DNA from: Bacteroidetes bacterium RIFCSPLOWO2_12_FULL_35_15
GTDB lineage: Bacteria > Bacteroidota > Bacteroidia > 2-12-FULL-35-15
Reading direction: 5' to 3'
NCBI GenBank assembly: GCA_001769385.1
Contig: MEPB01000004.1
Location: 1 to 54,825 of the forward strand
Length of the DNA: 54,825 nt
Part shown: positions 1 to 54,825 of the stretch, piece after piece
Position numbering within the stretch: the first letter of the stretch is position 1
Layout: each line of letters begins with the position of its first letter
Made by a program: the position numbers and the translations under genes
Notes under the pieces: generated by a model
Told to the model about the DNA's origin: nothing
The model's database searches: none
The model's input: the letters and a program-made list of their open reading frames with translations, nothing else

Positions 1-41
1 AGAAACAAAAAATCTAGAGCAAACGATTCCTCCCCGCCTCT

Positions 42-107
42 CTCCATTTTTCTGAATGTCTATGTGCGCGGCTAAAGCTCGCACCAAGACCTTCATGAAA
101 AATGGAG
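42..107. repeat. Imperfect inverted repeat at the left edge
   Basis: Arms at 42-56 and 92-107 (CTCCATTTTTC..GAA against TTC..GAAAAATGGAG) are complementary except for one inserted base. The loop holds a smaller imperfect hairpin around GGCTAAAG at 71-78, a core also seen in the element at 2341-2540. This looks like an intergenic palindromic repeat. No gene is visible in 1-228. Confidence 0.5.
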
Positions 108-228
108 TTCACCCCGACTCTGCACCGCGTTTGCTCATTCCTCACGCGCGTTTTCAAAATAGCATTTTTCTAAAAATTATGCACCATTGATTTGCGCTTA
201 CTTACGGGACTTTTTGAGTGAACCCTAT

Positions 229-2289
229 TTAATGCTTCACGATCTTTTTTATAATGAAATCACTTTTGCTGTTTAATTGCAAATAATAGATCCCTTGCGG
301 CAAAGTGTTAATACTGATAGTGCTTTTCATTTCTTCTAAATATCCTGTTTGTAAAAGTTCACCTAATAAATTCACAATTTTATATTCCGCATTCTGAAAA
401 TTTGTATCCTGAAATTCTATTTCTATTATAGAAGTAGCGGGGTTTGGATATACCACTACATTTTCATTCCTTGAGATATTATTTATTCCAACCGTGATGC
501 TGCTGTTTAATGAGAATTCGGAAGTGTTTCCTAATTGGTCGGTGGCTGTGGCAGTAATAATATCTGTTGCGGCAAGACAAGAACAGCTAAACGTCCAATT
601 ACCGGATGCATTTGCTAAAGCGGAACCAATAAATTCTTTTCCTTGTCCATAACCCGAAGCATCATTATCCGACTTAAATATTTCAATTTTTATTCCATTG
701 GCTCCGCTAAATACCGTGTAATCAATCGTTCCGGAAATGGTAGTGATTCCGCTTAATGTATTCAGGTTTACATTTTGAAAAACCGGAAAGTTCATAAGAT
801 CATTTGCTCCTGAATCAGTATCTCCAATATCATTTGGTGAAGGTCCTGCAGGAAAAAGATCAATTCCCAACTCTGCATTATTATAAATGGAGTTTTCAGT
901 AAACCGATTGTATAATTCAGCAGAGGTCATTACGGTAATTCCGTTTCCGCCATTATTAGCAATTATATTTCCTTTGCCGGCTGAACCTATCACGTTTTTT
1001 TGCGGACCTTCGCCAATACGGATCCCGTCAAATGCGTTGCCGAGCGGTAATGTTCCGCTGATATCTGTTCCTATTTTATTCCGGATCACTATGTTGCTAT
1101 CTGTTCCCACTAAATGAATAGTTATTCCATTTTGCCGATTAGCTGAAACCACATTGCTGTCGATATAATGCTTATAAGATGGTCCATCTATTACTATTCC
1201 GATCGAATTTGGTAAAGGCAAAGTGCCTGAAACATCTGTTCCAATGAAGTTACCAATTACCGAATCTCTTTGTGTTCCCGGGTTATAAAGAAAAACACCA
1301 TAGCCTGAATTGCCCGACAATAAATTGCCGGCTCCTGAAACCCTTCCTCCAAGTAAGTTATAGCTTGCACCATCATCAAATAATACTCCATAGGTATTTG
1401 GAATGGAATCTGTTCCGGTAATATCTGTTCCTACAAAATTGCCTATAATAATATTGAAGTTACAACCTGTCCCAAAAACAGGAATACCATAAGCCACATT
1501 ACCTGAAACATAATTTCTTTCAGCGGCAGTATAACCGCCAATCAAATTGTATTTTGAAGTTCCTTCAATGCTTATGCCGTCATAGTTTCTTACAGCAGCA
1601 TTACCCATGCGATTGAGTCCTACATAATTTCCTTTGATAATATTACTGTTAGAATTAACAACACGGATTCCAGCGTGATTATTTCCTGAAAAAATATTTC
1701 GATCACTTGCTGTTGCACCTCCAATAGTATTATTGTATGGGCCGCTTAAAATTTCAATTCCATGTGTATTACTCAAGGTGTCGGTAGCATTGTAATTACA
1801 TCCCACATAATTTCCGATAATGGTATTATTGTGGCTGCTGCCTGAAATTTCAATTCCTACAGTGAATCTGCCAATAATAAAACTTTTTATTGTTGCACCT
1901 AAAACATTATATAAATGAAATGCGAAATCTGAACCATACAAATGTTCGCCATCAATCAGTATTTCTGGCCCATAAGGATTAGTATCTCCTTGATTTGTGG
2001 TTTGAGTACTTCCGTCAATTGTTACATTACTTCTTGTTATAATTGGTAATGTTGATGTCGGTGTGATCTTCCAAACTCCTTGTGCTGAAATGTAATTAGG
2101 GTCGGTGGTAGGAATATTAAATGCAAGGGTATGTGTTCCGGGATAAATATTCACATTGGTAATTGCTGCCCGTAAGGATCCTGTACCTGCATCATTGGTG
2201 TTGGTAACTGTGTAAACAGTTGCGTTTGCTGCTGTTATAAAAAGAAAGAGTAGCAGTGCCGAAAAAATATTTTTGTAAGTCATGTCCAT
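229..2289 (-). CDS. T9SS-secreted parallel beta-helix repeat protein, shorter paralogue
   Basis: A 686-residue secreted protein. Residues 1-23 look like a signal peptide (LLLFLF core, then AANA). The mature start TVTNTNDAGTGSLRAAI is typical of right-handed beta-helix surface proteins. Residues about 100-500 carry imperfect repeats with NxIxGNxVG, IGG and ERNxxSGN elements, the pattern of stacked beta-helix rungs. An Ig-like segment follows at about 530-605 (SGTIDYTVFSG, ATATDQLGNTSEF). The last 75 residues start with VYPNP and end in GIYYLQL..KIVKH, a type A T9SS sorting domain, so export to the cell surface or medium is likely. It resembles the next minus-strand gene throughout. ATG at 2289 or 2283 could both start it. 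The ligand or substrate cannot be told: no carbohydrate-active catalytic motif was recognised. Confidence 0.85.
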   Translation of the reverse strand: MDMTYKNIFSALLLFLFITAANATVYTVTNTNDAGTGSLRAAITNVNIYPGTHTLAFNIPTTDPNYISAQGVWKITPTSTLPIITRSNVTIDGSTQTTNQGDTNPYGPEILIDGEHLYGSDFAFHLYNVLGATIKSFIIGRFTVGIEISGSSHNNTIIGNYVGCNYNATDTLSNTHGIEILSGPYNNTIGGATASDRNIFSGNNHAGIRVVNSNSNIIKGNYVGLNRMGNAAVRNYDGISIEGTSKYNLIGGYTAAERNYVSGNVAYGIPVFGTGCNFNIIIGNFVGTDITGTDSIPNTYGVLFDDGASYNLLGGRVSGAGNLLSGNSGYGVFLYNPGTQRDSVIGNFIGTDVSGTLPLPNSIGIVIDGPSYKHYIDSNVVSANRQNGITIHLVGTDSNIVIRNKIGTDISGTLPLGNAFDGIRIGEGPQKNVIGSAGKGNIIANNGGNGITVMTSAELYNRFTENSIYNNAELGIDLFPAGPSPNDIGDTDSGANDLMNFPVFQNVNLNTLSGITTISGTIDYTVFSGANGIKIEIFKSDNDASGYGQGKEFIGSALANASGNWTFSCSCLAATDIITATATDQLGNTSEFSLNSSITVGINNISRNENVVVYPNPATSIIEIEFQDTNFQNAEYKIVNLLGELLQTGYLEEMKSTISINTLPQGIYYLQLNSKSDFIIKKIVKH

Positions 2290-2340
2290 TTTTATTACTC
2301 TTTATTTTATATTTTTTCTAAAGCTATTTGTAGGGCTAAA

Positions 2341-2540
2341 ATTGCCACGACCTTTAGGTCGTGGATGGTTAAATAGTATTAGTACAGGCTTTAGCCAAAT
2401 CTTTACTGATTAATTGCTCGCGGTTTTTTGTTGACCAGATATAATGGATTAAGACTTTGTTATAAGGCATATTGGAATTTAATTTTGGCTAAAGCCGGTT
2501 ATTGTTTATTCTTTTTCCACGACCTAAAGGCCGTGGCAAT
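2341..2540. repeat. 200-bp nested palindromic element (BIME/MITE-like)
   Basis: The outer arms 2341-2365 and 2516-2540 are inverted copies matching at 24 of 25 positions. Each arm is itself a hairpin (CCACGACC-TTTA-GGTCGTGG at 2345-2364 and its partner at 2518-2536). A second inverted pair lies inside: GGCTTTAGCCAAAT at 2387-2400 and its near-complement at 2483-2496. The arrangement of paired REP-like hairpins in opposite orientation resembles a bacterial interspersed mosaic element or a non-autonomous mobile element. It lies between two paralogous genes. No transposase is encoded in it. Confidence 0.75.
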
Positions 2541-2582
2541 TTTTTTTCAAATTTTGGTGCTAATTATCATTAAAAGAATTTT

Positions 2583-5500
2583 TTATTTAGTAATAATTAC
2601 TTTACATGTTTTAGTTGTTGTTCCATCTATTGTAATAGCAAGATAATACAAGCCCTGATTCAACATAAGTTCAGAAATATCATATTTTAATTCCACTTTT
2701 CCAATTCCCGATTTCTTATCAGCAATCACTTTGATCAATTCTCCTGTTATTGAATAAAGATCAATTTTTACTTGCTTTTCACTTACATTATTAAATACAA
2801 TACTTAATTGATCGCTTAACGGATTTGGATAAACGGTGTATTCATTGCTGGAATTATTTTCTTTAATACCTACTGTAATACCGGAGTTTTGTGCAAACTC
2901 AGAAGTATTGCCTTGTAAATCAGTTGCCGTAGCAGTTACCATATCACTTGTAGTTATGCCTGTACAGTTAAAATTCCAGTTCCCTGAACCATCTGCAACA
3001 ATTGTGTTTCCAAGATAAGCAGTAGCATCACCATGATTAAACATGTTTGTCCCGTTAGATTTAAAAAGCTCAACAGTAATTCCTGTCGGACCTCCATACG
3101 ATGCACAATCAATAGTTCCGCTTATAGTTGTAATTCCTGTTTGCCAATCTAAAAAAACATTTTGTATAAGGGGATAATTCATTCGTTCGTTAGAACCATT
3201 ATCGCTATCGGTAGCATCGTTGTTATTAACTCCCCAGGGGTAAAGATCAATTCCCATCATTCCATTTCCATAAATTTGATTTGCAGAAATAGTATTGAAA
3301 ACAGTTCCTGTATCTGCAATAGCAATACCTACTGTATCATTATGCGCTATAATATTCTCTTTATATAAAGCTCCAATCTTATTGTATTTAGAAGCTTTTG
3401 AAATGATTATTCCGGCTCCTTTGTTAGGTAGCGCAGAGCTGCCATCTGCAGCAACACCTATCTTATTGCTGTAAATAGTATTGCTATCGCTTTGTTCATA
3501 AATAATAATTCCAAGATAGTTGTTTCCACTGATTACATTGTTTTCTATATTGTTGGCTGTTGGCTTGGTAGCGATACCAACGCCAATATAATTTGGTAAT
3601 GCAAGCGTTCCGGTAATGTCGGTCCCGATATAATTTCCTTTAATGTCATTATAAGAGGTAAACACATCTGCGATTTCGATTCCATCAAAACGGTTTCCCG
3701 AAATAATATTTCTATCTGCGGCTGTTGTTCCTCCAATGGTATTGTATTTTGTTCCTCCGCCCAATATCACACCAATCTGATTTGGAACTGTATCTGTACC
3801 TGCTGCATTGGTTCCTATTTTATTTCCTGTCAGTACATTGTAATTCGTACCCGTTGTAACAATAAATAATCCGTAAGCACGGTTGCCCGAGAGCACATTG
3901 TTAATGATGGGATTATGATTGGAACCTCCATCCATACAAATACCGGTTGCATTTGGCATTGCCGTATTACCGGTTGCATCCACGCCAATGTAATTTCCGA
4001 TGGTGGCATTGTAGGAAGAGTTCCCATAATAATCATGACCATACACTCTGTTTCCGGAGATCACATTTCCTTCACCAGCTCCATATCCACCGGCAGTATT
4101 GTATTTTGCATTGGAATTAAAATACAGACCATTGGCCTGAATGAGTGTATCATTTGATAATTTCATTGCATTTAATCCCGTAACATCTGGTCCGATATAA
4201 TTTCCTTTTACAACATTACTATCTGATGATTCAATACATAAAGCCATTTCAATATTCCCGGAAAGAATATTACGTTCACCGGGAGTTGAGCCTCCAACAG
4301 TATTTTTATTGGCATTGCTCTTAATGTAAATTCCGGTATGATTACTTAATATTTGTGTTCCCTGATAATCAGTTCCAATTTTATTTCCAATGATCGTATT
4401 TAATCTCGTTCCTGTATAAACCAGTACAACTCCTGCTAATTTATTTCCCGAGATCAGATTGCCCTCACCGGAAATACTTCCGCCAATAGTATTTGATGAC
4501 GCACCACTCAATAAAATTCCATTTGCATTCGGGATGGAATCCGTTCCTGAAACATTTGTTCCAATATAGTTTCCTTTGATGATCATGTTTCTTGAGTTCG
4601 AACCTAAAATAGAAATTCCTGCATCTGAATTTCCCGAAATGATATTTCTTTCTGCAGCAGTTGAACCACCAATAGTGTTATTGTAGGAATCATTTATAGC
4701 GATGCCGTAATAATTTGCAATGGTGTCGGTTCTTGCTATTCCATTTACATTGATACCGATATAATTTCCTTTAATACTATTATCATGGGAAATATTTGTA
4801 TTAATGGCAACTCCGGCATATGCATTTCCAGAAATTATATTTCTTTGCAGAGATGTATTTCCGCCAACTGTATTATTTGTTGACGAATCTATTGCAATAC
4901 CATAATAATTAGCTATCGCAAACATTCCTGTTCTATCACATCCTATTTTATTGCCCTGGATAACATTATAATTTGATTTTCTTACGCCAATTCCTGAAGT
5001 TGTATTTCCTGAAATAACATTGTCTTTTATTGTATTATTAGCCACATCACCATACAATGCAATACCAATATCATTTGCGATCGCAGTGCTGCCTGAACAA
5101 TCTACCCCGATATAACAGGAGGAAACAGTACAGGTTCCGCTAGGATAAGTACCATATTTAGTCAGGATAATTCCATACTGAAATCCATTTATGACCAAAC
5201 CTTTGGCAATACCACCCGAAAAAGGAAAACACAAGGCATAGGTCAGGTTAGTTGTGCTTTTAATGCAGATCTCCGGTCCATTTGGATTTGTATTTCCGGC
5301 TTGTGTGCTACCATCAATGGAAACGGAAAGGCTATTAACTGTAGGTAACACAGTTGATAAGGTAATTGTAAAAACACCTGTAGCAACACTATAATTTGGG
5401 TCCGTTGTTGGAATATTAAATACTATATTATCGGCATCAGCCGGATTCGCATTTGCCGAAGTAATTGCCTGACGCAATGATCCTGCACCGGCATCCGATG

Positions 5501-5597
5501 TGTTGATTACCGTAAAAGTAGCGCCATGTATCTCAATTGATGCTAGAGAAATAATACAGAAAATAAAAATTTGCAAAGCAAGAGTTCTTGATTTCAT
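2583..5597 (-). CDS. T9SS-secreted parallel beta-helix repeat protein, longer paralogue
   Basis: About 1004 residues from the ATG at 5597. An upstream in-frame ATG at 5630 would add 11 residues before an otherwise normal signal peptide (MKSRTL, hydrophobic core, IEIHGA), so 5597 is preferred. The mature protein opens with TVINTSDAGAGSLRQAI. It then carries roughly a dozen 60-70-residue repeats built on KGNYIGTD, NTIGG and AERNIISGN, consistent with a long right-handed beta-helix. An Ig-like segment near 840-910 precedes a T9SS type A sorting domain (VYPNPLSDQ to the terminal VIITK). Compared with the 686-residue neighbour, the difference is mainly in repeat number. Probably a surface adhesin or matrix protein; the function is inferred from architecture only. 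Confidence 0.85.
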   Translation of the reverse strand: MKSRTLALQIFIFCIISLASIEIHGATFTVINTSDAGAGSLRQAITSANANPADADNIVFNIPTTDPNYSVATGVFTITLSTVLPTVNSLSVSIDGSTQAGNTNPNGPEICIKSTTNLTYALCFPFSGGIAKGLVINGFQYGIILTKYGTYPSGTCTVSSCYIGVDCSGSTAIANDIGIALYGDVANNTIKDNVISGNTTSGIGVRKSNYNVIQGNKIGCDRTGMFAIANYYGIAIDSSTNNTVGGNTSLQRNIISGNAYAGVAINTNISHDNSIKGNYIGINVNGIARTDTIANYYGIAINDSYNNTIGGSTAAERNIISGNSDAGISILGSNSRNMIIKGNYIGTNVSGTDSIPNANGILLSGASSNTIGGSISGEGNLISGNKLAGVVLVYTGTRLNTIIGNKIGTDYQGTQILSNHTGIYIKSNANKNTVGGSTPGERNILSGNIEMALCIESSDSNVVKGNYIGPDVTGLNAMKLSNDTLIQANGLYFNSNAKYNTAGGYGAGEGNVISGNRVYGHDYYGNSSYNATIGNYIGVDATGNTAMPNATGICMDGGSNHNPIINNVLSGNRAYGLFIVTTGTNYNVLTGNKIGTNAAGTDTVPNQIGVILGGGTKYNTIGGTTAADRNIISGNRFDGIEIADVFTSYNDIKGNYIGTDITGTLALPNYIGVGIATKPTANNIENNVISGNNYLGIIIYEQSDSNTIYSNKIGVAADGSSALPNKGAGIIISKASKYNKIGALYKENIIAHNDTVGIAIADTGTVFNTISANQIYGNGMMGIDLYPWGVNNNDATDSDNGSNERMNYPLIQNVFLDWQTGITTISGTIDCASYGGPTGITVELFKSNGTNMFNHGDATAYLGNTIVADGSGNWNFNCTGITTSDMVTATATDLQGNTSEFAQNSGITVGIKENNSSNEYTVYPNPLSDQLSIVFNNVSEKQVKIDLYSITGELIKVIADKKSGIGKVELKYDISELMLNQGLYYLAITIDGTTTKTCKVIITK

Positions 5598-6058
5598 TGG
5601 TAGGAATTTTTTATACAAGCAAATATACAAAACTTGATAATTAGAGCTAATTAATTAAGTTTTATCAAAAAGACTGCTAATTCAGCTTATTGAAAGCAAA
5701 ATAAAAAGCCCGGAAATTTCAATCAAGAGTGCCGGCCAACTGTCTGTCGCTGTTTTTTTAACTGTTTTCTTAATTTTTTTCTAATTAATAGTCTTTATAT
5801 ATTTAAAATACATCCGAATGTTTACACAGAGATTAGAGTTAAAAATGCTTCCACACAATTTTCGACAAGCTCGAAATGACCACGCGCGCAATCATTTCGA
5901 GCTTGTCGAGAATTGCGGTTGGTCGTGTTAACGAATTAATTTATATAAAGTCCAATGGAATCTTATTTTTGTTTGATTAGATTTTCAAATTAACAGGGTG
6001 ATTACTTCTTCATTATTCGTAAATTCGCTAAAATTTTTCGTCAACTATAAATCTATAT
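5598..6058. other. Intergenic gap with one palindrome
   Basis: This 461-base gap separates the divergent beta-helix and lgt-like genes. Apart from the inverted repeat at 5856-5915 it is AT-rich and holds no convincing gene. Promoters for both flanking genes should lie here, but no clear TAnnTTTG box with a matching TTG element was found. Confidence 0.6.
5856..5915. repeat. Dispersed palindrome of the TTCGACAAGCTCGAAATGA family
   Basis: Arms 5856-5879 and 5892-5915 pair at 23 of 24 positions around a 12-base loop rich in CG. Related sequences occur at 14524-14565, 19022-19090 and 51053-51119. This is an intergenic repeat family of unknown role. It lacks a T tract, so it is not a standard intrinsic terminator. 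Confidence 0.75.
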
Positions 6059-7246
6059 ATGTATCCATCACTATATTACGCTTTCAGAGATTTGTTCGGA
6101 CTAGATTGGCCAGCATTAAAGATGATTCAGAGCTTTGGCTTTTTTGTTGCAATTTCCTTTTTAGTTGCAGCCTATTTTTTCACCAGAGAATTAAAAAGAA
6201 AAGAACAACAAGGTTTAGTGAATCCCGGAACTACCAAAGTATTAAAGGGAGCAAAAGCTACCTCTCTGGAACTGGCTACTTCAGCACTTATTGGTTTTCT
6301 ACTAGGATATAAATTAGTATTTGTTGCTCTGAATTTTACTGCATTCACTGAAAATACACAAGGTTTTTTACTTTCAACACAAGGAAATTTTATTGGAGGT
6401 ATTCTTGGTGCACTCATTTCCGCCTATTTTAAGTATCGCGAAAAAGAAAAAACAAAATTACCGACCCCTGAATTAGTTGATGAAGTGATCCATCCTTATC
6501 AGCATGTAGGAACAATGACATTGATTGCAGCTTTTGCCGGATTACTGGGAGCAAAAATTTTTCACAATCTCGAAAATTGGGATGAATTTATGGTTGATCC
6601 TGTTCATGCATTAATTTCATTTGATGGCTTAACTATGTATGGCGGACTTATTTGTGGTTCTGCTGCTGTGATCTATTATGCTTATAAAAATAAAATTGCA
6701 ATACCGCATTTGATAGATTCATGTGCTCCCGGATTAATGTTAGCTTATGGCACCGGCCGTATTGGATGTCATGTTGCAGGAGATGGGGATTGGGGAATTG
6801 TCAATACTGCACCTAAACCATCCTGGTTAAGCTGGGCTCCTGATTGGTTGTGGAGCTATGATTACCCAAACAATGTAAATGGAGTAGGAGAGTTGCTTCC
6901 AAATTGTTATGATGATAGGTATTGTTATCATTTAGTTCCATCCGTTTTTCCTACACCTATGTATGAATCAATTATATGTATTTCTTTGTTTTTGCTGTTG
7001 TGGATTTTAAGAAAGAGATTTACTGTTCCCGGGTTGATGTTTTCAGTTTACCTTCTTTTGAATGGTGTGGAACGATTTTTTATTGAAAAGATCCGCGTCA
7101 ATACATTGTATCATATTGGTAATTTTGGATTTACACAAGCCGAATTAATTTCTACAATAATTTTCCTACTTGGTGTTACAGGTGTTGTATATTTTACTAT
7201 ACGTAATAAAAAAATTACTTCTCAAAACGCATCAGCTGGTTCTTAG
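6059..7246 (+). CDS. lgt: Prolipoprotein diacylglyceryl transferase family protein
   Basis: A 395-residue integral membrane protein with about seven hydrophobic segments. Lgt moves diacylglyceryl from phosphatidylglycerol to the lipobox cysteine of prolipoproteins at the inner membrane. Family marks visible: YGGLICG, equivalent to the HGGLIG segment of E. coli Lgt; the signature region GRIGCHVAGDGDWG, equivalent to GRLGNFINGE; TPMYES, equivalent to PSQLYE; and the C-terminal VERFFIEKIR. It departs from the classical enzyme: tyrosine stands where E. coli has the conserved histidine, and cysteine where it has the signature asparagine. A roughly 40-residue insert follows the signature. This divergent form may be normal in Bacteroidota. 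Whether it is the main Lgt cannot be decided here. Its 3' end overlaps the convergent DUF4846 gene by 32 bases. Confidence 0.8.
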   Translation: MYPSLYYAFRDLFGLDWPALKMIQSFGFFVAISFLVAAYFFTRELKRKEQQGLVNPGTTKVLKGAKATSLELATSALIGFLLGYKLVFVALNFTAFTENTQGFLLSTQGNFIGGILGALISAYFKYREKEKTKLPTPELVDEVIHPYQHVGTMTLIAAFAGLLGAKIFHNLENWDEFMVDPVHALISFDGLTMYGGLICGSAAVIYYAYKNKIAIPHLIDSCAPGLMLAYGTGRIGCHVAGDGDWGIVNTAPKPSWLSWAPDWLWSYDYPNNVNGVGELLPNCYDDRYCYHLVPSVFPTPMYESIICISLFLLLWILRKRFTVPGLMFSVYLLLNGVERFFIEKIRVNTLYHIGNFGFTQAELISTIIFLLGVTGVVYFTIRNKKITSQNASAGS

Positions 7247-8120
7247 AGAATGTCCATTCCGGTGTTTTCAGATCATCGGAAAAATTAATGCTGTACCAAG
7301 GACTGAATTCAGCAGCGTTGAAATTAGTAAGAATATGAATTTCCTGAGCCGGCATATAACTTTGCTGGATCAAAAATAACGTTTCTCCTGTTTTTTCATT
7401 TTTGCATACATCAACCACCAAAACAGCATGCCCCGGGAATCCGCCAACAATAAAGACATCGCCAATTTCTATTTCCTTTAAATCAGAAACTGATTTTAAT
7501 TCTTTACTTAGTGATGAAGTTCCTGCATAATTAAAAATCATTTTGAAGTAATTTTTAAATGTTTTGTAACTATCGTCATTTGCAACTGTTTTAGTATAAG
7601 AAACAGTATTGCCATGTATCTTTGTACGATATCCTTCCGTCCATTTTTTAAAACCAATAGTATGTCCGCTTGTGAAATTAAAATGCAAATTATCGTAATC
7701 CTTTATAGAATATAAATATTCAGCCCTCATACGCATTACGGCATCAGCACATTGTTGCAGATCGGTTGATCCCACATCAATATCCAAAACCGCAAAATGT
7801 CCTTCCTGATAATTTTTTAATTTCCCATTGTATAAATGAACATCCGGATTTCCAGGTTTCAAGGGCAAATGCCTCAGCCAATCTCCAAAAGAACCTGCTG
7901 TTAAAGTTTCTCTTTTAAAACCTTCAGGGACTGGAATACGATTAATAATTGAGTTGTTTATATCGTAATTTGGTAGCCAGGCATATTTGTTTGAAGTTGC
8001 GGTATCAACTGTCGGAAAATTATTTTTTTTAATGGTTTTAGCTGAATCAGATCTTGCATTTGAAGAATTGCAACCATAAATAAATAAGGAGCTAATTAGT
8101 GTTAATAGAATGTATCGCAT
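7215..8120 (-). CDS. DUF4846 lipoprotein
   Basis: 301 residues from the ATG at 8120. An ATG 20 codons upstream gives a charged extension before the signal sequence and is less likely. The signal peptide ends in a lipobox (FIYGC), so the protein is expected to be lipidated and envelope-anchored. The body fits DUF4846: IPVPEGF, then SFGDWLRHLPL, HLYNGK, and the C-terminal VGGFPGHAVLVVD segment. No enzyme activity is established for the family as far as I know. The lgt-like gene converges on it with overlapping 3' ends. Confidence 0.8.
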   Translation of the reverse strand: MRYILLTLISSLFIYGCNSSNARSDSAKTIKKNNFPTVDTATSNKYAWLPNYDINNSIINRIPVPEGFKRETLTAGSFGDWLRHLPLKPGNPDVHLYNGKLKNYQEGHFAVLDIDVGSTDLQQCADAVMRMRAEYLYSIKDYDNLHFNFTSGHTIGFKKWTEGYRTKIHGNTVSYTKTVANDDSYKTFKNYFKMIFNYAGTSSLSKELKSVSDLKEIEIGDVFIVGGFPGHAVLVVDVCKNEKTGETLFLIQQSYMPAQEIHILTNFNAAEFSPWYSINFSDDLKTPEWTFSKNQLMRFEK

Positions 8121-8435
8121 TTTAAATTTTTTAATAGACTTTATAAAAGTTAAATTTCTTAACGTATTATAGGATCGCATATTTATTAAGATCCTTATAA
8201 AAAAAATGATTTAAGCGCTTTATCCGTTTTTATGATCTTATAGTACTCCTGAAATTTAATCCTATTCGTTATAAAAATCATTTTAATCTTAAAGATCTTG
8301 CGAGGATCCGCGTTCCCATAATACACAGCGCATCAAAACCCGATCAGGGTTCAGTAAAAAATTAACGCATATAATATCTAATGTGAATTTACTAAAACTA
8401 CTTGTTCTTAAAATGCAATTTGTTAAAAATTATTA

Positions 8436-8443
8436 TATATTTG
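8436..8443 (+). promoter_or_regulatory. Bacteroidota -7 promoter box
   Basis: TATATTTG matches the TAnnTTTG box. The predicted transcript would start near 8447, about 60 bases before the ATG, so the conserved leader would be transcribed. A TTG at 8420-8422 lies only 13 bases upstream, shorter than the usual 17-23, so the -33 element is not convincing. Confidence 0.5.
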
Positions 8444-8456
8444 TTATCAACATAAC

Positions 8457-8506
8457 AGGACAGCCGAAAACCTATGAAAAGAGGCATTAAATAAAAACAG
8501 GAAACA
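8457..8506 (+). promoter_or_regulatory. Conserved 5' leader, copy 1
   Basis: This 50-base stretch recurs at 8953-9002 with a single difference, at 8489. Both copies contain a six-codon reading frame (MKRGIK, stop; MKRGIQ, stop) that ends 12 bases before the main ATG. The coding regions that follow have diverged more than the leader has. A role in translation control is inferred, not shown. Confidence 0.55.
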
Positions 8507-8926
8507 ATGAAAAAACTCACACTTAGTATTACGATGATCATGATGCTATTATTTAGCGTATCAACGATTCAGGCACAAGAACTTAGAAATGGTTCAGGTA
8601 GCAGTACCGGAAAAATTGATTCAGATGGAACTATCAGAAATGGCTCAGGAAGCAGCGTTGGAAAAATTGATTCGGATGGTACAGTAAGAAATGGCTCAGG
8701 AAGCAGTATTGGAAAAATTGATTCGGACGGAACAATCAGAAACGGATCAGGAAGCAGCATTGGAAAAGTTGATTCTGATGGAACAGTAAGAAACAGTTCA
8801 GGAAGCAGTATTGGAAAAATTGATTCTGATGGAACAGTTAGAAATGCTTCAGGAAGCAGTATCGGAAGCGCGAATGGCGTTTCAAAAGGTGCAGCAGCTG
8901 TTGTGTTTTTCTTCTTTTCTTTTTAG
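8507..8926 (+). CDS. Secreted 17-residue-repeat protein, copy 1
   Basis: 139 residues. Residues 1-24 are a signal peptide (MKKLTLSITM, hydrophobic core, IQAQ). From residue 27, five full 17-residue units of the form RNGSGSSIGKIDSDGT(I/V) follow, with a sixth that breaks off into ANGVSKG. The protein ends in a very hydrophobic, aromatic tail (AAAVVFFFFSF) directly before the stop. Such regular, polar repeats suggest a closed beta structure in the periplasm or outside the cell. Repeats of this kind may belong to what is called the 5-fold beta-flower family in Bacteroidota, but I am not certain of that match. It is the first of a tandem pair whose starts are 496 bases apart. Function unknown. 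Confidence 0.8.
   Translation: MKKLTLSITMIMMLLFSVSTIQAQELRNGSGSSTGKIDSDGTIRNGSGSSVGKIDSDGTVRNGSGSSIGKIDSDGTIRNGSGSSIGKVDSDGTVRNSSGSSIGKIDSDGTVRNASGSSIGSANGVSKGAAAVVFFFFSF
8585..8866 (+). repeat. 51-base coding repeats, copy 1
   Basis: Five complete 51-base units plus a partial one encode the 17-residue repeats of the first secreted protein. Units differ mostly at third codon positions, so selection on the protein rather than recent slippage appears to keep the period. Confidence 0.85.
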
Positions 8927-8952
8927 CAGAAAAAAATTTTAACACAAAAAAA

Positions 8953-9002
8953 AGGACAGCCGAAAACCTATGAAAAGAGGCATTCAATAAAAACAGGAAA
9001 CA
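8953..9002 (+). promoter_or_regulatory. Conserved 5' leader, copy 2
   Basis: Copy of the leader at 8457-8506 with one base changed; the change keeps the small frame open (MKRGIQ, stop). Only 26 bases separate it from the stop of copy 1, and they hold no promoter box. The second gene is therefore probably read from the same transcript. Confidence 0.55.
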
Positions 9003-9422
9003 ATGAAAAAACTATCACTTAGTATTACCATGATTATGATGCTTTTATTTAGCTTATCTACTATGCAGGCACAAGAACTCAGAAACAGTTCAGGAAACAG
9101 CACAGGAAAAATTGATTCGGATGGAACCATCAGAAATGGTTCAGGCAATAGTGTTGGGAAAGTTGATTCGGGTGGAACGGTTAGAAATAGCTCCGGTAAC
9201 AGCATTGGCAAAATTGATTCGGATGGTACGATCAGAAATGGTTCAGGAAACAGTATTGGAAAAGTTGATTCTGATGGAACTGTACGTAACAGTTCCGGGA
9301 ACAGCATAGGAAAGATCGATTCTGACGGTACAGTTCGTAACAGTTCCGGAAATAGTATCGGAAGTGCAAAAGGAGTATCAAAAGGAGCAGCAGCTGTTGT
9401 GTTTTTCTTCTTTTCGTTCTAA
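9003..9422 (+). CDS. Secreted 17-residue-repeat protein, copy 2
   Basis: 139 residues, the same length and layout as copy 1: signal peptide to MQAQ, five full 17-residue units plus a partial one, and the identical hydrophobic end AAAVVFFFFSF. The units here read RNSSGNSIGKIDSDGT, with asparagine replacing serine in most SGxS positions, so the two proteins differ systematically. One unit has DSGGT in place of DSDGT. The signal peptide and repeats have diverged at silent and non-silent sites, so the duplication is not recent. A strong terminator follows. Function unknown. Confidence 0.8.
   Translation: MKKLSLSITMIMMLLFSLSTMQAQELRNSSGNSTGKIDSDGTIRNGSGNSVGKVDSGGTVRNSSGNSIGKIDSDGTIRNGSGNSIGKVDSDGTVRNSSGNSIGKIDSDGTVRNSSGNSIGSAKGVSKGAAAVVFFFFSF
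9081..9362 (+). repeat. 51-base coding repeats, copy 2
   Basis: Five full 51-base units and one partial unit, matching in register those at 8585-8866. They encode the RNSSGNSIGKIDSDGT type repeats. Confidence 0.85.
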
Positions 9423-9468
9423 TACTAATTTTATATTTCAATTGGAATATAAGAAGAGACATCTACTT

Positions 9469-9509
9469 AAAACAAAAACCTCACAGCAGCGCTGTGAGGT
9501 TTTTGTTTT
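9469..9509. terminator. Strong bidirectional terminator
   Basis: A 19-bp perfect stem closes a 3-base loop (CTCACAGC-AGC-GCTGTGAG core), flanked by A and T tracts on both sides. It can end the repeat-protein transcript on the plus strand and the fabI transcript on the minus strand. Confidence 0.9.
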
Positions 9510-9536
9510 ATATAAAAAGATCGTTAATTATTTTTT

Positions 9537-10355
9537 TTATTTACCCTTTCCAATTTTTTCTATTACTTCAGCACTTGCTCCTGTTGAAGAATAACCTCCA
9601 TCATGAAATAAATTCTGCATAGTTACCATTTTTGTAAGATCAGAAAATAAAGTAATACAATAGTCGGCACAAGATTCAGCACTTGCATTACCAAGCGGTG
9701 AAACAGAATCAGCAAAATCATATAGATCACTAAATCCTTTTATTCCATTTCCAGCGGTCGTTTTTGTAGGCGATTGAGAAATTGTATTAACACGCACATT
9801 CCTGTGTTTCCCATAGTAATAACCAAAACTACGCGTGATAGACTCTAACAATGCTTTAATATCTGCCATATCGGTATAGAACGGATAGGTTCGTTGAGCT
9901 GCAATGAAAGATAGCGCCACCACACTTCCCCATTCACTGATTGCATCAAGTTTATACGCTACACTTAACATTTTATGTAATGAATAAGCTGATACATCAA
10001 TCCCTTTTGTATAGTATTCATAATCCAATTCAGGATACGGGACATTTTTACGAATATTTACACTCATTCCAATTGAGTGCAAAACAAAATCAATTTTACC
10101 TCCTAATATTTCTTGTGACTGTGTAAACAAATTGGTGATATCATCAACATTGGTAGCATCCGCAGGAATAATTTTTGAATTTGTTTTTTTTGCCAATTCA
10201 TTGATTTCCCCCATTCGCATTGCTATGGGAGCATTGGTTAATACAAATATTGCACCTTCTTCATGTGCTTTTTCAGCCACTTTCCATGCGATCGAATTTT
10301 CATCTAAAGCTCCGCTTATTATTCCTCTTTTTCCTTTTAATAAATTGTATGCCAT
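9537..10355 (-). CDS. fabI: Enoyl-[acyl-carrier-protein] reductase (NADH), FabI type
   Basis: 272 residues, normal for FabI. It reduces trans-2-enoyl-ACP in the last step of each fatty-acid elongation round, in the cytoplasm. It is an SDR-fold enzyme with a nucleotide-binding stretch GALDENSIAW at 15-24, HSIG at 93-96 and the catalytic Y160-x6-K167. Where E. coli FabI has Tyr146 this protein has Phe150, as does InhA of mycobacteria, so activity should be retained. It is last in the minus-strand run bamD-rpoZ-coaBC-porD-recN-fabI. A TATATTTG box at 10392-10399 suggests it also has its own promoter. Confidence 0.93.
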   Translation of the reverse strand: MAYNLLKGKRGIISGALDENSIAWKVAEKAHEEGAIFVLTNAPIAMRMGEINELAKKTNSKIIPADATNVDDITNLFTQSQEILGGKIDFVLHSIGMSVNIRKNVPYPELDYEYYTKGIDVSAYSLHKMLSVAYKLDAISEWGSVVALSFIAAQRTYPFYTDMADIKALLESITRSFGYYYGKHRNVRVNTISQSPTKTTAGNGIKGFSDLYDFADSVSPLGNASAESCADYCITLFSDLTKMVTMQNLFHDGGYSSTGASAEVIEKIGKGK

Positions 10356-10391
10356 ATTTTAAATCTTGATTTGAAATGTTAATGATAAATA

Positions 10392-10399
10392 CAAATATA
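10392..10399 (-). promoter_or_regulatory. -7 box for fabI
   Basis: Minus-strand TATATTTG fits TAnnTTTG and lies 37 bases before the fabI ATG. No TTG element at the expected distance is visible. Confidence 0.45.
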
Positions 10400-10408
10400 G
10401 TAATTTGT

Positions 10409-12064
10409 TTAATTTTTAAGCAGTTCTTTTGCATTACTTATTGCAGCTGAAGTTGGATTTCCTGTACTTAGCATTTTTGCAATTTCAAGAACCCGTTCTT
10501 GATGCGAAAGTTTTTTGATGTTGGAGAATGTTTTATTGTTTTTTTCTTCTTTGTAAACAAATAAGTGATTTTCTCCTTTGCTTGCTATTTGTGGTAAATG
10601 AGTGATCACAACTACCTGAATTTTTTTCGACATCAATGTCATGATGCTCCCTACTTTATCGGCAATATCACCGGAAACACCTGTATCGATCTCATCAAAA
10701 ATAATAGTTGGTAAAGATGTTCGTTCGGCAATTAAAGATTTTATACTCAGCATCAATCGCGATAATTCACCACCGGAAGCTACTTTATTAAGTTCTTTAA
10801 AATCGCTGCCTTTATTAGCCGAAAAAACAAAATTTACTTTATCCATTCCGGTAGAAGTAAATACAAGTGTTTCAGTTTGTTCGATCTTCAGTTTTGCATT
10901 TGGCATTGCTAAGGCGGATAGGAGAGTAGCAATTTCTGTTTCTATTTTAGGAATTACTTTTTTACGATTCGCAGTAATTTTTTTTGCAAGAGATGTTAAT
11001 GTTCTCTGAAGTGTTTCAAGTTCTTTCTTTATTTTTTCAATCTTCGTCTCTAAGGAGCTAAAATCAAGTAGTTTGTTGCTTAATTCATCTTTAATAGTAA
11101 TTAATTCTGCTACTGTTTTAACCTGATGCTTTTGTTGTAAACGATAAATTGTATCTAAGCGAAATGTAAGTTCTTCAATACGTTTTGGATCATAATTAAT
11201 TTCCTGTTCAAGCATTTCAAGCTCATTCGCGATATCTTTTAATTCAATAAACGAACTGTTCAGTCTGCTATCTAATTCGTTTATCTCGGACTTGAATTTT
11301 GAAATTGAATGAAGTATAACTTTTATTTCAGTTAATGAAGAGATCAGATTTTGTTCACCACCATTTAATCTTAACGCAACTTTTGATAAATTAAGTTTGA
11401 TGTCTTCTGCATTGTTCAATGTTTCTAATTCCTGCTCCAGTATGGATTGTTCCTCAGTTTTCAAATTAGCATCTTCCAATTCGTTGAACTGAAATTGAAA
11501 ATAATCTAATTCTTTTTTCGCTTTTAATTCCTGCTCAATCAATTCTGATAATTTTTTCTCAACTAATTTGAACTGCTTAAAATTGGTTGAATAATCTGTT
11601 AAGAGTTCTGCATGATCAGCAAACGCATCAAGCACAGAAAGTTGAAATTCACTCCCGTTCAATGTTAATGTTTCGTGTTGGGAATGTATATCGATTAATC
11701 GATTGCCTAATTCTTTCAGCTGATTAAGTGTAACGGGAGTATCGTTAATAAATGCACGTGATTTACCTTCCGGATTAATTTCTCTGCGAATACTGGTGAT
11801 ATCTTCATGATCCAATTCATTTGCAGTGAAAAATTCTTTTAAAGCATACTCTTTGATATTAAATGAAGCTTCAACGATACATTTTTTTGATTTATCCTGT
11901 AAGGCCTGTGTATCAGCACGACTTCCGGCAACAAGTCCAAGAGCTCCTAACAATATAGATTTCCCTGCACCTGTTTCTCCTGTAATAATGGTCAAGCCAT
12001 CCGAAAGGTCTATTTCGAGCTTATCTATTAAAGCGTAATTCTGTACAGATAATTTTTTTAACAT
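10409..12064 (-). CDS. recN: DNA repair protein RecN
   Basis: 551 residues, full length. This SMC-like ATPase acts in recombinational repair of double-strand breaks. The N-terminal half-ATPase holds Walker A GETGAGKS at residues 29-36. The middle, about 155-375, is charged and coiled-coil-like. The C-terminal half-ATPase has the signature ASGGELSRLML and Walker B IIFDEIDTGVSG. It sits between porD and fabI in the conserved minus-strand block, with 329 bases to porD, so it may have its own promoter. Confidence 0.95.
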   Translation of the reverse strand: MLKKLSVQNYALIDKLEIDLSDGLTIITGETGAGKSILLGALGLVAGSRADTQALQDKSKKCIVEASFNIKEYALKEFFTANELDHEDITSIRREINPEGKSRAFINDTPVTLNQLKELGNRLIDIHSQHETLTLNGSEFQLSVLDAFADHAELLTDYSTNFKQFKLVEKKLSELIEQELKAKKELDYFQFQFNELEDANLKTEEQSILEQELETLNNAEDIKLNLSKVALRLNGGEQNLISSLTEIKVILHSISKFKSEINELDSRLNSSFIELKDIANELEMLEQEINYDPKRIEELTFRLDTIYRLQQKHQVKTVAELITIKDELSNKLLDFSSLETKIEKIKKELETLQRTLTSLAKKITANRKKVIPKIETEIATLLSALAMPNAKLKIEQTETLVFTSTGMDKVNFVFSANKGSDFKELNKVASGGELSRLMLSIKSLIAERTSLPTIIFDEIDTGVSGDIADKVGSIMTLMSKKIQVVVITHLPQIASKGENHLFVYKEEKNNKTFSNIKKLSHQERVLEIAKMLSTGNPTSAAISNAKELLKN

Positions 12065-12393
12065 AATTTATTTATTCTAATCAAAGCCGATGCAAAGCGA
12101 TGGTATTAATTTTAGTAAAAATTCTATTTAAAGCTCTTTATCATTTTTTACTATTTCAGCTTCACTCCGTATAAACTCTGCAGAAAAATCATTTTTCATT
12201 TTACATTTTTTCTGAAAAATATAAAGATTCCTCCGCGGAGTTTACACTGAGCGGAGCCGAAGTGGTCATGATATTCTCGATTCTGCTAAATTCTTTTAGG
12301 AAATTTAAACAGATGCTAAATTAGAATTAAAAATTCTTTTGAAAAAAAATTAATTGAAAAGTAATTAACAGTTTTCACTGTTGAAAAAACAGA
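12065..12393. other. Intergenic gap between porD and recN
   Basis: 329 bases without a supported gene. It contains a GC-richer patch near 12232-12270 (CCGCGGAG, then CACTGAGCGGAGCCGAAGTG) that resembles fragments of intergenic repeats. No RNA structure was recognised. Confidence 0.5.
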
Positions 12394-13293
12394 CTACTGG
12401 GTAGCCATTATCTTTTGGTATTTATTGCTATTGGTGGGATCAATTTCGTTTAAAATGTTTAATGCCCGTGATTTTTCATCAGAAAATCCTCCCGAAAAGA
12501 TATTAATGATCTCATCCGCTTTGGCATTGAAAAAAACTTGTAAACTAAATGATAAAGGTTTTGCTTCGTGTACTTTTTTAAGATCAGCCAGGCTTTCTAA
12601 AATTGCCGCCCTGCCGCTTTCTTTATTATCCACCATTTCATCCAGCCCTTTGCGGTGATAATTGTACATACCTTCACGTAATGCCACAAATGACGCATCA
12701 AGCATATTATTGATGATCCAATAACGATTTTTATCTCCATCAAAAGCTTTCCATCCTTTTCCGGATGCATTTTGTGCGCTGTTAACCACTGCTAATGCCT
12801 TTTGCAAATAAGTAGTGCCGCCATTCATTGAAAATGTATCGTAATCCATCCCGATGATCAGATTTGCATAAAAAGCGAGAATAGAGGTAAGCTCCGAAGT
12901 GTAAGTGTTTTCAGTAAAATCTAATGCCTGGTTTTCGATATATTTAAATTGAATATCATTATCATTAAAATTTAATAGAGGAGAATTATACGATGTTTTG
13001 AAAATTGGCCTGCGTGCCTGAACCTGAAGAGTTGCTTTAAACTCATCATTAGAAACTTTTTCTGTTATGTTTATTAAAATGCTGCAATCGATTCTTTCTT
13101 CTGTTTTAAATGTTTCTGTGGTCCATTTTTTATTATTCAAAAATTCAAAAATGGCGGTTTGCAAAGCATCGAATACTCGTTTGTCTGTACCGGAAATCTG
13201 TTGTGTTAAAACTTGCACCTGGCAGTTTAATTCCTGTGCCGGCAAAGAAAATCTCAGTGAAACTAAAAGTAGGAATAGGATGAGTTTATGCAA
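12394..13293 (-). CDS. porD: Type IX secretion component PorD (DUF4835)
   Basis: 299 residues with a signal peptide (LILFLLLVSLRFSLPAQ) and mature start ELNCQVQVLTQQISGTDKRVF, the opening typical of DUF4835, now called PorD. The rest (ILINITEK, LQVQARRPIFKTSYNSP, FYANLIIGMDYDTF) also fits that family. PorD is a periplasmic or outer-membrane-associated T9SS component whose exact role is poorly known. The stop of coaBC lies 2 bases before its ATG, so the two are surely co-transcribed. Its presence agrees with the three T9SS cargo proteins in this window. Confidence 0.85.
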   Translation of the reverse strand: MHKLILFLLLVSLRFSLPAQELNCQVQVLTQQISGTDKRVFDALQTAIFEFLNNKKWTTETFKTEERIDCSILINITEKVSNDEFKATLQVQARRPIFKTSYNSPLLNFNDNDIQFKYIENQALDFTENTYTSELTSILAFYANLIIGMDYDTFSMNGGTTYLQKALAVVNSAQNASGKGWKAFDGDKNRYWIINNMLDASFVALREGMYNYHRKGLDEMVDNKESGRAAILESLADLKKVHEAKPLSFSLQVFFNAKADEIINIFSGGFSDEKSRALNILNEIDPTNSNKYQKIMATQ

Positions 13294-13295
13294 TT

Positions 13296-14504
13296 TTACT
13301 TCTTTATTTTAAGTTTATATTTTTCAATTTTTTTCACAATATCTTTTGCCACATCCGGCTTGCTTTTTAACTCGAATTTTGTGATTTTATTGTGCTTGTC
13401 TATAATTGTAATTTTATTCGTTTCTGTTTTAAAACCGGCTCCAATGTCATTCAATGAATTCAAGACAATAAGGTCAAGATTTTTATTTTTTAGTTTTAGT
13501 TTTGCATTTTCGATCTCCTTCTCGGTTTCAAGTGCAAAACCTACCAGTATTTGATTATTTTTTTTTATTTTTCCTAACTCAGCTAAGGTATCTTTTGTTG
13601 GTGTTAGAGCGATACTACTTAACGATTTAGATTTTTTAATTTTTTGATTTGCAATTTTTACCGGTTTAAAATCTGCCACAGCAGCTGAAAGCACAGCGAT
13701 ATCGGAGGTGTGAAATTCTTTTAAGGTTGCATTATAAAGTTCTTCGGCTGATGTGACATCAATTCGTTTAATGTTTTTATTTGATATGGATAATGCATTC
13801 GGACCACAGATCAATGTTACTTTTCCTCCTTGATCAGCAAATTCTTCGGCAAGAGCAAATCCCATTTTACCTGTTGAATGATTTCCAATAAATCTGACTG
13901 GATCAATGGCTTCATAAGTCGGTCCTGCAGTTATAACTATTTTTTTTCCTGAAAATGGTAAGTTTTTTGAAAATTCCTTTTCAAGAAAAACTATAATTTC
14001 TTCCGGTTCAGCCATTCGGCCCTCACCATGTAAGCCACTTGCTAATTCACCATTCTTCGGATCGATAATTCCATTACCAAATGATCTTAAACGTTTTAAA
14101 TTTTCTGTTGTGGCAGGATGTTTATACATGTCCAGATCCATTGATGGTGCAATAAATACCTTGCAACGGGCAGATAAATAAACGGCAAGCAATAAATTAT
14201 CACATGCTCCATTTGCCATTTTTGAAATTGTATTGGCAGTTGCCGGAGCAATTACCATTACATCAGCCCAAAGGCCAAGATCAACATGACTGTTCCATTC
14301 GCTTGTTTTATTTGCGAAACTGGTCAGTACGGGATTCTTTGAAAGAGTGGAAAGAGTTAAAGGAGTGACGAACTCCAGAGATGCAGGGGTCATAATTACT
14401 CTTACGTTTGCACCTGCTTTAATGAGCAAACGTACTAAAAATGCTGATTTATAGGCAGCGATACCGCCTGTAACACCTATAATAATGTTTTTATTGCTCA
14501 GCAT
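13296..14504 (-). CDS. coaBC: Bifunctional phosphopantothenoylcysteine decarboxylase / phosphopantothenate-cysteine ligase
   Basis: 402 residues, full length. It carries out two successive steps of coenzyme A synthesis in the cytoplasm. The N-terminal flavoprotein (CoaC) domain shows GVTGGIAAYKSAFLVRLL, HVDLGLWADVMVIAPATANT and PSMDLDMY, the Bacteroidota form of the PAMNxxM substrate loop. The C-terminal CoaB domain starts near residue 185 with VITAGPTYEAIDPVRFIGN and STGKMG. It is tightly linked to porD downstream. An inverted repeat separates it from rpoZ. Confidence 0.95.
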   Translation of the reverse strand: MLSNKNIIIGVTGGIAAYKSAFLVRLLIKAGANVRVIMTPASLEFVTPLTLSTLSKNPVLTSFANKTSEWNSHVDLGLWADVMVIAPATANTISKMANGACDNLLLAVYLSARCKVFIAPSMDLDMYKHPATTENLKRLRSFGNGIIDPKNGELASGLHGEGRMAEPEEIIVFLEKEFSKNLPFSGKKIVITAGPTYEAIDPVRFIGNHSTGKMGFALAEEFADQGGKVTLICGPNALSISNKNIKRIDVTSAEELYNATLKEFHTSDIAVLSAAVADFKPVKIANQKIKKSKSLSSIALTPTKDTLAELGKIKKNNQILVGFALETEKEIENAKLKLKNKNLDLIVLNSLNDIGAGFKTETNKITIIDKHNKITKFELKSKPDVAKDIVKKIEKYKLKIKK

Positions 14505-14523
14505 TTTTTTAGAAAAATAAAAA

Positions 14524-14565
14524 TGTCATTTCGAACAAGATAAAATACTTTAGTTCGAAATGACA
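14524..14565. repeat. Small palindrome between rpoZ and coaBC
   Basis: Perfect 13-bp arms (TGTCATTTCGAAC at 14524-14536 and its complement at 14553-14565) with a 16-base AT-rich loop. The arm resembles one arm of the repeat at 5856-5915. It may weaken read-through inside the block but has no T tract. Confidence 0.65.
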
Positions 14566-14580
14566 AATTATGAATTTTTA

Positions 14581-14910
14581 TTATTTCTGTGGTTCAGTAA
14601 GTGGATTTCTATGATAAATTTTATCATCATAAAATTCCTGAATGGCGATCAATGAAGGTTTTGGTAAACGTTCATAAAATTTAGAAATTTCAATTTGCTC
14701 ACGATTTTCGAAGATCTCTTCTAAATTATCAGTGTTTGAAGCAAATTCAGCCAACTTGCTTGTTAATTCTTCTTTAATTTCAGAACTAATTTGATTTGCA
14801 CGTTTAGAAATAATGGCAATACTTTCATAAATGTTGCCTGTTTTACCATCCAGGTCTCTTAAATCACGTGTAGTTGTAGTTAAATCAGCGTTTGTTTTTT
14901 TGTAGTCCAT
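14581..14910 (-). CDS. rpoZ: DNA-directed RNA polymerase omega subunit (Bacteroidota type)
   Basis: 109 residues. The sequence fits the Bacteroidota omega form, which differs from the proteobacterial one: TTTTRDLRDLDGKTGNIYES, then IISKRANQIS and the C-terminal YERLPKPSLIAIQEFYD. Omega aids assembly and stability of RNA polymerase. It starts 4 bases after bamD stops, and coaBC follows; this order is common in the phylum. Confidence 0.9.
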   Translation of the reverse strand: MDYKKTNADLTTTTRDLRDLDGKTGNIYESIAIISKRANQISSEIKEELTSKLAEFASNTDNLEEIFENREQIEISKFYERLPKPSLIAIQEFYDDKIYHRNPLTEPQK

Positions 14911-14914
14911 TTTT

Positions 14915-15799
14915 TTATGATGTTGGTTTATTATATTTTTCTAAACTTTTCAGTGCGCTGGAATAGATCATTTCAGCGGCTTTTAAATATTCACTTTTTG
15001 GAAAATTGTCAACAAATTTAAAATAAGCATCCACGGCAGATTTAAATCGTTCCTGTTTTTTTGATTCAATACTATTTAAGGCTAACAAATAATAACATTT
15101 AATCGTTAAATAGTTTAATTCTTCCACATGTTTTGTGTCGGGAAAATCTTTAAGGTGATTATTAAATGCAACAATAGAAGCTTTGTAATCGCTCATGCGA
15201 TAATAAAGCATTGCGCTTTCATATGATTTCAGTTCCAATTTCCCTCTCAACTTATCTAATATTTCATTACATTCAGGAATACGTTCGCTTTTGGGATATT
15301 GATTTGTAAAGCGTTGAAACTCTTTAATAGCAAGTTTTGTATCAATCTGATCAAGACTGTATTCCGGTGAATTCAAATAAAAGCAATAGGCATTCATATA
15401 GGCACATTCTTCAGCATGTTTGCTGTTTGGAAACATCTTTGCATAGTTACGAAATTGGTAGCCTGCAACTAAATAATCTTCCAGGTTATAATTACAATAA
15501 GCATAATAATAATGAACTTCCTCTGCTTTAGCTGTTCCTCTGTAAATACTCATTAACTCTTCAAAAAGGGTTAATGCTTTCGTATAATCTTCCTTATCGA
15601 AATACCTGACTGCCGCAGCATATTTGGCATCCATATCGCTACTTTTAACAAGTTTGTTGAACTTGCCAAGTGTAATATCAATACGTTTATGTTTACCGGA
15701 TTTAGCATCTGACTCGTAAACTTTTCTTTCGTTATGACACGAAACAATGCTTAAGAGTAAAATTACCAGGAAAGATATTTTTAAATGTTTTATTAGCAT
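14915..15799 (-). CDS. bamD: Outer membrane protein assembly factor BamD
   Basis: 294 residues. The signal peptide ends in a lipobox (LLSIVSC), giving an outer-membrane lipoprotein facing the periplasm. The body is made of TPR-like helices with the BamD pattern: YDKAL-like DYTKALTLFEELM, YYYAYCNYNLEDYLVAGYQF, then FPNSKHAEECAYM and later YPKSERIPECN. BamD works with BamA to insert beta-barrel proteins. It is first in the minus-strand block and has a TATCTTTG box just upstream. Confidence 0.92.
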   Translation of the reverse strand: MLIKHLKISFLVILLLSIVSCHNERKVYESDAKSGKHKRIDITLGKFNKLVKSSDMDAKYAAAVRYFDKEDYTKALTLFEELMSIYRGTAKAEEVHYYYAYCNYNLEDYLVAGYQFRNYAKMFPNSKHAEECAYMNAYCFYLNSPEYSLDQIDTKLAIKEFQRFTNQYPKSERIPECNEILDKLRGKLELKSYESAMLYYRMSDYKASIVAFNNHLKDFPDTKHVEELNYLTIKCYYLLALNSIESKKQERFKSAVDAYFKFVDNFPKSEYLKAAEMIYSSALKSLEKYNKPTS

Positions 15800-15809
15800 A
15801 ATAAGTTGG

Positions 15810-15817
15810 CAAAGATA
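15810..15817 (-). promoter_or_regulatory. -7 box for the bamD block
   Basis: Minus-strand TATCTTTG fits TAnnTTTG, 11 bases before the bamD ATG. The untranslated leader would be very short. No good TTG element is seen upstream. Confidence 0.45.
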
Positions 15818-15958
15818 AGTTTTTTGGTTGAAATAAGTGCATTATTCCTTCTAATAATCATTAAACCGGCTTTTGTTAATTAAAAAACCTTTGAAACTAA
15901 GCCATAAAGCATTAATTTCGTGCCTTAAATTTTTGTAAAATATAATTATAACGATACG

Positions 15959-17203
15959 ATGAAAGATTTATTCGAAAAAATTAAAGCTAACCGTGGTCCG
16001 ATAGGGATGCATGCAAAAGAATCACATGGATATTTTACTTTTCCAAAATTGGAAGGCGAAATTGGTCCAAATATGATATTTAGAGGCCGACCGCGTTTAA
16101 ATTGGAGCTTGAATAATTATTTAGGTTTAGCAAATCATCCTGAAGTACGTAAAGCGGATGCTGATTCTGCTAAAGAATACGGTTTTGCAAATCCGATGGG
16201 TGCCCGAATGATGAGTGGAAACTCAAATTTTCATGAACAATTAGAAGCTGAATTATCTGATTTTGTAAAAAAAGAAGATACTATACTTTGTAATTTCGGT
16301 TATCAGGCAATGGTTTCCGCACTTGATTGCTTGGTTGATCGTCATGATGTAATTGTTTATGATGCAGAGGCGCATGCTTGTATTTTAGACGGTGTTCGTT
16401 TGCACATGGGCAAGCGTTATGTGTTCAAACATAATGATATGGAAGACTGCGAAAAACAGTTACAACGTGCAACAAAGTTAGCTGAAGAACAAAATGGTTC
16501 TATTTTGGTTATTACCGAAGGTGTTTTTGGAATGCGTGGAGACCAGGGAAAATTAAAAGAGATCGTTGCTCTGAAGAAAAAATTCAAATTCAGATTGTTC
16601 GTTGATGATGCGCATGGGATTGGAACAATGGGCGCAACAGGTGGTGGAACCGGTCAGGAGCAAGGTTGTCAGGATGGAATTGATATTTATTTTGGAACTT
16701 TTGCAAAATCATTTGCTTCAATTGGCGGTTTTATTTCCAGTGAAGAGCAGGTTGTTGAATATTTGCGATACAATATGCGTTCACAAATATTTGCAAAATC
16801 ATTACCATTACCATTGGTAATTGGAGCTTTAAAGCGTTTAGAGCTGATGCGTACCAAACCTGAATTAAAAAATAAACTTTGGGAAATTACAAATGCATTG
16901 CAAAAAGGTTTGAGAGAAGCAGGATTTGAAATCGGAGTAACCAACTCTCCTGTAACACCTGTATTTATGAATGGTTCAATTCCTGAGGCAACAAATTTAA
17001 TTTTGGATTTACGTGAAAATTTCAATATTTTCTGTTCAATGGTCGTGTATCCGGTTGTTCCGAAAGGCATGATCATTCTACGTATCATACCTACAGCCAC
17101 ACATACAATGGAAGATGTGAATTATACGATTGATGCATTCTCAAAAATTGTTGGGAAGCTAAAATCCGGACAATATATTTCAGATAAGATTGCAGCATTC
17201 TAA
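15959..17203 (+). CDS. Alpha-oxoamine synthase family PLP enzyme (serine palmitoyltransferase-like)
   Basis: 414 residues. These fold-type I PLP enzymes join an amino acid to an acyl-CoA with loss of CO2. Marks of the family: SLNNYLGLANHP, GARMMSGNSNFHEQLE, the PLP-ring-stacking segment DAEAHACILDGVRLH, FVDDAHGIGTMGATGGG and the Schiff-base lysine K250 in GTFAKSFASIGG. The stretches FKHNDMEDCEKQLQ and RSQIFAKSLPLPLV are closer to Bacteroidota sphingolipid or sulfonolipid enzymes than to BioF. Candidates are serine palmitoyltransferase, cysteate acyltransferase and glycine C-acetyltransferase; sequence alone does not separate them. It is transcribed alone, divergent from bamD. Confidence 0.85.
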   Translation: MKDLFEKIKANRGPIGMHAKESHGYFTFPKLEGEIGPNMIFRGRPRLNWSLNNYLGLANHPEVRKADADSAKEYGFANPMGARMMSGNSNFHEQLEAELSDFVKKEDTILCNFGYQAMVSALDCLVDRHDVIVYDAEAHACILDGVRLHMGKRYVFKHNDMEDCEKQLQRATKLAEEQNGSILVITEGVFGMRGDQGKLKEIVALKKKFKFRLFVDDAHGIGTMGATGGGTGQEQGCQDGIDIYFGTFAKSFASIGGFISSEEQVVEYLRYNMRSQIFAKSLPLPLVIGALKRLELMRTKPELKNKLWEITNALQKGLREAGFEIGVTNSPVTPVFMNGSIPEATNLILDLRENFNIFCSMVVYPVVPKGMIILRIIPTATHTMEDVNYTIDAFSKIVGKLKSGQYISDKIAAF

Positions 17204-17243
17204 TATTTTGAACCAATTAACGTTTATAAAAAAGAAAAAAAAC

Positions 17244-17369
17244 ATGAAAAAACCACTCCTATTATTTTCAGTAATTATGTTAACTCTGCTTGTACTAAGT
17301 TCATGTTCACATCGTGATTGTCGAGGAAAAAAGAAAACCTGTAAAACTGAAATGGGTGGTTGGTTATAA
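17244..17369 (+). CDS. 41-residue cysteine-rich lipoprotein
   Basis: A short frame starting MKKPLLLFSVIMLTLLVLSS with the lipobox cysteine next (LSSC). It then reads SHRDCRGKKKTCKTEMGGWL before the stop. The signal peptide and lipobox are clear. The mature part is only about 21 residues, basic, with three cysteines including the lipidated one. It begins 40 bases after the oxoamine synthase stops and ends just before a good terminator, which supports expression as a real gene. Small lipoproteins like this are common in Bacteroidota; function unknown. Confidence 0.7.
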   Translation: MKKPLLLFSVIMLTLLVLSSCSHRDCRGKKKTCKTEMGGWL

Positions 17370-17387
17370 TGTATATCTACAGTAAAA

Positions 17388-17423
17388 CAAAAAAGCCTCG
17401 CAAAATTGTGAGGCTTTTTTTTG
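17388..17423. terminator. Bidirectional terminator, copy 1
   Basis: Stem AAAAAAGCCTCGCA with its complement (one G-T pair), four-base loop AAAT, T tract on both strands. It lies between the small plus-strand lipoprotein gene and the convergent minus-strand gene. The same sequence recurs at 17898-17930. Confidence 0.85.
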
Positions 17424-17448
17424 TTTAGAGGGCAGAAGGGGATCTGCC

Positions 17449-17865
17449 TCAATTAATATTAGGGATATTTTTTAGCCAAATTAATGCACTCTCCACATCA
17501 TTAAAGAGTTTTGTTGGTCTAATTGGTTTATTAATTTTTAAGTAAAAATTACCGACTAAAATAAATGCAAAACTAAAGCCAACCAATGCATCAGCTTTTG
17601 TTAAGGTATGCGTTGCAATATAAGTGTTAACTTCTTTACTAAAGGTATTGAAGTTTGCATAAATTGCAAGTAATGGGAATTTATTACCCTTACTAACTTT
17701 TTGAATACAATCCAATATATTTTTAGCGTCCTGCAATTCGCAATCGAAATTATCTTTTGTTTGAATTTGAATAATATTATCACTGCGTAGAAAAACTGCA
17801 TAGAATTCAAATTGAAGAATTTCAGAAACTGCTAATTCAGTATAGGAAGGAAAATTCTGTTCCAT
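17449..17865 (-). CDS. STAS/SEC14-like small protein (DUF7793-like)
   Basis: 138 residues, no signal peptide. The layout of alternating strands and helices, with a central LQDAKNILDCIQ helix, the strand LLAIYANF and the C-terminal signature FYLKINKPIRPTKLFNDVESALIWLK, is that of SpoIIAA/SEC14-like proteins widespread in Bacteroidota. Their role is not settled; some are placed in signalling. It is a single gene, bracketed by two copies of the same terminator. Family assignment is from memory of the pattern. Confidence 0.6.
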   Translation of the reverse strand: MEQNFPSYTELAVSEILQFEFYAVFLRSDNIIQIQTKDNFDCELQDAKNILDCIQKVSKGNKFPLLAIYANFNTFSKEVNTYIATHTLTKADALVGFSFAFILVGNFYLKINKPIRPTKLFNDVESALIWLKNIPNIN

Positions 17866-17897
17866 AAATTATTGAATCCGTTTACAATATTCAAAAA

Positions 17898-17930
17898 CAA
17901 AAAAGCCTCGCAAAATTGTGAGGCTTTTTT
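17898..17930. terminator. Terminator, copy 2
   Basis: Identical over 33 bases to the hairpin at 17388-17420. On the minus strand it lies 22 bases after the cold-shock gene stop and should end that transcript. Confidence 0.85.
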
Positions 17931-17951
17931 CATAAAAGGAAGAGTTTTATA

Positions 17952-18140
17952 TTAGGCTCTTTTTACGTTAACCGCATTTAAACCTTTTTTTCCTTCAGCA
18001 ACATCAAATGTTACTGTGTCGTTTTCCTTAATTTTGTCTGCTAAACCTGTTGCATGAACAAAAATTTCCTGACCTGACTCGTCTTTAATAAAACCAAAAC
18101 CTTTTGATTCATTAAAAAATTTTACTGTACCTGTTTTCAT
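17952..18140 (-). CDS. cspA: Cold-shock domain protein
   Basis: 62 residues, a single OB-fold cold-shock domain that binds single-stranded RNA and DNA. RNP1 is KGFGFI at 13-18 and RNP2 IFVHA at 26-30. The rest (GTVKFFNESKGF, DTVTFDVAEGKKGLNAVNV) is standard. Its product acts as an RNA chaperone in the cytoplasm. It has its own promoter with both elements well placed and its own terminator, so it is a monocistronic unit. The symbol marks the family rather than a specific orthologue. Confidence 0.93.
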   Translation of the reverse strand: MKTGTVKFFNESKGFGFIKDESGQEIFVHATGLADKIKENDTVTFDVAEGKKGLNAVNVKRA

Positions 18141-18176
18141 TGAAATGTAAATTTGTTTTTTAATAATTTAATTGCA

Positions 18177-18207
18177 CAAATATAAATTTAAATTTCCAAG
18201 AAGTCAA
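18177..18207 (-). promoter_or_regulatory. Promoter of the cold-shock gene
   Basis: Minus-strand TTG at 18205-18207, a 20-base spacer and TATATTTG at 18177-18184 match the Bacteroidota TTG-N17-23-TAnnTTTG promoter. The expected leader is about 30 bases. Confidence 0.75.
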
Positions 18208-18284
18208 ATTTTTATTTTTTTTGTCGATTTTAAAGTTGTTAAGGTCGATTTTTATCTATCCTTTACCGAAACTTGTTCATATCC

Positions 18285-18947
18285 TTAATCCCGTTCCCCA
18301 AAAATGGAACTTCCAACCCGTATCATAGTGCTACCTTCTGCAATAGCAATAGGGTAGTCGGCACTCATGCCCATGCTTAAAATGGAAAGTTGAAAGTTGG
18401 CTGCCGAAAGGTCCTTGTTTTTTTCAAAAAACAACTTTAATGAATGTAACTCTTTGATTATCACGTTTTTGTTGTCGGTGTTGGAAGCCATTCCCATCAA
18501 ACCAACAATTTTTATGTTTTTTAATTGTTTCAATTCTTCCGAACCTATCAATTCCTGAGCTTCATCGAACGATAACCCAAATTTGGTATCTTCATTTGCA
18601 ATGTAAATTTGCAATAAACAAGCTATTATTCTATTGTTTTTAAAAGCTTGTTTGTTTATTTCCTGAAGTAATTTAAAACTATCAACGGAATGGATAAGTG
18701 ATACAAAGGGTGCAATATACTTTACTTTATTTGTTTGTAAGTGCCCAATCAAATGCCATTCAATGTCTTTTGGAAGTTGTGCCTGTTTATCTATCAGTTC
18801 CTGAACTTTATTTTCACCAAAAACTCTTTGTCCGGCAGTATATACTTCCATTATTTTAGAAACAGGCTGTGTTTTGGTAACAACAACTAATGTGACATCC
18901 CCGGGTATCGATGATCTTATTTTATGGAAATTTTCGGCAATTGACAT
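18285..18947 (-). CDS. YggS family PLP homeostasis protein
   Basis: 220 residues, typical for the YggS/PLPBP family. It binds pyridoxal phosphate on K25 (LVVVTKTQP) in an alanine-racemase-like barrel and helps keep PLP and amino-acid pools in balance; no catalysis is known. Other family marks are FGENKVQEL, EWHLIGHLQTNKVKYI, IHSVDS, GLMGMAS, LSMGMSADYPIAI and VGSSIFGER at the end. A repeat at 19022-19090 separates it from the DUF1015 gene upstream on the same strand. Confidence 0.92.
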   Translation of the reverse strand: MSIAENFHKIRSSIPGDVTLVVVTKTQPVSKIMEVYTAGQRVFGENKVQELIDKQAQLPKDIEWHLIGHLQTNKVKYIAPFVSLIHSVDSFKLLQEINKQAFKNNRIIACLLQIYIANEDTKFGLSFDEAQELIGSEELKQLKNIKIVGLMGMASNTDNKNVIIKELHSLKLFFEKNKDLSAANFQLSILSMGMSADYPIAIAEGSTMIRVGSSIFGERD

Positions 18948-19021
18948 AGGCTAAATTTCAAAAGAGGACGTCATAAAAGTATCATTTTGATACAAACTAA
19001 GTTGTAGGATATTGAAGTGCA

Positions 19022-19090
19022 TGGTCACCCTGAGTTTGTCGAAGGGGTAGGAAAGCCCACACACATGTTTCGACAAACTCAACATGACCA
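19022..19090. repeat. Dispersed palindrome of the CTGAGTTTGTCGAA family
   Basis: Arms at 19022-19044 and 19068-19090 pair at about 19 of 23 positions (TGGTCA, TGAGTTTGTCGAA). The loop GGGGTAGGAAAGCCCACACACA is shared in outline with the copy at 51053-51119. Confidence 0.7.
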
Positions 19091-19145
19091 CACGCGGTTC
19101 GCTCGAAGTATCGCTATAGTCTTCCTTTTGAGACACCTCTTTGTT

Positions 19146-20393
19146 TTAAGATAATTTATGAATCACCAATCCACTTCTAAGTTTTGGTTCAAACCAGGTT
19201 GTTTTTGGGGGCATAATATTTCCAGTATCTGCAATATCAAATAATTGCTGCATCGATACAGGATAAAGTGCAAAGGCAACTTTCATTTCACCACTGTCAA
19301 CACGTTTCTTCAATTCGCCTAATCCTCTTATTCCGCCAATAAAATCAATACGCTTGTCGGTTCTCAGATCTTTTATTCCTAAATGACTTTCCAAAATTAA
19401 TTTCGAAAGAATAGTAACATCCAACACACCAATTGGGTCGTTATCATTATAGGTGTCTGGCTTGGCTGTCATGGAGTACCATTTTCCTTCCAGATACATA
19501 CTGAAATTATGAAGTTTCGTTGGTTTGTATATCTCAGTTCCTTTTTCTTCGATATCAAAAACGATTTTAAGTTTTTCAATCAATTCAGAAGGACTTAAAC
19601 TATTTAAATCCTTAACCACACGATTGTAATCAATGATGCTTAATTGATTTCCCGGAAAATGTACGGCTAAAAAATAATTGTATTCTTCGTTTCCTGTATG
19701 ATTTGGATTTTTTTGTTTTTTCTCATTACCAACTAAAGCAGCAGCAGCAGTTCTGTGATGCCCATCTGCAACATACGTATAAGGTACTTTTGCAAATAAG
19801 TCTATCAACTTCTTAATAGTTGAGTCATCTTTAATTACCCAAAAATGATGTCCAAAGCCATCGTCAGCAACAAAATCATATTCCGGTTTTTGAGTTTTTA
19901 CAATTTGTTCAACTATCTCATCAATTTCCTTAACAGCAGGGTAGGTAAAGAACACGGGTTCAATATTTGCGTCCGTTGCTCTAACATGTTTCATTCGGTC
20001 TTCCTCTTTATCAGGACGGGTTAATTCATGTTTTTTGATAATCCCATTCATATAATCACTTACACCTGCAGAACCCATTAACCCATATTGGGTACGGTCG
20101 TTCATAGTTTGTGCGTAGATATACAAACACTCTTTTTCTTCAGGAAGGAGCCATCCGTTCATTTGAAATTTCTCAAAATTTTCTCTTGCTTTTGAATACA
20201 CCTGATCATCATGTTCATCCATACTTTCCGGAAGATCAATTTCTGGTTTTGTAATGTGTAATAACGATACTTCGTTTCCTTGAGCTTCAATTCGTGCTTC
20301 TTTCGAATTTAATACATCGTACGGACGGGATGCTACTGCTTTAACGATTTCTTTTGGAGGGCGAATTCCTTTGAATGCTTTTAATATTGCCAT
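19146..20393 (-). CDS. DUF1015 family protein
   Basis: 415 residues, the usual length for DUF1015. Visible marks: the N-terminal FKGIRPPKEIVKAVASRPYDVLN, EDRMKHVRATDANIEPVFFTY, and the central YVADGHHRTAAAA, the most conserved motif of the family. The activity is not firmly known. In Bacteroidota this gene is often next to serA or serC, and here serA is its upstream neighbour on the same strand (93 bases apart). A role in serine metabolism or its control is therefore a reasonable inference. Confidence 0.85.
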   Translation of the reverse strand: MAILKAFKGIRPPKEIVKAVASRPYDVLNSKEARIEAQGNEVSLLHITKPEIDLPESMDEHDDQVYSKARENFEKFQMNGWLLPEEKECLYIYAQTMNDRTQYGLMGSAGVSDYMNGIIKKHELTRPDKEEDRMKHVRATDANIEPVFFTYPAVKEIDEIVEQIVKTQKPEYDFVADDGFGHHFWVIKDDSTIKKLIDLFAKVPYTYVADGHHRTAAAALVGNEKKQKNPNHTGNEEYNYFLAVHFPGNQLSIIDYNRVVKDLNSLSPSELIEKLKIVFDIEEKGTEIYKPTKLHNFSMYLEGKWYSMTAKPDTYNDNDPIGVLDVTILSKLILESHLGIKDLRTDKRIDFIGGIRGLGELKKRVDSGEMKVAFALYPVSMQQLFDIADTGNIMPPKTTWFEPKLRSGLVIHKLS

Positions 20394-20486
20394 TTTTTTA
20401 AAGTTTTGATTTTTAATTATTGTTTTATACTTTTTTGTGCGTTCCCCTGCGGGTCGGGCTTTAACGCAACATTGTCGTTAATCAAA

Positions 20487-21407
20487 TTATTTATTCACCT
20501 GGCATGTTCGGTCTCCATTTTTAATGAATTTTACAATTTGGTTTGCTGCCGCTAAACCTGCGTTGATATTGGCTTCAGAAGTTTCTGCTCCTTGTTTTTT
20601 AGGTGTCGAATAACACCTGTTTCCAAACTGTAAAAGTTCTGAGTTGCAATCAGGGGCAATGTCCGAAACATATTTAAAATCAGGTCTTTCAACAAAAAAC
20701 TTCTTTAATCCTTCTTCATCAATTACTTCTTTTCTGGCAGTATTAATAACTGTTGCGCCTTTAGGCATTTTTGATAAAAGTTCAAAGTTGATCGATTTTT
20801 TTGTTTTTTCAGTTGCCGGAATATTTAAGGAAATATACTGACAAGTACTGTAAAGCTCTTCAACAGTATTGACAACAGTTACCCCATCCTTTTCTATGAT
20901 TTCTTTAGAAACAAAAGGATCGAATGCATAAACTTCCATACTAAATCCTTTGGCAATGCGTGCAACATTTTTTCCAACATTTCCATACGCATGGATTCCC
21001 AATTTTTTTCCTTTTAATTCCGTACCGGAACCTCCTTTAAAATTATCTCTGGCCATAAAAACTAACATTCCAAATGTAAGTTCAGCAACAGCATTTGAAT
21101 TTTGCCCGGGGGTATTCATTGCAACAATTCCTTTTTCGGTTGCTGCTGCCAGGTCAATATTGTCAAATCCTGCACCTGCACGAACAATTATTTTCAGATT
21201 TTTTCCTGCTTCAATAACCTGGCGTGTTGCTTTATCACTGCGAATGATCAATGCATCAACATCTGCAACAGCTTTAACAAGATCATTCGGGTCAGTATAT
21301 TTCTCCAGTAGAATCGTTTCAAACCCGGCTTCTGCATTTATTTTTTTTATCCCTTCAATTGCTGCTGCTGCAAAAGGTTTTTCAGTGGCTATTAAAACTT
21401 TGGTCAT
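20487..21407 (-). CDS. serA: D-3-phosphoglycerate dehydrogenase, short form without ACT domain
   Basis: 306 residues. It oxidises 3-phosphoglycerate, the first step of serine synthesis. D-2-hydroxyacid dehydrogenase fold: substrate loop VRAGAGFDNID, nucleotide-binding GIHAYGNVGKNVARIA, catalytic arginine in NTARKEVID. Where most relatives have the catalytic Glu and His (DVFxxEP ... TPH), this protein reads DIAPDC and STPKKQGAETSEANINAG. A lysine in place of the histidine is known from short PGDHs of the type described in Entamoeba, and the same STPKK segment is common in Bacteroidota. It has no regulatory ACT domain, so feedback by serine through ACT is not expected. Confidence 0.85.
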   Translation of the reverse strand: MTKVLIATEKPFAAAAIEGIKKINAEAGFETILLEKYTDPNDLVKAVADVDALIIRSDKATRQVIEAGKNLKIIVRAGAGFDNIDLAAATEKGIVAMNTPGQNSNAVAELTFGMLVFMARDNFKGGSGTELKGKKLGIHAYGNVGKNVARIAKGFSMEVYAFDPFVSKEIIEKDGVTVVNTVEELYSTCQYISLNIPATEKTKKSINFELLSKMPKGATVINTARKEVIDEEGLKKFFVERPDFKYVSDIAPDCNSELLQFGNRCYSTPKKQGAETSEANINAGLAAANQIVKFIKNGDRTCQVNK

Positions 21408-21480
21408 TTTTTAATGTTTTTTTATTTCAATGAATTTTAAGAGGACAATTTTACCCAATTTTTGAATACAAAAATTGCAT

Positions 21481-22881
21481 TTATTGCTTTTTCTTTTCAG
21501 AAATCACATGATATTTTAAGTTATAACCCATACGTAACTCCATATTTGTAAAATGAGTAGTGTCGGCTGATATTTCAGCAGAATATAGCATTCCGGATTT
21601 TGGCAATGGGGTTAAGGAAACTAAAGTGTCTTTTGTAATCCTTTGATTTAATGAAACCAAATAATTTATTCTTTCATCCACTGCATTGGCATAGTGTTTT
21701 GTAAGGGTATATTGATTGATAAGATGATAGGAAAGAATAATTAAACTTAGAACAACACTTATATATTTAATTTTTAATAGTTTATTTTCTTTAAATACCT
21801 GTTTATAACCAATATTAAAAAAGAGGTAACAAAAGTAAATTGTCAATAAAAATGAAAGGATCGTCCATACCCGATATTCTCCGCTTTGTTGAATCAGGCC
21901 GGCTATAGAAATAAATACAATCAAAATAGCTGCAAGTAAAACGATTGTTAAAAATTTGAATTCAACTGCAAATTTTATTCGAAAATTGAAAGATCTGTTT
22001 TTAAAATAATTACCCAAGACAATGAAAGGAACAGCAAATGCTATGATATAGAGAATTTTTTGTGGGAAGAACCAAAACAAAAGTTTGCCAGTCATCCTTA
22101 AAAAATAATATAGAAATACAGGAAAATCAAAATCCGGGTTTAAAGCCTCTTTCATTAAATTTCCGGGTGAACTTAGAGTTATTATAAACGAGAGAATTAA
22201 TGTAAAAAAGGCAATCATTAATTTTTGATTGATCCTGCTTTTAAAGAATTGTCTGAATTCAGATCTTTTTTTGATCCTGTAAAAGATAGCGACAAGAAAA
22301 AGCGTTATAAAAATACTTGAATATACTTCTGAAGCGCCACCAACATATAGGAAACAAATCATTGTTCCGATAAAGGTTAAAATATATTTATTGCTTTTTA
22401 ATATAAAAAACAATCCAAACAGGAATGCTATAATACTTAACAAATAGGAACTTAAACTGCAATACCAAAACCAACTCTCTCCGATATCAAAAGTCAGGAA
22501 AAAAAATAAAATTGTAAATAAGCCTGAAAATATGAACAGTGTTTGTGTTTTTAATTCATAAAACATTTTTTGTTTTAGTTCTCTGAAAATCAAGAATACA
22601 GAGATAAGCAGCAGCAAATATGAAAATAAAGGAAGAAAATAATAATACGGTTGATTGGTTTTTAATAACCCAAAAATTACAGAATTAAAAAATACGGCAG
22701 TAAATCTTCCCAGCCAGTTGTCATAAATAACTTTTACATTATTTAAAATTCCGTTGTCTTTTACACTCCAAATTGTATAATAATCATCTGTTGCCAATCT
22801 GCTGTGAAAACAAAGAATCAGGAACAAAAAAACGAAGAGCAAAAATGCCGTGTAAAGCAGGAAAATATAGCGTTTGCTCAT
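21481..22881 (-). CDS. DUF6056 polytopic membrane protein
   Basis: 466 residues from the ATG at 22881. An ATG further upstream (22944) would run through the rplT terminator and is rejected. About ten to twelve hydrophobic segments; a soluble C-terminal tail of about 60 residues. The first loop has ATDDYYTIWSVKDNG and DNWLGRFTA, and the middle GESWFWYCSLSSYLLS, which fit DUF6056, a family resembling GT-C glycosyltransferases. The early acidic pair (DD) is where GT-C enzymes keep catalytic acids. Function is inferred only: a glycan or lipid-linked sugar transferase is possible. Confidence 0.7.
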   Translation of the reverse strand: MSKRYIFLLYTAFLLFVFLFLILCFHSRLATDDYYTIWSVKDNGILNNVKVIYDNWLGRFTAVFFNSVIFGLLKTNQPYYYFLPLFSYLLLLISVFLIFRELKQKMFYELKTQTLFIFSGLFTILFFFLTFDIGESWFWYCSLSSYLLSIIAFLFGLFFILKSNKYILTFIGTMICFLYVGGASEVYSSIFITLFLVAIFYRIKKRSEFRQFFKSRINQKLMIAFFTLILSFIITLSSPGNLMKEALNPDFDFPVFLYYFLRMTGKLLFWFFPQKILYIIAFAVPFIVLGNYFKNRSFNFRIKFAVEFKFLTIVLLAAILIVFISIAGLIQQSGEYRVWTILSFLLTIYFCYLFFNIGYKQVFKENKLLKIKYISVVLSLIILSYHLINQYTLTKHYANAVDERINYLVSLNQRITKDTLVSLTPLPKSGMLYSAEISADTTHFTNMELRMGYNLKYHVISEKKKQ

Positions 22882-22899
22882 AAAGACAAAATTAAACAA

Positions 22900-22933
22900 A
22901 AAAAAAGTCCCGCGATGTAGCGAGACTTTTTTT
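22900..22933 (-). terminator. Terminator of the thrS-infC-rpmI-rplT operon
   Basis: Stem AAAAAAAGTCCCGC against GCGAGACTTTTTTT with one mismatch, six-base loop, T tract on the minus strand. It begins 18 bases after the rplT stop. Confidence 0.85.
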
Positions 22934-22951
22934 GTAGCATTCAATGTTATT

Positions 22952-23296
22952 CTATTTTACTGACTCAACAACAGCTTTAAAAGCTTCAGGGTTGTTCATG
23001 GCTAAATCAGCTAATACTTTACGGTTTAAGTCGATGTTTTTAGCATGTACCTTACCCATAAATACGGAGTAAGACATTCCAAAAGGACGAACACCCGCGT
23101 TGATACGTTGAATCCAAATAGCACGGAAATTACGTTTCTTTTGTTTTCTATCGCGGTAAGCGTAAGTTAAACCTTTTTCTAATACGTTTTTAGCAATTGT
23201 AAGAACGTTTTTTCTTGCACCCCAATAACCTTTTGTTTGTTTCAGGATTTTTTTTCTTCTGGCTCTTGAAGCCACCGAGTTAACCGATCTAGGCAT
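22952..23296 (-). CDS. rplT: 50S ribosomal protein L20
   Basis: 114 residues with the standard L20 sequence: [29 protein letters not shown]-like [48 protein letters not shown]. It binds 23S rRNA early in large-subunit assembly. In many bacteria L20 also represses its own operon by binding the mRNA. A 200-base gap separates it from rpmI, longer than usual for this operon, and might hold such a control site, though I could not identify one. Confidence 0.97.
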
Positions 23297-23496
23297 TTCT
23301 TTTTGTTTTTTTTGGTTTCAGCGTTCTTACAGTTAAAAGAATCTTAAGACTGAGTACCTGGTTATTATTAATTAAACTGTGATTTTAAATTCAAAATTCT
23401 AATATTTAAATTCTAAATAGAAGAACATTTTTGGTTTTGATAGATTTTGTGTTGCAATGATATCAAATCTTAAATCTAATATCTTACATCTACTAT

Positions 23497-23697
23497 CTAT
23501 TTACCGATTGTCAACATTGCTTTTACGCGAGGCAAATCTGTTTTGTCAACTAAGCCGGTGTGAGTTAATGCACGTTTAGCTTTTGTTGATTTCTTGGTCA
23601 GGATATGACTTTTGAAAGCATGTTTTCTTTTTACTTTTCCAGTTCCTGTCAAAGAAAATCTCTTCTTTGCACCGGACATTGTTTTCATTTTTGGCAT
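23497..23697 (-). CDS. rpmI: 50S ribosomal protein L35
   Basis: 66 residues, typical L35: [20 protein letters not shown] followed by [21 protein letters not shown]. Very basic. It lies 38 bases downstream of infC and upstream of rplT in the conserved order. Confidence 0.97.
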
Positions 23698-23735
23698 CGT
23701 AATTAATTATAAATTATTAGTATTTATTCTTGTTA

Positions 23736-24356
23736 TTATTTTTTTCTTGGTGCAAGCACCATTATCATTTTTTTACCTTCTAAAAGCGGTAATTGCTCTG
23801 CTTTTCCGTATTCTTCCAGCTCATTGGCAAAACGCAATAATAAAATTTCACCTTGTTCCTTAAATATGATCGAACGGCCTTTAAAAAATACAAATGCTTT
23901 TACTTTTGAACCATCCTGCAAAAATTTAATTGCATGATTTTTCTTAAATGTAAAATCATGATCATCAGTTTGCGGGCCGAAACGTATCTCTTTAATTACT
24001 GTTTTAGCAGCTTTAGCTTTTAATTCTTTTTGTTTCTTTTTTTGATCGTATAAAAACTTTTTATAATCAACTACTTTACAAACCGGTGGTTCTGCATTTG
24101 GGGAAATTTCAACCAGATCCAACCCCATATCTTTTGCAATTTCAAGTGCTTTTGCAATTGGATAAACTCCGGGTTCAATTCCTTCACCCACAACACGAAC
24201 TTCACGCGCTCTTATACGCTCATTGATGTTGTGTAAATCTTCTTTTTGTCTTCTTCCACCACGTCCAAAACGATTATCTGGGCGTGGACCTGTTGCTGCC
24301 GGTTTTACAAATGGCTTATTAAATGCCGGTTTGTTAGTGTTAAATGGTGCTGCTAT
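23736..24356 (-). CDS. infC: Translation initiation factor IF-3, with an AUA start
   Basis: 206 residues when read from ATA at 24354-24356. IF-3 binds the 30S subunit and checks start-codon pairing. The core is standard: [59 protein letters not shown], then the C-domain [15 protein letters not shown]. The first ATG/GTG/TTG in frame is a GTG at 24191 inside the conserved N-domain, which is too late. The open frame extends up to a TAG at 24369-24371. Between that stop and the GTG there is no ATG, GTG or TTG, but an ATA stands 8 bases after a perfect AGGAGG (24365-24370). Rare start codons are well known for infC (AUU in E. coli), where they allow IF-3 to limit its own synthesis. The first 45 residues are a basic, proline-rich extension. 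Confidence 0.88.
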
Positions 24357-24364
24357 TGTTTGTT

Positions 24365-24370
24365 CCTCCT
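24365..24370 (-). promoter_or_regulatory. Shine-Dalgarno site that fixes the infC start
   Basis: Minus-strand AGGAGG, 8 bases before ATA. Strong SD sites are rare elsewhere in this window. It overlaps the in-frame TAG that closes the reading frame upstream, so initiation must occur after it. Confidence 0.8.
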
Positions 24371-24393
24371 AAATTTGTTAATACTTTATTTTA

Positions 24394-26334
24394 TTAAAAT
24401 GTGCTTACTCTATTTTGAATTTCGGTATTAATAATTTTAGCAAAATCTTCAATTGAAAAAATCCCTAAATCACCATCACCTTGTTTACGCACCGATACTT
24501 GATTTTCAGCCTCCTCTTTCTCTCCAACAATCAGCATATACGGAACTTTTTTTAATTCGGTATCACGTATTTTTTTGCCAATTTTCTCATTGCGGTCATC
24601 AACAAGGCCGCGAATATCGTAATTTTTTAGCAATTCTAAAACTTTTTTTGCGTAATCGTTATATTTTTCACTTATCGGCAATATGGCAATTTGTTCCGGA
24701 GTGAGCCATAAAGGGAATTTACCGGCACAATGTTCGATCAAAACCGCTATGAATCTCTCTAATGATCCAAAAGGAGCACGATGAATCATTACCGGGCGGT
24801 GTTTTTGATTGTCGGCACCGGTATATTCCAATTCAAAACGTTCCGGTAAGTTATAATCCACCTGAATGGTTCCTAATTGCCATTTGCGACCAATGGCATC
24901 CTTTACCATAAAATCGAGTTTAGGGCCATAGAAAGCCGCTTCACCCAGTTCCACAACAGTGATCAACCCTTTTTCGGCAGCCGATTCAATAATTGCTTGT
25001 TCGGCTAAATGCCAGTTTTCATCAGTACCAATGTATTTGGTTTTATTTTCAGGATCACGTAATGAAATTTGTGCGGTGAAATCATGAAAATCCAATGCTT
25101 TAAATACATAAAGCACGAGGTCAATAACTTTACAAAACTCTTCTTTTACCTGATCCGGCCGGCAAAACAAATGTGCATCATCTTGTGTAAAGCCACGTAC
25201 ACGGGTTAATCCGTGAAGTTCACCGGCCTGCTCATAACGATAGACGGTACCAAATTCAGCAAACCGAAGAGGTAGATCTTTGTAGGAGCGGGGAGAAGTC
25301 TTGTAAATTTCACAATGATGCGGGCAGTTCATCGGCTTTAAGAAAAACTCTTCGCCTTCATGCGGTGTACGAATAGGTTGAAAAGAATCAGCGCCATATT
25401 TTTCGTAATGTCCGGAAGTAATGTAAAGATTTTTATTTCCAATATGTGGTGTTACCACTGGAAGATAGCCTGCCTTCAGCTGTGCTTTTTGTAAAAACTG
25501 AACCAATCGCTCACGAAGCATAGCACCTTTTGGCAACCATAAAGGCAATCCCATTCCTACTTTTTCTGAAAAAGCAAATAATTCCAATTCTTTACCAAGT
25601 TTGCGATGGTCACGTTTCTTAGCTTCTTCTAATAAAATTAAATAATCGGTTAAATCTTTTTGTTTTGTAAATGTAATGGCATATAAACGAGTCAGCATTT
25701 TGTTCTTTTCATCTCCGCGCCAATATGCACCTGCAACACTCATCAGCTTAACTGCTTTAATAAAACTGGTATTGGGAATATGTGGCCCGCGACACAAATC
25801 AGTAAAATTTCCTATTTCATAAAAGGTAATTGTTCCATCCGTCAGATTTTCCAATAGATCTAATTTGTATTCGTCCTGTTTTTCTTTGAAATAGCTTATA
25901 GCGTCAGCTTTGGAAACATCTTTACGGATATAGGAGTTTTTTTGCTGAGCTAATTCAAGAATTTTATCTTCAATTTTTTTGAAGTCCTCTGATGAAATGG
26001 TTTTTCCTCCCAGATCGATATCATAATAAAAACCATTTTCGATAGGAGGGCCAATTCCAAATTTTGTTCCTGGATAAATAGCTTCAATAGCTTCCGCCAT
26101 AAGATGGGCAGAGGAGTGCCAAAGGGTTGATTTTCCTTCTACATCATTGATTGTCAATAATACCAGATTCGCATCAGTATCAATTGGTCTGGTTGCATCC
26201 CAAACTTCACCATTTACTTTGGCAGCTAATACGTTTCGGGCCAAACCTTCAGAAATAGATTGTGCAATTTGAAGGGAGGAAGTTCCTTTTTCGTATTCAC
26301 GAATAGAACCATCGGGTAAGGTAATTTTAATCAT
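24394..26334 (-). CDS. thrS: Threonyl-tRNA synthetase
   Basis: 646 residues from the ATG at 26334 ([17 protein letters not shown]); an ATG ten codons upstream is not needed. Domains in order: TGS (1-60), editing domain with [17 protein letters not shown], class II catalytic core with [22 protein letters not shown] and [11 protein letters not shown], and the anticodon-binding domain (from about 545). The three zinc ligands (Cys in MNCPH, His in DDAH, His in HRAP) are present. It charges tRNA-Thr and edits Ser-tRNA-Thr. First gene of the operon with infC, rpmI and rplT. Confidence 0.97.
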
Positions 26335-26389
26335 AGTTGGTTTTTTGTTCAAACACCCATACAAACAGGCGCAGAAATTTTTTAGGGCA

Positions 26390-26419
26390 CAAAGATAGTT
26401 TTAATGATTGAGTATTCAA
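26390..26419 (-). promoter_or_regulatory. Promoter of the thrS operon
   Basis: Minus-strand TTG at 26417-26419, 19-base spacer, TATCTTTG at 26390-26397. This matches the Bacteroidota promoter well and predicts a leader of about 50 bases. Confidence 0.8.
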
Positions 26420-26447
26420 AAGGGCAGAAAGATCGTAAAATCTGAAA

Positions 26448-26927
26448 TTACTCTGAATCGGGCTCAGTATAGGCAATGAGCATTACAATGCAACCCGTTT
26501 TTGGTTTCCCGTCAACACTCGGAGGAATACTGTAAACAATAAAATAGTTTCCTGATTTTGGTGGCTCGAATGACCAGAAATCACTGTCGATACCTTGTGT
26601 GCTATCATATAGTTTATGACGATTGTTTTTTATCCTTCTGCTTTTATCAAAAACATTCATGGTAACTTTTTCATCAAATCCGGAGGAACAAAATACAATT
26701 TTATATCTCTGACCCTGAAAAGCAGTAAATTGAACTTCAATTTCTTTTGATTTGGTATCAAAGAGAAGTTCGTTTACAGCGAAACTATCGTATTTATACG
26801 GCTTCTTGATATTGTCTTTACATCCTTTTGCAATTTGTTTTGCTTTGCATTGGGAGAATGCTGTGAAATTGATGCATAATAATGCAGCAAAAACAAAGAC
26901 TATTTTAGCTAGATATTTTTTTTCCAT
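26448..26927 (-). CDS. Small secreted hypothetical protein, paralogue A
   Basis: 159 residues. Signal peptide to about residue 25 (ALLCINFTAFSQ). The mature part begins CKAKQIAKGCKDNI and contains YKYDS, EVQFTAFQGQRYKIVFCSSGF, SFEPPKSGNYFIVYSIPP and the end GCIVMLIAYT. The same positions occur in the next gene upstream, so the two are old tandem duplicates. The pattern suggests a single beta-sandwich domain. It starts 2 bases after its paralogue stops. No family name recognised. Confidence 0.75.
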   Translation of the reverse strand: MEKKYLAKIVFVFAALLCINFTAFSQCKAKQIAKGCKDNIKKPYKYDSFAVNELLFDTKSKEIEVQFTAFQGQRYKIVFCSSGFDEKVTMNVFDKSRRIKNNRHKLYDSTQGIDSDFWSFEPPKSGNYFIVYSIPPSVDGKPKTGCIVMLIAYTEPDSE

Positions 26928-26929
26928 TT

Positions 26930-27391
26930 TTATTTATAACCTACCATAAAAACCATACAACCTGATAACTGCTGATTTGTTGAGTCTGATGGAACATCAT
27001 AGTCAACAAACATTTTTCGAGCGCGGGGAGGATCAAAAACAAATTCCGTTTCACCTTCTTTTGCATCTTTATTAGTATAGATGGCATCTCTTTTTTTCGA
27101 TTCTTTATCTTTAGTATAAATGCTAACGATAATTCCTTTAGGTAATGCAGATGTATTAAATACTAACCGGTATTTTTCTCCAATAAAAATAGGCACTTCC
27201 ACTTCTAATTGTTGTGCTTTAATTTTATAATTGATTTTAGTAAATTTTTGGCTATCATATTTATAATCTTCCAGACGTTTTTTGCAATTTGCTGTAAGTG
27301 TCTTTTTGTCGCAATTATCAGAGGATTGTATCGTGGTAAATCCAAGTATAAAAGTTAAAGATATAAGACTAATAAGAAATTTCTTTTTCAT
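26930..27391 (-). CDS. Small secreted hypothetical protein, paralogue B
   Basis: 153 residues from the ATG at 27391 (an ATG two codons earlier is also possible). Signal peptide MKKKFLISLISLTFILGF, then CDKKTLTANCKKRLEDYKYDS. It shares with paralogue A the paired cysteines near the mature start, YKYDS, EKYRLVFNTSALP, VFDPPRARKMFVDYDVP and GCMVFMVGYK. The conserved N-terminal and C-terminal cysteines may form disulfides in the periplasm. Co-transcribed with paralogue A and probably with the lipoprotein gene upstream. Function unknown. Confidence 0.75.
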   Translation of the reverse strand: MKKKFLISLISLTFILGFTTIQSSDNCDKKTLTANCKKRLEDYKYDSQKFTKINYKIKAQQLEVEVPIFIGEKYRLVFNTSALPKGIIVSIYTKDKESKKRDAIYTNKDAKEGETEFVFDPPRARKMFVDYDVPSDSTNQQLSGCMVFMVGYK

Positions 27392-27426
27392 AATCATTAA
27401 TTTAAAATTTGTTTCATTAACGATAA

Positions 27427-28299
27427 TTATCCTTTAATAAATTTTTCACGTAACTCTTCAATTCTTTTTGTCAATTGATTTACTTCATCATCTGTTAAAG
27501 TCAATTCTTTTTCAGTGTTATCACTATCTTCTGAAATGCTTTTTATGGAAGGCAAAACGTCATAAATATCCTTTACAGATTGCAGATCAGCAATAAGACC
27601 TGAAATTGCAGGATCTTTCTTTTCTTCTGCTTTTAAAGCATTGATAATACTACTTAAAATGGTCATCTGTTCTGCCAATTTATTATTCATCGACTTATCT
27701 TTTCCTTTTTCATAAACATTTGCTCCGATGTGTAAACTTTCAACCCAGGCACCAGCAAATACAATAGATGTAATTTGTTGTTGTTCATTTTCATCCAGAT
27801 ACATATCCGTTACCATTTGTAATTCGGCAATTATATAAGCTAATGAATCTTCATTTCCAAGATTTTTTTCGAAACGTTTCGAAAGATTTCCTTCATCAAA
27901 TACAGTTCCCATACCTAAGTTATCGGCAAGTTGACGCGAAAGCTTCATATAAGTCATTGCTTCTTGATTTTGTTTGTTTAAAACAGTGTAAGATAGATCG
28001 GCACTGTAAACACCAAGATTGATAGCTTTGCTAAGATTTGTTGTATATTTTGACGGGTCCTTTAATTGATTTGTAACTCCGGCTTTATATTTTAAACCTG
28101 ATTTTTTAAAGATAGATGCAACTTGCAAAGGAGAAGGTAATGAATATGAAACCGTAGGGGTTTCAACAATTACAGTGGTATCTTCTACAGTTGTTAGGGT
28201 TTCGTCTTTCGGCTTTTCGCTACCACATGCTACTAATAACACTCCTGCAGCAATAAACAATACGCCTTTTAGTACTAATGATTTTTTATTTAATAACAT
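27427..28299 (-). CDS. Helical lipoprotein of unknown function
   Basis: 290 residues. Signal peptide with lipobox (GVLLVAC), then an acidic, Thr-rich linker to about residue 50. The rest is predicted mostly helical: LPSPLQVASIFKKSGLKY, INLGVYSADLSYTVLNKQ, LGMGTVFDEGNLSKRFEKN, VFAGAWVESLHIGANVYEK. It is a conserved-looking Bacteroidota envelope lipoprotein for which I know no function. It stands between the secreted pair and the dihydroorotase-like gene, all on the minus strand. Confidence 0.75.
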   Translation of the reverse strand: MLLNKKSLVLKGVLFIAAGVLLVACGSEKPKDETLTTVEDTTVIVETPTVSYSLPSPLQVASIFKKSGLKYKAGVTNQLKDPSKYTTNLSKAINLGVYSADLSYTVLNKQNQEAMTYMKLSRQLADNLGMGTVFDEGNLSKRFEKNLGNEDSLAYIIAELQMVTDMYLDENEQQQITSIVFAGAWVESLHIGANVYEKGKDKSMNNKLAEQMTILSSIINALKAEEKKDPAISGLIADLQSVKDIYDVLPSIKSISEDSDNTEKELTLTDDEVNQLTKRIEELREKFIKG

Positions 28300-28391
28300 C
28301 TTTTCTATTAATAAAGGGTTTATAAAGGGTGCTTAAAAATTTCCAAGGGCTAAACTACAAAAAATAATCATTTCACAAAACGAGAAACGAT

Positions 28392-29660
28392 TTATTTATT
28401 AATATGTACCTGTTTTTTATTTATGATGCCAATAACTTTTCCTGTTAATTTTGAACCTATAAAAGGAGAATTAACAGATTTGGATTGAATGTTTTTCTTT
28501 TCAAACACCCATTTTAATTCAGGGTCAAAGATTGTCAGGTTTGCCAATTCACCTTCTGCAATTTTAGGTTGCTTCAGTTTTAATATTTTGCGTGGATTGT
28601 TAGATAATTTTTCAATGATCGTTTCCAGTTTTATTTTGCCTTTATTGGTATTGATAAGCGCGAAAGCTGTTTCTAAACCAATCATTCCATTGGCTGCAAG
28701 ATCAAACTCAAGATCTTTGGATTCACTATCCTGAGGACGATGATCACTGGTGATCGCATCAATGGTTCCATCTGCAATTCCTTTTTGTAATGCTTCCATA
28801 TCAACCTTAGTACGAAGTGGAGGGTTTGTTTTATAATTACTTTCGAAGCCCATTAAAACAGAATCATCTAAAGCAATATTATATGCATTTATGGATGCAG
28901 TAACTTTCAAACCTGATGTTTTAGCTTTTTTGATCAATTCAACAGATCGTTGAGTAGAAACATTTGCAATATGAATACTGGAGTTGGTATAATCAGCTAA
29001 AAAAATATTTCTATTCACCATCACTTCTTCTGCAAGTGCCGGGATCCCTTTTAATCCAAGTTTTGTGGATGTTATTCCTTCATTCATTTTTCCATCAAGT
29101 GAAATGGATCTTTCATCACAATGTGTGATAATTAATCCATCAAAATTTTGTGCATATAATAATGCCCGCATCAATAGACCTGCATTTTCCACCGTTTTTT
29201 TATCATCTGAAAAAGCAACGGCTCCTGCTTGTTGCATGTCATACATTTCAGAAAGATCTTTTCCTTCCTGTTTGTGTGAAAGTGTTCCAATGGGGTAAAC
29301 ATCAACTATGGAGGCAGCTGTTTTATTCAAAATGTATTGCACCTCAGATTTTGAATGGATGGGAGGATTGGTGGATGAAACAACAGCGACACCAGTAAAG
29401 CCACCACTTGCAGCAGCTTTCATTCCTGTATTCAGATCTTCCTTAAATTCAAATCCCGGATCACAAAAATTGACTTGCATATCAAACCAGCCTGTAGATA
29501 AATGAAGGTTTTTAGCTTCAATGACTTTTACATTTTTGTCGGAAGAAATTTTAGGTTTTATAGATTTTATGATTCCATTTTCAATTAATACATCCATTGT
29601 TTTCCCATGGAATGGCGAGTTGAAATCAATGATTTGCGCTGATTTGATAAGTATATTCAT
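28392..29660 (-). CDS. Dihydroorotase-like protein lacking key metal ligands
   Basis: 422 residues, the full amidohydrolase length. It aligns by eye with class I dihydroorotase (pyrimidine synthesis), but the metal-binding HxH and the substrate arginine, normally DxHxHxRDPG, read DMQVNFCDPG here. The later DHAPH segment reads DHRPQ. Other parts are intact: FKEDLNTGMKAAASGGFTGV with the lysine usually carboxylated, THCDE, HIANVSTQRSVELI and GMIGLETAFALI. Loss of three metal or substrate residues argues against dihydroorotase activity. A structural or regulatory partner, like the inactive PyrC-like subunit bound to aspartate transcarbamoylase in some bacteria, is one option. A neighbouring BatA gene is a frequent association in the phylum. 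Confidence 0.85.
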   Translation of the reverse strand: MNILIKSAQIIDFNSPFHGKTMDVLIENGIIKSIKPKISSDKNVKVIEAKNLHLSTGWFDMQVNFCDPGFEFKEDLNTGMKAAASGGFTGVAVVSSTNPPIHSKSEVQYILNKTAASIVDVYPIGTLSHKQEGKDLSEMYDMQQAGAVAFSDDKKTVENAGLLMRALLYAQNFDGLIITHCDERSISLDGKMNEGITSTKLGLKGIPALAEEVMVNRNIFLADYTNSSIHIANVSTQRSVELIKKAKTSGLKVTASINAYNIALDDSVLMGFESNYKTNPPLRTKVDMEALQKGIADGTIDAITSDHRPQDSESKDLEFDLAANGMIGLETAFALINTNKGKIKLETIIEKLSNNPRKILKLKQPKIAEGELANLTIFDPELKWVFEKKNIQSKSVNSPFIGSKLTGKVIGIINKKQVHINK

Positions 29661-29759
29661 AGTTGGCTGATTTGTTAAAGTTTAATTAGTTCATTGGTAT
29701 CTAATTAACGAATTATTACTAATTTACTAAATGATGGTCGTTATTTTTAAATAAAATCC

Positions 29760-31838
29760 CTATTTCATTAATCTCAATAATAAAACTTCTATCGCTAAAA
29801 AAATCAGGGCAAAAATAATGCAAAGTTTCCAAAGTTTCTTGCCTTGTTCGATCTCTTTTAATGATTGAGTTAATGTTTGACTTGTTGCTAGTAATACTTT
29901 GATATTAGTAAAGCTGTTTTTATTTATCAATTCTATTAATTCATCTGAAGAATAGCTTCCCAGGTCAGATTCTTTTCTGTTGAAATTAAATGAAAATCCA
30001 CCTAAGGACTCATTATCTGAAAATAAATTATAATTGCCTGCATTGCTGATCTGGTCATGAACAATAATTTCGGATTTTAGATCCATTGTTCTAAGTTCTG
30101 GAATAACATCAAAATCATTGTTTAAGCTTCGGATATGAATCGGATTTTCTCCTGTTTTTATTTTTTCGAATTCAATGGCATTATCAATGCCAATCGTGTA
30201 AAACAGTGGTTGTGTTCGTTGACTATACATTCCGATTTTGTATAATGTAGGAACAAAAACTGCATGTTTAGTGAAGTTGCTGAAATCAGTATTTAAGGCA
30301 ACGGAAGAAATATATAATTTTCCTCCTGCCTGTCCTGCATGCAGGTTTTCGATATCATATTTACTCAAAAAAACATCTCCGTTTTGTAGTTTCAGCAAAT
30401 ACTCTTCATTACTTCTGGTGTTTTTTGAAAATACATAATGTTCGCTAACTATTGGCAGATCAAGGTTGGTAGCGCTGAATATTTTTTTATCGAACACATC
30501 TTTATAAATAGGATGTTCAAAATTTATCTTATCAACTTTCGTATTAATAGTATCCAGTCGCTCGTAATAATTTGCTTTTAAGGATATAAAAAACTCTTTG
30601 TATGAATTCAGATCAATATTCGCACCCGGAAATACTAATATGCTGCCACCATTGTGAATAAAACGTTTCAGTTCCTGTGCCATGCCGGATGAAATCGTTT
30701 TTAATCCATTCAAAACAATTAACTTGTTGGTTGATAGGGTGGAGTAGTCCAGCTTGTTTTCGGAAGCATTATTTAAAGTGAATAAAGAGTCGGCACCAAA
30801 AAGTTTATTTAAATAGATACTTTCTGAATTTACCTCAGAAGTATTGATAGACATCACCGGAATACTTTTTGCCACATCAAAACTAAAGTAAAATTTATCA
30901 TCGAACGTAACCGGAAAATCATTTAATTCGATTCTGCAATGCTGCAATCCTGTTTGATTAGAAGCAAAAGAAAGAACAACTTCTGTCTCTGTATTTTTAT
31001 CAACCGTAAAGCTGGAAGGCGTTTTCTGGATATTGTTAATGAACAGTTTTATAGGATTATTTTCAATCGCTTTATCCGAACTGTTTTTTATCCGGACATG
31101 TAATTTTTCAATCTGATTATATTGCCTGACAGGTGTTTCAAACCAACAGGTATCAATATAAACGTTATTCTTTTCTGTTGCAGTTAAAGGAACAAAATTG
31201 AAAGAAATGCTCGTATCATTCTTTACGTGCTCCAAATTAATAATGCTTTTCTGAAAATCAGAAATAATAAATGATGTCTTATTTTTTATTCCGCTTTGTT
31301 GCAACAAATCTGTTTGGCGGGATACTATTTCAGAAAGACTGTGTGTGGCAGGACTTATTTTAATTTCATCAACAAATTCGTTGAATTCTTCTTTATTGAC
31401 TAGTCGTTGATGACTGGCTTCAAAATCATTTGTAAGCACTTGAAAACGATCGGTTACCTTAAATGCGGCAACAATTTCTTTTGCACGTTTCTTTGCTTCG
31501 TCAAGCAGGGTGCCATTTTTATTGATGGCATCCATACTAAATGAATTATCAATAAATATACTGATGGATTTATCGCCAATACTTATTTGTTTGTTTTCGA
31601 CAGGAATAAAAGGTTGTGCAAAAGCTAATACAATAAAGATAATAGCAAGGATACGAGCGGCTAAAACTAATAAATGTTTCAGTTTTGATTTGGCTTGAGT
31701 TTCTTGTTTTACTTCTTTTAAAAAGCGGGTATTGCTGAAATAAACAGTTTTAAATTTCCGGAAATTGAATAAATGAATGATGATTGGGATCGCTATTGCT
31801 GAAAGTGCAAAAAGAAAGGCTGGATACGTGAAGCTCAT
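29760..31838 (-). CDS. BatA/VWA-domain membrane protein
   Basis: 692 residues from ATG 31838 (a TTG lies one codon upstream). The N-terminus is the BatA-type membrane segment: MSFTYPAFLFALSAIAIPII, then HLFNFRKFKTVYFSNTRFLK and a second helix near 60-80 ending QPFIP. A von Willebrand A-type domain follows with ISIFIDNSFSMD, a DxSxS-like metal site. A long periplasmic or cytoplasmic middle and a last transmembrane helix (KLCIIFALIFLAIEVLLLRL) complete it. Bat proteins are linked to stress tolerance in Bacteroides, but this long form has no assigned role. It is upstream of the dihydroorotase-like gene. Confidence 0.8.
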   Translation of the reverse strand: MSFTYPAFLFALSAIAIPIIIHLFNFRKFKTVYFSNTRFLKEVKQETQAKSKLKHLLVLAARILAIIFIVLAFAQPFIPVENKQISIGDKSISIFIDNSFSMDAINKNGTLLDEAKKRAKEIVAAFKVTDRFQVLTNDFEASHQRLVNKEEFNEFVDEIKISPATHSLSEIVSRQTDLLQQSGIKNKTSFIISDFQKSIINLEHVKNDTSISFNFVPLTATEKNNVYIDTCWFETPVRQYNQIEKLHVRIKNSSDKAIENNPIKLFINNIQKTPSSFTVDKNTETEVVLSFASNQTGLQHCRIELNDFPVTFDDKFYFSFDVAKSIPVMSINTSEVNSESIYLNKLFGADSLFTLNNASENKLDYSTLSTNKLIVLNGLKTISSGMAQELKRFIHNGGSILVFPGANIDLNSYKEFFISLKANYYERLDTINTKVDKINFEHPIYKDVFDKKIFSATNLDLPIVSEHYVFSKNTRSNEEYLLKLQNGDVFLSKYDIENLHAGQAGGKLYISSVALNTDFSNFTKHAVFVPTLYKIGMYSQRTQPLFYTIGIDNAIEFEKIKTGENPIHIRSLNNDFDVIPELRTMDLKSEIIVHDQISNAGNYNLFSDNESLGGFSFNFNRKESDLGSYSSDELIELINKNSFTNIKVLLATSQTLTQSLKEIEQGKKLWKLCIIFALIFLAIEVLLLRLMK

Positions 31839-31845
31839 CAAAGCC

Positions 31846-31853
31846 CAAAGTTA
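31846..31853 (-). promoter_or_regulatory. -7 box directly before the BatA gene
   Basis: Minus-strand TAACTTTG ends 7 bases before the ATG, so the message would have almost no leader. A TTG at 31879-31881 lies 25 bases upstream, slightly beyond the usual spacing. Confidence 0.45.
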
Positions 31854-31894
31854 GAATTTTTTTTGATAGTTTGATTAGCAAATTTTTTATTCAA

Positions 31895-31940
31895 ATCTCA
31901 TCCGCCCTTCGGGCACCTTCTCCCTAAAAAAGGAGAAGGA
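31895..31940. repeat. GC-rich hairpin repeat
   Basis: Contains GCCC-TTC-GGGC and, next to it, CCTTCTCC paired with GGAGAAGG across an A-rich loop (31916-31939). It has the look of a dispersed intergenic repeat, and resembles the CCCTCTC hairpin at 54639-54659. Confidence 0.5.
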
Positions 31941-31975
31941 ATTGCAAACGCTAGGCTCCCAGACTTAAACAATTA

Positions 31976-33955
31976 TTATTGAAAGCTAACAAATGAAGGA
32001 GTATGCAGTTGAAGTTTTGTAATCCGCATTTCAAAACTTGTTGACAATTCGAAAAAGTAATTTTGCATTCCTATCGGTGCATATGGATAATAGTAGGCTT
32101 TGAATTGCATCATTTTAAAAATAAGGTTTTCGTTACGCACCTTTAATCCTCCTCCTATACCTGAATACAGTTTATTGTTTGTAATCAATTTTTGAGTGGA
32201 TCCAACCGTGGCAAATTCTCCTGAAGCAAAGAATGCAAAACGAAAACCATAAATTTTGAGTGGTATCCAGCAGGTAGTTTGAGCACGCAAAATGAACCGT
32301 TGAAATCCATAAATTGTATAGGAGTTAAATCCATAGATCCCATTTTCTCCATTAATACCAACAGGGGCATAAAAATCAGGATTCAATCCGATAGAATATT
32401 TCGTAAATAGTTGTTGCCTGAATTTTAAACGGACTAAAGAATGAAGCCGGCTATATAATGTACCATTGAAATGAATAGCAATATCCTCTACATTTTTTTT
32501 ATGATAATACCCGCCAGCAATTAGTTGAATACTTGAAAACCTTCCTTTTTTCCAAACATTCGTCTTTTCGAATTCGATTCCGGTATAATATCTGTCTTTG
32601 TTTAATCGATAGTCATATCCGGCATTTAAGGAAATAAAATATCCGTACGAAATATCTTCTGTTTTACCAAAACCGAGCACATATCGTGTCTTGAAAAAAT
32701 CTTCCCGAAAAAAAGAAAAGGTGGTGATGCCAATCCATCTGTTATTATAAGTTGGATTCAATGCTTCCGAATTTTGAATTGGTTTATCTTCAAAATATTG
32801 TCTTACAAATCGTGCAGAGAAAAAACGCTCATGCCTGCTTTCCTCTTTCTCTATTATTTTTTTAGTTGATTTAAGAGAGTATGCCGACCATGCATCGAGT
32901 AAAAAATAACTGTACTTTCGAAAATCCAAGTCTGATTTTTCAAAAACATTGATAGCTCGGTTTTGACTTAATTGCAAGCCACCCGAAAATTTTGCAGCAG
33001 GTGAAAAGAGCGGTCGGTAAAATTGCAAATAATAAGATTCCTCTTTTTCTCCTCCTAAGCTCGCTCCTCCATTACTGGTTGAATAACCAATGGTTCCATC
33101 AATAAAGGTGTGAAAAATATTATATTTTTTATAATATGCTCTTATGTAAGCAGGAGGATTACGCTTGTAATCGTATAGCATATTAAGTTGAATCCGTTGA
33201 CCGCCTCCCAGAAAATTAGCATCATAAACTTCCGCTTCATAATTATTATAATAATGTGGATTATTAATGTCGAAATTATAAGCGATGGAAGAGCCACTTA
33301 AACTCCAGACATCTTTTGTTATAACAAGGATAGCAACTGAATCGCCTTTTGAATTTAAGGTGTCAATAATAATGCGGGCATCGTGAATAAAAGGCTGATT
33401 GCGTAGAAATCGTTCATTATCTGCAAGAAGAAAAGAGTTTAGCGTGTCATTTAGTTCAAAAAAAAGATAATCTTTTATTACCCATTCACGGGTTTTTTCG
33501 TGCAATTTATCAATAATACTATCTAATTTTCCGGAGTTCCTAAACCCATTGGGTACTTTTGGCCCGCTAACTCCAACTCGTTGGATAACAATGCTCCGGA
33601 TAATTTTTTTCTCGTAGTGGATATATGGATCTTCACTTTTAATATATAAAACAGTATCTTCTTTTACTGAACTTTCGCTTTCCGGTTTATAAAACTCCTG
33701 GATAAATAATTTGGGATATTTTCTGGAAATAAATGGGGTAATATTTCTTCTGATCTTAAATTCTGTATTATAGCGAAGCTTCACAACGGTGTCGCTGATG
33801 GAGTAAATAATAGTATCGGCTGTAATTAAGTATCGATGCTTCTTTAAATTGATGCGATGTAATTCTTCCTGTGCTGTTGCAGAAGAAATAATAAGGAAAA
33901 ATAGCAGTACTAGTTTTATCTGAAAACAAGTAACATATTTCCAGCTATTTTCCAT
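31976..33955 (-). CDS. Omp85-like outer membrane beta-barrel protein
   Basis: 659 residues with a signal peptide (LVLLFFLIISSATAQ). Residues about 110-225 resemble POTRA domains: IRSIVIQRVGVSGP, then NERFLRNQPFIHDARIIID and DSVAILVITKDVWSL, the usual last POTRA strand before a BamA-type barrel. The remainder has barrel-like alternation, starting DANFLGGGQRIQLNMLYDY. This is the architecture of BamA/TamA relatives, which insert proteins or move lipids at the outer membrane. It is shorter than BamA and lacks a full set of five POTRAs, so it is a relative rather than BamA itself. Confidence 0.7.
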   Translation of the reverse strand: MENSWKYVTCFQIKLVLLFFLIISSATAQEELHRINLKKHRYLITADTIIYSISDTVVKLRYNTEFKIRRNITPFISRKYPKLFIQEFYKPESESSVKEDTVLYIKSEDPYIHYEKKIIRSIVIQRVGVSGPKVPNGFRNSGKLDSIIDKLHEKTREWVIKDYLFFELNDTLNSFLLADNERFLRNQPFIHDARIIIDTLNSKGDSVAILVITKDVWSLSGSSIAYNFDINNPHYYNNYEAEVYDANFLGGGQRIQLNMLYDYKRNPPAYIRAYYKKYNIFHTFIDGTIGYSTSNGGASLGGEKEESYYLQFYRPLFSPAAKFSGGLQLSQNRAINVFEKSDLDFRKYSYFLLDAWSAYSLKSTKKIIEKEESRHERFFSARFVRQYFEDKPIQNSEALNPTYNNRWIGITTFSFFREDFFKTRYVLGFGKTEDISYGYFISLNAGYDYRLNKDRYYTGIEFEKTNVWKKGRFSSIQLIAGGYYHKKNVEDIAIHFNGTLYSRLHSLVRLKFRQQLFTKYSIGLNPDFYAPVGINGENGIYGFNSYTIYGFQRFILRAQTTCWIPLKIYGFRFAFFASGEFATVGSTQKLITNNKLYSGIGGGLKVRNENLIFKMMQFKAYYYPYAPIGMQNYFFELSTSFEMRITKLQLHTPSFVSFQ

Positions 33956-34032
33956 TTTTATGTAAACGTTTAAATATAGTTACAAGCAAACGGTGCGTGG
34001 CATGTTGAGGGCGAAGTGATTTTAATTAAATA

Positions 34033-34443
34033 TCATTTAATCAATCGTGCAAACAGAACCCCGGCAAGGAGCGATTGAACAAATAAACTCACGCTCCAGC
34101 TTATCACCATAATTAATGAAGTAGGGAAACTACTGTATGACATGATCATTCCGGGAATAGTTGTGATCCAATAAATAAAACCGAAAAACAAACCTTTCTC
34201 CATCAGCGCATTTCCTTTGAGGATTTCTTTTGTAAAATCCCATATCCATGCAAGTATAACTCCAACTAACAAGGGCTGAACAAACATGAGTGACATTAAA
34301 GGGTCGGACCATGGACGAAATAAGTCAGGATTTTCATATTCCGCTTTTAGTGAAGGAAAAATCGCATGAAACACTTGACTTACAATCATTCCTGTCAAGA
34401 GCATGATAGCTCCAACAATTAAACCGATGAACGTTTTTTTCAT
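34033..34443 (-). CDS. Four-helix membrane protein
   Basis: 136 residues, about four transmembrane segments (5-27, 50-70, 84-103, 110-134), with PWSDPLMSLMFVQPLL and FGFIYWITTIPGMIMSYSSFP in the loops. No family recognised with confidence. It begins 14 bases after the end of the small PepSY-like gene and is probably co-transcribed with it. Confidence 0.65.
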   Translation of the reverse strand: MKKTFIGLIVGAIMLLTGMIVSQVFHAIFPSLKAEYENPDLFRPWSDPLMSLMFVQPLLVGVILAWIWDFTKEILKGNALMEKGLFFGFIYWITTIPGMIMSYSSFPTSLIMVISWSVSLFVQSLLAGVLFARLIK

Positions 34444-34457
34444 AAAATTATGTTTTA

Positions 34458-34724
34458 TTAATCTACAACTCCATACTCATCAATATCTAATTCAAGGATA
34501 GGTTCCATTTCTTTTTCCATCAGGAGGCCTTTAGAGTTGAATTTTAAATGATACAATTGATCTTCATTGCTTACATCAACTTTATAAATGACCTTCCCAT
34601 CATTTGTGGTAGTTTTTTTTATTTCAGTAAGAAAATCTTCCCTGAAGTTTTCTTTTAAATATTCTGAAATCTCATAAGGCAATTCTGTAGCAGCTGGTTT
34701 TGCAGATAAATTTTTTGTTCCCAT
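34458..34724 (-). CDS. Small PepSY-like protein
   Basis: 88 residues, acidic, no signal peptide. The layout LPYEISEYLKENFREDFLTE, then DGKVIYKVDV, LYHLKFNSKGLLMEKEMEP resembles one PepSY-like repeat (the class with a conserved LP at the start, and strands ending in FNxxG). Such domains are usually periplasmic, so the lack of an export signal is odd. Possibly cytoplasmic. Function unknown. Confidence 0.6.
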   Translation of the reverse strand: MGTKNLSAKPAATELPYEISEYLKENFREDFLTEIKKTTTNDGKVIYKVDVSNEDQLYHLKFNSKGLLMEKEMEPILELDIDEYGVVD

Positions 34725-35000
34725 GTTTATTCAAATTTTTTTGATAAAATAATTTGACAATAATACATTCCTGATAGGCAATTTATAGTGAAGTAGATCA
34801 TCCTTTTTTTTGATTTAGAACATTATCCTAATCGGATGTATTTGTTTTTCTAAGGAAATTGAAGGATAAAATAACATGATAATAGATGAGCGATAAATGC
34901 TTTTGAGATGTAAGTCCTTCAAATCGAATGAAATACATTGTTTTGTTCGAATTGCTAAACAGTAGTTAAGCAATATTTAAATAGTATTTAATCGTGTTTT

Positions 35001-35039
35001 ATGATGTTTAATGAATAAAAATAAATAATTAAACATCAT
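35001..35039. promoter_or_regulatory. 12-bp perfect inverted repeat upstream of a promoter
   Basis: ATGATGTTTAAT at 35001-35012 and its exact complement at 35028-35039, with a 15-base A/T spacer. It ends 3 bases before the TTG element of the promoter. The position suits an activator or repressor site; the binding protein is unknown. Confidence 0.55.
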
Positions 35040-35042
35040 TTA

Positions 35043-35074
35043 TTGTAACTTATTAACAAATTTTACTACTTTTG
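35043..35074 (+). promoter_or_regulatory. Consensus promoter for the orphan gene
   Basis: TTG at 35043-35045, 21-base spacer, TACTTTTG at 35067-35074. It fits TTG-N17-23-TAnnTTTG and predicts a leader of about 25 bases. Confidence 0.7.
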
Positions 35075-35103
35075 AAAAGTTATCAACTAAAATTTAGCTA
35101 TTT

Positions 35104-35631
35104 ATGAGAAAATTATCTGCAGATGAATTTGATCAATTATCAATAAAAGGTAAGGGAAGAAGTTCACATTTATTTAATTCGATTGTCAATCTAAAAGTAG
35201 GAGAAGCTTTATTAATAGAGAAAAAAGATTGGAACCGAAAAGCGGGCCCAAGTACATTGGTTCGATACATCGAAAAAAATCATAAAATGAAATTGGCTTG
35301 TGCCTCCATTTCAGGCGAAGAAGGAGCATGGGCGATAAAACGAATTGACGAAGAAAATAAAACAATTCAGGTAATTAATTCTGTAAAAAAAGCCTCCGAC
35401 ATTGAAAGACTTCAGTTAAAATCTGATTTAGTAGTATTTTATTTAGGACGCATGGCTTTTCAAAAGATTGAAAGAATTGACGATTCGATAAAAGCTGCAA
35501 TAGTTCAATTTTGGAAAGCCGATCCAATTTTAATTACAGAACTTTTTCATGAAATAACAAAAAGCCTGAGTGATCAGGGGCATATTGTTATTGAGAATGA
35601 AAAAACATATATTCCGTTAAGGAAAAATTAA
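35104..35631 (+). CDS. Orphan cytoplasmic protein of unknown function
   Basis: 175 residues, no signal peptide or membrane helix, basic. The N-terminal half, SADEFDQLSIKGKGRSSHLF, KVGEALLIEKKDWNRKAGP and STLVRYIEKNHKMKLACASI, looks like a small alpha/beta nucleic-acid-binding module with many lysines and arginines; GEEGAWAIKRID follows. The C-terminal part is helical. I recognise a similar N-terminal pattern from unnamed Bacteroidota proteins but no named family. The gene stands alone with its own consensus promoter and an upstream palindrome, which suggests regulated expression. A DNA- or RNA-binding role is only a guess. Confidence 0.65.
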   Translation: MRKLSADEFDQLSIKGKGRSSHLFNSIVNLKVGEALLIEKKDWNRKAGPSTLVRYIEKNHKMKLACASISGEEGAWAIKRIDEENKTIQVINSVKKASDIERLQLKSDLVVFYLGRMAFQKIERIDDSIKAAIVQFWKADPILITELFHEITKSLSDQGHIVIENEKTYIPLRKN

Positions 35632-35773
35632 GTCGTTTAATTTATTTCTTTTTTTCTAAATTCTGTCTGAAACAGTTATTTCGCTATGCTCATTATTATT
35701 GCAAAACTAACGCAATGTCATTCTGAATGAATTGAAGAATCACTTTAAAAAAATTAAAAATTGAAACATGATC

Positions 35774-37456
35774 TTATTTTTCCAAAATAGCTTCGGAAGC
35801 AATTTTTAATTCAACATTACAATATTTCCAGGAAGAATAACCTCCAGAAAGGTTGTAAACATTTTTAAAACCATTTTGATTTAAGATACGCTGCGATAAA
35901 TAACCTCTTAACCCTACTTCACAAAATAGATAAATAGCTTTATCTTTTGGAATCTTATCTATATTTTTTCGGAGATCATCTATAGGGATATTTATTGATT
36001 TAGGTATGGTTCCGGCTAGATTTTCTTTTTTTGAACGTACATCGATCAATACTCCATTCGTATCAATTTCATTAATTTGATCGCAGTAAAATGGAATCAT
36101 TTGTTTTTGCAAAATATTTTCTGCAACAAATCCGGCCATATTTACAGGATCTTTAGCGGATGAATAAGGTGGGGCATATGCATGTTCTATTTCCATTAAT
36201 TCATATATGGTGCTGTTCCTTTTAATAACAGATGATAACATTTCGATGCGCTTGTCAACACCATCGTATCCTGCAATTTGAGCACTTAGTAAACGTCCGT
36301 TATCGGGTGAAAATGCTATTTGAATATGCATTTGTTGTGACCCGGGATAATATGCTGCGTGAGAACCGCTGTGTGTTGTAGAAACAAGATGTGCAATGTT
36401 CGCAGATTTTAAATGTTTGGATGCTGTACCAGCTGTAGCCACTGTCATATCAAAAACTTTAACTATTGCAGTATTTATTGAACCACGATATTTTTCTTTA
36501 TTCCCTAAAACAATATTGTTTGCACAGATCCGACCCTGTTTATTTGCCGGACCGGCTAAATAGGTACTCATGGATTGCCCCGTAATAGGATTTGTAAATT
36601 CAATGGCATCGCCTACTGCATAAATATCAGGATCAGATGTTTGCAGAAATTCATTTACAAATATTCCTTTTGCACTCCCTAACTGAAGACCTGCTTGCAC
36701 TGCCAGGTGAGTATCCGGACGAACACCAATAGATAAAATCACGATATCCGCATCAATTGTTTCTGCATTATTTAGCAGTACTTTTAACCGGTCATTATTT
36801 TTTTCAAATCCGGAAACACTTGTGTTTAAACGCAGATCCACACCTTTTGACCGGATATGTTGTTGAACAATAGCTGCAATCGGAAAATCAACAGGAGCAA
36901 GAATTTGGTTTCCCATTTCAATAATACTAACATCAAGACCTAAATGAACCAGGTTTTCAGCCATCTCCAATCCAATAAATCCTCCGCCAACAACTACTGC
37001 TTTTCCGGATCTGTGTTGATCAACATAATTTTTTATATAATCAGTATCCGCAACATTTCGTAACGTGAAAATCCCTTCAAGTCCAATACCAGGCAATGGC
37101 GGACGAATAGGATCTGCTCCCGGTGACAAAACTAATTTATCATATGACTCCGTGTATTCTTTATTTGTATCCTGCTCTCTGGCTGTGATCGTTTTATTGG
37201 CAGCATCAATTGAAAGAACTTCTGTTTTTACACGTACATCAATATTAAAGCGTTGATTAAAGGAAGCTGCAGTTTGAACAAATAATTTATCACGTTGTTT
37301 TATTACTTCTCCAATATAATATGGCAATCCGCAATTCGCATAGGAAATGTATTCTCCTTTTTCGAAAATAACGATTTCTGCTTTTTCGTCCATTCTTCGT
37401 AACCTTGCGGCTGTACTTGCTCCTCCGGCAACGGCACCTACAATAATATATTTCAT
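35774..37456 (-). CDS. cdr: CoA-disulfide reductase with C-terminal rhodanese domain
   Basis: 560 residues. The first 450 form an FAD/NAD(P) reductase: IIVGAVAGGASTAARLRR at the start, the active-site SYANCGLPYYIGEV with the single redox cysteine (C43) of CoA-disulfide reductases, a second dinucleotide site VVVGGGFIGLEMAENL and the FAD motif IYAVGDAIEF. A rhodanese domain follows from about 460 with LIDVRSKKENLAG and the active loop FCEVGLRGYLS. Fusions of this kind reduce CoA disulfide or persulfides in the cytoplasm, linking thiol redox state with sulfane sulfur. Single gene, minus strand. Confidence 0.9.
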   Translation of the reverse strand: MKYIIVGAVAGGASTAARLRRMDEKAEIVIFEKGEYISYANCGLPYYIGEVIKQRDKLFVQTAASFNQRFNIDVRVKTEVLSIDAANKTITAREQDTNKEYTESYDKLVLSPGADPIRPPLPGIGLEGIFTLRNVADTDYIKNYVDQHRSGKAVVVGGGFIGLEMAENLVHLGLDVSIIEMGNQILAPVDFPIAAIVQQHIRSKGVDLRLNTSVSGFEKNNDRLKVLLNNAETIDADIVILSIGVRPDTHLAVQAGLQLGSAKGIFVNEFLQTSDPDIYAVGDAIEFTNPITGQSMSTYLAGPANKQGRICANNIVLGNKEKYRGSINTAIVKVFDMTVATAGTASKHLKSANIAHLVSTTHSGSHAAYYPGSQQMHIQIAFSPDNGRLLSAQIAGYDGVDKRIEMLSSVIKRNSTIYELMEIEHAYAPPYSSAKDPVNMAGFVAENILQKQMIPFYCDQINEIDTNGVLIDVRSKKENLAGTIPKSINIPIDDLRKNIDKIPKDKAIYLFCEVGLRGYLSQRILNQNGFKNVYNLSGGYSSWKYCNVELKIASEAILEK

Positions 37457-37643
37457 TGTTCTTGTTTTTGAAATGTAAATTTGTTTGAGTGTGAATTAAT
37501 TCACGATGCAAAGAAATGGGGAATAAATTAGAATATTGGTGACTTATATCACAAATTCAATTTCTACTAATTATCAAAACAGATAAATTGAATCGAAAGG
37601 GGGAGAAACAATACAGAAAGGAGCAAATAAATTTAATAAAAAA

Positions 37644-38093
37644 TTATACTCCGAATTGCCTTAAATGGTGATCCATGTGCTTCCATTGGAGAATATCCCA
37701 TTCCTCGGATGTTAGTTTTCCAAAAAAAGGATGTGGTTCCTGAGTTAATCCTTTTGGACCATCATTTGAAAAACGGGTCACAAGTTGAATAAGTTTTTGT
37801 TGTTCTTCCTTAAACTGTTTTTGTTCCGTAATAAGAAATGCTTTGTCAGTGGGTAAGTTATGTTTAAAGTGTTTTTCGTTGGTCAGGACTTTTTTTGCCA
37901 TTTTACCAAATAGTAATGCAATTAACCCACGTTTAAATTTCATTTCTCCAAACGCACCTTTTAAACCAACCTGGTTATGTACAAACATTTGAGCGACATT
38001 CATTTTTCCCCATTGTGCCCGGGATTCAGGAGTTAATGAATTAATTCTGTCTATTATTTCCTGATTGTGCTGAGTGTTAAATAAACTTTTCAT
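37644..38093 (-). CDS. DUF1569 (DinB-like) protein
   Basis: 149 residues, helical. It follows the DUF1569 pattern: RINSLTPESRAQWGKMNVAQM, then HNQVGLKGAFGE, GLTQEPHPFFGKLTSEEWDIL and the end KHMDHHLRQFGV. The histidines at H39 and in the final HMDHHLRQF match the metal-binding positions of the DinB superfamily. Members are often annotated as thiol- or metal-dependent detoxifying proteins; the substrate here is unknown. Confidence 0.8.
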   Translation of the reverse strand: MKSLFNTQHNQEIIDRINSLTPESRAQWGKMNVAQMFVHNQVGLKGAFGEMKFKRGLIALLFGKMAKKVLTNEKHFKHNLPTDKAFLITEQKQFKEEQQKLIQLVTRFSNDGPKGLTQEPHPFFGKLTSEEWDILQWKHMDHHLRQFGV

Positions 38094-38164
38094 ACTATTT
38101 TTGATTTAATTTATTAGTTTTTATAAAAAAATAGGATTATTAAATTAATAATTAATCTTTTTAT

Positions 38165-38728
38165 TTACTTTCTGATTATTTTAAACTCTCCGTTCATGGC
38201 CAATTTAATAATTGTAGAAGGTTGAGTATCATTAATTTCATTTTGTCTTAAATTTACGATATAATCAACTTTGTTTAAAATATCAAGTTTAATATCACTA
38301 AATGAAGATGGAGATTTTTCACCACTAATGTTTGCTGAAGTTGAAGCGATTGGTTTCCCGAATTTATGAATAAGATTTTTACAAAATTCATCTTTCACTA
38401 AACGTATGCCAACACTACCATCTGCTGCAATAATATTTTCGGCAAGGGAGCGGCCATCAGGATAAATAATGGTGAGTGGGGTTTCAGCTGCTTCTAAAAG
38501 ATCCCAAGCCATTTCAGGAACTTCTTTTACATATCTATTGAGCATTTTTTCATCGCAAACTAAGACTACCATGCTTTTGTATTCCGCCCGTTCTTTGATT
38601 TTAAATAGTTTGCTTACAGCTTCTTTGTTTCTTGCATCACAACCAATTCCCCAAACGGTATCAGTAGGGTAGAGGATTGTGCCGCCTTTATGTAATACCG
38701 CTAATGCATTTTTGATTTCTTCTTCCAT
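38165..38728 (-). CDS. tsaC: L-threonylcarbamoyladenylate synthase
   Basis: 187 residues, the short TsaC/YrdC form without a Sua5 C-terminal domain. It makes threonylcarbamoyl-AMP from threonine, bicarbonate and ATP for the t6A37 tRNA modification. Marks: LHKGGTILYPTDTVWGIGCD, KIKERAEYKSMVVLV, PLTIIYPDG, VGIRLVKDEFC and PIASTSANISGEKSPSSF. Standard positions are intact. It is next to a glycosyltransferase gene upstream (43 bases), possibly one transcript. Confidence 0.93.
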   Translation of the reverse strand: MEEEIKNALAVLHKGGTILYPTDTVWGIGCDARNKEAVSKLFKIKERAEYKSMVVLVCDEKMLNRYVKEVPEMAWDLLEAAETPLTIIYPDGRSLAENIIAADGSVGIRLVKDEFCKNLIHKFGKPIASTSANISGEKSPSSFSDIKLDILNKVDYIVNLRQNEINDTQPSTIIKLAMNGEFKIIRK

Positions 38729-38771
38729 AAAATTTACGAATACGAATTTATACGAATGTACGAATACGGTA

Positions 38772-39890
38772 TTAACTTTTGTATAATTTCATTAGTTGAT
38801 CCGAAACATTTTTTGGATGAAACTTTTGAGCAAAATCAAAACCTTTGTTTGCAATATGGATACGTTTGCTCTCAGAATTCAATAGGAAATTAATTTGTTC
38901 AGCAAGTTCATTTTCATTGGCAGGGTCGATATAAATTGAATCGGGACCTGCAGCTTCCGGAAAACAGCCTCCTTTACTTGTTATCACAGGGGTTTTGCTT
39001 GTTAACGCTTCTATGATCGGAATGCCAAATCCTTCGAAAAGAGAAGGAAAAATAAACAGTTGGGCTTTGCGGTAAATTACCGGCAATTCGCTATTTTCCA
39101 CATTTTTAAGAAAAATGACACGATTTTGCAATTTGTTTGCAATGATGTATTCTTTTACTTTTTGATAATAGCTTTTTTTTGTTCCAACCACAACCAAAGG
39201 AATATCTTTTATTTTTTTCAATGCTTTTACGATGGTCAGTAGGTTTTTTCGTTCCTCTATTGTTCCAACATAAAGCAAATATTTTTCCGGTAGTTGATGT
39301 TTAATTACTACTTGAGCAATGTGTTCATTACTAAGCTCTTGATAATAGGACTCATCACAACTCTGATAAATTACCTTGATCTTACTTTCCGGAATAAAAT
39401 AATATTTTTCAATATCGCGTTTGGTTTCTTCACTGATGGCAACAATCGTATCAGACACATCACAGGCATGACGAAACTTTTTGTTGTAAATCTTCCGATC
39501 GATATAAGGATATAATTTTGGAAAACGCAGGAAGATCAGATCATGAGTAGAAACTATTTTTTTTCCTTTAAAACGATTGATATTAAAGGGCAATTCGTTG
39601 CTTAAACCATGATAAACATCAATATGTTGTTCTTCCAGTAATTCAGAAATGCCGTATGTGCGCCAGCGGGAGCGTAATTTTTTATCTATAAAACTCTGTG
39701 GTTCCTGTATAGAAATATTTTTTTGAGTAGAAATAAGTTTTTGAAAATCACCTTCGGATTGTCTGGTGGTATATAATGTATAGTGATTTTCGGGATAATA
39801 CTGATTTAAAGATTTGATAAGAGTACGTGCATAATTACCCAATCCACTGGTATTTAAAAATGCTCGTTTTGCGTCAAAACCTATGTTCAT
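38772..39890 (-). CDS. GT4-family glycosyltransferase
   Basis: 372 residues, GT-B fold. The N-terminal half binds the acceptor (IGFDAKRAFLNTSGLGNYART). The C-terminal half shows LLYVGTIEERKNLLTIVKAL and the GT4 signature LFIFPSLFEGFGIPIIEALTS, with the E-x7-E motif, then VITSKGGCFPEAAG. It likely adds a sugar from a nucleotide donor to a surface polysaccharide. Neither donor nor acceptor can be read from the sequence. Confidence 0.88.
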   Translation of the reverse strand: MNIGFDAKRAFLNTSGLGNYARTLIKSLNQYYPENHYTLYTTRQSEGDFQKLISTQKNISIQEPQSFIDKKLRSRWRTYGISELLEEQHIDVYHGLSNELPFNINRFKGKKIVSTHDLIFLRFPKLYPYIDRKIYNKKFRHACDVSDTIVAISEETKRDIEKYYFIPESKIKVIYQSCDESYYQELSNEHIAQVVIKHQLPEKYLLYVGTIEERKNLLTIVKALKKIKDIPLVVVGTKKSYYQKVKEYIIANKLQNRVIFLKNVENSELPVIYRKAQLFIFPSLFEGFGIPIIEALTSKTPVITSKGGCFPEAAGPDSIYIDPANENELAEQINFLLNSESKRIHIANKGFDFAQKFHPKNVSDQLMKLYKS

Positions 39891-39957
39891 ACTAAATTGA
39901 TTGATTTCAAATTTTGATTATTAACATTCAATTTTTGATTTCAGCTTTTTAACTTAG

Positions 39958-40764
39958 TTATACAGCTACATCATATTCTCTCAATGCATTATTAAGAGAG
40001 GTTTTTAAGTCGGTGCTTTCTTTTCGTTGGCCAATTATTAATGCACATGGTACCTGATAATCGCCTGCGGGAAATTTCTTGGTATATGCGCCTGGAATCA
40101 CCACCGAACGGGGAGGAACAATTCCTTTGTATTCTTTCGGCTCAGTACCTGTTACATCAATTATCTTGGTCGATTTTGTAAGTACCACATTGGCTCCAAG
40201 TACGGCTTCTTTCTGAACCCGAACCCCTTCTACAACAATGCAACGGGAACCTATAAAACAACCATCTTCAATAATTACGGGTGCTGCCTGAACAGGTTCT
40301 AATACTCCACCAATTCCAACGCCACCACTCAAATGCACATCTTTTCCAATCTGAGCACAAGAACCAACGGTAGCCCAGGTATCCACCATTGTTCCACTAT
40401 CCACATAGGCGCCAATATTTACATAGCTGGGCATCATGATAACCCCTTTTGCTAAATAAGCTCCATAACGGGCTACTGCATTAGGTACAACACGAACGCC
40501 AAGTGCCTCATAATTGGTTTTTAGTTTCATTTTATCATAATACTCAAATATTCCTACCTCAAAGGTTTCCATTTTTTGAATCGGAAAATAAAGTATTACT
40601 GCTTTTTTTATCCACTCATTCACTTGCCATTCGTTTCCCTTGGGCTCTGCAACACGTAATTTACCTTTATCAAGCTGTTCGATCACCTCCCGAATTGTTG
40701 TTTGAGTCTTATTTTCTTTTAACAATTCCCGGTTTTCCCAAGCCGCTTCAATTAGCTGTTGCAT
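39958..40764 (-). CDS. dapD: Tetrahydrodipicolinate N-succinyltransferase
   Basis: 268 residues. It transfers succinyl from succinyl-CoA to tetrahydrodipicolinate in lysine and diaminopimelate synthesis. A left-handed beta-helix is visible from about residue 105 in hexapeptide repeats: ARYGAYLAKGVIMMPSYVNI, AYVDSGTMVDTWATVGSCAQ, VHLSGGVGIGGVLEP. The last gives the cofactor-binding part. A TATATTTG box stands upstream; ruvX is divergent. Confidence 0.95.
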   Translation of the reverse strand: MQQLIEAAWENRELLKENKTQTTIREVIEQLDKGKLRVAEPKGNEWQVNEWIKKAVILYFPIQKMETFEVGIFEYYDKMKLKTNYEALGVRVVPNAVARYGAYLAKGVIMMPSYVNIGAYVDSGTMVDTWATVGSCAQIGKDVHLSGGVGIGGVLEPVQAAPVIIEDGCFIGSRCIVVEGVRVQKEAVLGANVVLTKSTKIIDVTGTEPKEYKGIVPPRSVVIPGAYTKKFPAGDYQVPCALIIGQRKESTDLKTSLNNALREYDVAV

Positions 40765-40820
40765 CGTATCTAAGTGATTTTTATTAATTTACAAATACTG
40801 TTTTTTTTGAAATTTCGGCA

Positions 40821-40828
40821 CAAATATA
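40821..40828 (-). promoter_or_regulatory. -7 box for dapD
   Basis: Minus-strand TATATTTG, 56 bases before the dapD ATG. No TTG element is seen at the usual spacing. Confidence 0.45.
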
Positions 40829-40898
40829 TTCATTTTTTTACGCCATATGTTCTCTTTTGAGATAGCTCATTAGGATGATGAACTTTTATATTTTTTAT

Positions 40899-40906
40899 TA
40901 ACTTTG
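40899..40906 (+). promoter_or_regulatory. -7 box directly before ruvX (leaderless)
   Basis: TAACTTTG ends 4 bases before the ruvX ATG. Since transcription begins a few bases after this box, the message would start at or very near the start codon. No clear -33 element. Confidence 0.5.
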
Positions 40907-40910
40907 CAAA

Positions 40911-41324
40911 ATGGCTCGGATAATGGCAATTGATTATGGAAGCAAACGTGTTGGAATTGCAGTAACAGATTCCTGCCAACTTATCGCAAATGGATTAACC
41001 ACAGTTCATTCAAAAGATTTAATTGATTTCTTAAAAAAATATATTGAGAAAGAGGAAGTGGAGTGTATTGTTGTTGGTGAGCCGAAACGAATGAATAATG
41101 AACCATCTGATTCGGCCCGTTTTATCGAACCTTTTGTAGTCCATTTAAAACGTACATTTCCAACTATAAAAGTAGAAAGGATTGATGAGCGTTTTACATC
41201 AAAAATGGCGTTTCAAACCATGATCGATAGCGGATTAAAGAAAAAAGCCAGACAAAATAAAGCATTGGTTGACGAAATAAGCGCTACGATTATTTTGCAA
41301 AGTTATATGGAAAGAAAAAAATAA
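40911..41324 (+). CDS. ruvX: Putative Holliday junction resolvase RuvX/YqgF
   Basis: 137 residues, RNase H fold. Start MARIMAIDYGSKRVGIAVTD holds the first catalytic aspartate; ECIVVGEPKR, KVERIDERFTSKMAFQTMID and KALVDEISATIILQSYM complete the family marks, with the later Glu and Asp in place. YqgF proteins take part in pre-16S rRNA 5' end processing and perhaps recombination. It lies upstream of def, a common pairing in Bacteroidota. Confidence 0.93.
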   Translation: MARIMAIDYGSKRVGIAVTDSCQLIANGLTTVHSKDLIDFLKKYIEKEEVECIVVGEPKRMNNEPSDSARFIEPFVVHLKRTFPTIKVERIDERFTSKMAFQTMIDSGLKKKARQNKALVDEISATIILQSYMERKK

Positions 41325-41423
41325 AATTTGTAGTACGATCTTAAATAAAAAAATAAAAATGATGTAGGATAAAGAAGGGGGTTAATCCCAGATCTGATAT
41401 CCAAAATCCCAAATTTTAAAAGA

Positions 41424-42020
41424 ATGATATTACCAATTGTCGCGTATGGCGACCCGATATTGCGCAAGGTAGGAGTAGAGATTGCAAAAGAACATCCTAA
41501 CTTGCAACAATTGATTTCTGATATGTTTGAAACAATGAACAATGCATTTGGTGTTGGTTTGGCGGCTCCACAAGTTGGGAAAGCTATTCGTTTATTTATT
41601 GTTGAAACTAAACCTTTTGCTGAACGAGATGAAGACGATGAGGAAGATGAATTTTCTCCCGAAGAACGCTCACAGTTAGAGGATTTTCGAAGGGTTTTCA
41701 TCAATGCGAAAATTCTTGAAGAAGATGGAAAAGAATGGATATTTAATGAAGGATGTTTGAGTATTCCTAAAATTCGGGAAGATGTTTTAAGAAAACCAAA
41801 GATCCGTATTCAGTATTATGATGAACACTTTAATTTTTTGGACGAAACTTTCGAAGGGCTGATAGCCCGGGTTATCCAGCATGAATACGATCATATTGAG
41901 GGGAAATTGTTTACCGATAAAATCAGCCCATTACGTAAACGATTATTAAAAGGAAAACTCAATGATATTTCAAAAGGAAAAATTCAGATTGGCTATAGAA
42001 TGAGGTTCCCGAATAAGTAA
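41424..42020 (+). CDS. def: Peptide deformylase
   Basis: 198 residues. It removes the formyl group from nascent proteins. The three motifs are intact: GVGLAAPQVG at 43-52, EGCLS at 109-113 with the metal ligand C111, and HEYDH at 153-157 with both histidines. Between motifs I and II is a strongly acidic insert at 67-82 (AERDEDDEEDEFSPEE), a length variation seen in Bacteroidota enzymes. Follows ruvX after 99 bases. Confidence 0.95.
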   Translation: MILPIVAYGDPILRKVGVEIAKEHPNLQQLISDMFETMNNAFGVGLAAPQVGKAIRLFIVETKPFAERDEDDEEDEFSPEERSQLEDFRRVFINAKILEEDGKEWIFNEGCLSIPKIREDVLRKPKIRIQYYDEHFNFLDETFEGLIARVIQHEYDHIEGKLFTDKISPLRKRLLKGKLNDISKGKIQIGYRMRFPNK

Positions 42021-42077
42021 CAAACAAAGGATAGTTAATAAGAATAGGTAATAGCTTTAAATATAAATTAACCACAA

Positions 42078-42644
42078 ATGAAAAACAATCTTAAGTTTAT
42101 TTTAGCATATAGTCTTTTATTAATTTCAATTGCATCATGTAAAAACGAAAACAAGCCGGTGGAGGAGCAGACTAATACGGCTAAAGAGCCACCACGTGAA
42201 ATGTATTTGAATCAAATTAAAAAACTGGAAGAGGAGATGCATAAATCTGCTCAACTTAATAATGTTACAGGAAATTTAGCCATTAAAGCATATTCTGATT
42301 ACGTTTTGTTTTTTCCGAACGATACGGTAGCTCCTGATTATTTATTTAAAGCTGCCGAAATCGCTACCGCAACTCAACAATACCCACAAGCATTGATTTA
42401 TTATCAAAACATAACAAGTAAATATCCAAATTATAAATTAATCCAGGAAAGCCTTTATTTACAAGGTTATTTGTTAGATAACTTTTTGAATGAGGATGCA
42501 AAAGCAAAATTGATTTATGAAGAAGTGATCCAAAAATATCCAGCAAGCGCTTATGCAAACGATGCAAAAGCTGCTATAAAAAATCTGGGTAAATCAGACG
42601 AAGAATTAATAAAAGAATTCAAAAAGAAAAACGGAGAAAAATAA
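42078..42644 (+). CDS. TPR-repeat lipoprotein
   Basis: 188 residues. Signal peptide with lipobox (LLISIASC), a charged linker, then TPR-like helices: AIKAYSDYVLFFPND, YLFKAAEIATATQQYPQALI, YYQNITSKYPNYKLIQESLY and LIYEEVIQKYPASAYANDAK. It resembles the tail of BamD or YbgF-type proteins but is shorter. Probably a periplasm-facing scaffold lipoprotein. In line with ruvX and def, so perhaps in one transcript. Confidence 0.8.
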   Translation: MKNNLKFILAYSLLLISIASCKNENKPVEEQTNTAKEPPREMYLNQIKKLEEEMHKSAQLNNVTGNLAIKAYSDYVLFFPNDTVAPDYLFKAAEIATATQQYPQALIYYQNITSKYPNYKLIQESLYLQGYLLDNFLNEDAKAKLIYEEVIQKYPASAYANDAKAAIKNLGKSDEELIKEFKKKNGEK

Positions 42645-42648
42645 AGTT

Positions 42649-43398
42649 CTACTTTTTCCTATTGTAAAGTTTGGATCTGTTCAACCCCAATTTATAAAAG
42701 AAATGCGTGAAGGATACACGTAATACACCCATTCCGTATTTTGAACTGCGACTAAAGTTAATGGAGGAAGCTTCCGGAAAGTATTTTGTCGGACAAGTAA
42801 TTTCCGCAATTTCAAAACCTGCCATAAAGATCTGGGAGATCATTTCGTTGTCAAAAACAAAGTCGTCATTATTTGCTTCGTAGTCAACTGTTTCCAATAC
42901 TTCACGTGAAAATGCACGGTAACCGGTATGATATTCAGAAAGTTTCTGATTGAGTAAAATATTTTGAGTAAGTGTTAAACAACGGTTGAAAACATATTTA
43001 TACAAAGGCATTCCTCCTTTTGTTGCTCCTTTTCCGAGAATACGGGAACCAAAAACCACAGGATACAGGTCATTTGCAATGATGTGGGCCATTGATTGAA
43101 TTAAAAGAGGAGTGTATTGATAATCGGGATGAAGCATTATTACAATATCGCCTCCTAATTCAAGCGCTTTATCATAACATGATTTTTGATTGCCACCATA
43201 ACCCCGGTTTTTTTGATGTTTAATAATATGTTTAATGCCTATCCGAGTAGCCACTTCAACGGTATCATCTTTACTCACATCATCTACCAGAACCACTTCA
43301 TCAACAATATCAAAAGGGATTTCATTGTATGTTTTTTCAAGTGTTAATGCCGCATTATAGGCAGGTAATACAACTACTATTTTTTTGTTTCTGATCAT
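42649..43398 (-). CDS. GT2-family glycosyltransferase (DPM1/DolP-mannosyltransferase-like)
   Basis: 249 residues, GT-A fold. Start KIVVVLPAYNAALTLEKTYN, donor site VVLVDDVSKDDTVEVATRIG, IKHIIKHQKNRGYGGNQKSC and the DxD-equivalent IVIMLHPDYQYTP. The form is that of enzymes that charge polyprenyl phosphate with a sugar, then used by GT-C transferases. The next gene upstream, a GT39-like protein 36 bases away, would be a fitting user. Sugar unknown. The stop converges on the TPR lipoprotein gene, 4 bases apart. Confidence 0.88.
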   Translation of the reverse strand: MIRNKKIVVVLPAYNAALTLEKTYNEIPFDIVDEVVLVDDVSKDDTVEVATRIGIKHIIKHQKNRGYGGNQKSCYDKALELGGDIVIMLHPDYQYTPLLIQSMAHIIANDLYPVVFGSRILGKGATKGGMPLYKYVFNRCLTLTQNILLNQKLSEYHTGYRAFSREVLETVDYEANNDDFVFDNEMISQIFMAGFEIAEITCPTKYFPEASSINFSRSSKYGMGVLRVSFTHFFYKLGLNRSKLYNRKK

Positions 43399-43434
43399 GT
43401 TAAACTATTTGCGGCAAAAGTAATAAAATTTATG

Positions 43435-44901
43435 TTATTGATTTTTGTTTTTAAGGATATACAGGTCTAAATATTCTGTTTTTATAGGATAGGGTTCATA
43501 AGAATCAGGAACTAAACTTTTAGGTAAATTTTTACGAATAAATAAATATTTATGTTTAGAACCGCTTATTCCATCAAGACTGATATAGTTATATCGTACA
43601 GAATAAGTCTGCAAATTCCAATCGTTCCACATTTCAAGCGGGATACTAACAATTTCACCACGAGGGATAAATTTTCCGAAAGAATAAATATCTGAAAGTA
43701 ATTCTTTGTCCCGTTTTGTTTCCCCAACTTTTGAAATCGTAAATACTAAGGAAAAAAGAAATATACTAAGTGTTCCCCATCTGCTATACTTCAGAAAGTT
43801 TCCTGAACTATTTATTTTTTCGATCAGATGTTTCATTCTGCCTGAAACAGCAATAGCACCGGCTATTGCGAACAAAGGTAAGGAGGTAAGCAAATAAAAA
43901 CCTCTTTGTTCCAGGGTTGATATTAAAGGCAACGACCCTGAAAATCCAATTAATAATAACCAATAAATTTTTATACGGTTATTTTTTTGTTCATTTTCTT
44001 TGGATACGTTTTTGCGTTGAAATAAATAAATAATTAACATTAAAATAAACATTGGGATCAATTCGGTAAATAATCGAATAACTATTTCAAAACGATTATC
44101 TGTTGTGTTATGAACCGTACTATTAAATGCTTTACCCAAACGGTTTTCAAAATATAACTTAAACACATCATAAATATGATTATTAAAAAGAATGAGAAGG
44201 GCATAAATTAAAAAAGGTGTTCCAACAAGTAGAATAGAATAAATAATATTTTTCTTAAAGGAGATTTGTTTACTAACGGCCCAGAAAAAAACCACGCCTG
44301 TAATTGGGAAAAGTCCTTGAACCCCTTTTGTTAAGCTGGAGAGGAAGATGCAAATACCGGCAATTATTATGTTTATAATTACTTTTTCTTTTACAAAAAG
44401 CGCCTCACTTAAATAATAAACTGACATGGTCGCAAATAAAGCCATCACTGTTTCCTCCACATGATGTGCGTATGACCAAAAACAAATAGGAATAGTAGCA
44501 AAGAAAAGAATAGGCAACCAGCTGTTTTTTATGGATAGCTTATCATCAAAAAATAAAGACCTCCAGATTTTGTGGATGTAAACAAGTGTTAATGCAAAAC
44601 ATACAAAACAAAACAATCGTTCAACATACATACTTGTACCAAATATTTTAAAGAATGATGCTAATAAACCAAAATAGAGTGGTGGTTGCTCCCGGAAAAC
44701 AGTCATTATAGTTTTACTGAAATGTGGTTCCCAAAATGTTCCAAGCCCATCTGCAAGGTTTTTAGCAACACTGATATACAACATCCCATCCATAAATACA
44801 CCATCTTGGATCAGTTGCGAAATAGTAAGGATCAATATTGCTGAAATAGTGAATAACCAGAATGGTAAAGTCTTTGAACCAAAAATATTTTTCATTAACA
44901 T
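43435..44901 (-). CDS. GT39/ArnT-like polytopic glycosyltransferase
   Basis: 488 residues, about 11-12 hydrophobic helices. The first periplasmic loop has the GT-C acid in FMDGMLYISVAKNLADGLGT, followed by FREQPPLYFGLLASFFKIFG, typical of the PMT/ArnT group. The soluble C-terminal part is about 100 residues. Such enzymes move a sugar from polyprenyl phosphate onto lipid A, a protein or a glycan at the outer face of the inner membrane. It is in one unit with the GT2 gene. Target unknown. Confidence 0.82.
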   Translation of the reverse strand: MLMKNIFGSKTLPFWLFTISAILILTISQLIQDGVFMDGMLYISVAKNLADGLGTFWEPHFSKTIMTVFREQPPLYFGLLASFFKIFGTSMYVERLFCFVCFALTLVYIHKIWRSLFFDDKLSIKNSWLPILFFATIPICFWSYAHHVEETVMALFATMSVYYLSEALFVKEKVIINIIIAGICIFLSSLTKGVQGLFPITGVVFFWAVSKQISFKKNIIYSILLVGTPFLIYALLILFNNHIYDVFKLYFENRLGKAFNSTVHNTTDNRFEIVIRLFTELIPMFILMLIIYLFQRKNVSKENEQKNNRIKIYWLLLIGFSGSLPLISTLEQRGFYLLTSLPLFAIAGAIAVSGRMKHLIEKINSSGNFLKYSRWGTLSIFLFSLVFTISKVGETKRDKELLSDIYSFGKFIPRGEIVSIPLEMWNDWNLQTYSVRYNYISLDGISGSKHKYLFIRKNLPKSLVPDSYEPYPIKTEYLDLYILKNKNQ

Positions 44902-44958
44902 AAAATAAATAGCTGCTTTTTCTGTTTTTTAGTGCAACCAAAAGTAGCACTTTATTGT

Positions 44959-44966
44959 TATATTTG
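44959..44966 (+). promoter_or_regulatory. -7 box directly before the LptF/LptG gene
   Basis: TATATTTG ends 7 bases before the ATG at 44974, so the message should have almost no leader. It supports 44974 rather than the upstream ATG at 44932 as the start. Confidence 0.55.
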
Positions 44967-44973
44967 CGCTTCC

Positions 44974-46398
44974 ATGAAAACACTTTATAAGTTTATTTTA
45001 AAATCCTATATCGGGCCATTTGTGATGACATTTTTCATCGCAATGTTTGTGTTTTTCATGATGTTCATCTTTAAATATATTGATGATTTTGTTGGCAAAG
45101 GATTAGGTTTTGCAGTATTGTCGAAATTGTTCTTTTATTTTTCACTTACCACTATTCCAATGGCCTTGCCGCTTGCAATATTGCTGTCCTCGCTTATGAC
45201 ATTTGGAAATTTGGGTGAACATTTAGAGTTAACTGCAATGAAAAGCGCTGGCTTATCCTTGCAAAAAATAATGACCCCTCTTATTATTACAACTTTTGGT
45301 TTTGCAATTGCTGCGTTTTATTTTTCAAATAATATTTTACCTTATACCAATTTAAAGGCTGGTTCATTATTATATGACGTTCGGGAATCGAAACCTGCAT
45401 TAATGTTTAAAGAAGGTATTTTTAATAATAGTATTGATGGGTTTAGTATCCGTATCGGGAAAAAAGCTTCGGATGGTAAAACATTAAAAAACATTATGAT
45501 CTATGATCACAGAGCAATGCAAGGAAACAACATTGTATTGGCTGCAAAAGAAGGAACAATGGAGCAAACCAATGATAAAATGTTTTTAGTTCTTACTTTA
45601 TTTGATGGAGTGAGTTATAAAGATATTACAGACAATTCGAAGGATGCCCAAACTCATCCTTTGATAAGAGATACATTTAAAGAGCGGATTATTCGATTTG
45701 ATCTTTCAGAATTTAAGATGTCAAGAACAAATGAAGATCTGTTTAAAAGCAATTACCAGATGCTTAATATTTCTCAACTAAATGAAGTTGTTGATACATT
45801 AGAAAAAAATAATACCAAACAAAAAAATGCTTTTACTTCCCAGCTTAAAAAAAACTTTTACTCAAAAACAACACGCATATTAACAGATATTGATTCAAAT
45901 AAAATTGTTTCAAATGATACGATTTTTTTTAATAAGCTTTCTAAATCACAACAACTGAGTGTAATTGAACATGCAACGAATGCAACCAGAAGCACAAAAA
46001 ATTATGTTGAATCCGTAGCCGGTGATTATATATCTCAGGAATTTTCATTGATAAGATACGAAGTAGAATGGCACAGGAAATTCACCCTTTCAATAGCATG
46101 CATTGTATTGTTTTTTATTGGCGCACCACTTGGTGCTATTATTCGTAAAGGAGGTTTAGGAATGCCGGTTGTGGTTTCTGTTGTGTTCTTTATTATTTTC
46201 CATGTTCTGTCAATTTCCGGTGAGAAACTGGCCAAAGAAGGTGAAATGCCTGCCTATCAAGGAATGTGGCTAGCAACAGTTGTTTTACTGCCTGTCGGAA
46301 TTTTTCTGACTTTCAAAGCCACATCGGATAGCACACTGTTCGACATTGATGCGTATATCAATCCGATCAAGAATTTATTTGTACGTAAAAAAGAATAG
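44974..46398 (+). CDS. LptF/LptG family lipopolysaccharide export permease
   Basis: 474 residues from ATG 44974. Six transmembrane helices in two groups of three (about 12-125 and 365-460) flank a long periplasmic beta-jellyroll region, the layout of LptF and LptG. Family marks: FILKSYIGPFVMTFFIAMFV, TTIPMALPLAILLSSLMTFG, NLGEHLELTAMKSAGLSLQK, then the C-terminal FFIGAPLGAIIRKGGLGMPV. It works with LptB to pull lipopolysaccharide out of the inner membrane. In Bacteroidota the two permeases are hard to tell apart by sequence, so no letter is given. Surrounded by glycan genes. Confidence 0.9.
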   Translation: MKTLYKFILKSYIGPFVMTFFIAMFVFFMMFIFKYIDDFVGKGLGFAVLSKLFFYFSLTTIPMALPLAILLSSLMTFGNLGEHLELTAMKSAGLSLQKIMTPLIITTFGFAIAAFYFSNNILPYTNLKAGSLLYDVRESKPALMFKEGIFNNSIDGFSIRIGKKASDGKTLKNIMIYDHRAMQGNNIVLAAKEGTMEQTNDKMFLVLTLFDGVSYKDITDNSKDAQTHPLIRDTFKERIIRFDLSEFKMSRTNEDLFKSNYQMLNISQLNEVVDTLEKNNTKQKNAFTSQLKKNFYSKTTRILTDIDSNKIVSNDTIFFNKLSKSQQLSVIEHATNATRSTKNYVESVAGDYISQEFSLIRYEVEWHRKFTLSIACIVLFFIGAPLGAIIRKGGLGMPVVVSVVFFIIFHVLSISGEKLAKEGEMPAYQGMWLATVVLLPVGIFLTFKATSDSTLFDIDAYINPIKNLFVRKKE

Positions 46399-46440
46399 AA
46401 GAATTTGGATTTAAGGATTTAAGGATTTAGGATTTAGAAC
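46399..46440. repeat. Short tandem GGATTTAA repeats
   Basis: About four imperfect GGATTTA(A) units. On the minus strand they encode the last residues (VLNPKSLNP) of the epimerase, so the end of that protein seems to derive from repeat expansion. Confidence 0.5.
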
Positions 46441-47406
46441 TTGTTCCTCATAATAAACCAATATATCTTTTAAGCTTCTTTCCAGGGAAAAAGAAATTTC
46501 CCAACCGGTATCCTGCCTTATCTTTTGATTGGAACCAATGATTATTTTATTGTCATTAGGGCGAACTAACTGTTGATTGATGTGGTGAGCAACATCCATA
46601 TCCAAAAGGGAGGTCATCATCTGAATGATCTCATTTAAGGATGTCCCTTTTCCGGTACACACATTGTAAATTTCTCCTTTTTTACCTTTTTTAAATAAAA
46701 GATAATATGCATATACCACATCTCTTACATCAACAAAATCCCGAATGATCGATGTGTCACCGGTAGTTAATTCTTTCACAGTTGAATTTAATTTCTTTAG
46801 TTCCACCAATTGTTTTGCAAAAGAAGATATAACAAAAATATCTTTTTGATGAGTGCCAATATGATTGAATGAACGGGTTAAAATAATATCCATTCCATAA
46901 CTATCAACATATACTTTGGATAACATTTCTTGTGATACTCTGGCAACAGCATAAGGGCTCAATGGTTTTAAATTATGATCTTCCTTTAATGGCAGATCAT
47001 CCGAACTCACATTGCCATATTCTTCTGATGAACCAATGGAAAGAATTCTACATTTAATTCCTGATAAACGAATAGTTTCAATTAAATTAAGAAAAATAGT
47101 AGTGTTGTTTGCAAAACTTTCAACAGGGTTTTTCCAGCTAAAAGCCACACTGCTATAGGATGCCAGATGCAAGACATAATTTGGTTTAAATGCACAAACA
47201 ATTTCTTCAACCTGAATTTTATTTAACAAATCGACTTTTTGAAAATCACATTTTAAGTGTTGAAATTGCCGGAAGCTGAAATCTGGTGTATTAATATCAA
47301 TTCCTAAGATCTGAGCCGAAATACAATTTGTTTCTAAATAATTCAAAAAATGCTGACTTACAAAACCGGAAAATCCGGTAATTAAATATTTTTCTGTAAC
47401 ACTCAT
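46411..47406 (-). CDS. NAD-dependent sugar epimerase/dehydratase (GDP-mannose dehydratase/reductase-like)
   Basis: 331 residues from ATG 47406; a TTG seven codons upstream is less likely. Extended SDR fold: ITGFSGFVSQHFLNYLE binds NAD(P), with serine at the last glycine position. HLASYSSVAFSWKNP, SIGSSEEYGN and the active site SPYAVARVSQ follow. The SDR triad Y-x3-K reads Y-x3-R here. RSFNHIGTHQKDIFVISSF and RDFVDVRDVV match the GDP-mannose 4,6-dehydratase / GDP-4-keto-6-deoxymannose reductase group. It probably makes a nucleotide sugar for surface glycans; the exact reaction is not certain. Confidence 0.82.
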   Translation of the reverse strand: MSVTEKYLITGFSGFVSQHFLNYLETNCISAQILGIDINTPDFSFRQFQHLKCDFQKVDLLNKIQVEEIVCAFKPNYVLHLASYSSVAFSWKNPVESFANNTTIFLNLIETIRLSGIKCRILSIGSSEEYGNVSSDDLPLKEDHNLKPLSPYAVARVSQEMLSKVYVDSYGMDIILTRSFNHIGTHQKDIFVISSFAKQLVELKKLNSTVKELTTGDTSIIRDFVDVRDVVYAYYLLFKKGKKGEIYNVCTGKGTSLNEIIQMMTSLLDMDVAHHINQQLVRPNDNKIIIGSNQKIRQDTGWEISFSLERSLKDILVYYEEQVLNPKSLNP

Positions 47407-47424
47407 ATTTTTTAGTTCTGCAAA

Positions 47425-47432
47425 CAAAAATA
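47425..47432 (-). promoter_or_regulatory. -7 box for the epimerase gene
   Basis: Minus-strand TATTTTTG, 18 bases before the ATG at 47406. A plus-strand TATATTTG box at 47483-47490 serves the divergent gene, so this 120-base gap has back-to-back promoters. Confidence 0.4.
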
Positions 47433-47482
47433 AGCATTCCTGTTAAATATAAAACGGCTAAATCAGGTTGAAAGCTATTTAG

Positions 47483-47490
47483 TATATTTG
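47483..47490 (+). promoter_or_regulatory. -7 box for the paired GT4 genes
   Basis: TATATTTG fits TAnnTTTG, about 38 bases before the ATG at 47529. The nearest TTG (47468-47470) is only 12 bases upstream, so the -33 element is weak. Confidence 0.45.
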
Positions 47491-47528
47491 CGCCCACTAA
47501 TCAGTAGTGATTTGTGATATAAAAACGT

Positions 47529-48731
47529 ATGAAAATTTTACAGATATGTAGCAAAATTCCTTTCCCGCCAAAAGATGGAGGAAGCATTGCTATGGACATT
47601 TTAACTCATGGGCTTATCGAATGTGGGAACGAAGTTAAAGTACTTGCTATTAATACGCCAAAACATTTTATTAATGAAGCGGATATTGATCAGGAGTATA
47701 AAAATAAAACTTCCTATCAGCTGGTATTTATTGATACTGCTGTAAAGCCACTTGCTGCATTTTTAAATTTATTTTCCGGAAAATCATATAATATCTCCCG
47801 GTTTTATTCTAAAGAATTTGAAAAAGTATTAATCGAACTTTTGTCCTCACAACAGTATGATGTTGTTCAGCTCGAAACCTTATGGGTTGCGCCTTATGTG
47901 GAAACAATCCGTAAACATTCAAAAGCAAAAATTGTTTTACGTTCGCAAAATGTGGAATATGCAATTTGGGAGCGATTAGCAGAAGCATCGGGTAATCCTT
48001 TGAAAAAAGCATATTTGAAATTGTTAGCAAAAAGGTTGAAAAAATATGAATTAGGAATGTTGAACAAATATGATGGAATTGCTACTATTACCGAATTGGA
48101 TGCTGTTTCATTTAAAAATTCAGGATGTAAAAGTCCGATAATTCATATTCCATTTGGGATAGACACAAAAAAATATAAAGCAGATACTTCAACAACAGAA
48201 TTCCCCTCTGTTTTTCATATTGGTGCAATGGATTGGATGCCGAATTCAGATGCCGTAAAATGGTTTTTAGAAAAAGTGTGGGAGAAAGTTCAAATTCAAC
48301 ATCCGAATGTAAAACTGTATCTTGCAGGTAGGAATATGCCGGACTGGATGAAACAGTTGAAAATAAAAAATATAGTGGTAGTAGGTGAAGTGGAGGATTC
48401 TCATAAATTCATAAATTCTAAATCAATTATGATCGTTCCGCTTACATCCGGTGGTGGCATGAGAGTTAAAATAATTGAAGGAATGGCATTAGGGAAAACA
48501 ATTATTTCTACAGCTGTTGGAGCAGAAGGAATAGATTATGAAAACAATAAAAACATCTTAATTGCGAATACTGAAACTGAATTTATAGAAGCATTAAATA
48601 AATGTATCTCTGATAGATCTTTTTCTGATAATATGGCTCAAAATGCAAAAAGTTTAGTTGAAAATAAATATGATAATCTGAAAATTTGTAAAAAATTATC
48701 CGATTTTTACCAAATATTAATTACCCGGTGA
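47529..48731 (+). CDS. GT4-family glycosyltransferase, first of a coupled pair
   Basis: 400 residues, GT-B fold. N-terminal half: MKILQICSKIPFPPKDGGSI, with QYDVVQLETLWVAPYVETIR and RSQNVEYAIWERLAEASGN. C-terminal half: VFHIGAMDWMPNSDAVKWFL, the donor-site IVPLTSGGGMRVKIIEGMAL and TIISTAVGAEGIDY. The pattern GSGxRxKxxE, here GGGMRVKIIE, is typical of the subgroup associated with exopolysaccharide and PEP-CTERM-like loci. The stop overlaps the next gene by 4 bases (GTGA), so the two are translationally coupled. Confidence 0.88.
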   Translation: MKILQICSKIPFPPKDGGSIAMDILTHGLIECGNEVKVLAINTPKHFINEADIDQEYKNKTSYQLVFIDTAVKPLAAFLNLFSGKSYNISRFYSKEFEKVLIELLSSQQYDVVQLETLWVAPYVETIRKHSKAKIVLRSQNVEYAIWERLAEASGNPLKKAYLKLLAKRLKKYELGMLNKYDGIATITELDAVSFKNSGCKSPIIHIPFGIDTKKYKADTSTTEFPSVFHIGAMDWMPNSDAVKWFLEKVWEKVQIQHPNVKLYLAGRNMPDWMKQLKIKNIVVVGEVEDSHKFINSKSIMIVPLTSGGGMRVKIIEGMALGKTIISTAVGAEGIDYENNKNILIANTETEFIEALNKCISDRSFSDNMAQNAKSLVENKYDNLKICKKLSDFYQILITR

Positions 48732-49894
48732 AACTATTTGTCATCTTATCACGTGTTCCCTATCCTCTTGAAAAAGGGGACAAGCTTCGTGCATTCAATC
48801 AACTAAAACAGCTTTCGAAAACAAATCAGATCATTTTATTTGCTTTGAACGATACTGAATTAGATGAGAATGCATTGGAAGAATTAAAAAAATATTGTGT
48901 GGCAATTTCTATTATGAAATTTTCAAAATTCACCATTTTCTTTAATCTTATACGGGCCTTTTTCTGTGGGATGCCTTTGCAGGTTGGTTATTTTTATTTC
49001 CGGAAGGCACAGAAAAAAATTGATGAATTGATAAAAAAACACAAGCCCGACCATATTTACTGTCAGTTGATCCGTACCGCAGAATATGCTAAATCACATG
49101 CATCTATTCCAAAAACTTTAGATTATATGGATGTCTTTTCAAAAGGAATGGAGCGTAGAATAAAGACCGATCCGTTTTATATGAAACCGATCTTAAGGAT
49201 GGAATACAAACGTTTATTGAAATACGAAAATAAAGTATTTACTTATTTTAATCACAAAACTATTATCTCTGAACAAGACAGAAATTTAATTCCTCATCCT
49301 AAAAAGCAAGAGATTAGTATTATCCCCAATGGTGTGGACACAGATTATTTCAAAGCCATTTCACATGAAAAAGAATACGAATTATTGTTCAATGGAAATA
49401 TGGATTATCCACCAAATGTTGAAAGTGTTGAATATTTAGTAAATAAAATTATGCCATTAGTTTGGACTAAAAAACCGGATGTCCGATTACTGATTTCAGG
49501 TGCATCGCCTAATAATAAAGTTCTGGCGCTTGCGTCAAAAAATGTAATTATCAGTGGCTGGGTTGATGATATCCGTGAAAATTTTGCGAAATCAAAAATC
49601 CTTGTTGCACCTATGCAAATTAGTATTGGCTTGCAAAATAAATTATTGGAAGCTATGGCAATGCAAGTCCCATGTGTTACATCTGCCCTTGCAAACAATG
49701 CATTAGGAGCCATCCATAACGAACAGATCATGGTTGCTGAAACACCTGAACAATATGCACACTATATTATTGAATTGCTTCAAGATAGTGCCAAAGCAAA
49801 AAAAATTGCAATGAATGGCTACCAATTTGTGATCAAAAACTTTAATTGGAAAAGTACCACCGCCTCGTTAGAACAATTGTTCAGAAAAAAATAA
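48728..49894 (+). CDS. GT4-family glycosyltransferase, second of a coupled pair
   Basis: 388 residues, starting at GTG inside the stop overlap with the previous gene. The start KLFVILSRVPYPLEKGDKLR and the middle IYCQLIRTAEYAK, LDYMDVFSKGMERR are characteristic of the EpsH1/PEP-CTERM-associated sugar transferase group. The donor half has LLFNGNMDYPPNVESVEYLV, ILVAPMQISIGLQNKLLEAM and PCVTSALANNALGA. Together with the first enzyme it probably builds two successive linkages of one glycan. The first acceptor and sugars are unknown. Confidence 0.88.
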   Translation: MKLFVILSRVPYPLEKGDKLRAFNQLKQLSKTNQIILFALNDTELDENALEELKKYCVAISIMKFSKFTIFFNLIRAFFCGMPLQVGYFYFRKAQKKIDELIKKHKPDHIYCQLIRTAEYAKSHASIPKTLDYMDVFSKGMERRIKTDPFYMKPILRMEYKRLLKYENKVFTYFNHKTIISEQDRNLIPHPKKQEISIIPNGVDTDYFKAISHEKEYELLFNGNMDYPPNVESVEYLVNKIMPLVWTKKPDVRLLISGASPNNKVLALASKNVIISGWVDDIRENFAKSKILVAPMQISIGLQNKLLEAMAMQVPCVTSALANNALGAIHNEQIMVAETPEQYAHYIIELLQDSAKAKKIAMNGYQFVIKNFNWKSTTASLEQLFRKK

Positions 49895-49916
49895 TCCCTT
49901 TGTCAATTCCGGTTAA

Positions 49917-50486
49917 ATGAAAATTTTAGTTTTCGATAATTACGACAGTTTTACATATAATTTAGTTCATTACCTTGAAATGCACACTGATTCCATCATT
50001 GAAGTGCATCGCAATGATAAAATAAGTTTGAAAAAAATTGAAGAATTTGATAAAATTGTACTTTCTCCCGGGCCGGGATTACCTTCTGATGCAGGAAATT
50101 TATTGGAAGTAATAAAAACATTTGCACCAACAAAAAGTATATTGGGTATTTGTCTGGGACAACAAGCTATTGTTGAAGCATTTGGTGGTTCATTAAAAAA
50201 TATGGATAAAGTTTTTCATGGCACTTCATCACCAATAAAAATAATTGATGATGATATATTATTTAAAAATATTCCCAAAAAAATAAATGTAGGCCGTTAT
50301 CATTCATGGGTAGCGAACAACGATGATTTTCCTAAAGAATTGGAAGTTCTGGCTATTGATGAATCAGGAGAAATAATGGCACTTCGTCATAAAACATATG
50401 ATATACGTGCTGTTCAGTTTCACCCGGAAAGTATTTTAACTGAACACGGATTGCAACTTATTAAAAACTGGGTACATCTTGAATAA
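49917..50486 (+). CDS. pabA: Glutamine amidotransferase subunit of aminodeoxychorismate/anthranilate synthase
   Basis: 189 residues, class I amidotransferase. It frees ammonia from glutamine for the chorismate-using partner. Catalytic triad visible: C79 in LGICLGQQAI, H169 and E171 in VQFHPES. VLSPGPGLPSDAGN and HGTSSPI also fit PabA/TrpG. No trpE, pabB or other trp gene is adjacent, so a role in folate synthesis (pabA) is somewhat more likely than tryptophan; the subunit may serve both. It overlaps the GNAT gene by 8 bases. Confidence 0.88.
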   Translation: MKILVFDNYDSFTYNLVHYLEMHTDSIIEVHRNDKISLKKIEEFDKIVLSPGPGLPSDAGNLLEVIKTFAPTKSILGICLGQQAIVEAFGGSLKNMDKVFHGTSSPIKIIDDDILFKNIPKKINVGRYHSWVANNDDFPKELEVLAIDESGEIMALRHKTYDIRAVQFHPESILTEHGLQLIKNWVHLE

Positions 50487-50973
50487 GAAACTTACATTTA
50501 AAAAAGCCGTGCAGGAAGATGTTGGTGTTATCGCTCAATTGGCTGATAGGATCTGGAAAAAACATTACATCACAATCATCTCCATGGAGCAAATAAATTA
50601 CATGCTTCAAAAAATGTATTCATCTGAAAGCCTTTTACAACAGATGAATGAAGGTCATCAGTTTACAATAGTATATAATTCAGAAACCCCAATAGGATAT
50701 TATTCATGGAGCACAAAGGATACTTCTGATTATTTTCTTCATAAGTTTTATATTGAATCAACCGAACAAGGAAAAGGTATCGGATCTGAGTTATTTGCAC
50801 ATTTATTAAAAGAAATTCCAAATGCCTCGACCATAGAATTGTTTGTAAACAGAATGAATTTTATTGCCATCAATTTTTATTTCAAAAAAGGATTTGTTAT
50901 AAAAAAAGTAGTCGATCAACATATTGGAGAAGGGTATTTTATGAATGATTTTGTGATGGTAAAACATTTATAG
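50479..50973 (+). CDS. GNAT-family N-acetyltransferase
   Basis: 164 residues, GNAT fold. Start LTFKKAVQEDVGVIAQLADR, typical of GNATs. The acetyl-CoA loop is in FYIESTEQGKGIGSELFAHL, and ATIELFVN.. FYFKKGFVI closes the fold. It starts at TTG inside the last codons of pabA. An alternative later start is less likely because it would cut the first strand. It probably acetylates an amine of a small molecule or protein; the substrate is unknown. Confidence 0.82.
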   Translation: MNKKLTFKKAVQEDVGVIAQLADRIWKKHYITIISMEQINYMLQKMYSSESLLQQMNEGHQFTIVYNSETPIGYYSWSTKDTSDYFLHKFYIESTEQGKGIGSELFAHLLKEIPNASTIELFVNRMNFIAINFYFKKGFVIKKVVDQHIGEGYFMNDFVMVKHL

Positions 50974-51305
50974 TATTCCCTTTTTATTAATACTCCGAGT
51001 TCGACTTTGAATGTTTTCAACATGTCGCCCCCAATAGGTATTTGTGTATGGCTGTCATCCTGGTTTTGTCGAAGGGTGCGGAAGGCTCTCACACATTTTT
51101 CGACAAACTCAACATAACAACAAGTTTGGTTTGGTCTTCGAGTGGGGTCGAGAATTCTGTCGGGAAAATTTTAAACTATAATATAGTTGGAATTGATCGT
51201 TGGATGAATCCAAAGCGGAATTGCACCACTGAATGCTAATTGTTGCCAAATATAAGTTTGATTAATTTTCATTAATTCGTACATTGTTCTCTTAATTATT
51301 ATAAA
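50974..51305. other. Gap upstream of the large T9SS protein
   Basis: 332 bases without a supported gene. The middle (51053-51119) is a dispersed palindrome. A 65-codon open frame across it is repeat-derived and not credible. Confidence 0.6.
51053..51119. repeat. Dispersed palindrome of the TTTGTCGAA family
   Basis: Arms near 51053-51074 and 51098-51119, less perfect than in the other copies. It shares CGACAAACTCAACAT and the loop outline GAAGG..GGAA..CACACA with the copy at 19022-19090. Confidence 0.65.
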
Positions 51306-54300
51306 ATGCTACGCAAACTAATCGCCCTATTGACATTTGTTTTCATGTTTTCTTCTGTTTCTTTTTCTCAAGATTGGGTAAAAAAAATGCAAGATCCAAA
51401 TGTGAACTTTTATGATGTTCAACAATCTTTCAATAACTATTGGAAAAAAGAAGAAAAAAAAGAGAAATTCAAAAGTTTTTTTAGTTTCAGTAACAATTCT
51501 GAAAAAGAAAATGAAGGATATATGATGTATAAACGATGGGAGCAATATATGGAGCCTCGCGTTTATCCTAGTGGTGATAGAAGTTTACTCAACAATGGAA
51601 GTGAAGAATTACACAAAATCATTAAAAGTCATGCGAATAAAAGTTCGCGAATGGTTGGCGGTAACTGGTCGCCAATGGGTGCATTTGATGTCCCGACAAA
51701 TGGAGGAGGAGCCGGAAGGTTAAATTGTATTGCGTTTGATCCTTTAAATTCTGATATTATTTGGGTTGGTGCTCCTGCCGGTGGCTTATGGAAATCTATT
51801 GATGCCGGATTAACCTGGTCAACTAATACTGATAATTTACCTACCCTTGGAGTGAATGATATAGCTATTGATCCAACAAATTCAAACATACTCTATATTG
51901 GAACAGGAGATCAGGATGCCAGTGATACATACGGTGTTGGTCTTTTAAAATCAATCGATGGCGGAGTAACATGGAACATCTCAGGATTAAATTGGAGGAT
52001 AGCTCAAGGAAGAAGCATTGGAAGAGTTTTGATCAACCCGAACGATCCTAACATGATATTTGCTGCTACAAGTACAGGTGTTTTTAAATCAATTGATGCA
52101 GGTGATACCTGGACAAGAGTTTTAAGTTCAGGAAATGTAAAAGATCTGGAATTAAAACCCGGTGATCCGTCTGTTGTTTATGCGGCATCATCTTCAGGTT
52201 TTTATAAATCAACAAATACAGGTTCCTCATTTACTTTGGTTTCTACTGCAGGAGGATTGCTTTCAAGCTCCTTGGTTAACCGTATGGCAATTGCCGTTAC
52301 TCCGGCTAATCCGGCATATGTTTATCTGTTGTATTCAGCAAGTTCTGATAGTGGTTTTAAAGGTTTATATCTTTCAACAAATTCCGGGACCTCTTTTGCA
52401 TTACAAACTGCTTCTCCTAATTTATTGGGTTATGATCCTGATGGAACGGATTCAGGAGGAAACGGTTGGTACACGCTTTCTATTGCTGCTTCGCCCAATG
52501 ATGCTAACGAAATTATGGTTGGTGGAGTAAACATCTGGAAATCATTTGATGCCGGGATGAGTTGGAACTGTATTGCACATTGGTATGGGGCTGCAGGTTT
52601 ACCTTATGTTCATGCTGATATTCATAATTTAGTATATCGCACTGATGGATCAGAAGCGTATGCTGCTTGTGATGGTGGTATTTATGTATCAGCAAACGGA
52701 GGGAATTCATGGCAAGATAAAAGCGATGGATTACAAATTGGTCAAATGTACCGTTTAGGGAATTCGGTTACAAATACAAATTTGGTTATTCAGGGATGGC
52801 AGGACAATGGTTGCAGTCTATATAATACAGGAGTATTTGATCGGGTACTTGGTGGTGATGGGATGGAATGTTTTATCGATTGGAGTAATCCTGCTTATAT
52901 GTATGGCGAATCTCAAAATGGTGCCCTGCAACGTTCTTCAAATGGTGGCTCAAGTTTTAATGATATTGTAAATAATATTTCTGAACCCGGAGAATGGATC
53001 ACACCATGGATGCAGGATCCAATTATCCCGGCAACCATTTATGCCGGTTTTGAAAATGTTTGGAAATCCACAAACAAAGGAAACTCCTGGACTCAAATTT
53101 CAACATTTAATTCCAGCGGTTTAACAATTCTGGAAGTAGCTGAATCCAATCCTCTTTATATTTATGCTGCTACAACATCTACTATTTTTAAAACCACCGA
53201 TGGTGGAGCATCATGGACAACAATTTCGTATCCTTCCGGTGGTAGTGGTGCTATTTCAGCCATTGAAATCTGTACAACCGATCCTGATAAAATTTGGCTG
53301 ACCCGTTCAGGGTATTCTGCCGGAATAAAAGTATATAAGTCTGTTGATGGTGGTGTTAGCTGGACAAATTTATCAGGAAATTTACCAAACATTCCGATGA
53401 ATTGTGTCCTTAATCAAACAGGAACAAATGATGGGATTTATGTTGGTACCGATATTGGCGTTTATTATATTGATAATGATCTAAGCTCATGGATGCCATT
53501 CTCAAATGGGTTACCAAATGTAATTATTGATGAATTGGAAATTCAGTATGGCAGCAACAAATTGCGGGCAGCAAGTTATGGTCGTGGGTTATGGCAAACA
53601 AACATTCATGATCCTTTATCCAATTTGCCTTTTGCAAATTTTGCAGGTGATACCTTGAGTGGATGCCCAGGGTTTAATGTGCAGTATTCCGATAGTACAA
53701 TTAATTCACCAACAGATTGGTATTGGACATTTCCGGGAGGAACGCCTTCTTCCTCTACCTTGCAAAACCCTATTGTTACTTACAATACTTCCGGAACCTA
53801 CTATAATGTAACGCTGGTTGTTACAAATTCATTCGGAACAGATTCAGTAACAAAATACAGTTACATTGCTGTTAGCCCGCAATCAAAACCGGTAGTAAGT
53901 TTAAATAAAAACGATACAATTTGCCAGGGACAATCTGTTTCATTATCAACAACCTTTGGCAGTTCCTATTTGTGGCATCCAACAAATCAAGCTTCAGTAT
54001 CAATAAATGTTAATGCAACAGGCTACCGTTTTGTAACAGTCACCGATGCTTTTGGTTGCGCTGTACCATCTGATACAGTAAAAATCTTTGTTGCACCATT
54101 GCCACTAACACCAATTATTACCTTGAGTAACGATACATTATTTTCAAGTTATTCCGGTGGGAACCAGTGGTATAATAATGGTGTTCTTATTCCGGGTGCA
54201 ACCGCTTCGTTTTATGTTTTGCCAACGTTTGGTTTAACGATTACCGTTCGTCAAACTGATATTGCCTCCGGTTGTTATTCGACTTCCTCCGCTTTTGTAG

Positions 54301-54575
54301 GTGTTGATGAGATAGGGGAGAATGGAATCAATTATTCAGTTTTTCCGAACCCATGCAATGGATTTGTTAATCTTATTGTGCAGACAAACTTTACAAGTAA
54401 TTTAACAATTGAAATAACAGATATTATTGGAAGGGACGTGTACACAAAAAAATATGATTCTTTTAATGGTCGTCAAGAAAGCAGTATTGACGTTTCCGGT
54501 TTTGGGAAAGGACTTTATTTGCTTTCTTTAAAAAACTCGAAGGGTGTTGTAAGTAAGAAGCTTGTAGTATATTAA
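51306..54575 (+). CDS. T9SS-secreted BNR/sortilin-like repeat protein with PKD domain
   Basis: 1089 residues. Signal peptide to about residue 21 (FMFSSVSFSQ), then a charged segment (KKEEKKEKFKSFF). From about 110 to 760 lie at least ten Asp-box-like repeats such as GLWKSIDAGLTW, LLKSIDGGVTW, IWKSFDAGMSW, VWKSTNKGNSW and IFKTTDGGASW, forming one or two beta-propellers like VPS10/sortilin and sialidase BNR domains. A PKD-type domain follows at about 778-858 (DWYWTFPGGTPSSSTLQNPI), then an Ig-like part. The end, from VFPNPCNG to KKLVVY, is a T9SS type A sorting domain. No sialidase catalytic set was recognised. Surface binding or glycan attachment is likely; substrate unknown. Confidence 0.88.
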   Translation: MLRKLIALLTFVFMFSSVSFSQDWVKKMQDPNVNFYDVQQSFNNYWKKEEKKEKFKSFFSFSNNSEKENEGYMMYKRWEQYMEPRVYPSGDRSLLNNGSEELHKIIKSHANKSSRMVGGNWSPMGAFDVPTNGGGAGRLNCIAFDPLNSDIIWVGAPAGGLWKSIDAGLTWSTNTDNLPTLGVNDIAIDPTNSNILYIGTGDQDASDTYGVGLLKSIDGGVTWNISGLNWRIAQGRSIGRVLINPNDPNMIFAATSTGVFKSIDAGDTWTRVLSSGNVKDLELKPGDPSVVYAASSSGFYKSTNTGSSFTLVSTAGGLLSSSLVNRMAIAVTPANPAYVYLLYSASSDSGFKGLYLSTNSGTSFALQTASPNLLGYDPDGTDSGGNGWYTLSIAASPNDANEIMVGGVNIWKSFDAGMSWNCIAHWYGAAGLPYVHADIHNLVYRTDGSEAYAACDGGIYVSANGGNSWQDKSDGLQIGQMYRLGNSVTNTNLVIQGWQDNGCSLYNTGVFDRVLGGDGMECFIDWSNPAYMYGESQNGALQRSSNGGSSFNDIVNNISEPGEWITPWMQDPIIPATIYAGFENVWKSTNKGNSWTQISTFNSSGLTILEVAESNPLYIYAATTSTIFKTTDGGASWTTISYPSGGSGAISAIEICTTDPDKIWLTRSGYSAGIKVYKSVDGGVSWTNLSGNLPNIPMNCVLNQTGTNDGIYVGTDIGVYYIDNDLSSWMPFSNGLPNVIIDELEIQYGSNKLRAASYGRGLWQTNIHDPLSNLPFANFAGDTLSGCPGFNVQYSDSTINSPTDWYWTFPGGTPSSSTLQNPIVTYNTSGTYYNVTLVVTNSFGTDSVTKYSYIAVSPQSKPVVSLNKNDTICQGQSVSLSTTFGSSYLWHPTNQASVSINVNATGYRFVTVTDAFGCAVPSDTVKIFVAPLPLTPIITLSNDTLFSSYSGGNQWYNNGVLIPGATASFYVLPTFGLTITVRQTDIASGCYSTSSAFVGVDEIGENGINYSVFPNPCNGFVNLIVQTNFTSNLTIEITDIIGRDVYTKKYDSFNGRQESSIDVSGFGKGLYLLSLKNSKGVVSKKLVVY

Positions 54576-54605
54576 GAACCTGTTTAAGTTTTAAACAGGT
54601 TCTTA
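54573..54605. repeat. Palindrome containing the stop codon
   Basis: A perfect 15-bp stem with a 3-base loop (TAAGAACCTGTTTAA-GTT and complement). The TAA stop of the large T9SS gene is the first three bases of the stem. No T tract follows, so it may protect the 3' end rather than end transcription. Confidence 0.7.
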
Positions 54606-54638
54606 TACCATTAGCTTAAATAAAATATACCAATTATT

Positions 54639-54672
54639 TCCCTCTCTTTCGGAGAGGGATTAAGGGTGAGGT
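54639..54672. repeat. CCCTCTC hairpin repeat
   Basis: TCCCTCTC paired with GGAGAGGGA, then TTAAGGGTGAGG. It resembles widely dispersed intergenic repeats and the one at 31895-31940. Nothing else is recognised from here to the end of the window. Confidence 0.5.
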
Positions 54673-54825
54673 CAGAAAAAAAACTGTTTTTATATAAGCT
54701 AATGTTCTTAAAAAACATTCTAATTTTAGGGTAATGGTGCAAAAAATAGTTGGTGGATTTGATTTAAAATAATTGTATAATTCAGCTGTAAATCAGAAGA
54801 GGATATCGGCTCTGCTGGAGAGCAA

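Follow-up and report, generated by a model that had tools for sequence, protein, structure and literature searches.

Each of the two tandem beta-flower genes of Bacteroidetes bacterium RIFCSPLOWO2_12_FULL_35_15 is preceded by a leader that is, on balance, probably a cis-acting pseudoknot related to the DUF805b RNA, acting on translation initiation of the gene behind it. The stretch of DNA analyzed (hereafter the window) comprises 54,825 nt, positions 1 to 54,825 of contig MEPB01000004.1 in assembly GCA_001769385.1. The original prediction had noted two repeat-protein genes 496 bases apart, start to start, whose leaders appeared to be better conserved than their coding regions. It had proposed selection on the leader, for instance as an RNA structure or a tiny upstream frame, with gene conversion as an alternative. 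The distance is exactly as predicted (starts at 8507 and 9003, with 139 codons in each gene), and both gene products match the Pfam family Bflower_2 (PF21785, 5-fold beta-flower; Table 1).

Element B starts 26 nt past the stop codon of gene A, and no promoter box was seen between the two. Ahead of copy A there is an octamer fitting TAnnTTTG, which we take to be the consensus of the Bacteroidota -7 box, though no -33 box with good spacing was seen for it. The inverted repeat beyond gene B is probably a two-way terminator shared with the opposite-strand gene, which is presumably FabI-like; the gene names Lgt and RecN are likewise presumptive. The window additionally encodes, at 2583-5630 on the minus strand, a 1015-aa protein with many NVISGN-like repeats.

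Table 1. Features of the tandem beta-flower locus, in window coordinates
Feature	Coordinates	Strand	Remarks
Putative Bacteroidota -7 box TATATTTG, ahead of copy A	8436..8443	+	fits TAnnTTTG
Predicted pseudoknot element, copy A	8457..8485	+	S1 8457-8459/8471-8473 AGG/CCU; S2 8463-8465/8483-8485 GCC/GGC
Frame MKRGIK, copy A	8474..8494	+	judged fortuitous; ATG in third loop
Linker, copy A	8486..8506	+	A-rich, 21 nt, from element to start codon; read from the sequence
Gene A, beta-flower protein	8507..8926	+	signal peptide and repeats, 139 aa; PF21785 E 2.4e-33
Predicted pseudoknot element, copy B	8953..8981	+	S1 8953-8955/8967-8969; S2 8959-8961/8979-8981 (copy A + 496)
Frame MKRGIQ, copy B	8970..8990	+	judged fortuitous
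Linker, copy B	8982..9002	+	21 nt; read from the sequence
Gene B, beta-flower protein	9003..9422	+	139 aa, signal peptide; PF21785 E 1.5e-31
Inverted repeat with flanking A and T runs	9478..9510	.	self-complementary match; between gene B and opposite-strand gene 9537-10355; probable shared terminator

The element is a predicted 29-nt H-type pseudoknot with a first loop ACA, a GAAAA loop (8466-8470 in copy A) and a third loop AUGAAAAGA, which in both window copies is followed by GGC and then by 21 nt up to the AUG; the pseudoknot helix S2 (GCC/GGC) is present in both leaders. With plain RNA folding, neither leader forms a significant nested structure (z -0.41 and -0.35), as is to be expected because the folding program cannot form pseudoknots. 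On an alignment of 76 elements (A3, hand-picked from 97 distinct sequences) 88.4% of the cells of S1 and S2 are paired, as against 64.9% in shuffles, and covariation reaches 0.644 against 0.206; none of 500 shuffles was as high in either measure, and sliding the helix partners destroys both the pairing and the covariation signal. The alignment A4 (55 sequences) lacks the ten beta-flower rows and 11 more, most of which have a 3-nt first loop misplaced by MAFFT and the dropping of which raises the paired share; here pairing amounts to 92.2% and covariation to 0.722 against 0.202. The shuffles, which themselves ignore kinship among the elements, are not clearly surpassed in two of the five covariation measures; further pair types were matched by 233 of 500 shuffles in A3 and 148 of 500 in A4, and pairs changed on both sides by 85 of 500 in A4. 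The parser used to delineate the elements was biased towards pairing in S2 and could not handle 4 of the 105 places; hence S2 was also read by coordinates alone, using a model that, per the matched part of its alignment, treats the S2 positions as unpaired. The full 3-bp helix was thereby recovered in 76 of 103 places in the genus (33.6 in shuffles, maximum 45) and was complete in 27 of 30 places across the phylum (14.3, maximum 22). The GAAAA loop is nearly invariant, as is a GAGUA stretch outside the variant found in the window, and the leader of the beta-flower gene L160 carries a compensatory S2, GCU/AGC. The covariance analysis for which the original prediction had called is thus in agreement with its suggestion of a conserved RNA structure: both helices, including the pseudoknot one, covary across relatives.

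The DUF805b RNA family is said to have been defined by Weinberg (2017, in NAR), and to our knowledge no function or ligand has been ascribed to it; we also know of no earlier link between this RNA and beta-flower genes. The open-licence literature searched yielded no paper naming DUF805b and no title on this RNA, which does not imply its absence from print, and the main text of PMC9723704 contains neither 'DUF805' nor 'pseudoknot'. The Rfam model RF02914 matches both leaders at the same place, with 12.3 bits for copy A (8456-8483) and 14.3 bits for copy B (8951-8979), short of its gathering score of 35.6 bits. In a genome-wide search these matches have E values of 3.55 and 0.743, which is chance level by score, and sub-threshold matches at E up to 10 occur in all 14 control genomes. 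Because the scores in the window are at chance level, it is position and orthology that support the link to DUF805b: the gathering score is exceeded by two leaders of beta-flower orthologs (38.3 bits in G017:C51 and 37.0 bits in G009:C124), and RF02914 is found above it in 20 of 36 genomes of the genus. The window copies have the S1 hairpin enclosing a loop with CCGAAAA (AGG/CCU around ACAGCCGAAAA) and lie, as expected for this family, in sense orientation shortly before coding starts of a member of Bacteroidota, in both cases at 21 nt. The GAGUA before the last block, present in 97 of 99 other parsed places, is absent from them (AUGAAAAGA-GGC). Judged by their sequence, the window leaders are a divergent variant of the orphan motif DUF805b and not a plain member, because they miss the gathering score and lack the GAGUA block. 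The pseudoknot helix S2 was found in the present work, and the Rfam annotation of RF02914 may or may not include it. Our own model R1, trained on the window leaders, the beta-flower leaders that it later found and other elements of the same genome, scores copy A at 24.3 bits (8454-8486) and copy B at 27.9 bits (8950-8982), both being part of its training set. With model R2, built on the A4 sequences and free of beta-flower leaders, leader B is the best match in the window (16.9 bits, E 0.0038) and leader A the third (12.6 bits, E 0.074). Other Rfam matches at loose thresholds look like chance or a terminator hairpin.

The placement of the element with respect to the start codon was examined in 105 places, namely the top-scoring matches of the genus search, lower-scoring ones of the genome under study and the window pair; these are not a random sample, and a few places of similar score were omitted. 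In 81 of them the AUG of an ORF of at least 40 codons lies 16-25 nt after the element, against 5.9 for random positions (maximum 13) and 4.4 for locally shifted ones (maximum 10). Where a start is found within 60 nt (93 places) the median distance is 21 nt with quartiles of 19-23, and across the phylum 27 of 30 places have a start at 17-25 nt. Of 104 places, 26 have a TAnnTTTG box in the 100 nt upstream of the element, as opposed to 6.3 in shuffles, and the distance from box to element varies from 3 to 86 nt (sd 23 over the 26 places). An ORF of at least 60 codons ends within 80 nt upstream of the element in 18 of 71 places. On contig G025:C132 (L095, 3600-8900; L037) five DUF805b-like elements follow one another, all pointing the same way. 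Three of them have a start at the usual distance, a fourth is 98 nt from its start and another lies where the contig ends; the arrangement offers a natural test case for action gene by gene. A run of five Ts, as in a terminator, occurs within 30 nt in only 1 of 105 places, and in 82 places, under nested folding, pairing of the linker and AUG with the element does not exceed that obtained with shuffled elements. The linkers are rich in A (62.5%), with A at -3 in 87% of 78 places. The fixed spacing in itself establishes a link to the start codon, not altered translation; combined with the variable distance to the box, the copies between genes and the lack of a terminator or of pairing with the start in these places, it points to translation initiation as the likeliest level of action.

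Searches of related genomes, likewise proposed at the outset, recovered the element in front of proteins unrelated to each other, as would be expected of a regulatory element. In the genome under study R1 has 11 matches at E up to 1, several of them in its training set, and in eight of these an ORF starts 16-29 nt on; the exceptions are C8 (71 nt), C50 (62 nt) and C97, where the element has no gene of its own and is followed by an antisense frame that we take, by its look, to be an IstB-type transposase helper. At L065 (about 1501-1535) an element without a gene behind it is followed by an antisense frame resembling IstB by eye, and perhaps an insertion cut off the gene. In the phylum-wide search 76 of 395 genomes have a match exceeding the cut-off and 93 have one at E up to 1e-6, at which level none of the 14 controls has any. 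The 96 proteins encoded behind the genus elements match 38 Pfam families (25 are shown), the commonest being T9SS sorting tails with 10 proteins and Bflower_2 with 6, two of them from the window; others include a TM2 protein, DUF1761 and a rhodopsin. Ten phylum proteins that were scanned include rhodopsin, DUF2589, DUF6345 and, once, DUF805 itself. By a crude rule, signal-peptide-like starts are enriched behind the element (54 of 69, vs 23 of 70 among the remaining ORFs of these loci). Bacteriorhodopsin-like genes are present in 60 of 295 genomes of the class, and in 10 of the 30 loci examined (L328, L329, L331, L340, L342, L347, L350, L351, L352 and L356), which belong to five Bacteroidota families, the element precedes the start by 16-21 nt. 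Certain small genes behind the element (L235, L245, L247 and L261) code for proteins of 54-78 aa without a Pfam match, three of which have a GG motif resembling that of double-glycine leader peptides. A gene at L260 is preceded by two elements in a row; the one farther from it, about 145 nt ahead of the main element, has no obvious ORF of its own.

Of 80 named beta-flower loci, 8 have an element ahead of the gene according to R1 (L200, L175, L167, L170, L162, L160, L155 and L166); as all eight are in its training set, the evidence here is the position and not the score. Before the remaining 72 genes, one of which (L177) has no upstream DNA, R1 finds no element, and hence the element comes and goes in this family and the gene can do without it. 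L159 has, by eye, a similar arrangement that R1 did not find.

The element is also found on predicted viral contigs. Two exact patterns returned 64 matches in 62 stretches of IMG/VR; since the patterns fix S2 and the loops, only S1 and the spacing are independent observations in this set. S1 is formed in 59 of 64 matches against 6.2 expected (maximum 14), and 42 of 64 have an ORF start 17-26 nt further on, with 4.7 expected (maximum 10). RF02914 exceeds its gathering score in 16 of 18 hand-chosen viral loci. As these contigs are predictions, some may be host DNA, and a number of the genes resemble those of host lipoproteins. Others are akin to phage genes, such as those for annotated ssDNA-binding proteins (L313) and HNH homing endonucleases (L270), and relatives of the gene at L275 occur in 102 phage records, of which 68 belong to Flavobacterium phages. 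No DUF805b at gathering level was found in the stretches of Flavobacterium phage elemoE_10-3D, Polaribacter phage P12002L and Flavobacterium phage FCV-1. In elemoE_10-3D, a cultured phage, R1 gives a match that is weak (19.1 bits, E 0.025), with an S1 of only 2-3 bp by eye; the match ends 21 nt ahead of an annotated gene homologous to the one behind the element of L275. Protein searches with the viral proteins of L281 and L267 recovered no named phage. Two of the viral contigs with DUF805b also carry ribozymes over the gathering score, a Hammerhead (type I) at 5899-5969 of L272 and a Pistol at 3487-3546 of L287.

The figures given at the outset for the two window copies stand. There is a single difference between the 50-base leaders (8457-8506 and 8953-9002), against 9 among the 72 bases of the signal-peptide codons (about one in eight). 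The coding regions, with many silent differences in the repeats, differ at 70 of 417 bases, with 50 codons changed silently and 15 by replacement. Divergence in leader and coding region differs significantly (Fisher p = 0.003; p = 0.046 against the signal peptide only), the in-register identity starts at the first base of the leader, and the flanks outside leader and gene are unrelated, with 31 of 50 bases different before and 29 of 50 after. A syntenic single-copy gene of a sister species (L155), with the same neighbors, offers a comparison: both leaders differ from that of L155 at 11 of 50 aligned columns, two of them gaps, and the coding distances are of similar size throughout (of 417 bases, A-B 70, A-L155 75 and B-L155 63; leader/coding contrast p = 0.005). 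Given this divergence of the sister leader, gene conversion, raised in the original prediction as an alternative, is the likelier cause of the near-identity of A and B, which most likely stems from conversion or copying of the leader inside this genome, atop a structural constraint. Slow evolution of the leader is accordingly not upheld as evidence of selection. At the level of raw identity the leader indeed diverges like the coding region: when ten beta-flower leaders, L159 not among them, are compared in all 45 pairs, mean identity (from a MAFFT alignment, the sequences being very short) is 0.73 for the element and 0.75 for the coding sequence, as compared with 0.50 for third positions and 0.46 for the linker, and with the A/B pair left out the element is the more similar in 14 of 44 pairs. 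As read from these alignments, it is the structure and not the letters that is kept in the beta-flower leaders. Thus, selection on the leader is borne out by covariation in relatives and not by the resemblance of A to B. That homogenization by gene conversion might be the whole explanation, with the leader devoid of function, gains from the L155 comparison and from a protein tree in which B groups with L155 and L166 and not with A (100/98). Third positions are equidistant for L155 (22, 21 and 23) and place A nearer than B to L166 (31 sites common to A and L166, 14 to B and L166). As silent sites do not bear out the order in the protein tree, we are unsure of the age of the duplication and of the order of duplication and split. 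Homogenization leaves unexplained a covarying element before unrelated genes across the phylum, and conservation outside the duplication, the absence of which was to count against the original prediction, is evident; as the sole cause it is refuted and retains very little probability.

Among explanations that grant the element a function, a small-molecule riboswitch, in which a ligand of a pseudoknot aptamer alters ribosome access to the start region, is unlikely, albeit the strongest of the rivals. Known pseudoknot riboswitches share invariant loops and variable helices, and the compact fold, nearly invariant unpaired loops and many copies per genome seen here would suit one. However, no expression platform is seen, given the scarcity of terminators and the shuffle-level pairing of linker and AUG, and the genes concerned are diverse, with the commonest family accounting for just 10 of the 96 proteins and no common pathway apparent. 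An element for RNA processing or mRNA stability, shielding the 5' end or marking a cleavage site, would likewise be structured and located both in 5' leaders and between cistrons, but the constant distance to the AUG and the variable one to the promoter-like box are not expected of an end-protecting hairpin, making this a distinctly poor candidate. The enrichment of such boxes upstream is what a DNA-level operator or promoter part would predict; we reject this option as highly improbable, as the spacing follows the AUG and not the promoter, base pairs show compensatory changes, and the element keeps a sense orientation and occurs between genes. Least credible of all is regulation by the six-codon upstream frame. 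As originally described, MKRGIK or MKRGIQ followed by a stop is present in both window copies and ends 12 bases before the main start, but it is absent from all nine other beta-flower leaders, two of which have other upstream ATGs within 56 nt (MKQ-stop and a 29-codon overlapping frame) and seven none, and its ATG lies in the variable loop. A leader-peptide attenuator fails the same test of a conserved frame (0 of 9).

The preferred reading, a pseudoknot acting on initiation for the single gene downstream, would be compatible with the fact that initiation in Bacteroidota does not rely on Shine-Dalgarno pairing. The folded element would border the 30S-covered stretch on its upstream side and might offer a docking or recognition surface to the ribosome platform or to an RNA-binding factor. 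As the folded body would lie just outside the ribosome footprint, docking or recognition would fit better than occlusion. A stimulating or state-dependent enhancing role is our first choice, with both the positive sign and the partner being conjectural. As each tandem copy has its own element, gene B could be governed separately within a shared transcript. More speculatively, and with appreciably less confidence, the DUF805b pseudoknot might constitute a transferable initiation module that recruits or gates ribosomes gene by gene and has been taken over by phages, with the window pair as a sub-type with an altered third loop. If so, an element at the upstream edge of the 30S subunit would work also between genes and without Shine-Dalgarno pairing, and one signal would link secreted proteins, rhodopsins and phage genes. 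Owing to the fixed distance to the AUG, the copies between genes and the use on viral contigs, an orphan motif named after one neighboring gene now comes with a testable hypothesis of translation tuning in Bacteroidota.

In comparison with known systems, the window copies share with the DUF805b RNA (RF02914, clan CL00115, Cis-reg) the S1 hairpin, the long CCGAAAA loop and the location in sense leaders of Bacteroidota, and differ from it in their 3-bp S1, an 11-nt loop, AUGAAAAGA in place of a stretch ending in GAGUA, and scores of 12-14 instead of 35.6 bits. The preQ1-I, SAM-II and SAM-V riboswitches (for SAM-V see PMC6061858) also have a small H-type pseudoknot in the leader; the present element differs from them in its sequence, its five-nucleotide GAAAA loop between the 5' strand of S2 and the 3' strand of S1, and the absence of a sequestered start region and of a common pathway in the genes surveyed. 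Initiation in Flavobacterium johnsoniae, according to PMC6847099, is favored by low pairing from -20 to +20 and by A at -3, -6, -12 and -13. The linkers described here resemble these Kozak-like signals in being A-rich, with A at -3 and -12/-13. The signals of F. johnsoniae are single bases within -20, whereas the present element, which ends at -22 and hence outside the -20 to +20 stretch, would add a folded structure beyond -21.
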